Below, piece by piece: positions 1 through 42,881 of a DNA stretch of 42,881 nt. Under the pieces are notes generated by a model. The model did no database searches and was not told the origin of the DNA. It saw only the letters and a program-made list of their open reading frames with translations. This DNA is from a bacterium (GTDB taxonomy: Bacteria; Krumholzibacteriota; Krumholzibacteriia; JACNKJ01): NCBI GenBank assembly GCA_016873475.1, contig VGXI01000003.1, positions 15,001 to 57,881 of the forward strand. The letters are read 5' to 3'. Position 1 is the stretch's first letter; every line of letters starts with the position of its first letter. A program made the translations under genes and the position numbers.

Positions 1-422
<422 letters not shown>

Positions 423-487
423 AGAAAAGAGCCTGGTTACGCGACCTCCTCGCAAGCGAATCGGCCGCGCACCGGTTTTCCTACCTG

Positions 488-560
488 GCGTCCCAGCAAT
501 GGGACGCAAGGCTGCGATCCGGAATCGAACGGACTGTGCGCTATTCGGTTTTCAAAGAGC
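488..560 (-). promoter_or_regulatory. rRNA leader: boxA and leader hairpin
   Basis: On the minus strand, GCTCTTTGAAAA (plus 549-560) closely matches the boxA antitermination element TGCTCTTTAACAA used by NusB/NusE. Downstream, a perfect 8-bp hairpin (gcgtccca, loop gcaa; plus 488-507) sits before the 16S start and could be a boxB-like or RNase III processing element. The motifs are seen directly; the role follows from known rrn leaders. Confidence 0.75.
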
Positions 561-585
561 GGCTGCCCCAAGGGACAGGAGAGGT

Positions 586-614
586 ACCGTAGACCACTGG
601 TACGGCCAAGTCAA
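586..614 (-). promoter_or_regulatory. rRNA promoter P2
   Basis: Reading the minus strand: TTGACT (plus 609-614), 17-bp spacer, TACGGT (plus 586-591). It lies about 165 bp upstream of the 16S start and downstream of a stronger copy, the usual P1/P2 arrangement of rRNA operons. Confidence 0.65.
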
Positions 615-684
615 CGACTTTCTATGCGCAGCCGTACTCGCCCTCTCCCTTTCGCCCTAGGGCTCCGAGGGTAAAGCGGGGGTG

Positions 685-713
685 AATATAGCCCGGACGC
701 TGGGGCCTGTCAA
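685..713 (-). promoter_or_regulatory. rRNA promoter P1
   Basis: Reading the minus strand: a perfect TTGACA (plus 708-713), 17-bp spacer, TATATT (plus 685-690). A GC-rich discriminator (CACCCCCGC) follows, as expected for a stringently controlled rrn promoter. A run of six T about 12 bp upstream of the -35 could serve as an UP element. It begins only about 40 bp after the tyrS stop codon. Confidence 0.8.
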
Positions 714-751
714 CAGGGGGAGGGAAAAAAGGCCCGCCCCTGTCGATGTCG

Positions 752-1975
752 CTAGGACTCCACTAAGATCCTGAAATAGCGACGCTTACCGACCTTTACT
801 ACCGCCGAATCCCCGGCGGCCAGTTCCAGGGACCTCTCGGGATCGCTCACCACCAGGCCATCCACGCTGACGGCTCCCTGGGCAATCAGGCGCCTCGCAT
901 CACTCGCGCTCTTCGCCAGGCCCTGCTCTGTCAGCAGTCGGACCAACCAGATCGGTCGACCGGCAGCAAACCTACCCTCAGGGATGTCGGACGGCACGTC
1001 CTTGGTGACGAAGAGGCGGTCGAACGCCTCCTCCGCCTGCGCGCCCTGCCCAGGGCCAGCGTAGAGGTCCGCGAGATGCCGCGCGAGCTTCCGCTTGAGA
1101 ATCACAGGATTCACGGTTCCCGCCGCCAAAGCTGCGAGGTCCGCCTCCACCTCTAGCGGCGGCCAGACACTAGCGAGTCTGAAGTACGATGGCAGCAGCG
1201 CATCGGAAATCGACATCGTCTTGCCGAAGATCTCAGCCGCGGGCTCCATGATCCCGATCGTGTTTCCGAGACTCTTAGACATTTTCTCGCCGTTGCCCGC
1301 TGTTCCCTCCAGGAGCGGCAGCGTGAGGACGACTTGGGGTTCCTGGCCGAATGCTTGCTGGAACTGACGCCCCACGAGCAGGTTGAATTTCTGGTCAGTT
1401 CCCCCCACCTCAATATCGGCCCCCAGGGCAACAGAGTCGTAGCCTTGGATGAGCGGGTAGAGGAACTCCATGACGCTGATCGGTCTTTGCTCGGCGTAGC
1501 GCTTCGCGAAGTCGTCGCGCTCTAGCATCCGCGCCACTGTGTAGTGGCTCGTGATCCGGAGCACATCCGCGAAGCTCAGTCCTGAGCACCACTCGCTGTT
1601 GAAACGGACTTCGAGGCGGTCGAGATCGAGAATCCTGCCGACCTGCTGACGATAGGTCTCGGCATTCGCCTCGACATCGGTCCGCGACATGGCTTTCCGC
1701 GTTTCAGAGCGGCCAGAGGGATCCCCGATGAGAGCTGTGAAGTCTCCGATGAGGAACACCACTCGATGCCCCAGGTCCTGGAACTGGCGCAGCTTCCTCA
1801 GCCCCACGGCATGCCCCAGGTGCAGATCTGGGGCCGTGGGATCGAAACCCTGCTTGATGACGAGCGGACGGCCGGTCGCCACCGCTCGTTCGAGCTTCCG
1901 CTCCAGTTCTCCCTCCGGGAGAACCTCCTCCGTGCCGCGTCGAATGATGTCGAGCTGTTCCTTGACCGGCAGCAT
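752..1975 (-). CDS. tyrS: Tyrosine--tRNA ligase
   Basis: Class I aminoacyl-tRNA synthetase that charges tRNA-Tyr in the cytoplasm. The 407-residue protein has the HIGH-type motif HLGH (residues 52-55), the KMSKS motif KMSKS (231-235) and a C-terminal S4-like RNA-binding region from about residue 345. Length and order fit bacterial TyrRS. The ATG at 1975 is preceded by a purine-rich Shine-Dalgarno (GAGGAGAGG), and a good promoter lies at 2014-2042. I see no T-box leader. Downstream, a T6 run is present but without a convincing hairpin, so some read-through into the 16S operon is possible. Confidence 0.96.
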
Positions 1976-2013
1976 GAACCTCTCCTCGCGCCTTCCCCTG
2001 GTGGGGTGCAGAT

Positions 2014-2042
2014 ACGCTAGCCACGGGTCGCATCGTTGACAA
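2014..2042 (-). promoter_or_regulatory. Promoter of tyrS
   Basis: Minus strand: TTGTCA (plus 2037-2042), 17-bp spacer, TAGCGT (plus 2014-2019), 39 bp upstream of the tyrS ATG. Its -35 hexamer overlaps the -35 of the opposite PBP promoter (TTGACA, 2036-2041), so the two RNA polymerases would compete for one site. Confidence 0.7.
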
Positions 2043-2064
2043 GGGGATTCGCGTTACCTAAGGT
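2036..2064 (+). promoter_or_regulatory. Promoter of the class A PBP gene, leaderless
   Basis: TTGACA (2036-2041), 17-bp spacer, TAAGGT (2059-2064). The expected transcription start, near 2070-2072, is only 2 to 4 nt before the ATG at 2074. No Shine-Dalgarno is present in between, so the mRNA is probably leaderless. Confidence 0.7.
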
Positions 2065-2073
2065 CTCAGCCCA

Positions 2074-4242
2074 ATGAATACGGTTCTGGAGCCTCCGTCA
2101 CGCCGCCTGCCGCAACGCCGGCCGCCCTTCCGCCGTTCCTTGCTGCTGCGCCTGCTGCTGCTTGCGTTTTGCTTTGCGCTCGGCATCGGCATCGCAAGCT
2201 TCGTCTGGCTCTCGCGCGACCTGCCGTCGACGACGCGGCTGCAGACGATCACGCAGAGCCTCAAGACCCAGGTCTTGGACCGCCACGGCGACGTCTATGG
2301 TTCCTTCGGCATCGAGAACCGGGTCGCCATCTCGCTCGACGCGATGCCGGAGCACCTGGTCGACGCCGTGCTCTCAGTCGAGGACCGTCGCTTCTACCGG
2401 CATTGGGGACTGGATATCTTGCGCTGGCCCAAGGTCTTGCTGACCGACATCGGGATTCGATTGCGCAGCCGGAGCGCGCCCCTCCAGGGAGCCAGCACGA
2501 TCTCGCAGCAGCTCGCCCGTGACCTCTTCCTCACGAAGGATCAGAGCCTCGAACGCAAGCTCAAGGAGATGATCCTGACGCTGAAGATCGAGCGCGCCTA
2601 CGCGAAAGAAGAGATCCTGACGCTGTACCTGAATCAGGTCTACTTCGGGGCCGGCGCCTACGGTGTGGAGTCCGTCTCGCAGACGCTCTTCGGCAGGCCT
2701 GCCGCCGAGCTCGACATCGTGCAGGCGGCCCTGATCGCGGGCATGCCGAAGAACCCTGCGGCCTACAATCCGCTGCGCTATCCGGACCGGGCCCGCGAGC
2801 GCCGGAATCTCGTCCTCAAGGCGATGGTGGACAACGACTGCCTCGATCGCGGACAACTGGCCGCTCTCCAGGCCGCGCCGCTCGGGCTCCTCGAGCACAA
2901 GCCTGAACGTCGGAGCGGGAGCTACTTCCTGGAGTACGTGCGACAGTACCTGGAGAGCCGCTACGGTACCGAGCAGCTCTACCGCGATGGGCTCACCGTA
3001 GAGACGACCGTTGATCCCGCGGCGCAGCTGCTGGCCGAAGAGGAGATGGAGGCCTACCTCGAGTACCTCGAAGGTTACATGCACTACCGGCAAACCTACG
3101 CCAGCGTCACCGCCCGCATCATTGCGGGCCAGCAGGTGCCGTCCGGCGAGCAGTATCTTCAGGGTGCCGTGCTCGTGATGGACCCGGAGATCGGCGCGAT
3201 TCGCGCGATGGTCGGTGGTCGCGACTTCACGCAGAGCGAATTCAACCGTGCGGTCCAGGCGCCTCGGCAGCCGGGGAGCGCGTTCAAGCTCTTCGTCTAT
3301 CTCGCTGCTATCGAGAACGGATTCGCCCCCAGCGACCTGATCCTCGACACGCCTGTATCCATTCCCCTCCCCGGGCAGGCGAAGGCCTATCGGCCACGCA
3401 ATCACTCGGGCAAGTTCCTCGGCGAGATCACCCTGCGCACAGCCCTTGCCCAGTCGATCAACATCCCGGCCGTCAAGCTGACGAGTCGCCTGGGCCCGGT
3501 GACCGTGATCGACTACGCCCGACGACTCGGCATCGAGAGTCCGCTGCCGCCGGTGATGTCACTGGCGCTCGGCGCCGCCGATGTCACCCTGCTCGAACTC
3601 ACCAGCGCCTATGGCACGATTGCCGCAGGCGGTATCCACAGCGAGCCCTTTGCCATCGTTCGCGTCATCGACCGCTGGGGCCAGGTGCTGGAAGAGCACC
3701 AGCCCGAGCGGCGCGAGGTCGTCAACCCACGCAGCAACTCTCTGATTACGAGCATGCTCGAGTCGGTGATCAGCTCAGGCACCGGGGTCCGCGCCCGCAG
3801 CCTCGGCTTCCAGCACCCTGCCGCCGGGAAGACCGGAACCACGGACTCCAACTTCGACGCCTGGTTCATCGGTTTCTCCCGCCAGTACGTTTGTGGAGTC
3901 TGGGTCGGCTTCGACCAGAAGCGGCCAATGGGGCAGTGGATGGAGGGGTCGCACGCGGCCCTGCCGATCTGGGCCGAGATCATGAAGGGTCTGCACGCGG
4001 ATCTGCCGCCAGAAGCCTTCCCCGTGCCGGAGGGCATCGTCAAGGTGGCGATCTGCCCGCAATCGGGACTGCTTTCCACACGCTACTGCCCGGGCGCCCG
4101 CCAGGAGGCCTTCAGCGAGGGCCAGCAGCCGACGCGGACCTGCGATCGCCACGCGCACGGCGCTTCCGGCCGTCTCGGAACCGGGCCCGACTTCCGGGAG
4201 ATCGACCGTCGAAGTCAGGAAGAGGAACTGCCCGGCCGCTGA
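2074..4242 (+). CDS. Class A penicillin-binding protein (PBP1A-type)
   Basis: Bifunctional peptidoglycan synthase anchored in the inner membrane and acting in the periplasm. A short basic N-terminus is followed by one membrane segment (about residues 24-47). Next comes a GT51 transglycosylase domain with the catalytic Glu in VEDRRFYRHWG (E103). The transpeptidase domain shows SAFK (S402, K405), SIN (S461-N463) and KTGT (K586-T589). At 722 residues it is somewhat shorter than E. coli PBP1a. It converges on the pyrimidine phosphorylase gene with only 11 bp between the stops and no room for a terminator. The start is set by the promoter, and the transcript appears leaderless. Confidence 0.95.
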   Translation: MNTVLEPPSRRLPQRRPPFRRSLLLRLLLLAFCFALGIGIASFVWLSRDLPSTTRLQTITQSLKTQVLDRHGDVYGSFGIENRVAISLDAMPEHLVDAVLSVEDRRFYRHWGLDILRWPKVLLTDIGIRLRSRSAPLQGASTISQQLARDLFLTKDQSLERKLKEMILTLKIERAYAKEEILTLYLNQVYFGAGAYGVESVSQTLFGRPAAELDIVQAALIAGMPKNPAAYNPLRYPDRARERRNLVLKAMVDNDCLDRGQLAALQAAPLGLLEHKPERRSGSYFLEYVRQYLESRYGTEQLYRDGLTVETTVDPAAQLLAEEEMEAYLEYLEGYMHYRQTYASVTARIIAGQQVPSGEQYLQGAVLVMDPEIGAIRAMVGGRDFTQSEFNRAVQAPRQPGSAFKLFVYLAAIENGFAPSDLILDTPVSIPLPGQAKAYRPRNHSGKFLGEITLRTALAQSINIPAVKLTSRLGPVTVIDYARRLGIESPLPPVMSLALGAADVTLLELTSAYGTIAAGGIHSEPFAIVRVIDRWGQVLEEHQPERREVVNPRSNSLITSMLESVISSGTGVRARSLGFQHPAAGKTGTTDSNFDAWFIGFSRQYVCGVWVGFDQKRPMGQWMEGSHAALPIWAEIMKGLHADLPPEAFPVPEGIVKVAICPQSGLLSTRYCPGARQEAFSEGQQPTRTCDRHAHGASGRLGTGPDFREIDRRSQEEELPGR

Positions 4243-4253
4243 GCCCAGCCGCT

Positions 4254-5603
4254 TCAAGCGCTGAGCAGTTCCTCCAACCGGCTCAGCGGCCGAAATCCGC
4301 GCGCGTCCTCCAGGCCCAGCAGCAAGGGGACTGCCGACGGCGGCTCCGGCCGCGCTTCGAGGAGCCGCGCCAGTTCCTCGGCGGCGGTCGTCACGCGCGC
4401 GGAGTCGCTGCCCTCGACCTGAGCGATGGTCTCGCCGACAGCGACGGGCTCCCCCCAACCCTTGAGGAAGACCACCCCCGCCGCCGAATCGACGCCATCC
4501 TCGGCGCGCACGCGCCCGGCCCCCAGCCGGGCCGCGAGCGAGCCGACGGCGGCCGCACTGGGAGCCGGCAGGAAGCCCGCTCTGCGCGCACAGACTGCGG
4601 CCGTCGCCGGTGCTGCCGGCAGACCCCAATCTGGACGGCCGGGATCGAGACGGCCGCCCTGGGCGGCAACCACGGCCAGGAATCGCTCCCGCGCCCGGCC
4701 CTCGGCCAGAACCGCTCGACAGTCCGCCAGCAGCGTCGATCGCGGTCTGCCGAGCGCCAGCTCGAGCATGACCGTCGCCAGCGCCAGAACGAGGTCCCGC
4801 GGGGGCGACGGACCGCCACCCCCGAGCAGGTCCAGGGCCTCGCGCAGTTCGGGCCGGTTGCCGACCGCCCGCCCCAGCGGCGACTCCATGCCTGTGTAGA
4901 GGACGCTGCACCGCAGCCCGAAGGCCGCCGCCGTCTCGCGCAACGCGGTCCCCAGCGCGCGCCCCTCGGCCAGGTCGCGCATGAAGGCGCCCTCACCCAC
5001 CTTGAGATCGATCACCAGGGCCTGCGGGCCGGCTGCGATCTTCTTGCTCAGGATCGAACTCACGATGAGCGGCAAGGACTCGATGGTGCCCGTGACGTCG
5101 CGCAGGGCGTAGAGCCGCCGATCGGCCGGGGCGATGGTCTGGCTCTGGCCGATGAAGGCGCAGCCAAGAGCCTCGACCTGTCGCGCGAATGACTCGGCCG
5201 CTAACTCTGTGCGGAAGCCGGGGATCGCCTCCAGCTTGTCGAGCGTGCCCCCGGTGATGCCGAGGCCGCGCCCGCTGAGCATCGGCACGGCTGCGCCCAA
5301 CTCGGCCACGAGGGGCGCCAGCACGAGCGAGAGCTTGTCGCCGACACCGCCGGTGCTGTGCTTGTCGACCGTCGGCCGGCCGAGACCCGACCACTCATGG
5401 CAGTGCCCCGAAGCGGCCATCGCGCGGGTGAGCGCAATGGTCTCGCCGGCGTCCATGCCTCGGCAGTAGATGGCCATCAGCAACGCACCGATCTGGTAGT
5501 CCGGCACTTCACCCGTCGCCACCGCCTGCGCAAAGCGGTTCAGCGCGGCGGGGGCGAGGGCGCGGCCCGCCCGCTTCTCGAGAATCAGGGGCAGGGCATT
5601 CAC
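4254..5603 (-). CDS. deoA: Thymidine / pyrimidine-nucleoside phosphorylase
   Basis: Cleaves thymidine (and, in the Pdp subtype, uridine) with phosphate to give base and (deoxy)ribose-1-phosphate. The sequence from MNALPLILEK carries the family signature with KHSTGGVGDK at residues 81-90 (phosphate and substrate binding) and the all-alpha plus alpha/beta domain layout. It has 449 residues against a usual 430-440. The open frame extends upstream, but homology begins at the GTG at 5603, which overlaps the cdd stop as GTGA; that points to translational coupling. It is the last gene of the ychF-yhaM-deoB-cdd-deoA operon, and its product ribose-1-phosphate is the substrate of DeoB next door. DeoA and Pdp subtypes cannot be separated by eye. 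Confidence 0.93.
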   Translation of the reverse strand: MNALPLILEKRAGRALAPAALNRFAQAVATGEVPDYQIGALLMAIYCRGMDAGETIALTRAMAASGHCHEWSGLGRPTVDKHSTGGVGDKLSLVLAPLVAELGAAVPMLSGRGLGITGGTLDKLEAIPGFRTELAAESFARQVEALGCAFIGQSQTIAPADRRLYALRDVTGTIESLPLIVSSILSKKIAAGPQALVIDLKVGEGAFMRDLAEGRALGTALRETAAAFGLRCSVLYTGMESPLGRAVGNRPELREALDLLGGGGPSPPRDLVLALATVMLELALGRPRSTLLADCRAVLAEGRARERFLAVVAAQGGRLDPGRPDWGLPAAPATAAVCARRAGFLPAPSAAAVGSLAARLGAGRVRAEDGVDSAAGVVFLKGWGEPVAVGETIAQVEGSDSARVTTAAEELARLLEARPEPPSAVPLLLGLEDARGFRPLSRLEELLSA

Positions 5604-6004
5604 CGCAGCGGCTCCCGACGGGGATAGTCCAGGAACGGTCGGGGCAGGAAGTCCACCAGGCGACACCGCTCCCGTTCGCCGCTCGCGTTGACCAGGATCA
5701 CCGGCAACTCCGCCGCGAACTCGCGCAGGACCTGCAGGCAGGCGCCGCAGGGCGGCGTGAAGCCAGCCGCTTCCGTGGCGATGGCGATCGCGAGCCAATC
5801 CCGCCGCCCCGCGAACACCGCCGCCGCGACCGCATTGCGCTCGGCACAGACGGAGAGCCCGAGCGAGGCGTTCTCGAGATTGGCGGCGGCGACGACGCTG
5901 CCATCCGCGCAGGCGATCGCCGCACCGACCCGAAACCCCGAATAGGGTGCGTGCGCCCCGGCGCGCGCCGCCAGTGCGGCCGCCACTAACGCCTGCTCAT
6001 CCAT
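5600..6004 (-). CDS. cdd: Cytidine deaminase
   Basis: Zinc enzyme turning cytidine or deoxycytidine into (deoxy)uridine, which feeds the downstream phosphorylase. It has 134 residues, the size of the homotetrameric form. The ligands are visible: CAE (C53, E55) and PCGAC (C86, C89), plus the substrate-binding NLEN (42-45). The start is the ATG at 6004. The open frame continues upstream only with arginine-rich noise, and this start overlaps the deoB stop by 8 bp. The stop overlaps the deoA GTG. Confidence 0.96.
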   Translation of the reverse strand: MDEQALVAAALAARAGAHAPYSGFRVGAAIACADGSVVAAANLENASLGLSVCAERNAVAAAVFAGRRDWLAIAIATEAAGFTPPCGACLQVLREFAAELPVILVNASGERERCRLVDFLPRPFLDYPRREPLR

Positions 6005-7211
6005 GCCGCTCCTCCTCGCTCGCCGCCGACTGCGGCGCTTCCCTGAGCGCAGCCCAGAGCGACCGCCCCGCGCCCGTGACCGGCAGCGCAAAGGCCTCCG
6101 CCAGGGTGGCCGCGAGGTCGGCGAAGCTCTCGCGTCGACCGAGATCGCGCGCCTCGCGAACCTCAGGCCCGCGCGCCAGCAAGGGCACGTACTCCCGCGT
6201 GTGATCGCTGCCGGGGCCCGTGGGATCGTTGCCGTGGTCGGCGGTGATGAAGAGCCAGTCCCGCGGGCCCATGTCGGCGAGGAAGCCCGCGAGCCAGCGA
6301 TCGAAGACCCGCAGCCCCTCGGCGTAGCCCGCCGGATCGCGGCGGTGCCCCCAGAGCATGTCGAAGTCGATCAGGTTGGCGAGCACCAAGCCGGCCCGCG
6401 CGGAGCGCGCCTGCACTTCGCGCAGGCTCGCCATGCACTCCTCGTTTCCCTTGCTGGGCACATGCGTGCTGAAGCCTCGCCCCGCGAAGAGGTCGCGGAC
6501 CTTGCCGATGCCGATCACCGGCAGCCCCGCCGCAAGCAGGCGATCGAGCAGGGTCTCACCCGGCGGCGGCAGCGAGAAGTCGCGCCGGCCGGCGCTGCGG
6601 CGGTAGTTGCCCGACCGCCCCGTGAAGGGCCGCGCAATCACGCGGCTCACCCCGAACTCGCCCTGCAGGAGGGCGCGCGCTTCCGCACAGAAGGCGTAGA
6701 GCCCGGTCACCGGCAGCCGTTCCTCGTGCGCCGCCACCTGGAAGACGGAGTCCGCCGAGGTGTAGACGATCAGCTTGCCCGTCTCGCGGTGCTCGTCGCC
6801 GAGGCGCTCGATGATCTCCGTCCCCGAGGCGGCCACGTTGCCGATGAAGCCGAATCCCGTGCGCTGCGTGAGCTCTTCCAGCAGCGGCACCGGGAAGCCC
6901 TGCGGGAAGAGCGGGAACGGCCGGTCGAGCACGAGTCCCATCAGCTCCCAGTGCCCGGTCGTGCTGTCCTTGCCGGGCGACTTCGCCGCCAGGCGCGCGA
7001 AACCGCCCTGCACCGGACGGTCCAGGTCCAGGCCGTGCCAGGCCTGCACGCGACCGAGGCCGAGACCCGCGAGGGTCGGCAGCGCGAGCCCGCCTACGGC
7101 AGCCGCGAGATTGGCCAGGGTGTTGCGACCTTCATCGCCGAAGGCGCGGCTGTCCGGCAGGTCGCCGACGCCGAGGCCGTCGAGGATGATCACGAACACC
7201 CGCGGCGTCAC
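5997..7211 (-). CDS. deoB: Phosphopentomutase
   Basis: Interconverts (deoxy)ribose-1-phosphate and -5-phosphate, linking nucleoside breakdown to central metabolism. It is a metalloenzyme of the alkaline-phosphatase superfamily. Seen here: the metal-binding N-terminus DGLGVGDLPD (from residue 11), KDSTTGHWEL holding the phosphorylated Thr (T85), and C-terminal HGNDPTGPGSDHTREYVP. At 404 residues it is full length. The start is GTG at 7211, overlapping the upstream gene's stop as GTGA, with GGGAGG nine bases upstream. Confidence 0.95.
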   Translation of the reverse strand: MTPRVFVIILDGLGVGDLPDSRAFGDEGRNTLANLAAAVGGLALPTLAGLGLGRVQAWHGLDLDRPVQGGFARLAAKSPGKDSTTGHWELMGLVLDRPFPLFPQGFPVPLLEELTQRTGFGFIGNVAASGTEIIERLGDEHRETGKLIVYTSADSVFQVAAHEERLPVTGLYAFCAEARALLQGEFGVSRVIARPFTGRSGNYRRSAGRRDFSLPPPGETLLDRLLAAGLPVIGIGKVRDLFAGRGFSTHVPSKGNEECMASLREVQARSARAGLVLANLIDFDMLWGHRRDPAGYAEGLRVFDRWLAGFLADMGPRDWLFITADHGNDPTGPGSDHTREYVPLLARGPEVREARDLGRRESFADLAATLAEAFALPVTGAGRSLWAALREAPQSAASEEERHG

Positions 7212-8173
7212 TCCTCATGCCCTCCCATGTAGAGGTTGCGGCCGAGCAGCTTGTGGACGCCGGTCCAGTTGCTGTCGCCCCCCATCGTTTCCCGGCCCTC
7301 TTTGAGGACGCGGGCATAGCCGTCGATCTGCGCGTCGAGATTGTCGATGTGGTGGAAGACGATCGCCTCCAGGGTCTTGGGCAGCTTGGGGCTGCCGAAC
7401 TCGTAGGCGCCCTGGTGGCTGACGATCAGGTGTTTGAGCCGGTAGACCGTCTCCAGCTCGAGTTCGGGGAAGCGCGGCAGGTACTCGCTGAGGATCTCGA
7501 CGCCCTGCACGACGTGCCCGATCAGGCGACCCTCGGAGCTGTAATCGATCGCCCGCTCGAACTCCATCTCCCGCACCTTGCCGAGATCGTGGAGATAGCA
7601 GGCGGCGAGCAGGAGGTCGCGATCGAGCTCCGGATAGAGCGTGCACAGGTTCATCACGATGCGGCTCAGCTTGACGACGTGCTCCATCAAGCCGCCGACG
7701 TAGGGATGGTGCCAGGTCTTGCCCGCCGGCGCGGCCCGGAAGCGCCAGCCGAGCTCGGGATCCTCGAACATCTCCGTGAGGAGGCGCCGCAACGTGGGAT
7801 CGCGGACGTCGGCCAGGCGCTGTCGCCACTCGGCCTCGAGCGCTTGCCGGTCGCAGGGTGTCACCGGCAGGAACTCGGCGAGGTCGAAGTGCGAGCCGTC
7901 CACCGCCTCGATCTCGTGGACGCGCACCTGCAGCTGCTCGCGGTAGTCCTGGACCTCGCCGATCACGCGCACGAAGCGGCCCTGCTCGAGGCGGTCGTAG
8001 GTCTCCTGGGCGCCGTCCCAGAGGATGCCGCCGAGCACGCCGCTGTTGTCGCTGAACTGGAAGAGGAGGAAGCGGCTGCCGTCCGGGTTCTTCTTGAGCA
8101 GCTTGCGCTTGAGGATGTAGATGCTGTCGATCTCCCGCCCCGCCTGGAGGCTGCTCACGGGCTCGCGTCGCAT
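7208..8173 (-). CDS. yhaM: 3'-5' exoribonuclease, YhaM family (OB-fold + HD)
   Basis: YhaM-type enzymes degrade RNA and ssDNA from the 3' end. The N-terminal half (about 8-92) looks like an OB nucleic-acid-binding fold. The C-terminal half is an HD domain with H156, H165 and HD at 195-196 (motifs HHPYVGGLMEH and YLHDLGK) for divalent metals. At 321 residues it matches the family (about 310-320). It is 12 bp downstream of the ychF-like gene with its own GGAGA, and overlaps deoB by 4 bp. Its position before deoB, cdd and deoA suggests that nucleotides released from RNA feed the catabolic genes. Family assignment is good; exact substrate is inferred. Confidence 0.85.
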   Translation of the reverse strand: MRREPVSSLQAGREIDSIYILKRKLLKKNPDGSRFLLFQFSDNSGVLGGILWDGAQETYDRLEQGRFVRVIGEVQDYREQLQVRVHEIEAVDGSHFDLAEFLPVTPCDRQALEAEWRQRLADVRDPTLRRLLTEMFEDPELGWRFRAAPAGKTWHHPYVGGLMEHVVKLSRIVMNLCTLYPELDRDLLLAACYLHDLGKVREMEFERAIDYSSEGRLIGHVVQGVEILSEYLPRFPELELETVYRLKHLIVSHQGAYEFGSPKLPKTLEAIVFHHIDNLDAQIDGYARVLKEGRETMGGDSNWTGVHKLLGRNLYMGGHEE

Positions 8174-8185
8174 GGCGTCTCCGAT

Positions 8186-9232
8186 CTAGACGTTGAAGCG
8201 GATGTTGACGATGTCCCCATCCTGGACAGGATACTCCTTGCCTTCCAGGCGCAGCTCGCCGTGCTTGCGCGCTTCCGCCAGGGAGCCGCGCGCGATGAAG
8301 GTCGCATAGGCGATCACCTCGGCCCGGATGAAGCCGCGCTCCAAGTCGCTGTGGACCTTCCCCGCCGCGCGCACGGCCGGCAAGCCGCGCTCGATGGTCC
8401 AGGCCCGCACCTCGTCATCGCCGACGGTGAAGAAGGAGGCGAGAGCGAGCAGTTCGTAGCAGGCGCGGATGAAGCGGTCGCGGGCGGGCTCGCTGACGCC
8501 GATGTCCGCGAGGAAAGCCTGCCGATCCTCGGGCGCCAGCTGCGCGATCTCCCACTCGTCGACCGCGTTCAGGCTCAGGAAGGCGAGGCCGCCCGCCTCG
8601 GCGAGCGCGGCAGCGCCGGCCAGGGCCCGTGCATCCGGCTCGCGGCCGCAGTTCGCGAGCAGCACCATCGGCGGTTTGCTGAGGAACTGGTAGCCGCGCA
8701 CGAGGCTCTCCTCCGCCTCCTCGAGCGGCAGGCGGCGCAGCGGCTGCTCATCCCCCAGGGCCTCCTGCAGGCGCGTGAGCAGGGTTTGCTCCGGCAGCAG
8801 TTCGCGGCGGCCCTTGGCGATGTCCGCCTGCAGCCGCTCCAGCCGCCGTTCGACGAGGAGCAGATCCGTGAGGATGAGCTCCTGCTCCAGCGCTGCCGCG
8901 TCGACAGCCGCCCCCCCGCCCGGCTCATCGCCCGGAAAGGCGCGCAGGACGTGGACCAGCGCATCGACGTTGCGCATCTCGCTGAGCCGCTCGGACGGAA
9001 TGCCGCCCCGCCCGACTTCGAAGGCGGGCAGGTCGAGGAACTCGATCTCCGCGTAGGTGGTCTTCTTCGGCTTAAAGATGGCGGTCAGACGGTCGACGCG
9101 CGGGTCGGGCACCTTGATCGTGGCCCGGTGCGCCTCGCGGCCGCCACCGCCCGTCGCCTCGCCCCGCCCCGTGAGCAGGTTGAACACGGTTGTCCGGCCG
9201 ACCCGGGGCAGGCCGATGAGTCCGATCTTCAT
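8186..9232 (-). CDS. YchF-like TGS/DUF933 protein with altered P-loop
   Basis: Relative of the Obg-family ATPase YchF/OLA1. The C-terminal TGS/DUF933 domain is well conserved (AAGKVHSDLERGFIRAEVIA, then GKEYPVQDGDIVNIRFNV). The nucleotide-binding part is not canonical. The P-loop reads GLPRVGRTT, with Arg13 where the Walker A lysine should be, and the G3 region is DLPAF instead of DxxG. The middle region (about 125-175) fits the YchF coiled coil. It has 348 residues against about 363 in E. coli. The ATG at 9232 is the first gene of the nucleoside operon. It may be a divergent paralog, possibly with weakened or absent nucleotide hydrolysis; whether the genome has a canonical YchF elsewhere cannot be seen here. 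Confidence 0.85.
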   Translation of the reverse strand: MKIGLIGLPRVGRTTVFNLLTGRGEATGGGGREAHRATIKVPDPRVDRLTAIFKPKKTTYAEIEFLDLPAFEVGRGGIPSERLSEMRNVDALVHVLRAFPGDEPGGGAAVDAAALEQELILTDLLLVERRLERLQADIAKGRRELLPEQTLLTRLQEALGDEQPLRRLPLEEAEESLVRGYQFLSKPPMVLLANCGREPDARALAGAAALAEAGGLAFLSLNAVDEWEIAQLAPEDRQAFLADIGVSEPARDRFIRACYELLALASFFTVGDDEVRAWTIERGLPAVRAAGKVHSDLERGFIRAEVIAYATFIARGSLAEARKHGELRLEGKEYPVQDGDIVNIRFNV

Positions 9233-9281
9233 CGTCGCCTCCTGGGGGTATTGAAGCACAGGACCGGCGCCGGCGAGTACG

Positions 9282-9308
9282 AAAAAGCCCCGGTCCGAAG
9301 ACCGGGGC
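9282..9308 (-). terminator. Rho-independent terminator of the lipoprotein gene
   Basis: A perfect 9-bp GC stem (gccccggtc/gaccggggc, loop of 4, plus 9287-9308) is followed on the minus strand by TTTTT. It lies 17 bp after the stop of the 9325-10131 gene and separates it from the ychF operon. Confidence 0.85.
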
Positions 9309-9324
9309 GGAGAGGTCGAACGCC

Positions 9325-10131
9325 CTAGCCGTTCGTGATCATGTAGTTCTGGAAGCGGAAGACCTCGAGCGTGAGCGGACCGAGCACGCCCAATTCGTCC
9401 TGCTGGCTGCGCCGATAGGACTCGCCGAGCGGGCCGCCGATGCCGATCTGCCCGCCCTCGGACATTGCCGCCTTCAGGAAGAGTTCGCCCAGGGAGTTCA
9501 CGCCCTCGAGCTTGAAGCGGCCGATCGCGGTGTCCAGCGTGTAGCTGAGGATGCCTCCCAGGTCGTTGCGCCCCAGCTCGCCCGTGACCCAGACCTTCTC
9601 GCCCTGCTGCCCATAGGCGCGCAGCATGGAGCGCTGATCCGATTCGCCGAGGCGGCCGATGTCGCCGAGCAGGTCGACGTAGGCGGTGCGGTCGAAGGAG
9701 GCGAAGTTCTGGTAGGAGGGGAAGACCGGCGGTTCGTCGGCCGTGACGAAGGAGGTGTCCGCGCCCTCGATGACGTGCTCCAGGATCAGGAAAACGTCCG
9801 GGCTGCTGCCCCACTGGCGGCGGACGCCCAGCTTGAAGCTGGCATCGACGCTGCCGAGGAGGGAGAGATCATCGGCGCAGAGGAACTCGAGGCGATCGCC
9901 CTCGGCGAGCAGGGCCAGCTTGCTGCCCACAGCCAGCACCTTCGGCGAGCTGAGTTCGAACTTGAAAAGCTTGTTCGTGTTCTCCCCACTGACGGCCTGC
10001 GTCAGGGACGCGGGCTCGTAGGGGTTCTCGATCTTCTTCTGACCACAACCCACCAGGGACAGGCTCGAAACCAGAACGCCCAGCGCCAGCAGGCGGAGGG
10101 CGAGGCGGGCCGGGTCGGTCGTCATCATCAT
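9325..10131 (-). CDS. Lipoprotein of unknown function
   Basis: I do not recognise the family. The N-terminus is a lipoprotein signal: basic/polar start, hydrophobic run LALRLLALGVLVSSLSL, then lipobox LVGC. The mature protein (about 240 residues, acidic, no other membrane segment) would be lipid-anchored. The start is the first ATG of MMMTTDP at 10131, with GGAAGGGAG upstream. An earlier ATG at 10155 lacks a ribosome binding site. It is a single-gene transcript with its own promoter (10198-10226) and terminator (9282-9308), divergent from the subtilase gene. Confidence 0.8.
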   Translation of the reverse strand: MMMTTDPARLALRLLALGVLVSSLSLVGCGQKKIENPYEPASLTQAVSGENTNKLFKFELSSPKVLAVGSKLALLAEGDRLEFLCADDLSLLGSVDASFKLGVRRQWGSSPDVFLILEHVIEGADTSFVTADEPPVFPSYQNFASFDRTAYVDLLGDIGRLGESDQRSMLRAYGQQGEKVWVTGELGRNDLGGILSYTLDTAIGRFKLEGVNSLGELFLKAAMSEGGQIGIGGPLGESYRRSQQDELGVLGPLTLEVFRFQNYMITNG

Positions 10132-10197
10132 GGACGAACTCCCTTCCAGAGTCACTCGGGCTCACTATGATGAGGGGCAGTTTGGGAAAGCGCGCGA

Positions 10198-10226
10198 AAG
10201 ATACCACCGGTCCCAGGGGGAGTCAA
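10198..10226 (-). promoter_or_regulatory. Promoter of the lipoprotein gene
   Basis: Minus strand: TTGACT (plus 10221-10226), 17-bp spacer, TATCTT (plus 10198-10203), 66 bp upstream of the ATG. Confidence 0.7.
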
Positions 10227-10296
10227 CGGCCAAAGTGCCGCCAGAATCGCGAGATATCTCCCTGACGGCCACCGCGGCAGGCAGGGGAACAGGGCT

Positions 10297-10325
10297 TTGA
10301 GGCACCGGGGAGGCTGGGTTATCTT
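10297..10325 (+). promoter_or_regulatory. Promoter of the subtilase gene
   Basis: TTGAGG (10297-10302), 17-bp spacer, TATCTT (10320-10325), 52 bp before the ATG at 10378. The -10 is identical to that of the divergent lipoprotein promoter. Confidence 0.65.
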
Positions 10326-10377
10326 GCTGGCGCCCGGGGCGCGGAGCCCCGGCCGCTCGCCGCCCCAGGAGGTGTTC

Positions 10378-13300
10378 ATGTCCCGCCTACTTCGCCGCCT
10401 GCTCCTGAGCGCCACACTGCTCGCGACGCCCGCCGTGCTCGAGGCCGCACCGGCCCCCTTCCCCGGCGAGGAGGAGGCCGCCGCCTTCGCCCGGCTCTTC
10501 GTGAGTGAGCGCGAGCGGCTGGTGCCGGGCCTGATCGAGCTCCAGCTCGCCGCGGCGCCGGCCGCGCCGGGCGAGCTGGCGGGCCGCGGGGTGACCAGCC
10601 TGCCCGCACTGGACGCTGCCCTGCGCCAGCGCGGCCTGCGCGGGCTGGAGCCGATCTTCTTCCGCGTTGCGCCGGCCCGCGGCGCCTTCGGCGACTTCCG
10701 GGACCGCTTCTTCACCGTCCAGCTCGATCCCACCGTCGATCTGCGGGAGACCTGCCTCGCCCTGATGGCCCTGCCGGAGGTGCTCACCGCCTGGCCCGTC
10801 CTGCGCTGCCCGCTCGCGCGCGAGCCCGTCGCCATCGTGACGCCCAACGATCCCAGCTTCGGCGCCCAGTACTACCTGACCACCAACGGCGGCCGCGGTA
10901 CCCTGCGCGCGAAGGGCGCCTGGGGCCACAGCCTCGGCGACAGCAGCGTCGTTGTCGCCATTTGCGACACGGGGATCGATCTCGACCACCCGGACCTCGC
11001 AGGGCCGGCGCCCTACCTCGCGGGCAATCTCGCCATCGACTGGGAGGAGTACGGCGGCGCCAATCACGTGGACGACGATGGCAACGGCTACGTCGACGAC
11101 TGGCGGGGCTGGGACTTCGTCAACGTCGGCTCCGGGCCCTACCCGGGCGAGGACTACGCGACCGAAGACAATCAGCCCGCCGACTTCGTCGGCCACGGCA
11201 CCAACTGCGCCGGCTGCGTGAGCGCGATCTGCAACAACGGCGTCGGCATCGCCGCGATCGGCTGGCGCGTGCGGATCCTCCCCCTGCGCATCGGCTTCGC
11301 CGTCGAGGACGGCCAAGGCGGCATGACCGGCGTCGCCTATTCCACGACGATGGCGAGCGCCTTCAACTACGCCCGCGTCAAGGGCGCGCAGGTCGTGAAC
11401 CTCAGCTTCGGCTCGAGCTACACGCCGAGCCTGCTGAGCGCGGTGAACGCCTGCTACAACGCCGGCGTGATCATGGCCGTTGCGGCCGGCAACGACAACA
11501 GCAGCACGGCCGACTACCTGGCGACGACGGCGAAGTGCCTCGACGTCGCCGCGACGACGAGCACGGACGGCAAGGCGGACTTCTCCAACTACGGCAGCTG
11601 GGTCGACCTCTGCGCGCCGGGCGTCGGCATCCTGACGACGGCCATCGACGGCTACGCGGTGACGCAGGGCACCTCCTTCGCGAGCCCGCTCGCCGCCGGC
11701 CTCGCGGCCCAGGTGTACTGGCGGCTCCACGCCGGCCAGCGCAGCCAGGCCAACGCGACGAGCGTGCGCGCCAAGCTCCTGGACACCTGCGACGACATCG
11801 ACGCCCTCAATCCGGGCTACGGCGGCCTGCTCGGCGCCGGTCGCATCAATGCCTTCCAGGCGCTCGGCGGGGGCAGCTTCTTCGCGTTCCCCGACGGGTT
11901 CCCCGCTTTCCAGGAGGCGATCGACTTCGCCGTCGCGGGCGACAGCATCGTCGTCCGTGGCGCCGTGAGCGCCGCCACGGGCCTGATCAATCCCGACAAG
12001 GCGCTCAGCCTGCTCGGCGGCTGGAGCGCCGACTACGAGAGCCGCGACCCGGCGGGCAACCCGAGCACCCTGCTCGGCAACGGGGTCCAGCCCCTCTTCG
12101 TGCTGAACACCCCCGGGCTGGGCGCCGAGCTCGTCATCGACGGCTTCCGGCTCGAGAACGGCGCCGGCAGCGCCGGCTACTTCCCGACCCTGGGCCGCTA
12201 CGGCGGGGGCATGCTGGTGAGCGCCGGCGCGCCTGCGCTGCGCCATCTCGTCTTCGCGGCGAACGACCTCAGCGGCGAGGCCGTCTCCGCGGGCGGCGGC
12301 CTCTTCGTCGCCAACACGAGCCTCGCGCTCCAGGACTGCCGCTTCGAGGGCAACCGCGCCGTCCGCGGCGGCGGCCTCGGGCTCTACCAGGCCAGCGTGA
12401 CCCTTGCCGATTGCGTCTTCAGCGACAACGCGGCCACGCACGCGACGAGCAGCGCCCGCCGCGGCGGCGCCCTCCACTTGCAGGGCGGGCAGATCGGCGG
12501 CAGCGGGGTCAGCTTCGACCTGAACGCGGCCCTCGACGAGGGCGGCGCGGTCTACCTCGACGCGGCGAGCAGCCTGGCCCTGGGCGCCTCTGCCTGGACG
12601 GACAACAGCGCCGGACCGGCCGGCGGCGCCATCGCTGCCCTTGGCCCCGTCGCGCTCGACCGCTGCGCGCTCAGCGACAACAGCGCTGCCGCCGGCGGCG
12701 CCCTGCACGCTGCCGCCGCGCTCACCGTCACCGGCTCGGCTTTCGCGGGCAACGGCAACCCGGCGCTGACCACTTTCGGCGGCGCCATCTACAGCCTGAA
12801 TGCGCCGCTGGCGATCCGCAGCTGCAGCTTCCAGGGCGACGCGGTCAGCCTGCAGGGTGCCGCCCTCTACGCCCAGGGCAGCAGCGGGCAGTTCCGCAAC
12901 AACAGCTGCGAGGCGCTGATCGGCCCCTATGCGGGCGCCGCCATCGTCTGCAACGGCGCGGCCCTGGACCTGCGCAACTGCCAGTTCACGCACATCGCCG
13001 CGGGCTTCCCGGTCTTCGCCTCCGGCGCCAACCTGCCGACTGCGGGCTACAACAACTTCTTCGGCAACGGCAGCGGCGACTACCTCGGCGTGACGAGCGC
13101 GGGTGGCGACACGCACGTCGATCCGCTGTACGTCGGCGCGGTCGTCGGCGATCTGCACCTGGGCCTCGACTCGCCGAGCCTGGATGCCGGCGATCCGGCG
13201 ATCCTCGACCCCGACGGCGGCCGCAGCGACATCGGCGCGCACGGCGGACCCGAGGCCACCGCCGAGCAACCGGACGCGCCCGCTGGACTGCAGGTCGTCA

Positions 13301-13872
13301 CCCGCGGCGAGCGGGCCTGGTTCATCGACCTCGACTGGGACGACAACGCCGAGGGCGACCTGGCGGGGTACGCTGTCTATCGGGGTCTCAGCGTCGATTT
13401 CACCCCGGGCGCGGCCAGCCGCGTCGCGCTCATCGCGCCGCCCGTCTCCAGCTGGCGCGACGAGGTGCCCGACGGCGAGACGCTCTTCCACTACAAGGTC
13501 GCCGCCTACGATGCGGACGGCTACGCCAGCGGCTACTCGGCCTCCGCCAGCGGAACGGGCCAGAACGACACCGCCGCCGGTGACCTGCCGCCGGCCCGCT
13601 TCCGTCTGCTGGAAGCCTGCCCGAACCCCTTCAACCCGAGCACCGCCGTCGGTTTCGAGTTGCCGGCGCCGGCGACGGTGCAGCTGACGCTCTTCGACGC
13701 CCAGGGCCGCTGCGTGCGCAGCGAGTGGCTGGGACGCGTGGCGGCCGGCCGCCACCGCTGGACCTGGGACGGCCGCGACGGCGCGGGACGGCCCCTGCCC
13801 AGCGGCGTCTACGCCCTGCAGTTCGCCGCCGGACCCTGGCAGGGTCGACAGAAGCTGACATTGCTGAAATAG
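10378..13872 (+). CDS. Secreted S8 (subtilisin-like) peptidase with beta-helix, FnIII-like and C-terminal sorting domains
   Basis: An exported serine protease of 1164 residues. Layout: signal peptide (about 1-23, ending near LEAA); prodomain-like region to about 150; S8 catalytic domain with Asp in CDTGID (D197), His in GHGTNCAG (H273), oxyanion Asn in AAGNDN, and Ser in GTSFASP (S433). Next comes a right-handed beta-helix (about 500-950) built of repeated FxxN...GG[AG] units, then an FnIII-like domain (about 966-1065). The C-terminal domain (about 1071-1164) has PNPFNPST, WDGRDGAG and a final KLTLLK, like FlgD-Ig/type IX sorting domains. The ATG at 10378 follows AGGAGG; an in-frame upstream ATG is rejected. 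It is probably cotranscribed with the gene 14 bp downstream. Export by a T9SS-like route is inferred only. Confidence 0.9.
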   Translation: MSRLLRRLLLSATLLATPAVLEAAPAPFPGEEEAAAFARLFVSERERLVPGLIELQLAAAPAAPGELAGRGVTSLPALDAALRQRGLRGLEPIFFRVAPARGAFGDFRDRFFTVQLDPTVDLRETCLALMALPEVLTAWPVLRCPLAREPVAIVTPNDPSFGAQYYLTTNGGRGTLRAKGAWGHSLGDSSVVVAICDTGIDLDHPDLAGPAPYLAGNLAIDWEEYGGANHVDDDGNGYVDDWRGWDFVNVGSGPYPGEDYATEDNQPADFVGHGTNCAGCVSAICNNGVGIAAIGWRVRILPLRIGFAVEDGQGGMTGVAYSTTMASAFNYARVKGAQVVNLSFGSSYTPSLLSAVNACYNAGVIMAVAAGNDNSSTADYLATTAKCLDVAATTSTDGKADFSNYGSWVDLCAPGVGILTTAIDGYAVTQGTSFASPLAAGLAAQVYWRLHAGQRSQANATSVRAKLLDTCDDIDALNPGYGGLLGAGRINAFQALGGGSFFAFPDGFPAFQEAIDFAVAGDSIVVRGAVSAATGLINPDKALSLLGGWSADYESRDPAGNPSTLLGNGVQPLFVLNTPGLGAELVIDGFRLENGAGSAGYFPTLGRYGGGMLVSAGAPALRHLVFAANDLSGEAVSAGGGLFVANTSLALQDCRFEGNRAVRGGGLGLYQASVTLADCVFSDNAATHATSSARRGGALHLQGGQIGGSGVSFDLNAALDEGGAVYLDAASSLALGASAWTDNSAGPAGGAIAALGPVALDRCALSDNSAAAGGALHAAAALTVTGSAFAGNGNPALTTFGGAIYSLNAPLAIRSCSFQGDAVSLQGAALYAQGSSGQFRNNSCEALIGPYAGAAIVCNGAALDLRNCQFTHIAAGFPVFASGANLPTAGYNNFFGNGSGDYLGVTSAGGDTHVDPLYVGAVVGDLHLGLDSPSLDAGDPAILDPDGGRSDIGAHGGPEATAEQPDAPAGLQVVTRGERAWFIDLDWDDNAEGDLAGYAVYRGLSVDFTPGAASRVALIAPPVSSWRDEVPDGETLFHYKVAAYDADGYASGYSASASGTGQNDTAAGDLPPARFRLLEACPNPFNPSTAVGFELPAPATVQLTLFDAQGRCVRSEWLGRVAAGRHRWTWDGRDGAGRPLPSGVYALQFAAGPWQGRQKLTLLK

Positions 13873-13885
13873 GAGGCGTCCGCCG

Positions 13886-15514
13886 ATGTCCTGGCGCCCT
13901 GCCTGCTGGCTGCTCGGCGCCGCCGCGTCCGCGCTGGCGGCCGACTTCGATCCGGCGCAGCTGCCCGCCTGGCAGCGCTACGCCTGGCAGGACCTCGCCC
14001 CCCTGCTCAGCCACGCCGACGAAGCCGAGCTGCTCGCGCTCGACTCGCCGGCAGCGGTCGCGGAGTGGACGCGCCGCTTCTGGCTGCGCCGCGATCCGAC
14101 CCCGACGACACCGGCCAACGAGCGCCAGGAGCTGCACGAGAAGCGCCTCGAGACCGCGCGCGCGCTCTACCCCGGCCGCGGACCGCTCGGCCTCGACCAG
14201 CGCGGCGAGGACTACGTCCGCTTCGGGCCGGCGGACGAGGAGGCCACCATCGACGAGTGGTTCGACGAAACCGGCCATCACCCGGCGCGTCTGATCTGGC
14301 TCTGGCTCTCCCCGCCGATGCGGGCAACCTACGCCGACTGGAACCTCGACGGCGAGTGGGAGCAGGCCTGGGACGAGTCGCCCTCGTCGCGGCCGGACGT
14401 CGCGCGCCGGCTCGAGAGCGCCGTGCTCCAGGACGGTCAGGCCGCCGACGCGCAGCTGCTCGACGAGCTGCGCCTGAAGGACCCCCTCGCCTACCAGGAT
14501 CTCCTGCGCCAGCTCGCCGAGGGCGAGGTCGTCAATGCGCTCGAGGTGCAGAACCAGCGCCTGATCGCCGACCTGATGGGCAGCAAGTTCCGCCGCATGG
14601 AGGCGAGCTACCAGGAGAACCGCCGCAGCCGGCGCGACACCTACGTCCACGACTTCCAGGCCCAACCGCTCTGGGCCGTCTTCGCCGTCGACTGCTACCG
14701 CGGCGGCCGCGGGCGCAGCCGCGTGGAGATCAGCCACCAACTGCGCCTGAACGACCTCGGCTTCCGCTGGGCGGAGGCGCGCGGCGACTTCGCCGCTGTC
14801 CTGCGGCGCGAGGCGGTCCTCTACGATACCGGCGAGCGCGTGGCGGCAAGCCTCGCCGACAGCCTGCCCATTCGCGCCGAGACGCTCGCGGACACGAAGC
14901 GCCCCCTGCTCGTGCCTGGCCTGCTCGCCGTGGAGCTGCCCCCCGGCGACTACCGCCTCGCCCTGCGCCTCGAGGATGCCGCCAGCCGCCGCCTGCAGAT
15001 CTTCACCACCCCCGTGCGCGTGCCCGCATTCCCGGCCGACAGCCTCTGCCTGAGCGACATCAGCTTCGCGAGCAACCTCCAGCGGGGCGCGGCCCCCGCC
15101 GCGTTCGCCAAGGGCGAGTGGAGCGTCACCCCCCACCCCCTGCGCGCCTACGCCACGGACCGCAGCGTCCAGCTCTACTTCGAAGTCTACGGCCTGGCGG
15201 TCGACGGCGAAGGCCTCAACGACTATGCGGTGAGCTACCGCATCCGGCCGCGGACGCCGATCGTCAGGTCCTCCTGGCTCTTTTCGCTGGAGGAGAGCGT
15301 CAACGCGGAGGCGGGCAGCACCTTCGTCGACCGGCACCGCGGCGAGAGCGCTCGCCATCCACTGAGCATCCCGGCTGCGTCCTTTGCCGAGGACAGCTAC
15401 CTCGTCGAGGTCGAGGTGCGCGATCGCCTCAGCGGGCGCCGGGCGCTGGCGCGCAGCCAATTCAGCGTCGTCAGCCCCGCCGCCCTCGCGGGAGGCGCCG
15501 GGCCCCTGCGCTAG
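13886..15514 (+). CDS. GWxTD-type secreted protein
   Basis: A 542-residue exported protein; signal peptide MSWRPACWLLGAAASALA with likely cleavage ALA-AD. Residues about 50-120 resemble the GWxTD domain: RRFWLRRDPTPTTPANE followed by LDQRGEDYVRFGPADE, where the family usually has GWxTDRGxIYIxxGxPD. The defining GW/TD residues are altered, so this is a divergent member. The rest is predicted beta-rich with no motif I recognise. Function in this family is unknown; such genes are common in FCB-related and Acidobacterial genomes. GGAGG precedes the ATG. It lies directly after the subtilase, suggesting cotranscription. Confidence 0.7.
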   Translation: MSWRPACWLLGAAASALAADFDPAQLPAWQRYAWQDLAPLLSHADEAELLALDSPAAVAEWTRRFWLRRDPTPTTPANERQELHEKRLETARALYPGRGPLGLDQRGEDYVRFGPADEEATIDEWFDETGHHPARLIWLWLSPPMRATYADWNLDGEWEQAWDESPSSRPDVARRLESAVLQDGQAADAQLLDELRLKDPLAYQDLLRQLAEGEVVNALEVQNQRLIADLMGSKFRRMEASYQENRRSRRDTYVHDFQAQPLWAVFAVDCYRGGRGRSRVEISHQLRLNDLGFRWAEARGDFAAVLRREAVLYDTGERVAASLADSLPIRAETLADTKRPLLVPGLLAVELPPGDYRLALRLEDAASRRLQIFTTPVRVPAFPADSLCLSDISFASNLQRGAAPAAFAKGEWSVTPHPLRAYATDRSVQLYFEVYGLAVDGEGLNDYAVSYRIRPRTPIVRSSWLFSLEESVNAEAGSTFVDRHRGESARHPLSIPAASFAEDSYLVEVEVRDRLSGRRALARSQFSVVSPAALAGGAGPLR

Positions 15515-15520
15515 GGGCCC
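15500..15520 (+). terminator. GC hairpin spanning the stop codon, possible terminator
   Basis: A perfect 8-bp inverted repeat (gggcccct/aggggccc, loop of 5) encloses the TAG stop of the GWxTD gene. No T-run follows, so intrinsic termination is doubtful. Confidence 0.35.
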
Positions 15521-15538
15521 CGGGCCGGCCCGCCCGCG

Positions 15539-15567
15539 TTGACAGCACGCAGTCCCTGTGTCAGCCT
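15539..15567 (+). promoter_or_regulatory. Possible promoter of the PhnD-like gene
   Basis: A perfect TTGACA (15539-15544) lies 54 bp before the ATG. The hexamer 17 bp downstream is CAGCCT (15562-15567), a poor -10, so the call rests on the -35. Confidence 0.4.
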
Positions 15568-15597
15568 CGCGGCGTGCCGTTACACGGGGAGGTCGCC

Positions 15598-16509
15598 ATG
15601 ACCCGCCGCACCGCGATCCCGCGCGCGCTCGCCCTCGCCCTCGTCGCCGCCCTCGCCTGGACCGGCGCCCTCCGCGCTCAGGAGGGCACCGCCGCCCTGC
15701 CTCTGCGCATCGGGTTCAACGGCGGCGAGAGCCCGGGCATCATCCGCCTGAAGGCGAACGCCTTTGCGGCCTTTCTCGAGGAGCGCAGCGGGCTGCGCTG
15801 CCAGCCCCTGATCACCGAGACCTACAGTCAGCTCATCCGCGCGATCGCGGAGGGCAAGGTCGACTTCGCCTTTCTCTCGCCGCTCGGTTACGTGACGGCC
15901 TCTCAGGTGGCCGATGCGGAACTCCTGCTCAAGAGCGAGCGCGGCGGCCGGCCCTTCTACTGGAGCGTGATCCTCGTGCGCCGCGAGAGCGGCATTCGCA
16001 ATCTGGGCGACCTGAAGGGCAAGCGCTTCGCCTTCACGCACCTGGGCTCGACCTCGGGCTACGTCGTGCCCCTCAGCGCCCTGCTCAGCGAAGGCATCGA
16101 TCCCGACCGCTTCTTCGCCAGCATCGTCTACGCCGGCGGCCACAGCGCGGTGATCCGCGCGATCCTGGCCGGCGAGGTGGACGCCGGCGCCACCTTCGCC
16201 GACGACCCGGAGGGCCGCGAGGGCGCCTGGACGGCCGAGGAGTTCATCGCCGCCAGCGAGGCCGCCAAGCTGATGCCGATCTTCTTCTCGCCGCCGATTC
16301 CCGGGGACACCTTCGTCGCGACGGCGCGGATGCGGGCGGCGCAGCCGGCCATCGTCGCCCAGGTGAAGGGCGTCCTCTTGGCGATGGGCGAGAGCAACCC
16401 CGGGCGCCTGATCCTCGGCGACCTCTACAACATCGACAATCTGGTGCCGGCCGAAGACGCCGACTATGAGGTCGTGCGCAGCGCCTTCGCCGCCGTGCGC
16501 AACCGCTAG
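15598..16509 (+). CDS. PhnD-like ABC-transporter substrate-binding protein (orphan)
   Basis: Periplasmic binding protein of the phosphate/phosphite/phosphonate type (type 2 fold). Signal peptide MTRRTAIPRALALALVAALA..., likely cleavage LRA-QE. The mature part shows the family pattern: TETYSQLIRAIAEGKVDFAFLSP, then LGDLKGKRFAFTHLGSTSGYVVP, then AVIRAILAGEVDAGATFAD. It has 303 residues, full length. GGGGAGG precedes the ATG. No permease or ATPase gene lies next to it, so it could work with a distant transporter or as a sensor input. The ligand cannot be told from sequence. Confidence 0.85.
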   Translation: MTRRTAIPRALALALVAALAWTGALRAQEGTAALPLRIGFNGGESPGIIRLKANAFAAFLEERSGLRCQPLITETYSQLIRAIAEGKVDFAFLSPLGYVTASQVADAELLLKSERGGRPFYWSVILVRRESGIRNLGDLKGKRFAFTHLGSTSGYVVPLSALLSEGIDPDRFFASIVYAGGHSAVIRAILAGEVDAGATFADDPEGREGAWTAEEFIAASEAAKLMPIFFSPPIPGDTFVATARMRAAQPAIVAQVKGVLLAMGESNPGRLILGDLYNIDNLVPAEDADYEVVRSAFAAVRNR

Positions 16510-16516
16510 GCGCGCG

Positions 16517-16690
16517 ATGGCCGGGGAAGCGGAGAGGCCGCAGTGCGTCTACTGCGGAGCGTCCGTGGATCTCGTGGCCGACGAGCACATCGAGGCGCTC
16601 TGGTACTGCCGGCCTTGCCTGACGCGCCGGCTGGAGCACCAGTTCCTCGTCGAGGAGGGCTGCGACAGCGACGACCCCAGCCACGAGTAG
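16517..16690 (+). CDS. Small zinc-ribbon protein
   Basis: A 57-residue protein with two CxxC knuckles (CVYC and CRPC, about 20 residues apart) and an acidic tail, which together suggest one structural zinc. It begins 7 nt after the PhnD-like gene and is likely cotranscribed. It ends 3 nt before the convergent acylphosphatase gene. There is no close Shine-Dalgarno. No function can be assigned. Confidence 0.6.
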   Translation: MAGEAERPQCVYCGASVDLVADEHIEALWYCRPCLTRRLEHQFLVEEGCDSDDPSHE

Positions 16691-16693
16691 GCG

Positions 16694-16975
16694 CTAGCCG
16701 TAGCGAATCTCGAATCCCTCGCCGCTGAAGTCGGCGGCTTCGGCGGCGGGCAAGCGCTCAACGGCGCGCACCGTCGCCGCGGCCGGACCTCGCCGCAGCT
16801 CCGATTCCAGCGCGTCGAGGGCGGCGGCGGGACCCGCGACGAGCAGCGCGACCGATCCGTCCGGCCGGTTCGCGACCCAACCCTGGAGCCCGAGGGCCCG
16901 CGCCGCGCGCCGCGCGAAGGCGCGATAGCCGACGCCCTGCACCCCACCGCTGATCCGATAGACGCGTCGCTCCAT
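16694..16975 (-). CDS. acyP: Acylphosphatase
   Basis: Small enzyme (93 residues) hydrolysing acyl phosphates such as carbamoyl phosphate or 1,3-bisphosphoglycerate. The family motif GGVQGVGYRAF contains the catalytic Arg (R18), and GWVANRPDGSV the catalytic Asn (N36). GGGAGG lies 7 nt upstream of the ATG. Its start abuts the PfkB promoter at 16975-17003 on the other strand. Confidence 0.95.
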   Translation of the reverse strand: MERRVYRISGGVQGVGYRAFARRAARALGLQGWVANRPDGSVALLVAGPAAALDALESELRRGPAAATVRAVERLPAAEAADFSGEGFEIRYG

Positions 16976-17003
16976 TGGCAGGCCTCCCCTCGGCTGCTAA
17001 GCT
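16975..17003 (+). promoter_or_regulatory. Promoter of the PfkB-family kinase
   Basis: TTGGCA (16975-16980), 17-bp spacer, TAAGCT (16998-17003) with an extended-10 TGC just upstream. It lies 53 bp before the ATG and begins at the first base of acyP on the other strand. Confidence 0.65.
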
Positions 17004-17056
17004 GCCCGCTGTCGGCGACGATCCAAGCACGGAGGCCGCCGGGGGAGCAAGGCCCA

Positions 17057-17995
17057 ATGCCCGGCTCGGCGGAGATCGCGGTGCTCGGCCTCGGCTGGTG
17101 CGCCTGCGATCGCATCTACAGCGTCGATCGCTACCCGCCGCCCGGCGGCAAGGCGCGCATCCGCGGCGTGCTCGAGCAGGGCGGCGGCCAGGTGGCGACG
17201 GCCCTCGTCGCCCTGGCGCGCCTGGGCCACCGGGGGCGCATCGTCGGCAAGCGGGGGGACGATCCCGAGGGCGAGCGCATTGCGCGCGAGTTCGCCGAGG
17301 CCGGTGTCGACACGGCGGGCCTGATCACTGTTCCCGGCGCGCGCAGCCAGCTCTCGGTGATCCTCGTGCCGGCGGCGGGCGGCGAGCGCACCATCTTCGT
17401 GCACCGGGGGGGGGGGATCGATCTCGGCCCCGCGGATCTGGAGCCGGGCCTGCTGCCGGCGGCGCCCTACATCCTGCTCATCGACGGCCACGAGCTGGAG
17501 GCCTGTCTCTTCGCCGCGGCGCACTGCCGGGCGCGGGGTGGGCGCGTCGTCCTCGACGCCGAGCACTGCGAGCCGCGCACGCGGGAGCTGCTGCCCCTCG
17601 TCGACGAGTTGGTCGCGGATGAGAGCTTTCCCGCGAAGTTGCTCGGCGAGGCGGTGGATCCGGGCGCGTCGGCGACGCTCGCGGCGCTGCGGGCCACGGG
17701 CGCGCGGCGCGTCACGGTCACCCTCGGCGCGCGCGGGGCGGTCGGCTGGGACGGGCAAACGCGCGTCGAGCAACCGGCCTTCGCAGTGCCGGTCGTCGAC
17801 ACGACGGGCGCCGGGGACGCCTTTCACGCCGGCGTCTGCCACGGCCTGCTCGCCGGGCTCGACTTCGCGGCGACCCTGCGCTTCGCCTGCGCACTGGCCG
17901 GGCTCAAGTGCCGCGCTCCCGGCGGCCGCCTGGGCCTGCCCAGCCTCGCCGAGGTCGAGGCCCTCCTCGCCAGCGGCCGGCTCAGGCGCGACTGA
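17057..17995 (+). CDS. PfkB/ribokinase-family sugar kinase
   Basis: Cytoplasmic kinase of 312 residues. The N-terminal PfkB signature GGGQVATALVALARLGHRG and the C-terminal signature DTTGAGDAFHAG (248-259) are present, with catalytic Asp254 and the anion hole GAGD. The substrate is not clear; the family includes ribokinase, fructokinase, adenosine and 2-keto-3-deoxygluconate kinases. GGGGGAG precedes the ATG. It converges on the rRNA methyltransferase gene and their 3' ends overlap by 14 bp, so the two transcripts are complementary at their ends. Confidence 0.9.
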   Translation: MPGSAEIAVLGLGWCACDRIYSVDRYPPPGGKARIRGVLEQGGGQVATALVALARLGHRGRIVGKRGDDPEGERIAREFAEAGVDTAGLITVPGARSQLSVILVPAAGGERTIFVHRGGGIDLGPADLEPGLLPAAPYILLIDGHELEACLFAAAHCRARGGRVVLDAEHCEPRTRELLPLVDELVADESFPAKLLGEAVDPGASATLAALRATGARRVTVTLGARGAVGWDGQTRVEQPAFAVPVVDTTGAGDAFHAGVCHGLLAGLDFAATLRFACALAGLKCRAPGGRLGLPSLAEVEALLASGRLRRD

Positions 17996-19319
17996 GGCGG
18001 GCGAGCAGCTCGACGTGGTGGGTCTGCGGGAAAAAGTCGAAGAGCCGCAGGCTCTCCAGGCGGAAGCCACGCGCGCACCAGCCTTGGAGGTCGCGGGCGA
18101 AGGTCGCCGGATGGCAACTCACGGCGAGGATCTCCTGCACCCCCAGAGGATCGAGCCAGGCCGCCAGCTCGGGCGCGCCCTGGCGCGGCGGATCGAGGAC
18201 GATGCTGCGATACTGGCGCCCCTCGGCGGCGAGCACTGGCAGCAGCTCGGCGACGCGACCGGCGCGGAAACGAGCCCGCGCTGCCCGCGCCTCGCGCGCC
18301 GACTTGCGCGCGCTGCGCAGGGCGCTGCGCCGGCTCTCGATGCCGAGCACGCGCGCGCCGCTGAGCGCGAGCGGCAGGCTGAGGTTGCCCGCCCCGCAGT
18401 AGAGATCGAGAACCCAGGGGGCGTCGGCGAGCGAGAGCTCGGCGAGCAGCGCCTCGAGCAGCTGGCGGTTCGCCGCGCGGTTGGCCTGCACGAACTCCCC
18501 CGGTCGCGTGTGGAGCGGGTAGCTGAGCCGGCGCCCATCCGGGGCCGCGAGCTCGACCTGCTCGAGCAGATAGGGCGCGCCCGGCGGTTCCCGCAGCCAG
18601 CGGTCTTCGCGGTCGCGCAGCCCCCAGTGGACTGCGAGTCCTGGCGGTGCCCAGGCGGCGAGGGCCGCCGCCAGTTCGCGGCCCTCGCGGCCGGCGTCCC
18701 CGACCGTGGCCACCAGCTGCAGGGCAGGTGCCGGCGCCCCGCCGAGCAGAGTGAGTTCGACCTCCGCGCCGAGCGGACGCCGCAGCCGCCCGGCGAGATG
18801 CGCGCGTAGCGCGCTGACCGCCTCGGCCAGCGCCGGCTCGAGCAGCAGACAGCGCTCGTGTTCGACCAGGCGGTGGCTGCCCCGCGCGAGGAAGCCGAGC
18901 GCGAGCCGGCCGCCGCCTGCGCCGAGGAGCCGGTACTCCGCGCGCCGACGGTAGTCGAAAGGCGCCGGGGTCGGCGCGAAGACCGGCGCCGGCCACTCGG
19001 CGAGACCCGCGATGCGCCGCAGGGCCGCCTCGACGACGGCCTGCCGGGCCGCGCGCTGCGCCTGCGGGTGGACCTGCTGCCACTGGCAGCCGCCGCACTC
19101 ACCGGCCACCGGACAGGGCGGCGCGACGCGCGCGGCCCCCGGCGCGAGGACGGCGAGCAGCTCCGCCCGCGCCCAGCGGGAATGCTCCTCGCTGAGGCGC
19201 ACGCGCAGGCGATCCCCCGGAACCGCTCCCGGCACGAAGACCGCCCGCCCGTCCAGGCGACCGACGCCGTCACCGCCGGCGGCGAGATCGGCGATCAGCA
19301 GTTCCACCGGCTCTCCCAT
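17982..19319 (-). CDS. rlmD: 23S rRNA (uracil-5-)-methyltransferase, RlmD/RumA type
   Basis: SAM-dependent RNA m5U methyltransferase of the TrmA/RumA family. It has an N-terminal TRAM domain (about 1-58). Four Cys fit the [4Fe-4S] cluster: C69, C75 and C78 (CPVAGECGGC) and C157 (EHERC). The SAM-binding motif is LDLYCGAGNLSLPLA, and the catalytic nucleophile lies in VSCHPATFARDL (C402). At 445 residues it matches the family. The exact rRNA site (U747, U1939 or both, as in RlmCD) cannot be told. It overlaps pfkB by 14 bp at its 3' end and is preceded by the maeB terminator. Confidence 0.9.
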   Translation of the reverse strand: MGEPVELLIADLAAGGDGVGRLDGRAVFVPGAVPGDRLRVRLSEEHSRWARAELLAVLAPGAARVAPPCPVAGECGGCQWQQVHPQAQRAARQAVVEAALRRIAGLAEWPAPVFAPTPAPFDYRRRAEYRLLGAGGGRLALGFLARGSHRLVEHERCLLLEPALAEAVSALRAHLAGRLRRPLGAEVELTLLGGAPAPALQLVATVGDAGREGRELAAALAAWAPPGLAVHWGLRDREDRWLREPPGAPYLLEQVELAAPDGRRLSYPLHTRPGEFVQANRAANRQLLEALLAELSLADAPWVLDLYCGAGNLSLPLALSGARVLGIESRRSALRSARKSAREARAARARFRAGRVAELLPVLAAEGRQYRSIVLDPPRQGAPELAAWLDPLGVQEILAVSCHPATFARDLQGWCARGFRLESLRLFDFFPQTHHVELLARLSRA

Positions 19320-19348
19320 GCCTCACCTCGGCGCGAGGGCGGGGACGA

Positions 19349-19377
19349 GAAAAGGGTCCGGGCGGCGGCCCGGACCC
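19349..19377 (-). terminator. Rho-independent terminator of maeB
   Basis: A 9-bp perfect GC stem (gggtccggg/cccggaccc, 19354-19362 and 19369-19377, loop of 6) is followed on the minus strand by TTTTCT. It sits 43 bp after the maeB stop and just upstream of the next gene's start. Confidence 0.8.
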
Positions 19378-19419
19378 CCAGCGTAGCCATTCGGGCGGCG
19401 CTTGGCGATCGCTTTCGCC

Positions 19420-21741
<2,322 letters not shown>

Positions 21742-21821
21742 CGGATCCTCCTCCGCAATGGCAGCCTGGGCGACCGCGGCGCGGTCGCCGGGTTTAGGAC
21801 CTACAACTCCTGTCCGGGTAC

Positions 21822-21850
21822 AAGAAAGGGCCGCACCCGGCCCTTGTCAA
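21822..21850 (-). promoter_or_regulatory. Inverted repeat: efp terminator and/or maeB promoter
   Basis: An 8-bp perfect inverted repeat (aagggccg/cggccctt, loop of 4; 21826-21845) lies between efp and maeB. On the minus strand it is followed by a short T-rich run, so it could terminate efp. It is also flanked by TTGACA (plus 21845-21850) and, 17 bp on, TTTCTT (plus 21822-21827), so it could be an operator inside a weak maeB promoter. I cannot decide. Confidence 0.45.
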
Positions 21851-21876
21851 TGCTGAGCCGGGCGGCCGCGAGGGCG

Positions 21877-22437
21877 CTAGGCGCGCTCGAGGTACTTGCC
21901 GGTGGCGGTGTCCACGCGGATCCGCGTGCCGCTCTGCACGAAGCCGGGCACCGTGACGACCAGCCCCGTCTCGCAGGTCGCCGGCTTCGTCTGCGCCGTG
22001 GCGGTGGCCCCCTTCACCTCGGGCGGCGTGTCGACGATGGTCATCTCGACCACCTTGGGCAGGTCGATGCCCACGACGCGCCCCTCGAAGGTCTGCACGT
22101 CGACGCTGGTGTTCTCGACGAGGTAGGGGAGGGCGTCGCCGAGCAGATCGCCGGGGATGTGGATCTGCTCGAAGCTCTGCTCGTCCATGAAGACGTAGTC
22201 GCTGCCATCCTGGTAGCTGTAGGTCATCTTGCGGCTGAGCACGTCCACGCGCTCGACCTTGTCCGGCGATCCGTAGCGAAGCTCCTTGTTCACACCGGTC
22301 TGCAGGTTCTTCATCTTGACCTGGACGTGGGCGGGGCCCTTGCCCGGGGTCACGTGATTCATCTCGGTGACGCGGAAGAGCTCGCCGTCGATCTGATGGA
22401 TCTGGCCGGCGCGGATCTGGGTAGCGATGATCTTCAT
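21877..22437 (-). CDS. efp: Elongation factor P
   Basis: Ribosome-binding factor that rescues stalling at polyproline stretches. It has 186 residues with the KOW-like domain I and two OB folds. The tip loop reads VTPGKGPAHVQVK, with Lys33 at the place modified in lysine-type EF-P. No epmA, epmB or ymfI-like modification gene is in this window. The C-terminal signature PGFVQSGTRIRVDTATGKYLER is typical. The ATG at 22437 is preceded by GAGG and by its own promoter. Confidence 0.97.
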   Translation of the reverse strand: MKIIATQIRAGQIHQIDGELFRVTEMNHVTPGKGPAHVQVKMKNLQTGVNKELRYGSPDKVERVDVLSRKMTYSYQDGSDYVFMDEQSFEQIHIPGDLLGDALPYLVENTSVDVQTFEGRVVGIDLPKVVEMTIVDTPPEVKGATATAQTKPATCETGLVVTVPGFVQSGTRIRVDTATGKYLERA

Positions 22438-22481
22438 GGATAGCCTCACGGTGACGGGCGAAGGGGCCCGGGCGAGGGCGC

Positions 22482-22510
22482 AAGATAGCAGAGGCGGCGA
22501 ACAGCGGCAA
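22482..22510 (-). promoter_or_regulatory. Promoter of efp
   Basis: Minus strand: TTGCCG (plus 22505-22510), 17-bp spacer, TATCTT (plus 22482-22487), 44 bp upstream of the ATG. It begins just after the stop codon of the upstream deacetylase gene, so efp can be expressed independently. Confidence 0.65.
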
Positions 22511-22513
22511 GAC

Positions 22514-23461
22514 TCAGGCGGACCAGGCGTCCAGGCTCGCGGCAACGGACTCGACCAGGGCCCCGAGATCGTAGCCCCCCTCGAGCACGGCGACGAGGCG
22601 GCCTCCGCAGAGCTCGTCGGCGAGCGCGCCCAGCTGCGCGCTGAGCTGGCCGTAGCCCGCGGTCGTCACGTCGTGCTGGGCCAGCGGATCGGCGTGATGC
22701 CCGTCGTAGCCGGCCGAGACGAGCAGGAAGTCCGGCCGGAAGCCGCGCAGCGCGGCGCTGAGCTCGCCCCCGACCCAGTGCAGGTATTGCTCGTCGCCGC
22801 TGCCCGGTCCGAGCGGCCGGTTCAGCGTGCAGTCCAGGCCGGGGCCGGCGCCCACTTCGCTGCGCCGGCCGGTGCCGGGGTAGAGCGGCGACTGGTGGCA
22901 GCTCGCGTAGAACACGGTCGGGTCCTCCCAGAAGATCTCCTGCGTCCCGTTGCCGTGGTGGACGTCGAAATCGACGATGGCCACCTTGGCCGCCAGGCCC
23001 GCCTCCTGCAGCGAGCGCGCGGCGACCGCCGCGTTGTTGAAGAGGCAGAAGCCCATCGCCCGGCTGGACTCGGCGTGATGCCCGGGCGGGCGCAGCGCGC
23101 AGAAGGCGCGCCGTGCCTCGCCCGCCGCCACCGCGCGGCAGGCCGCGATCGCCGCGCCCGCCGCGCAGAGCGCCGCCCGCCAGCTCGCGGGCACGACCGG
23201 CGTGTCGGGATCGAGGTAGCCCGGCCCGCGGGCGCAGCCGGCGCGCACCCGCTCGAGGTGGCCGCTCGTGTGCGCGGCGGTGATGGCCCCCTCGGCGGCC
23301 ACGGGCGCCTCCCGGAGCCAGCGGTAGCGCGCCGGATCGAGGCCGGCGAACAAGCCCTCGAGCGCCGCGAGGCGCGCTGCGCGCTCCGGGTGCCCGTGCC
23401 CCGTGTCGTGAGCGTGGCCGCTCGAATCGGTGTAGATGGCCAGCGGCGCCCGCACGCGCAA
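22514..23461 (-). CDS. Histone-deacetylase-family protein (AcuC/ApaH-like amidohydrolase)
   Basis: Zn-dependent deacetylase fold; bacterial members act on acetyl-lysine (AcuC) or acetylpolyamines. Visible motifs: GHGHPERAARL (N-terminal), RPPGHHAESSRAMGFCLFNN (paired catalytic His), DFDVHHGNGTQE (zinc Asp and His), VSAGYDGHHADPL (second zinc Asp) and LEGGYDLGAL. It has 315 residues, full length. The frame starts with TTG at 23461; a GTG at 23455 with GAGG six bases upstream is an equally good or better start. The substrate cannot be assigned. Confidence 0.9.
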   Translation of the reverse strand: MRVRAPLAIYTDSSGHAHDTGHGHPERAARLAALEGLFAGLDPARYRWLREAPVAAEGAITAAHTSGHLERVRAGCARGPGYLDPDTPVVPASWRAALCAAGAAIAACRAVAAGEARRAFCALRPPGHHAESSRAMGFCLFNNAAVAARSLQEAGLAAKVAIVDFDVHHGNGTQEIFWEDPTVFYASCHQSPLYPGTGRRSEVGAGPGLDCTLNRPLGPGSGDEQYLHWVGGELSAALRGFRPDFLLVSAGYDGHHADPLAQHDVTTAGYGQLSAQLGALADELCGGRLVAVLEGGYDLGALVESVAASLDAWSA

Positions 23462-23564
23462 CCTCGCCGTCGCTCTGGACTCGCCCAGCCTCCGCCCTTC
23501 GGATGCAGGCGGAGTCAGTATGCCACGGCGTCCCCCACCGCACCAGTCTCGCGCCGGCGCCGCG

Positions 23565-23594
23565 TTGACGCCCGGCGCCCGCGCGTGCTACTCC
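23565..23594 (+). promoter_or_regulatory. Possible promoter of the enoyl-ACP reductase gene
   Basis: TTGACG (23565-23570) and, 18 bp on, TACTCC (23589-23594), 27 bp before the ATG. The -35 is good and the -10 is weak. Confidence 0.35.
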
Positions 23595-23620
23595 TGCCCC
23601 ACCCCTTCGCGGAGGCCGCG

Positions 23621-24430
23621 ATGACCAGCCACCCCCTCGCGGGTCAATGGGCCCTCGTCCTCGGCGCGTCGAGCGGCTTCGGCGCTGCGTCGGCGCTGGC
23701 CCTGGCCCGCCGCAGCTGCCACATCGCGGGCGTGCACCTGGACCGCCGGGCGACGCTGCCCAAGGTCCAGGAGATCATCGGCGCCATCGAGGCGACGGGG
23801 GTGCGCGCGCTCTTCTTCAACGTCAACGCCTCGAGCCAGGAGAAGCGCGACGAGGTGATCCAGCAGCTGCAGGCCGTCGGCGTCGGGCGCTTGCAGGTGC
23901 TGCTGCACAGTCTCGCCTTCGGGTCGCTGCTCCCCTACTTCCCCGCGGCGGTCGCGGGCGGCGAGCCACCACCCACCATGGGCCGCGACCGCATGGAGAT
24001 GACCCTCGACGTCATGGCCCACAGCCTCGTCTACTGGACGCAGGACCTGCTGGCGGCCGGCCTGCTCGGCGCCGGCAGCCGCATCTTCTCGATGACCTCC
24101 TCGGGCGGGAGCCGAGTAATGCCCAGCTACGGCGCCGTGAGCGCCGCCAAGGCCGCCCTGGAGAGCCACACCCGCCAGATGGCGATGGAGCTCGCGCCGC
24201 GGGGGATCACGGTCAATGCCCTGCGCGCCGGGGTCACGGACACGCCGGCCCTGCGCATGATCCCGGGCAACGAACGGATCCTGGCGATGGCCCGCGAGCG
24301 CAATCCCTCCGGCCGGCTCACCCTGCCCGAGGACGTGGCGGGCGCCCTCGTCGCGCTCTGCGGGCCCGGCACGGACTGGATCACCGGCAATGTGATCGGC
24401 GTCGACGGCGGCGAGGACATCGTCGGCTGA
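23621..24430 (+). CDS. Enoyl-[acyl-carrier-protein] reductase, SDR type (FabL/FabI-like)
   Basis: NAD(P)H-dependent last step of fatty-acid elongation, a 269-residue SDR. The nucleotide-binding motif is GASSGFG, as in ordinary SDRs and FabL. The active site is SYGAVSAAK, i.e. Tyr-x6-Lys, the spacing specific to enoyl-ACP reductases (FabI/FabL) rather than YxxxK. HSLAFG after the third strand also recalls FabI, and the C-terminus (NPSGRLTLPEDVAGALVAL, GNVIGVDGG) resembles FabL. A proline-rich insertion follows HSLAFG. GGAGG lies upstream of the ATG. The superoxide reductase gene follows after 50 bp. Confidence 0.8.
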   Translation: MTSHPLAGQWALVLGASSGFGAASALALARRSCHIAGVHLDRRATLPKVQEIIGAIEATGVRALFFNVNASSQEKRDEVIQQLQAVGVGRLQVLLHSLAFGSLLPYFPAAVAGGEPPPTMGRDRMEMTLDVMAHSLVYWTQDLLAAGLLGAGSRIFSMTSSGGSRVMPSYGAVSAAKAALESHTRQMAMELAPRGITVNALRAGVTDTPALRMIPGNERILAMARERNPSGRLTLPEDVAGALVALCGPGTDWITGNVIGVDGGEDIVG

Positions 24431-24480
24431 GACCGGGGCCGGGCGTTCGCCGCCGCGGACCCGGAGCGAAGGAGGAGTCG

Positions 24481-24870
24481 ATGCCGATCCCGAAACAGCT
24501 GCCCCCGGCTTCCGGCAGCGAGCCGCCGGACGATAGTCACACGCCCTTCGTCCACTGCGCACCGCACACGCGGGCCGGTGAGCCCTTCCCGATCGCCGTG
24601 CGCGTCGGCCACGTGGCCGAGCACACGGACGACCCGGAGCACTACATCCCCTGGGTGCAGCTCTGGAGCGGCGAGCGCCTGCTCGCCGAGGCGCGCTTCG
24701 CCCAGGGGCTGCTTGGCGGCCAGGGCGCGTGCGGCAACGCGACCGTGACCTTCAACTTGGTGCCGGCGCCGGGAACCCTCGATCTGACCGCCCTGGCCTA
24801 CTGCAACCGGCACGGCCTCTGGGAGAGCGCGCCGGTCCGCGTCGAAGTCGAAGCGCCCACGGAGGACTGA
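24481..24870 (+). CDS. Superoxide reductase (neelaredoxin type)
   Basis: Reduces superoxide to peroxide at a non-haem iron with four His and one Cys ligands. Probable ligands: His20 (SHTPFV), His48 and His54 (VGHVAEHTDDPEHYIPWVQLW), Cys108 and His111 (AYCNRHGLW). It is a one-domain protein of 129 residues without the N-terminal desulforedoxin domain. The conserved Glu-Lys pair before the first His is replaced by Asp-Ser. AAGGAGGAG precedes the ATG. Presence of this enzyme suggests an anaerobic or microaerophilic life. It is probably cotranscribed with the upstream reductase. Confidence 0.85.
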   Translation: MPIPKQLPPASGSEPPDDSHTPFVHCAPHTRAGEPFPIAVRVGHVAEHTDDPEHYIPWVQLWSGERLLAEARFAQGLLGGQGACGNATVTFNLVPAPGTLDLTALAYCNRHGLWESAPVRVEVEAPTED

Positions 24871-24887
24871 GGGATCCCGAGCCGACC

Positions 24888-24950
24888 GGCCGCAGCAGAG
24901 GCCGGCGCTGCGGCCATCGGTTCGCGCGCCCGAGGAGCGCGAACGGATGG
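24888..24950 (+). repeat. Two strong stem-loops between the SOR gene and the nickel operon
   Basis: Stem 1: ggccgcagc/gctgcggcc, 9 bp, loop of 10 (24888-24915). Stem 2: 13 of 14 positions pair, one G-G mismatch (24914-24927 and 24937-24950, loop of 9). Neither is followed by a T-run. They may end the upstream transcript, or form a leader if transcription reads into nik. No known riboswitch motif (for example a B12 box) is seen. Confidence 0.55.
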
Positions 24951-24967
24951 GACCCTTGGGAAAGGGC

Positions 24968-25003
24968 TTGCCGGGGGCCCGACCGATCGCTACGCTGCGT
25001 AGC
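24968..25003 (+). promoter_or_regulatory. Promoter with overlapping palindrome, nickel operon
   Basis: TTGCCG (24968-24973), 17-bp spacer, TACGCT (24991-24996). A perfect 7-bp palindrome with a 1-nt centre, GCTACGC-T-GCGTAGC (24989-25003), covers the -10 and start site and ends at the base before the ATG. There is no Shine-Dalgarno, so the mRNA would be leaderless. The palindrome is a natural operator candidate for NikR, encoded at the end of the operon, but it does not match known NikR boxes. Confidence 0.5.
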
Positions 25004-25498
25004 ATGAAACGAGAACTCGTAATACTCGCCTGCATCGCCTGCACGGCGGCCGGACGGGCTCACGCCCATGGCGTTCGCCATGCGGTGAGCCACGCCAGCG
25101 CTGTGGTCGTGACGATCCGCCATGTCGATGGCGCTCCGCTGGTCGGGGCGCAGTACCGGATGTTCGCGCCCGGCGCAGACAGCCCCTTTCAGAGCGGCCG
25201 CACGGATGCCGCCGGTCGCGTCGGTTTCCTGCCCGATCGCCCCGGCGAGTGGCGTCTCACGGCGGCGAGCGAGGATGGGCACGGCGCCGACATCGCCATC
25301 GCGATCGACTCGTCGCTGGCAGTGCCCTTGGCCGCCGATAGCACTGTCGCCGCCCGGCCGCCGCTGCTGATGATCCCCGGCAGCGCTGCGGCGGCAAAGG
25401 TGCGCCCGCTCTGGGACCGGGCGGCTCCGATCGTCGCCGGTGTCGGCCTGCTCTTCGGACTCTTTGGCGTGGTCGTCCTCTTCGCGAGGCGTCGCTGA
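25004..25498 (+). CDS. nikL: NikL-type accessory protein of the nickel ECF transporter
   Basis: A 164-residue membrane protein: signal peptide MKRELVILACIACTAAGRAHA, then a beta-sandwich-like periplasmic domain (VVVTIRHVDGAPLVGAQYRMF, a carboxypeptidase-regulatory-like pattern), then one C-terminal transmembrane helix (VAGVGLLFGLFGVVVLFARRR). This is the layout of NikL/CbiL accessory subunits. It is the first gene of nikLMQO-R. The ATG at 25004 fits the promoter. An in-frame ATG at 24947 with GAGGAG upstream would add 19 residues before the signal peptide, and I consider it less likely. Confidence 0.75.
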   Translation: MKRELVILACIACTAAGRAHAHGVRHAVSHASAVVVTIRHVDGAPLVGAQYRMFAPGADSPFQSGRTDAAGRVGFLPDRPGEWRLTAASEDGHGADIAIAIDSSLAVPLAADSTVAARPPLLMIPGSAAAAKVRPLWDRAAPIVAGVGLLFGLFGVVVLFARRR

Positions 25499-25540
25499 TG
25501 CCGGTCCTCCCGGCCCGCGGCGGCCTGCCCCAGGCACGCC

Positions 25541-26191
25541 GTGCACGTCCCTGACGGCATGCTCAGCCCGCGCTTCTATCTGCCGGCCTGGGGCGCGGCC
25601 GGCCTCGCCTGGGCCTGGACGCTGCGGGCCGGCGGCCGCCGCTTCGATCTCGATCGCCTGCCCCGCCTGGCCAGTCTCAGCGCGCTGGCCTTTCTCCTGA
25701 TGAGCCTGCCGCTCCCCTTGCCCGGCGGCACGAGCGCGCACGCCTCGGGCATCGGCATCCTCGCCGTGAGCGTGGGGCCGGGGCTCTGCTTCCTCGCTGT
25801 CTCGCTGGTGCTGTTGCTGCAGGCCCTCGTCTTCGGCATGGGCGGCATCACCACCCTGCCCCTGAACGCCCTCGCGATGGGCCTGGCCGGGGGCAGCGCG
25901 GCCTGGGCGATCTGGCGCGCCCTGCGCCGCCTGAACGAACCGGCCGCGCTCTTCTGCGCCGGCTGGCTGGCGACGGCCCTGCCCGCCCTGCTCACGGGCA
26001 TCGCCCTCGGCCTGCAGCCGCGCCTGGGCCGCGCCGCCGACGGCTCGCCGCTCTACTTTCCCTTCGGCCTCGGGGTGGCGGTGCCCGCGCTCCTCGTCCC
26101 CCACCTGCTGCTCGGAGTGGCCGAGGGACTGCTCACGCTCGCCGTTTGCCGCGGCCTGGCGCGCTGGGCGCCGCCGGACGCGGGCGCATGA
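25541..26191 (+). CDS. nikM: Nickel ECF transporter substrate-binding membrane subunit
   Basis: Integral membrane S-component of the energy-coupling-factor nickel/cobalt transporter (CbiM/NikM). The N-terminus MHVPDGMLSP and His67 (SAHASG) match the known square-planar nickel site made of Met1 amine, His2 and His67. This fixes the GTG at 25541 as the start. It has 216 residues, mostly hydrophobic with about 6-7 helices. It begins 42 bp after nikL and overlaps nikQ by 4 bp (ATGA). Nickel rather than cobalt is suggested by the neighbouring nikR. Confidence 0.9.
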   Translation: MHVPDGMLSPRFYLPAWGAAGLAWAWTLRAGGRRFDLDRLPRLASLSALAFLLMSLPLPLPGGTSAHASGIGILAVSVGPGLCFLAVSLVLLLQALVFGMGGITTLPLNALAMGLAGGSAAWAIWRALRRLNEPAALFCAGWLATALPALLTGIALGLQPRLGRAADGSPLYFPFGLGVAVPALLVPHLLLGVAEGLLTLAVCRGLARWAPPDAGA

Positions 26192-26739
26192 AGGACCGCC
26201 TGCTGCTCGCGCTCTACCTGGCGGCGGTGGTCGCGGCGACCCTCGTGCACGCGCCCGCCCTGCTCGGCGCCGGCCTGCTGCTGGTCCTCGCCCTCGCCGG
26301 TCGCGGCGCGCCGCGGCTCCTCGGCCGGGTGCTGCTCGCCGTGGGCCCTTTCCTGCTCGTGCTGAACCTCTCGCTGCTCGCCCTGCCCCCCGCGGGCGGC
26401 GGCTCGCGCGCCGCCACGCTGCTGCGCACGGACCTGCGCGTCCTCCTCATCGCGAGCCTGAGCCTGCTCGTCGCCCAGCGCGTGAACCTCTTTCGCGCCC
26501 TCGCCCCCTGGCGCGGGCTGAGCGCCCTGCTCGTGCTGGCGGCCGGGCAGATCCAGATCGGCCGCCGCCTGCTCGCCGACGCCCGCCTCGCCCTCGCCAG
26601 CCGCAGCCTCGAGCGGCCGGGCCTCGCGCTGCTCTACCGGCACGCCGGGGCCATGGGCATCGCTCTCATCCGGCGCAGCGAGGCGGCCAGCGCCGAGCTG
26701 GCCCAGGCCCTGCGCTCGCGGGGGTGGGACCATGATTGA
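26188..26739 (+). CDS. nikQ: ECF transporter transmembrane subunit (CbiQ/NikQ)
   Basis: T-component that couples the ATPase to NikM. It is a 183-residue hydrophobic protein, at the short end of the family, with helices in the first 115 residues. A cytosolic part carries two small-residue/Arg motifs (ASRSLERPG and AQALRSRGWD) in place of the usual coupling-helix ARG motifs. The ATG overlaps the nikM stop, and the end overlaps nikO by 8 bp. Confidence 0.85.
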   Translation: MKDRLLLALYLAAVVAATLVHAPALLGAGLLLVLALAGRGAPRLLGRVLLAVGPFLLVLNLSLLALPPAGGGSRAATLLRTDLRVLLIASLSLLVAQRVNLFRALAPWRGLSALLVLAAGQIQIGRRLLADARLALASRSLERPGLALLYRHAGAMGIALIRRSEAASAELAQALRSRGWDHD

Positions 26740-27508
26740 GGTGCGCGCGCTGGACTTCGCCTACCCGGGCGGCGCGCCCGTGCTCGCGGGCCTGGACTTC
26801 GCGCTTGCGCCGGGCGAGAAGGCGCTCCTGCTCGGCGCCAACGGCGCCGGCAAGTCCACCCTGCTCAAGCTGCTCGACGGTCTGCTCTACGCCCGCGCCG
26901 GCGAGATCCGCTACGCGGGCCGCCGCCTGGAGCGCGCGGCCTTCGCGGAGCGCGCGTTCCGGCGCCGCTTCCGCGCCGAAGTGGGCCTGCTCTTCCAGCG
27001 CCCCGAGACGATGTTCTTCAACCCCACCGTGCGCGACGAGATCGCCTTCGGCCCCCGCCAGCTCGGCCTCGCCGACGCCGGAGCGCGCGCCGAGCACTGG
27101 GCGCGCGCGCTGGACCTCGCCGCCCAGCTCGAGCGGCCGCCCTTTGCGCTCAGCGGCGGCCAGCAGCAGCGGCTCGGCCTGGCCTGCCTCTTCGCCCTCG
27201 AGCCCAAGCTGCTGCTCCTGGACGAACCCAGCGCCCACCTCGATCCCCCGGCCACGGGCTGGCTGGTGGACGCCCTCGCCGCCTCACCGGCCGCCGTGCT
27301 CGTCAGCACGCACCGGCTCGGCCTCGCGCCGGAGCTGGGGACGCATGCACTCCTGCTTTCCCCGGCGGGCCGCCTGCTCTACGATGGCCCCGTCGCGCCG
27401 CTTCTCGCCGACGGCGAGCGCCTCCTCGCGGCAGGGCTGCTGCACCGGCACGCGCACCGGCACGGCGAGCTCGAGCACCGGCACTACCACGCGCACGACT
27501 GGGACTAG
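26732..27508 (+). CDS. nikO: ECF transporter ATP-binding protein (CbiO/NikO) with His-rich tail
   Basis: ABC ATPase energising nickel uptake. Walker A GANGAGKST, Q-loop LLFQRPETMFF, signature LSGGQQQRLGLA, Walker B LLLLDEPSAHLDP and switch His in VSTHRL are all intact. It has 258 residues. The last 21 residues hold eight histidines (HRHAHRHG and EHRHYHAHD), which could bind or store nickel. Overlap with nikQ and a 3-bp gap to nikR show one operon. Confidence 0.92.
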   Translation: MIEVRALDFAYPGGAPVLAGLDFALAPGEKALLLGANGAGKSTLLKLLDGLLYARAGEIRYAGRRLERAAFAERAFRRRFRAEVGLLFQRPETMFFNPTVRDEIAFGPRQLGLADAGARAEHWARALDLAAQLERPPFALSGGQQQRLGLACLFALEPKLLLLDEPSAHLDPPATGWLVDALAASPAAVLVSTHRLGLAPELGTHALLLSPAGRLLYDGPVAPLLADGERLLAAGLLHRHAHRHGELEHRHYHAHDWD

Positions 27509-27511
27509 GCC

Positions 27512-27931
27512 ATGGCCGCGAACGACCTGCAGCGCTTCAGCGTCTCCCTGCCGGCCGGCCTGCTCGCGGAACTCGACCGGCGCATCACTCGCCAGGGCTA
27601 CCCCTCGCGCTCGGAGCTGGTGCGCGACCTGATCCGCGAACGCCTCGTCGCCGAGAAGTGGGAGCAAGGCGCCGGGCGCGTCTACGGCACGCTGACGATC
27701 AGCTACGACCACCACACGCGCGGCCTCGCCGACCGCCTCGCCGAACTGCAGCACAACCGCTACGTGAACGTGCTGTGCAGCACGCACGTGCACGTGGACC
27801 ACCACCACTGCCTCGAGGTGATCCTCCTGCGCGGACGGCCGAGCGAGATCGAGAAGCTCGCCATCCGCATCGGCGGGCTCAAGGGCGTGCGTTTCTCGCG
27901 CCTGACGCGAGCCTCGACGCTGGTCGAATAG
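27512..27931 (+). CDS. nikR: Nickel-responsive transcriptional regulator NikR
   Basis: Ribbon-helix-helix DNA-binding domain at the N-terminus ([33 protein letters not shown]) followed by an ACT-type nickel-sensing domain. The high-affinity site is complete: His81, His92, His94 and Cys100, with spacings identical to E. coli His76/His87/His89/Cys95. It has 139 residues. As the last gene of the operon it presumably represses nikL onward when nickel is sufficient; the target site is unproven (see 24968-25003). Confidence 0.95.
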
Positions 27932-27952
27932 GGCCGGCGCCGCGCGCGGGCG

Positions 27953-30900
27953 CTAGCGGCGGGCGAGGAGCCCGGCGCGCTGGAGCGCCGCCTCCAGGTC
28001 TTCCTTGCGCAGCGGCTTGCTGACGTAGTCGTCCATGCCCGCCGCGAGGCAGCGCTCGCGGTCGCCCTTCATCGCGTTCGCCGTCACGGCGACGATGCGC
28101 GGCTGGCGCGACGCCGGCAGCTCGGCGCGGATGCGCTGGGTGGCGCCGAGGCCGTCGAGCAGCGGCATCTGCATGTCCATCAGCACGAGATCGTAGTCCT
28201 GCTCGGCGAGGCGCTGGAGGGCGACCTGCCCGTTCTCGGCGAGATCGGCCCGCAGGCCGAGCCGCGCCAGCATGCTGAGGGCGACCTTCTGGTTCACCGG
28301 GTTGTCCTCGGCGAGCAGGATGCGCAGCCCGCCCGCGCCGGCGCTTGTCGCCGCCGCCCGCGGCGCATCGCCCTCGCCCGGGCCGGCCCCCGCTCCCGCG
28401 CGCCCCGGCGCCCTTGGGGCGAAGACCGTCGCGAGAACCAGCGCGAGGCGCGCCCGCTTCACCGGCTTGCTGAGGGTCCCCACGAAGCCCGCCGGCACCC
28501 CCTCGCTGCTGGCGGCGCTCGGGCCGCAGAGCAGGACCCGCGGCGGCGCGTCGGCGGGAGGCAGGGCCGCGAGCTGCCGCGCGCCGTCGCCGTGATCGAG
28601 GCCGCCCCCCTCCTCATCGACGAGAATCAACTCGAAGGGCGCGCCGGCCGCTGCGGCGGCAACGAGGCAGGAGCGCGCCTCCTCGCCGGTCGTGGCCGTC
28701 TTCACGCTCAGGCCCAGCTCGCGCAGCGTGGCCAGCAGCGCGGCGCGGCTCGTCGCGTTGTCCTCGACGAGCAGCGCGCGGCGCGCCGCCAGCCAGGCCG
28801 GCGGCCCCCCCGCGGGTCGATCGGCCGCCACGACGGCGCGCAGCGTGAAGTGGAAGGTCGCGCCCTGACCGGGCTGGCTCTCCACCCAGATCGTGCCGCC
28901 CATCAGCTCGCAGAGCTGCCGGCAGATCGCGAGCCCGAGGCCCGTGCCCCCGTAGCGGCGCGAGCTGGAACCGTCGACCTGGCTGAAGGAGCGGAAGAGG
29001 CGAGCCTGCCCCTCCGGCGAGATGCCGATGCCCGTGTCGCGCACCTGGCAGTGCAGCTCGACGCGTCCGTCGGGCAGCGCGCGCGCGTCGACCCGCAGGC
29101 TGACCTCGCCCCGGTCGGTGAACTTCACGGCGTTGGAGAGGAGGTTGATCAGCACCTGGCGCAGGCGCGACCCATCGCCGAGGATCCGCTGCGGGAGCTC
29201 GGGCGCCAGCTGGCAGGCGAGTTCGAGCCGTTTCTCGGCCACGCGCAGCGAGACGAGGTCCAGGGCCTCTTCGACGCACTCGCGCAGGTCGAAGGGCTCT
29301 TCGCGCAGCTCGAGCTGGCCGGCTTCGATCTTCGAGAAGTCGAGGATGTCGTTGATGATGACCAGCAGGGCGTCGCCCGAGCTGCGGATGATCTCCAGGT
29401 AGTCGCGCTGCTCCGGGCGTGGGTTGCTATCGATGACGAGCTGCGCCATGCCGATGATGCCGTTCATCGGCGTGCGGATCTCGTGGCTCATCGTGGCGAG
29501 GAACTCGCTCTTCGCGCGCGTGGCCGCCTCCGCCTCGGCGCGGGCCAGCTCCGCCTCCTGCTGGGAGGACTGCAGCTCGCCCACCATCTTGACCAGCTGC
29601 GCCGTGCGCTCCCGGATGCGCGCCTCGAGCAGCCGCATCCGGTAGCGGTTCAGGCTGCCACCGAGCAGGGCGACGAGGCCGAGCAGGACGAGGCCGAGAC
29701 CCCCGCGCGCCCACCAGGTCTGGTACCAGGCCAGCGGCAGACTGAAGGCGAAGCTCGCCTCGGCGCTCTCGGCGCCGTAGACGTCGCGCGCCTGCACGCG
29801 GAAGGCGTAGCGGCCGCCCGCCAGGTTCGTGTAGTCCTTCCGCACATCCGTCGACCAAGCGGACCAACCGGCGTCATAGCCCTCGAGCCGGGTGCGGAAC
29901 TGCGTCCGCGACGGCGCGTCGAGGCTGGGCGCCGCGAACTCGAAGCGCAACGCCCCCAGGTCCCGCCTCAAGGCGATCGCCCCGGACGGCGGTCGCGGGC
30001 CGCGCAAGAGGGAGTCGGGATCGACCGCGCTCACGCGCAGCAGGGGGGCGGCCGGCTGCGGGCGCCGGGCCGGCACGGGCACCGCGAAGCGCGCCAGCCC
30101 GTAGTAGTGCCCCACCCAGAGCACACCGTCCGCTTCGGGCAGCAGGGCCATCGGCTGGAGATGCGTCACCCGGCGCAGTTCGGGCGCGATCCAGGCCAGC
30201 GAGTCCGTCTCGCCCGGGCGGGCGAGGCCGACCGCAGCGTCCGTCGCGATCCAGGCGCCGTCCCTGCACTCGACGAGTCGGCTCACCTCGCGGCTGCCGT
30301 CGGCGAAGCAGCGGCCGAAGCTGCTATCGGGCAGGAGCGGCAGCAGCGCGTCCGTCGCCGCCGCGAGCGACGGTCGCCGCAGGCCGAGCTCGGTGCCGAT
30401 CGCGACGCGGCCGTCGACGGCGAGCAGTGTGTAGCTGGGCAGGCTCGGCCCGGACTCCGCTCCACTCAGCCGGAGCCGTCGAGTCGGAGCCGCCGTTAGC
30501 CCGGCGCCGTAGGCGAGGGCGAGGCCTCCCCCCTCGTCCCAGGCGAGATAGACGGTACCGTCGCTATCCTGGCTCGCCCCGCGGACGTTTCCCGCGACGC
30601 CGGGCAGCGCGCCCGCCGGTCGCCAGCCGGCGGACTGTCGACGCAGGCAGTGCACGCCCCGCTCGCCCGCCGCGAGCACGAGCCCGGCATCCGCCAGCGA
30701 GCGGCTCAGCGAGTAGATCGTGCCCTCTTCCAGCAGGGGCGTCGCCGTCGTCTCGCCGACGGCGAAGACGCCGTCGTTGCAGCCGGCGAGCAGGCCGACC
30801 TCGGTTGCCAGCAGCGTCCAGCACTGCGTGGCGATGCCCGGCACGCGCGCAAAGCGCAGGCGCCCGTCGCCCGGCTGGCTCGCGTAGACACCCCAGGACG

Positions 30901-31981
30901 TGGCCACGAAGAGCCGGCCCCGGTAGCGCGCGATCGCCTCGACCGAGCCCTCCAGGCCGAGCCGCTCGTCGAAGCTGCTCAGGCGGCTGGGCAGCTCGAG
31001 CCGCGAGAGGCCGTTGTCGCAGTTCGCCCAGAGCCCGCCCGCGCCGTCCCGGAAGAGACCGAGCACCATGTCGTCGATCAGCCCCGTCGACTTGTCCTGC
31101 TGCGTGAGCAGCTCTCCGGCCGAACTGATCACGAAGACACCCGCCCGCAGGCTGCCCAGCGCCAGGTTGCCGTCGGGGAGCGCGAGCGCGCGGTAGACCT
31201 GCGCGTCGCGCAGCCGCTCGTTCAGGGCGCGCGGCAAGGGCAGATAACGACCCTCGGCGTAGCGGAAGAGGCCATGGTCGTCGCCGCCGCCGAGCAGGAG
31301 GCCGCCCTCCGGGAGCGGCAGCAGGACGGTCAGGCTGCGCTTGGCGAAGCGCTCGCCCCCCGGCAGCAAGGTGAGTTCGCCACTGGGCAGCAGGCGCTGG
31401 AGGCCGACGTCGGCCTGTCGCGTGTAGACCGCATCGTGTGCGGCATAGAGGCCGTGGAAGCGCTTGACCGGGCGCCAGACCTGCAGGCTGTCCGACCCGC
31501 CCGTCCAGAGAAAGATGGCGGTGCGGCCCTGGAAGAAGACGCCGCGGCTCGTCTCGACGATCGCGAAGATCTCCTGCGCCCCCAGCTCCGCGGCGGCGGC
31601 GGGCAGCAGCGGTCGCAGGGAGCGCAGCCGAAGCCCTCTCCTCGCGTCCGGCTCGAGGACGCCGAAGTCGTGCTGAGCGCCCACGCAGAGGCGGCCCTGG
31701 CGATCGCAGTGAACGGCGCGCACCACTTCCTCGCCCAGCGCGCTCACACGGCGCCAGGTGCGGCCGTCGTACTCGAGCAAGCCCTCCGTGTTGCCGACGT
31801 AGACGAGACCCAGGCTGTCCTGAGCGCCCGACCAGTTCTGCGGATTGAAGCCCAGCTCGTGGGTGTTGAAGTTCGTCGCGTACACGAGGCCGAGCTCGTG
31901 GTAGGCGAGGGGAGCCGCCGGCGTCCGGCTCGGCAACAGGAGCAGCGTCAGGAAGGCGAGGCAGGGTGGATGGAGGCGCAT
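27953..31981 (-). CDS. Hybrid sensor histidine kinase (beta-propeller, Y_Y_Y, HisKA, HATPase, two receiver domains)
   Basis: A 1342-residue membrane sensor. Signal peptide (about 1-23); large periplasmic sensor of two-component-propeller repeats (about 30-690); Y_Y_Y domain ([14 protein letters not shown]); transmembrane helix ([15 protein letters not shown], near 780). Then a coiled coil, HisKA with [10 protein letters not shown] (phosphorylated H833) and HATPase with [19 protein letters not shown] and GGTGLGLAI. Receiver 1 is divergent, with probable Asp1122; receiver 2 has MDMQMP (D1269) and SKP. This resembles Bacteroidetes glycan-sensing HTCS proteins but has no DNA-binding output domain. 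It lies 195 bp downstream of the heparinase-like gene. The ATG at 31981 gives a good signal peptide; the longer frame does not. Confidence 0.9.
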
Positions 31982-32176
31982 GATTCCGCAGCGGGCTCCG
32001 GCAGTCCAGGTCGTGTCGATGGGCGAGTGGTCGATCCGGGGATGTGATCGGCAGGTCGGCGGGCGCGCTTGACGCCAATCGTCGGCTTCAGGAGACGTTG
32101 CCACGGCCCCGGCGCGAGGCCGTCAACCGCAGCGCGCGCGGGATTCCCCCCGGCCCCCCGCGGGGAGGCAGGGACC

Positions 32177-34738
32177 TCAGCGCAGAAGGAGGAGGCGAGC
32201 GCGCCGCGTCTCGCCGCCCGCGCTGAGGCGAGCGAAGTAGAGGCCGGCTGCGCAGCGGTGGCCGCGCGCGTCGGCGCCGTCCCAGGTGAGCAGATGCTCG
32301 CCCGGTGTCAGCGGTCCCTCGTGCAGTCGGCGTGTGCGGCGCCCCTGGAGGTCGAACAGCTCGACCTGGACCGCGGCGCCGCCGGGACCCGCCACGCGCA
32401 GGCGCGGCGCAGCGCCGGCGACGCCGACGAGGCTCCAGACCGCGGGCGGCGCGGCCGGCCCCGCGGGGCTCGTCGTCCAGTCCCCGCGCACCACGTAGTC
32501 GCCCTCGCGCGCGAAGCTGACGGGCGTGTCCCCGGCCATCACGGCCACGGCCGCTGGGGCGTAGATCTCGAAATCGAGCTGCGGCGACGAGAGCCAGACC
32601 GTGTCGCTGTCGGCGCAGGCCCAGCCCGCTGGCTGGATTCCGATGTAGAGCTGTCCGTCCAGACGCAGCTCCCTGCCGTCGACGAGCAGGCTGCGGGCGG
32701 CGGCGCCCGCCTGCTCCTCGACGAGGCCGAAGCGCCCGGCCAGCAGCACCCCCGGCTCGTTGAGGACAGGCGCCCAGGCGGCGACCAGCTCCCGCCGCGC
32801 CCCCGCCGCGCCGCGCGTGGCGCGCAGGCCGCCGGCGAAGCGCTGGACGCTCAAGGGCTGGCTGGGCACACCGGGGGCGAGCAGCTCCCACTGCCAGAGG
32901 TAGCGGGCGTCCACGGCCCGCTGCGCGACGCGCAGCACTCGGCTGTTGGGATCGCTGTTGCCGTTGTCGTAGGTGCCGAGGCTCCAGCTCGCTTCGGTCG
33001 GCGCGGGCCAGAGCAGGTCGGCGTCCAGGCGGCCGTTGGCGCTGGCCAGCGTGTAGCGGCCGCCGGCCGCGCTGAAGCCGATGGACTCGCCGAAGTGCTG
33101 GCGCCACTCGTAGTCGTGCGCCTGCGCGTCCTTGCGCAGGTCGTCCAGCAGGTAGAAGGCAGGCATCGCCGGCGCCGTCCCGGGCAGCACCAGAGCCCAG
33201 CGCTCCGCCCGCTCGAGCGGATTGCCGCCGTCGTAGCCCCAGGACCAGTCCGTGCCGGGCAGCGGATAGTCGGGGTCGTTGAAGGGCGAGTGTCCATTGT
33301 AGGCAGGCGCCATGTCCGCCTTCAGCACGCGGCAGAAGCCGCGGTCGACGACGAGGGTGAGCGTGCCGTCGGTGCCGATGCTCTCGCCCGCGTTGTGCTG
33401 GCCGAGACCATCGACGAGGGGCAGGCTGTGCGCCTCGGTTTCCGAGGCCACGCCGGAGGGGCCGTTGTCCATGCCGAAGCGCTCGCCAAAGGCGCGCAGC
33501 GTGAAGTGGCCGACGTCCTCCTGCCAGTGGCCGCCCCAGAACTTGCCCGCTTGCAGCGTGAACTGCAGGCTCTCGGCGAGGGGATCGCCCGGCCAGCCGC
33601 GGCGCAGCACGTAGAGCCCCTGAACGGGGAAGTAGCGCTCGTCGGGCAGGAAGCCGTGCGGCGGTAGCTGGGGGCCGGTGCGGTGCCAGAGGAGCGTCGC
33701 GGGCTGGTCCGCGACCGAACCGAAATCGAAGCCGTGCGGACCGCAGGTGTAGTCGCGCAGCCAGCGCGCGAAGCGCGGATCGGCAACCGCAACCTGCGAC
33801 CATTCCCAGAGCGTCGTGTGGAGCGCGAAGGGACGGCTGTACTCCGAGCAGTCGTTGCGGTTCAGGCAGATGCCCCCGCCCTCGGGCACGGTCAGGTAGG
33901 CGGCCCACTCGATGGCCGCCTCGACCTTCGCGGAGTCCCAGAGGACGACGCCGTCGAGGCGCTGCGCGGCGGCGTAGACGGGCGCCAGCAACCGGAAGAC
34001 GACGGTGAGGTAGAGTCCCCCCTCGCCGTAGCTGCCGTCCGTGCCGAGCAGGTCGTTCAGCCCCTTCGCGATCAGCGCCTCGCCGACGCTGCGCGCCCGC
34101 GCCAGAACGGGGTCGCCCGGCCAGTCGTCGCGCAGGCAGAGCTCGGCCTGGATCAGCACCGCCCCGATGCCGATGCTGTGATTGCTGCAGTAGGGGTTGT
34201 ACAGGCCCTTCGTGAAGTAGAAGTCGTTGCTCATCGCGACGATGTAGCTGCGGATCTCCGCCAGCGTCGCCGCCGTGATCGCGGGCGAGGCACTGCCGAA
34301 GATCATGTCGTACATGTAGAGCAGAGTGCGCAGGCGGATCGCGGCGGAGAGGTCGTCGCCGCCGCCGTAGACGTCCTCCGCGCTCAACAGGAGCAGCGTC
34401 GCGTCCATCAGCTTCTGCCGGATGGCACTGGCCAGGGGCTCTTCGGCCATCAGCGAGGTCAGGCCCAGGCTGGGCGCCATCGCGAAGCCGTAGTTGCTGC
34501 CGAAGACCAGGTCGACGGGAACATTCTGGTAGATCGAGGCCGCGGATTGCATGCCCGCCCAGGCAGCGGCCTTCGCCGGATCGGCGGCGATCGAGTCGGG
34601 CAGGGCGGCCAGCAGCGCCGGATCGACGAGCAGGCGCGGATGGTTGTCGGCCCAGGCGCGCGGCTGGGCCTGGGCGGCGGGCGCCCCGAGCGGGGGCAGC
34701 AGCGCGAGCAGGACGGCGACGGCGAGGAGTTGGCGCAC
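32177..34738 (-). CDS. Secreted heparinase II/III-like protein with C-terminal sorting-type domain
   Basis: An 853-residue exported protein. Signal peptide VRQLLAVAVLLALLPPLGAPAAQA. An alpha/alpha-barrel-like N-terminal part (about 30-330, with NPYCSNHSIGIGA and GSYGEGGLYLT) and a beta-sandwich part (GGHWQEDVGHFTLRAFGE, then DNGPSG) resemble heparinase II/III-type polysaccharide lyases. The last about 80 residues (VELFDLQGRR, LTWDGADARGHRCAAGLYFARL, ARLLLLR) form a FlgD/T9SS-like domain without the PNPFNP box. The start is GTG at 34738 with GGGAGA five bases upstream. The substrate is unknown; the family cleaves uronic-acid polysaccharides. The next gene is a glycan-sensor-like kinase. Confidence 0.75.
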   Translation of the reverse strand: MRQLLAVAVLLALLPPLGAPAAQAQPRAWADNHPRLLVDPALLAALPDSIAADPAKAAAWAGMQSAASIYQNVPVDLVFGSNYGFAMAPSLGLTSLMAEEPLASAIRQKLMDATLLLLSAEDVYGGGDDLSAAIRLRTLLYMYDMIFGSASPAITAATLAEIRSYIVAMSNDFYFTKGLYNPYCSNHSIGIGAVLIQAELCLRDDWPGDPVLARARSVGEALIAKGLNDLLGTDGSYGEGGLYLTVVFRLLAPVYAAAQRLDGVVLWDSAKVEAAIEWAAYLTVPEGGGICLNRNDCSEYSRPFALHTTLWEWSQVAVADPRFARWLRDYTCGPHGFDFGSVADQPATLLWHRTGPQLPPHGFLPDERYFPVQGLYVLRRGWPGDPLAESLQFTLQAGKFWGGHWQEDVGHFTLRAFGERFGMDNGPSGVASETEAHSLPLVDGLGQHNAGESIGTDGTLTLVVDRGFCRVLKADMAPAYNGHSPFNDPDYPLPGTDWSWGYDGGNPLERAERWALVLPGTAPAMPAFYLLDDLRKDAQAHDYEWRQHFGESIGFSAAGGRYTLASANGRLDADLLWPAPTEASWSLGTYDNGNSDPNSRVLRVAQRAVDARYLWQWELLAPGVPSQPLSVQRFAGGLRATRGAAGARRELVAAWAPVLNEPGVLLAGRFGLVEEQAGAAARSLLVDGRELRLDGQLYIGIQPAGWACADSDTVWLSSPQLDFEIYAPAAVAVMAGDTPVSFAREGDYVVRGDWTTSPAGPAAPPAVWSLVGVAGAAPRLRVAGPGGAAVQVELFDLQGRRTRRLHEGPLTPGEHLLTWDGADARGHRCAAGLYFARLSAGGETRRARLLLLR

Positions 34739-34794
34739 GGCGTCTCCCTGGGCAGTGCGTGGCCGGCGCCCCGGGTGGGAGCGCCCGATCCCCA

Positions 34795-34803
34795 ATTCTA
34801 GCA
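34795..34803 (-). promoter_or_regulatory. Possible extended -10 promoter of the heparinase-like gene
   Basis: Minus strand TGC-TAGAAT (plus 34795-34803), an extended -10 about 57 bp upstream of the GTG. No clear -35 is seen 17 bp upstream. Confidence 0.4.
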
Positions 34804-34849
34804 CAGCCGCCGGGAAAGCGCCGCCCCCCTCGCGCGCCAGCGCCCGACC

Positions 34850-35113
34850 CTAGAGTTCGGCCTCCAGGCGCTGGCCGCAGTCGGGGTTCCGGCAGACCCA
34901 ATGGACCTCGCAGCGATCCAGGGGCAGACCGCCCGGCTCGATGCCGAGGTCCTCGGGCGCCTCGACCTGCTTCCACATCCAGCCGCCGCAGGTCGGGCAG
35001 GGCCGCTCGGTGAAGTGGCAGACCGGGCAGGTCCGGGCGCCGGGCGCCTGGGCGTCAGGCTCCAGCGGAGTCAGGCAGTTGGGGCACTTGGCAGCGGTGG
35101 CGGACTCGCTCAT
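34850..35113 (-). CDS. Zinc-ribbon protein
   Basis: An 87-residue protein with four cysteine pairs: CPNC, CPVC, CPTC and, near the end, CRNPDC. It looks like a double zinc ribbon and probably binds two zinc ions. Function is unknown. The ATG at 35113 overlaps the stop of the HD-domain gene (ATGA), so it is translationally coupled to it; a longer upstream frame is arginine-rich noise. Confidence 0.7.
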   Translation of the reverse strand: MSESATAAKCPNCLTPLEPDAQAPGARTCPVCHFTERPCPTCGGWMWKQVEAPEDLGIEPGGLPLDRCEVHWVCRNPDCGQRLEAEL

Positions 35114-35721
35114 CCCTCGCCTCCCGCGCCGACTGCCCCCGGCTCGCCCGCCAGACCCAGGGCGCCGGCCGCCGTCTGCATGCCGGCGATGGTCTCGGCG
35201 ATCAGGGTCTCCAGCGGCAGGCCGAGGCGCTCGGCGCCCCGCTCGATGAGGGCGCGGTCCACGCCCGCGGCGAAGCGCGCGTTCTTCCACTTCTTGCGCA
35301 CCGAGGAAACGGTGGTGTCCAGCACGCTGCGACTGGGCCGGACCAGGGCCGTCGCGGCGACGAGACCGGTCAGCTCGTCGACGGCGAAGAGCACGCGCTC
35401 CAGCTCGCTCTCGGGCTCCACCTCCGTGCAGGTCTCCCAGCCGTGGCTGAGCACGGCGCGGATGAGCGGCTCCGGCCAGCCGGCCTCGCGCAGCAGGCGG
35501 GGCGTGTGCTGGCAGTGCTCCTGGGGATGCAGGTCGTAATCGAGATCGTGGACGAGCCCAACGGCGCCCCAGAGCTCGGGGTCGCCGCCGTAGCGCGGGG
35601 CGAAGTGGCGCATCACGGCCTCGACGGCCAGGGCGTGCGTGCGCAGAGCCTCGCTCGGCGTGTGAGCGCAGAGCAGCGCCCAGGCCTCCTCGCGGCTCGG
35701 GACGCGCTCGGCTGTCGTCAT
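35110..35721 (-). CDS. HD-domain hydrolase
   Basis: A 203-residue cytoplasmic protein with an HD metal site: His near residue 29 (ALRTHALAVEAVMRHF), HDLDYD (His-Asp near 58) and a downstream HGWETC. It resembles uncharacterised HDIG-type proteins, whose members hydrolyse phosphate esters of nucleotides. The substrate is unknown. GGAGGAGG precedes the ATG. It pairs with the zinc-ribbon gene. Confidence 0.8.
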   Translation of the reverse strand: MTTAERVPSREEAWALLCAHTPSEALRTHALAVEAVMRHFAPRYGGDPELWGAVGLVHDLDYDLHPQEHCQHTPRLLREAGWPEPLIRAVLSHGWETCTEVEPESELERVLFAVDELTGLVAATALVRPSRSVLDTTVSSVRKKWKNARFAAGVDRALIERGAERLGLPLETLIAETIAGMQTAAGALGLAGEPGAVGAGGEG

Positions 35722-35751
35722 CGGAACCTCCTCCAGCGGACGGACGGCGGC

Positions 35752-35814
35752 AGTCTAGCGCATGCCGGAGCGGCCGAGAAGGCCCTGGCGCGCCGAGGCG
35801 GGCTCGTCTATCAT
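35752..35814. promoter_or_regulatory. Divergent -10-like elements between the HD and S9 genes
   Basis: The 141-bp gap between divergent genes holds TAGACT on the minus strand (plus 35752-35757) and TATCAT on the plus strand (35809-35814, five of six matches to TATAAT). Neither has a good -35 at 17 bp. Confidence 0.35.
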
Positions 35815-35862
35815 CGCCGGATTCTCACGCCGGCGCACGGCGCCCCGCGAGGAGCCCATCGC

Positions 35863-37926
35863 ATGCCTGTCTCCCCGCTCAGCAGCGAGGATCTCTGGAC
35901 CCTGCCCCGCGTCGGGCTGCCCGCCCCATCGCCGAACGGCGAATGGGTGGCCGTGGCCGTTGCACGCTACAGCCTGGCCGAGAACAGCGGCAAGAGCCGG
36001 ATCTGGCTGCTGCCCGCGGGGGCGAGGGCGGCCGGCGAGGGCGGACCGCGGGACCCGGCGCGCCCCCTCACCGCCGCCGACGCCGACTGCCGGCAGCCGG
36101 TCTGGAGCCCGGACGGCGAGGGCCTCTTCTTCCTGCGCACCCCGGGCGCGGGCGTGGGCCGCTTCGGCGATCGCCCGCAGCTCTATCGCCTGCACCTGGC
36201 CGGCGGCGAAGCCGAGCGCCTCACGGATCTGCCCTACGGCGTGCTGGATCCGCGCTGCTTCCCCGACGGCCGCCGGGTGGCCTTCCTCAGCGAGATGGCC
36301 GCCGGCCGCCCCGGCGTCGAGGGCGCCGCCGCCCTGCGCAAGCGCGAGGAGGAGCGCGCGCTTCCGGCGCGCGTCACCGAGAGCCGCGTCTATCGGTACT
36401 GGGACCACTGGCTCGAGACGGAGCGCTACTACCACGTGCTCTGCCTGGACCTCGCGACGGGCGCGCTCAGCGACCTCACGCCGGACTCGCAGCGCTGGTT
36501 CGACCCGCTCGAGCCCCTCGGCGAGTACGACATCGCGCCCGACGGCCGCGAGCTGGCCTTCTCGGCCTGCGCGAGCCGTCCGCCGCACGACCCCTTGCGC
36601 TGGGGCGTCTTCACCGTGCGCCTGCAGCTGCGGGTGGACGGGCGCGTGGTCCCCGGCCGCCCGCGCGAGTTGGGCCGGGCCTGGCGGGGCGGCGCGCGCC
36701 GGCCGCGCTACTCACCCGACGGCCGCAGTCTCGTCTACGGTGGCCGCCGCGAGCACGATTTCTACGCGGACCGCGTGCGGCTCGTCCTGCGCGAGCGCGC
36801 GAGCGGCGCCGAGCGCGTCCTCACCGAGGACTGGGACCGCTCGGCCGACGCCTGGATCTTCGACGCCGATGGCCGTCGCCTCCTCACCCTCGTCGAGGAG
36901 GCGGCGCGCAGCGCGCTCTATGCGATTCCTCTCGCCGCGGCGCGCCGCGGCGCCGTCACCCCGCGCCGCCTGCGCCGCGGCGGCAGCTACGCCGGCCTTG
37001 CCGCGGCCGGAGCGCGGCTCTTCCTGAACGCGTCCTCGCTGAGCGAGCCGCCGGAGCTGCTCGTCCTCGATCGCGAGGGTCGCCGCCCGCGCGCGCTCAG
37101 CGCCTTCACGGCGCCGCTGCTCGCGGGCCGGCGCCTCGGCCGCGTCGAGGAGCGCCACTTCAAGGGCGCGGGTGGTCGCCGCGTGCAGATGTTCCTCGTC
37201 CACCCACCCGGGCCCTTTCGCCGGCGGCGCCCCCTGCTCCAGCTCGTGCACGGCGGGCCGCATGGCACCTTCGGCGATCAGTGGCACTGGCGCTGGAACG
37301 CGCAGGTCTTCGCCGCCGAGGGCCGCCTCTGCGCCTGCGTGAACTTCCACGGCTCGACGGGCTGGGGCCAGGCCTTCGCCGCCTCCATCCTGGGCCGCTG
37401 GGGCGATCAGCCCTACGCGGACGTGATGGCGGCCACGGACCTGCTCGTCGCCGAGGGTCTCGCCGACCCGAAGCGGCTCGCCGCGGCCGGCGGCTCCTAC
37501 GGCGGCTACCTGATCGCCTGGATCGCCGCCCGCACGCGGCGCTTCGCCTGTCTGGTGAACCACGCCGGCGTGAGCGACCTCCAGTCGCAGTACGCCTCGG
37601 ACCTGACGCAGGGCCGCCGGCGCGCCCTGGGCGGCGAGCCCTGGGACGATCTCGCGGGCCTGGACCGCTACAACCCGATGCGCCACGCGGCCGGCTTCGG
37701 CAGCCCCATGCTCGTGCTGCACGGCGAGCGCGACTTTCGCGTCCCGCACAGCCAGGGCCTGGAGATCTACAACGTCTACCAGGCGATGGGCCTGCCGGCC
37801 CGGCTCGTGCTGTACCCGGACGAGAACCACTGGATCCTCAAACCGCAGAACAGCGTCCACTGGTACGGCGAGGTCAGCGCCTGGCTGAGGCGCTGGCTGC
37901 GCCCCACGCGCGGAGCGCGGCGATGA
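35863..37926 (+). CDS. S9-family serine peptidase (prolyl oligopeptidase / acylaminoacyl peptidase type)
   Basis: A 687-residue peptidase. The N-terminal half is a WD-like propeller (repeats ending in SPDG/FPDG/APDG). The C-terminal half is an alpha/beta hydrolase with catalytic Ser545 in GGSYGGY, Asp624 in HGERDFRVP and His656 in ENHW. HGGPHGTFGDQWHW supplies the oxyanion region. No signal peptide, so probably cytoplasmic, degrading short peptides. GAGGAG precedes the ATG at 35863. It overlaps the TPR gene by 4 bp (ATGA). Confidence 0.92.
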   Translation: MPVSPLSSEDLWTLPRVGLPAPSPNGEWVAVAVARYSLAENSGKSRIWLLPAGARAAGEGGPRDPARPLTAADADCRQPVWSPDGEGLFFLRTPGAGVGRFGDRPQLYRLHLAGGEAERLTDLPYGVLDPRCFPDGRRVAFLSEMAAGRPGVEGAAALRKREEERALPARVTESRVYRYWDHWLETERYYHVLCLDLATGALSDLTPDSQRWFDPLEPLGEYDIAPDGRELAFSACASRPPHDPLRWGVFTVRLQLRVDGRVVPGRPRELGRAWRGGARRPRYSPDGRSLVYGGRREHDFYADRVRLVLRERASGAERVLTEDWDRSADAWIFDADGRRLLTLVEEAARSALYAIPLAAARRGAVTPRRLRRGGSYAGLAAAGARLFLNASSLSEPPELLVLDREGRRPRALSAFTAPLLAGRRLGRVEERHFKGAGGRRVQMFLVHPPGPFRRRRPLLQLVHGGPHGTFGDQWHWRWNAQVFAAEGRLCACVNFHGSTGWGQAFAASILGRWGDQPYADVMAATDLLVAEGLADPKRLAAAGGSYGGYLIAWIAARTRRFACLVNHAGVSDLQSQYASDLTQGRRRALGGEPWDDLAGLDRYNPMRHAAGFGSPMLVLHGERDFRVPHSQGLEIYNVYQAMGLPARLVLYPDENHWILKPQNSVHWYGEVSAWLRRWLRPTRGARR

Positions 37927-38867
37927 AGCGCGCGTCGCTGCTCGTCGCGCTGGGCCTCGCGCTCGCGCTGCCCGCCCTTGCCGAGGAGGAGACCGTGCCC
38001 CTGGCCGACTTCGACACGCTCTGGGACTACTTCGATCCGGCCGCGACGGAGGCGCGATTTCGCGAGCGCCTGCCGGCCGTCGTGGCCGCCGGCGACCCTG
38101 ACCTGCACGCGCAGCTGCTGACACAGATCGCGCGCAGCCAGGGCCTCCAGCGCCGCTTCGCCGACGCGCGCCGCACCCTCGACGAGGCCGAGCGCGTGCT
38201 GGCCGGCCGCGGGGGCGTCGCCGCCCTGCGCCTCCTGCTCGAGCGCGGTCGCCTGCTCAACGCGGAGGGCGATCCGGCCGCGGCCCTGCCCTACTTCAGC
38301 GCGGCGCTCGAGGCGGCCAAGGCCGAGCGGGAGGACTTCCACGCCGTCGACGCCGCGCACATGCTGGGCATCGCCGCGCCCGGCGAGGCGGGACTCGCCT
38401 GGAACCTCGAAGCGATCGCGATGGCCAAGGACAGCCGCGACGAGCGCGCGCGCGGCTGGCTGGGCTCCCTGCTCAACAACACGGGCTGGCGCTACCACGA
38501 TGCCGACGACTACGCGCGCGCCCTGGCGCACTTCGAGGCCGCGCTCGAGTTTCGCCGCGAGCGCGGCAAGCAGCCGGAGCTGCGCATCGCCGAGTGGACG
38601 GTGGCGCGCTGCCTGCGCTCGCTGGGTCGGCTCGAGGAGGCGCTGGCCATCCAGCGGGATCTCGAGCGGCAGTTGGCAGCCGCGGGCGAGGCGCAGGACG
38701 GCTACGTCTTCGAGGAGCTGGGCGAGCTCAACCTGGCGCTGGGCCGCGGCGAGGACGCGCGGACCTACTTCGCCAGGGCGCACGCCGTGCTTGCGAGCGA
38801 TCCCTGGCTGCAGGCCAACGAGGAGGGGCGCCTCGCGCGCATCGCCCGGCTCGGCGGGCTGAAGTAG
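37923..38867 (+). CDS. Exported tetratricopeptide-repeat protein
   Basis: A 314-residue protein with signal peptide MKRASLLVALGLALALPALA and an all-helical mature part with about six TPR-like repeats (for example RRFADARRTLDEAERVL, DDYARALAHFEAALEF, GRLEEALAIQRDLERQL, GRGEDARTYFARAHAVL). TPRs mediate protein contacts; no partner is evident. Translation is coupled to the S9 peptidase. Confidence 0.8.
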   Translation: MKRASLLVALGLALALPALAEEETVPLADFDTLWDYFDPAATEARFRERLPAVVAAGDPDLHAQLLTQIARSQGLQRRFADARRTLDEAERVLAGRGGVAALRLLLERGRLLNAEGDPAAALPYFSAALEAAKAEREDFHAVDAAHMLGIAAPGEAGLAWNLEAIAMAKDSRDERARGWLGSLLNNTGWRYHDADDYARALAHFEAALEFRRERGKQPELRIAEWTVARCLRSLGRLEEALAIQRDLERQLAAAGEAQDGYVFEELGELNLALGRGEDARTYFARAHAVLASDPWLQANEEGRLARIARLGGLK

Positions 38868-38879
38868 CGCCGCACGAAT

Positions 38880-38914
38880 GCGAAAGGGTCGGGCGAGCCG
38901 CCCGGGCCTTTCGC
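38880..38914. terminator. Bidirectional hairpin between convergent genes
   Basis: An 8-bp outer stem (gcgaaagg/cctttcgc) and a GC-rich inner stem (gggc/gccc) lie midway between the TPR stop (38867) and the yceI stop (38942). T-rich flanks are short. Its placement supports a shared terminator. Confidence 0.65.
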
Positions 38915-38941
38915 GTGACGCTGCGCAGGCGGAGCGAGCCG

Positions 38942-39529
38942 CTAGGGCTTGTGGATGCCCTCCACCTCGAGCTCGATCCCGATCTCGTCGCTGACGACGG
39001 CGCCGCCCGTCTCGAGCAGGTTGTCCCAGCTCAGGCCGAAGTCCTTGCGGTTCAACGAGCCCCGGGCGCTGAAGCCGGCGCGCTCGTTGCCCCAGGGATC
39101 CTTGATCGTGCCGAAGTACTCGAGCTTGAGAACGATGGGCTTGGTCACGCCACGCATCGTGAGCTCGCCCTTGAGCAGGTAGTGCTCGCCCTGCTTCTCG
39201 ATGCCCTTGGACACGAAGCTCAGGGTGGGGAACTCCTCAGCTGCGAAGAAGTCCGGGCTCCTCAGGTGGTCGTCGCGCTTCTCGTTGCCCGTGTCGATCG
39301 TGGCGGTCTGGATGGTCGCCTGGGCGCTCCAGGTCTCCGGCTTGCCTTCGCTGAACTCGAAGCTGCCCTCGAAGCCACCGAAGTGCCCGCGCACCTTGGC
39401 GACCACCATGTGGCGCGCCACGAAGCCGACGCTCGAGTGGGCCGTGTCGATCGTGTAGGTGGCCGCCTCGGCCAGGCCGGCGGTACCGAGAACGAGAAGC
39501 CCCGTGAGGGCCAGCAGCTTGCGATTCAT
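38942..39529 (-). CDS. yceI: YceI family periplasmic protein
   Basis: A 195-residue exported lipocalin-like protein. Signal peptide MNRKLLALTGLLVLGTAGLAEA, then the YceI pattern TYTIDTAHSSVGFVARHMVV, RDDHLRSPDFFAAEEFPTLSF, LTMRGVTKPIVL and FGLSWDN. Family members bind long polyisoprenoid or amphiphilic lipids. It has a weak GAGG before the ATG. An AT-rich TATATT (minus strand, near 39590) upstream is a possible -10. Confidence 0.92.
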   Translation of the reverse strand: MNRKLLALTGLLVLGTAGLAEAATYTIDTAHSSVGFVARHMVVAKVRGHFGGFEGSFEFSEGKPETWSAQATIQTATIDTGNEKRDDHLRSPDFFAAEEFPTLSFVSKGIEKQGEHYLLKGELTMRGVTKPIVLKLEYFGTIKDPWGNERAGFSARGSLNRKDFGLSWDNLLETGGAVVSDEIGIELEVEGIHKP

Positions 39530-39683
39530 CGTGCCTCGCTTTCGTGAGTCCTTGAGGATGCGGCGGGCCAGCCCGGCGCCACCGCGCTGGAAAATATAAG
39601 CGGCTCGCCGGGATCTCGCACGCCCTCTCGCCCGGGCGGAATTCAGGGGCAGGTTGTCACGCTTATCGGCCGAGCCAGCCGCG

Positions 39684-39712
39684 TTGACAAGGCGGGAGGG
39701 CATTGCTAGAGT
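39684..39712 (+). promoter_or_regulatory. Promoter of tRNA-Glu
   Basis: A perfect TTGACA (39684-39689), 17-bp spacer and TAGAGT (39707-39712), 21 bp before the mature tRNA, with a GC-rich discriminator. Confidence 0.8.
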
Positions 39713-39733
39713 GCGCGCGCCGCGCTGCGGTCC

Positions 39734-39808
39734 GTCCCCATCGTCTAGCCAGGCCCAGGACACCAGATTTTCAATCTGGCGACACGGGTTCGAATCCCGT
39801 TGGGGACG
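39734..39808 (+). tRNA. tRNA-Glu (anticodon TTC)
   Basis: A complete cloverleaf. The acceptor stem GTCCCCA pairs with TGGGGAC, discriminator G. Anticodon stem CCAGA/TCTGG with loop TTTTCAA gives anticodon TTC. The T arm is CGGGTTCGAATCCCG. The 3' CCA is not encoded (GCC follows). Confidence 0.97.
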
Positions 39809-39834
39809 CCTCTCCTCGCGCCGCCCACCTCGCC

Positions 39835-40263
39835 TCAGCGCCGGATCGCGAAGCGTCCCGGCCCCGCCAGGGCGAGCGCCAGAAAGACGCCCAGCAGTTC
39901 GAGCGCGTGGCTCGCCCCCTGCCAGCCGGCGCCCGCGGATGCGGGGGGCAGGTTCAGATGGTACAGGGCGGCCACCAGCATCGTGATGGCGAGCAGGCCG
40001 GCCGCCGGCCGCGTGAAGAGCCCGACGAGGACGAGCAGTGCGCCCAGGCTCTCGGCGAAGGCCGCCGCCGCGCCCCAGACGACGGGCCAGGCGTGCAGGC
40101 CGAGGTTGCCCATCGCCTCCCCGACGCGGCGCCAGGTATCGGGTCCACCGGTCAGCTTCCCCCAGCCGTGGAAGACGAGCATGCTCGCGCCGCCGGCCAC
40201 GCGCAGCAGGAGCAGGCCGAGGTCCAGGGCGAGCGGTCCGCGGGCAGGGTTGGCTCGTCGCAT
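39835..40263 (-). CDS. DoxX family membrane protein
   Basis: A 142-residue inner-membrane protein with four hydrophobic segments and the DoxX pattern LLLLRVAGGASMLVFHGWGKL, then FAESLGALLVLVGLFTRPAAGLLAITMLVA. Members are linked to redox or thiol homeostasis (e.g. with SodA/SseA in mycobacteria), but the biochemical role is open. AAAGGAG precedes the ATG. Confidence 0.9.
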   Translation of the reverse strand: MRRANPARGPLALDLGLLLLRVAGGASMLVFHGWGKLTGGPDTWRRVGEAMGNLGLHAWPVVWGAAAAFAESLGALLVLVGLFTRPAAGLLAITMLVAALYHLNLPPASAGAGWQGASHALELLGVFLALALAGPGRFAIRR

Positions 40264-40348
40264 GGTGGCTCCTTTCGCGGGCCGCTAGGGTCGAGGCGGA
40301 AGCGCCGGCGGCGATTCGGGGCAGTGGGGGCGCGCCGTGACGGCCGGC

Positions 40349-40370
40349 GGCGGCGATCCCTCTCGCCGCC
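40349..40370 (-). terminator. Hairpin after lexA
   Basis: A perfect 8-bp stem (ggcggcga/tcgccgcc, loop of 6) starts directly after the lexA stop codon. No T-run follows, so efficiency is uncertain. Confidence 0.45.
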
Positions 40371-40371
40371 C

Positions 40372-41004
40372 CTAGAGCACCCGCATCACGGCCACGACCT
40401 TGCCGATGATGCGCACCTCGGCGCTGCCGGCCGGCACCCAGATCGGCTCCATCTGGCTGTTCTCCGGCTGCAGGCGGACGCCGCCGGGCTCCTTGTAGAA
40501 GGTCTTCACCGTGGCCTCGCCGTCCACCAGCGCGACGACGATCTCCCCGTCTCGGGCCGTCTCCTGCGGGCTGACCACGATCGTGTCGCCGTCGAGGATG
40601 TGCGCCTCGACCATCGAGTCCCCCACCACCTTGAGCAGGAAGTTGCCCTCCCGCGCGGCAAAGGAGGCGTCGACCTCGATCCACTCCTCGATGTTCTCCT
40701 CGGAGAGGACCGGGATCCCCGCCGCCACCTGTCCGATCAGGGGCAGGCGCAGCACCTTGCCCTCCGCCGATGGCCGGCGCGCGCCCAGCTCGAGCAGCTC
40801 GATGCCGCGCGAGCGCTCCCGGGCGCGGCGGATGTAGCCCTTGCGCTCCAGGGCCTCGAGGTGGTCCTGCACCCCCCGCGGCGAGCGCAGGTCGAAGTGA
40901 CCGGCAATCTCCCTGATCGTCGGGGGATAGCCGTTTTCCCTCAGGAAATCTCTCAGAAAGTCCAGCACGGATCGCTGGCGATCCGTGAGAGCCGTTGGCG
41001 ACAT
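40372..41004 (-). CDS. lexA: SOS repressor LexA
   Basis: Represses SOS genes until RecA-ssDNA triggers self-cleavage. The 210-residue protein has a winged-helix N-terminus (LTDRQRSVLDFLRDF to LERKGYIRR), the cleavage site Ala95-Gly96 (VAAGIP), nucleophile Ser130 (GDSM) and Lys167 (ATVKTF). The recognition helix region is SPRGVQDHLEAL. AGGAGG lies 8 nt before the ATG. It is the last gene of dinB-orfX-lexA, whose promoter carries a LexA-like palindrome, so autoregulation through the operon is likely. No separate lexA promoter is evident. Confidence 0.96.
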   Translation of the reverse strand: MSPTALTDRQRSVLDFLRDFLRENGYPPTIREIAGHFDLRSPRGVQDHLEALERKGYIRRARERSRGIELLELGARRPSAEGKVLRLPLIGQVAAGIPVLSEENIEEWIEVDASFAAREGNFLLKVVGDSMVEAHILDGDTIVVSPQETARDGEIVVALVDGEATVKTFYKEPGGVRLQPENSQMEPIWVPAGSAEVRIIGKVVAVMRVL

Positions 41005-41585
41005 ATCGCCCGCCTCCTGTGGAAGTACCAGCGGCGCCGGACCCGGCGGCTGGCTGCGGCGAGAAGCTGCCGGCCCGGGGCGGCCAAGAGCTCACAAGCA
41101 CCCGAGCACAGGCCGGTCAAGGCCGTCAAGGAGAAGTCGATCGACCACCGCTCCGGTCGGCGGCGGTGAGGAACGGCCGGGGAGAAGGAGCGGGAGAGCG
41201 CGTCTCGCTCTGCCGAAACCCTGCGAGCCGAACCCTCCCTTTCGGCCCGCTGGCGCCCCTCCTCCCCGGTCAAAACGCCGGCTGCCGCCAGCTGCGCCGT
41301 GAGGCGCCGGCCGGCGGGACAGCCCTCCACCCGGGCCAGTGCGGTCGCCGGGTAGATGCCGCCGTCCGGATGGACCGGACAGCCCGGGCAGAGGGCATAG
41401 AGCTCGGGGCCTCCCGGGAGACCGGGAAGATGGGCCTGATTGGCCCGGGAGTCCCCGGGGTGACTGCCTGTGACCAGAAAGCGGCGGGCGTTGGCCAGGG
41501 CCGTCTCCAGGTCCAGGTCGGCACGGGGGCGCCGCGGCGCCGCCGTGGCGAAAAGGTCGATCTGCCGGTCCTCGATCACGCGCAT
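40953..41585 (-). CDS. Uncharacterised protein between dinB and lexA, starting with a beta-clamp-binding-like motif
   Basis: I do not recognise this protein. It starts at the ATG at 41585, sharing one base with the dinB stop (TGATG), after a strong GGGAGGA Shine-Dalgarno 9 nt upstream. Residues 8-12 read QIDLF, matching the QL[SD]LF consensus by which DNA-repair proteins bind the sliding clamp. A Cys-containing segment follows (ALCPGCPVHPDGGIYPATA and VEGCPAG). The frame runs 210 residues and overlaps lexA by 52 bp. The second half (after about residue 115) is Arg/Ser-rich with less strict codon use, so the true C-terminus, or a frameshift, is uncertain. Confidence 0.55.
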   Translation of the reverse strand: MRVIEDRQIDLFATAAPRRPRADLDLETALANARRFLVTGSHPGDSRANQAHLPGLPGGPELYALCPGCPVHPDGGIYPATALARVEGCPAGRRLTAQLAAAGVLTGEEGRQRAEREGSARRVSAERDALSRSFSPAVPHRRRPERWSIDFSLTALTGLCSGACELLAAPGRQLLAAASRRVRRRWYFHRRRAICRQRLSRIASDPCWTF

Positions 41586-42769
41586 CAGCGACTTCCTCCC
41601 AGCAGGCGGGCCCGCTTGACGGTCCCGCGTCCGAAGCGCGCCCCGAGGGCGTCCATCGCGCCGTCCAGGCGCGCTTCGCGTTCCGGCGTCTCGCCGGCGA
41701 AGAGGCTGAGCGGCACGGCGTCCCGGGGAACCAGATTGCGCAGCGAGATGCCCAGCAGCCGCACCTTCTCGCCCCGCCGATCCACCGTGTCCAGCAGGCG
41801 GCGGGCGGACTGGAAGATGAGCAGCCCCTGATCGAGGCACTCGCTGCCGGTGACGGAGCGGCTCAGGGTGCGGAAGGAGGCCGTGCGCAGCTTCAAGGTC
41901 AGCGTGCGGCCGGCCACCCCCTGCCGGCGCAGGCGCCGGGCCACCTTCTCGGCCAGCTCGAGCAGGGTGCGCTCGAGCACGCGCAGCTCGTCCTGATCCT
42001 CGTCGAAGGTGTGCTCGTGGCCCACGGACTGCTCGGCGGGCCGCTCGGCCTCCACCGCGCGCGGATCCTCGCCGCGCGCGAGCCGCGCCAGGCGCGTGCC
42101 CCAGCGCCCGAACAGGCGCTCCAGCTCGGCCTCGCCCAGGCGGTCCAGGTCCCCGATCGTGGCGATGCCCAGCGCCTGGAGCCGCGCCAGGGTCTTGGGA
42201 CCCACGCCCCAGAGGCGCCCCACGGGCAGCGGGTGCAGGAACTCCACGACGCCGCCGGGCGGCACCACGGTGAAGCCGTCGGGCTTCTCCAGGTCCGAGG
42301 CGATCTTCGCCACGAACTTCACCGGCGCCAGGCCGGCCGAGCAGACCAGGCCCGTCTCCTCGCGGATGCGGGCCTTGATGCCGCGCAGGGTCTCCACCGG
42401 CGGCCCGAAGAGCAGTTCGGTGCCGCTGAGGTCCAGGAAGGCCTCGTCCAGGCTGAGCGGCTGCACCCGCGGCGTGTACTCGCGCAGGATGGCCATGATG
42501 CGCTTGCTCTCGGCCACGTAGACCTCCATGCGCCCGGCCACGAAGCAGGCCTGCGGGCAGAGCCGGAAGGCCGTGCGCAGGGGCATCGCGCTGTGGATGC
42601 CGAAGCGCCGCGCCTCGTAGCTGGCCGCCGAGACCACCCCCCGCCGCGTCGGATCGCTGCCGCCCACCACGACGGGCTTTCCCCTCAATTCGGGAAAGTC
42701 CCGCTGCTCCACCGACGCGTAGAAGGCGTCCATGTCGACGTGGGCCAGGGCGGGGGAGGACCGGAACAC
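41585..42769 (-). CDS. dinB: DNA polymerase IV (Y family)
   Basis: Translesion DNA polymerase of 394 residues. The palm has metal-binding HVDMDAFYASVE (D12) and LSLDEAFLDLSG; helix-hairpin-helix GVGPKTLARLQALGI; little-finger domain to the end. Near the C-terminus PLSLF (353-357) stands where a QLSLF-type clamp motif is common, with Gln replaced by Pro. The start is GTG at 42769 with CGGAGGTGG upstream. It is the first gene of the dinB-orfX-lexA operon, under a promoter with a LexA-like site. Confidence 0.95.
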   Translation of the reverse strand: MFRSSPALAHVDMDAFYASVEQRDFPELRGKPVVVGGSDPTRRGVVSAASYEARRFGIHSAMPLRTAFRLCPQACFVAGRMEVYVAESKRIMAILREYTPRVQPLSLDEAFLDLSGTELLFGPPVETLRGIKARIREETGLVCSAGLAPVKFVAKIASDLEKPDGFTVVPPGGVVEFLHPLPVGRLWGVGPKTLARLQALGIATIGDLDRLGEAELERLFGRWGTRLARLARGEDPRAVEAERPAEQSVGHEHTFDEDQDELRVLERTLLELAEKVARRLRRQGVAGRTLTLKLRTASFRTLSRSVTGSECLDQGLLIFQSARRLLDTVDRRGEKVRLLGISLRNLVPRDAVPLSLFAGETPEREARLDGAMDALGARFGRGTVKRARLLGGSR

Positions 42770-42820
42770 GAGCGCGCCACCTCCGAATCCGGGCTCGCCG
42801 TGGGGCCGGCGATGGCAGTG

Positions 42821-42849
42821 AGGCTACTATACACTCGTATAGATGTCAA
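42821..42849 (-). promoter_or_regulatory. SOS promoter of dinB-orfX-lexA with LexA-like palindrome
   Basis: Minus strand: TTGACA (plus 42844-42849), 17-bp spacer, TAGCCT (plus 42821-42826). The spacer contains the perfect palindrome CTATAC-N4-GTATAG (42827-42842), of the same CTNT-N8-ANAG geometry as the enterobacterial SOS box CTGT-N8-ACAG. LexA bound there would block polymerase directly. Confidence 0.75.
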
Positions 42850-42881
42850 GCCGCTGGCGATGAAATGGCCTAAACCCTTTT

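Follow-up and report, generated by a model that had tools for sequence, protein, structure and literature searches.

To our knowledge, only a handful of partners have been described for the Y-family polymerases of bacteria, namely UmuD, YolD-type proteins, ImuA and ImuB-C. UmuD and YolD (YqjX) have been shown or thought to be subunits of the polymerases encoded next to them. The genes of RecA-NT-type Y-family polymerases frequently stand together with lexA and a gene for a small partner. An example is the Geobacter lexA-imuB-C-polY operon, which is damage-induced and transcribed as a single transcript (PMC6511836). The RecA-NT motif itself marks multisubunit Y-family polymerases (PMC6511836, PMC12926913). 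In PolB2 mutasomes, it is sometimes the polymerase and sometimes its partner that bears the clamp motif (PMC11791011).

Here we describe a locus, dinB-orfX-lexA, from a Krumholzibacteriota genome; the window, that is, the whole stretch of DNA analysed, was 42,881 nucleotides long. The locus resembled the Geobacter operon (PMC6511836) in that it would be a three-gene SOS operon combining lexA, a small protein and an apparently active Y-family polymerase with a RecA-NT-like tail. In contrast to ImuB-C, the small protein OrfX had no DUF6504/ImuB-C similarity, had another predicted fold and carried a clamp-type motif, and the gene order differed as well. The UmuD-UmuC and YolD(YqjX)-YqjW/UvrX pairs were also similar, being small SOS-induced proteins encoded beside a Y-family polymerase; however, OrfX had no Peptidase_S24 or YolD (PF08863) Pfam match and was paired with a DinB-type polymerase. 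With the ImuA-ImuB-DnaE2 mutasome the putative system would share a clamp contact that comes from a non-catalytic accessory protein, although ImuB is a dead Y-family polymerase whereas OrfX had no match among polymerase families and the DinB presumed to be its partner was catalytically intact. Finally, PolB2-iRadA-PPB2 offered a likeness in the clamp motif, which either the polymerase or its operon partner carries there (PMC11791011), but the proteins were unrelated and DinB and OrfX showed no clean exchange of the motif.

Organization of the locus

The dinB gene encoded a Y-family DNA polymerase IV of 394 aa with intact catalytic motifs (Pfam IMS, 3.9e-49; NCBIfam DNA polymerase IV, 2.1e-117), and judging from its sequence the enzyme looks active. 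One base was common to the dinB stop and the orfX ATG (TGATG). The orfX reading began with MRVIEDRQIDLF and ran for 210 codons, ending inside lexA past the lexA start with an overlap of 52 nt, so that both the dinB/orfX and the orfX/lexA junctions were overlapping. The operon lexA was the single lexA match in the window genome. The TGATG overlap, the Shine-Dalgarno sequence, QIDLF at residues 8-12 of OrfX and PLSLF in DinB, all of which had been pointed out in a preliminary description of this DNA, were found in place on the minus strand. The coordinates of these and other features are given in Table 1.

Table 1. Features of the dinB-orfX-lexA locus and related sites (positions in the window unless a locus is named)
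Feature	Position	Strand	Details and basis
dinB	42769-41585	minus	stop TGA at 41587-41585
orfX	40953..41585	minus	210 aa; ATG at 41585-41583
lexA, SOS repressor	40372..41004	minus	NCBIfam lexA 3.2e-69; ATG at 41004
Promoter of dinB-orfX-lexA, TTGACA-17 bp-TAGCCT	42821..42849	minus	sequence, with G001 and G003 for comparison
CTATAC-N4-GTATAG palindrome, candidate LexA box, in the 17-bp promoter spacer	42827..42842	minus	sequence
DinB PLSLF, residues 353-357, clamp-motif position without Gln	41699..41713	minus	sequence
DinB C-terminal tail, RecA-NT-like (RecA N-terminal oligomerisation motif)	41612..41680	minus	ungapped match to own RecA
orfX Shine-Dalgarno GGAGGAAG (contains GGAGG)	41592..41599	minus	sequence
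OrfX QIDLF, residues 8-12, QxxLF clamp-binding-type motif	41550..41564	minus	four-homologue alignment
OrfX core, residues 60-101, predicted beta-hairpin and two helices	41283..41408	minus	invariant columns, model
OrfX C-terminal basic segment, residues 151-193 (FSLT..LCSG..RRWYFHRRRA)	41007..41135	minus	permutation p=0.0002
lexA Shine-Dalgarno AGGAGG, within orfX	41013..41018	minus	sequence
Operator copies before mrfA/mrfB homologues	L060 ~1501-1516; L050, L065, L051 1501-1516
DUF6504 proteins	L085 1492-1812; L084 1486-2004 (minus)

The locus was compared with the genomes of its order, four including the window genome (G000 to G003; one family, each from a different genus), and with 76 other Krumholzibacteriota genomes. 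Only four OrfX sequences exist, each from a fragmented draft assembly. Each of the four genomes of the order had an orfX homologue, which invariably lay between dinB and lexA and whose frame was open into lexA. The overlap of the dinB stop with the orfX start was likewise found in 4/4 genomes, in the forms TGATG, ATGA, ATGA and GTGA. Since the homologues shared the gene order, the start/stop overlap and the clamp-type motif described below, orfX was more than a chance reading frame and is a real gene.

The DinB tail REARLDGAMDALGARFGRGTVKR was aligned without gaps to the N-terminus of the genome's own RecA, KDKALELAFSQIEKQFGKGAIMR. In shuffling tests the P values of this likeness were 0.003-0.02 for three of the DinBs, while the remaining one had a P of 0.07. 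The RecA-NT-like tail was also found in DinBs without orfX.

Conservation and architecture of OrfX

OrfX consisted of three parts. The clamp-type motif was in the N-terminal tail, which was followed by a Cys/His core and a basic C-terminus. Codon-structured conservation, assessed by column permutation of a codon alignment that was made on protein and thus somewhat favoured the orfX frame, was significant for residues 1-24 (p=0.005), 25-105 (p=0.0002) and the C-terminal basic segment. In that last segment the orfX frame gave 102 identical residue pairs, and the other two frames gave 60 and 67. By the same test, there was no frame-specific conservation in the linker (residues 106-150) or in the lexA overlap (residues 194-210). 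Within this overlap, Arg198 was encoded by CGG, AGG, CGT and AGA while the overlapping lexA residues varied. The linker also contained a palindrome, GCCGAACCCTCCCTTTCGGC, at 41227-41246, and GAAAGGGAGGGTTCG-like DNA was kept in the four genomes. Because the DNA was conserved here where codon conservation was absent, the palindrome may have a regulatory function ahead of lexA.

The AlphaFold model of OrfX was confident for the core only (pLDDT 81-89 at residues 61-100, 52 overall), and a model of the core alone had the same fold as in the full-length model. The residues C66-x2-C69-x2-H72 and C89 were invariant in the four homologues and lay on the predicted hairpin/helix, where they would form a candidate zinc site. 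With a pLDDT of about 32-35 at residues 1-20, the N-terminal tail is probably disordered. No clear transmembrane segment was seen in OrfX (best 19-residue hydropathy 0.9-1.4).

A six-frame search (E<=0.001) of the other 76 Krumholzibacteriota genomes returned no orfX homologue, either free or fused, and a permissive search with the core across the phylum gave weak scattered matches only, many of them with stop codons. No significant family match was found for OrfX in Pfam, NCBIfam, PHROGs or PADLOC; in Pfam, the window protein had no match at E<=1 and its three homologues had none at E<=10. Matches to UvrA at E 4-10 were regarded as noise. There was no solved relative among the PDB sequences, no significant fold relative in two Foldseek searches, and no homologue in the searched viral contigs, phages and plasmids. 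By these searches, OrfX is a family that was not previously described and is confined to one order of Krumholzibacteriota.

Clamp-type motifs of OrfX and DinB

The motif near the OrfX start read QIDLF, QTTLF, QTSLF and QTILPF in the four homologues, that is, QxxL(x)F in each. Met1, Q8 and L11 were the only invariant positions among the first 24 residues, and the Phe either kept its position or was displaced by one residue towards the C-terminus. A clamp motif of this length is weak evidence. For each OrfX protein, a QxxL(x)F within the first 25 residues was expected in only 0.1-0.3% of shuffles, and the peptide sat in the tail of low predicted order.

At the usual clamp position of DinB, the four genomes had PLSLF, PPGLF, QPSLF and PRTLF. 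Thus, Gln was present in one DinB of four inside the order (that of G001), versus 18 of the 25 readable DinBs of the same phylum outside it. DinBs without orfX from other families of the phylum were also degenerate at this position (PPSLF, PPTLF, EPELF, EPMLF, ELELF). Given these sequences and the QPSLF of G001, there was no clear complementarity between the DinB and OrfX motifs. The preliminary description, which called the DinB motif degenerate, had proposed that OrfX may be a small SOS accessory that supplies or modulates clamp binding for Pol IV. None of the observations that it had named as refuting was made, since every relative in the order had a homologue between dinB and lexA, the motif was retained as QxxL(x)F and the phylum yielded no fused DinB. 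The accessory part of this proposal gained from the conserved homologues, the retained motif and the SOS operator described below, but the replacement of a lost DinB clamp contact by OrfX was weakly supported.

Promoter, operator and candidate regulon

G001 and G003 had the palindrome at the same position in front of dinB as the window genome, in the spacer of the promoter; the contig of G002 ended inside dinB. Further copies, exact or with one mismatch, were located before two other genes, one for a helicase (G000, G001 and G003) and one for an exonuclease (G001 and G002). The helicase matched YprA/MrfA (PDB 6znp, 2.7e-86) and the exonuclease matched MrfB (PDB 8un9, 3.4e-21), which together form a mitomycin repair pair (PMC11194089). 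No operator copy was seen in the recA promoter regions that were read. Since the palindrome filled the dinB promoter spacer and recurred before mrfA and mrfB, it is probably a LexA box, and the shared operator suggests a LexA regulon in this order that includes the mitomycin-repair genes. The order would thereby gain both a candidate LexA box and a candidate regulon, and the SOS control of orfX that had been assumed earlier was supported by the operator common to dinB, mrfA and mrfB.

Proposed role of OrfX and alternative explanations

The RecA-NT-like tail of DinB, the precedents for a small partner encoded with lexA and the PolB2 precedent for the clamp motif led us to infer that OrfX is probably a partner of DinB. 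More specifically, OrfX would be a small SOS-induced accessory subunit of DinB, specific to the order, that adds a clamp contact, and we give this reading about an even chance of being correct. In this model, LexA would repress dinB-orfX-lexA from the palindrome in the promoter spacer, DNA damage would lead to joint transcription of the three genes, and the overlapping stops and starts would yield DinB and OrfX in linked amounts. The N-terminal QxxL(x)F peptide would dock on the sliding clamp, while the CxxCxxH...C core and the basic C-terminus would bind DinB and/or DNA. The DinB-OrfX assembly, possibly together with RecA through the DinB tail, could then gain an extra clamp contact at stalled forks. 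The sequences establish the gene with its conservation, the overlapping junctions, the operator and the motif; LexA as the binder of the palindrome, the binding of metal, clamp and DinB by OrfX and its effect on translesion synthesis were all inferred. A bolder version, which we consider doubtful, is that OrfX is the first member of a new family of subunits for Y-family polymerases. It would then be an adaptor that binds metal and provides DinB with its main clamp contact in trans, the motif having moved from the polymerase to its partner in this lineage. If OrfX were indeed an unrelated protein in a known partner slot with a clamp motif of its own, it would mean that the adaptors taken up by error-prone polymerases differ from lineage to lineage. 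OrfX is in any case a specific, small and testable protein.

There were two main rivals: OrfX could be an SOS checkpoint protein that is merely encoded in the operon, or it could bind the clamp and act alone. Genes adjoining lexA are often unrelated SOS effectors, a point against the partnership with DinB, and lineage-specific genes for SOS division inhibitors such as yneA and sosA are commonly found there. OrfX, narrowly distributed and without a known family, could be an effector of this type (e.g., a cell-division inhibitor) that shares the operon for LexA control and has no direct role with DinB. We consider this unlikely, since the known examples are mostly membrane peptides whereas OrfX was without a clear transmembrane segment, had the Cys/His core and the clamp-type motif, and had its start tied to the dinB stop in every genome of the order. 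It is also conceivable, if less probable still, that OrfX binds the clamp independently, for instance as a competitor of the replicative polymerase that clears or slows forks in the SOS response, and is not a DinB subunit. The motif was conserved in OrfX itself, and a DinB with its own QPSLF, as in G001, need not borrow a clamp contact; however, the translational overlap of dinB and orfX in all four genomes suggests a linked stoichiometry.

Other explanations concerned the origin and the extent of the gene. The position of orfX directly after dinB, with stop and start overlapping, would fit a gene that was split off from a once longer tail of DinB, the alternative named in the preliminary description, or an extension of DinB that was cut off by a frameshift. 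This is highly improbable because DinB was full length, with both its clamp-motif position and its RecA-NT-like tail, no fused version was found in the six-frame search of the phylum, and each OrfX had its own start. Equally improbable is a diverged stand-alone ImuB-C or a YolD/UmuD homologue, which would fit the slot, polY and lexA sharing their operon with a small gene: the Pfam searches gave no match, and ImuB-C in particular was rejected since G000 and G001 have separate DUF6504 proteins and since ImuB-C is a beta-barrel (PMC12926913) while OrfX was modelled as a hairpin with helices. Lastly, the missing codon signal in the linker and the lexA overlap, together with the palindrome conserved as DNA, would agree with a downstream half that is a non-functional open frame over the lexA leader, so that residues 1-105 alone matter. 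Such a reading is very unlikely in view of the conservation of residues 151-193 in the orfX frame and of Arg198, retained through four different codons despite the varying lexA residues. The accessory subunit of DinB remained our preferred reading.

Related genes elsewhere in the genomes

Stand-alone proteins with PF20114 (DUF6504), which we take to be the ImuB-C family, were found in G000 and G001 only, among 78 genomes of the phylum. They were encoded on contigs other than that of the operon, and no polymerase gene was seen beside them. A second lexA-like gene was present in G003 (L090, C102:2734-3315), while in G000 and G001 the operon lexA was the only one found. G003 also had another Y-family gene (L019), which was diverged and encoded AQLELF close to the end. 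The gene that followed it looked like a DnaE-type polymerase gene, and by their sequences these two genes are possibly an ImuB-DnaE2 pair.
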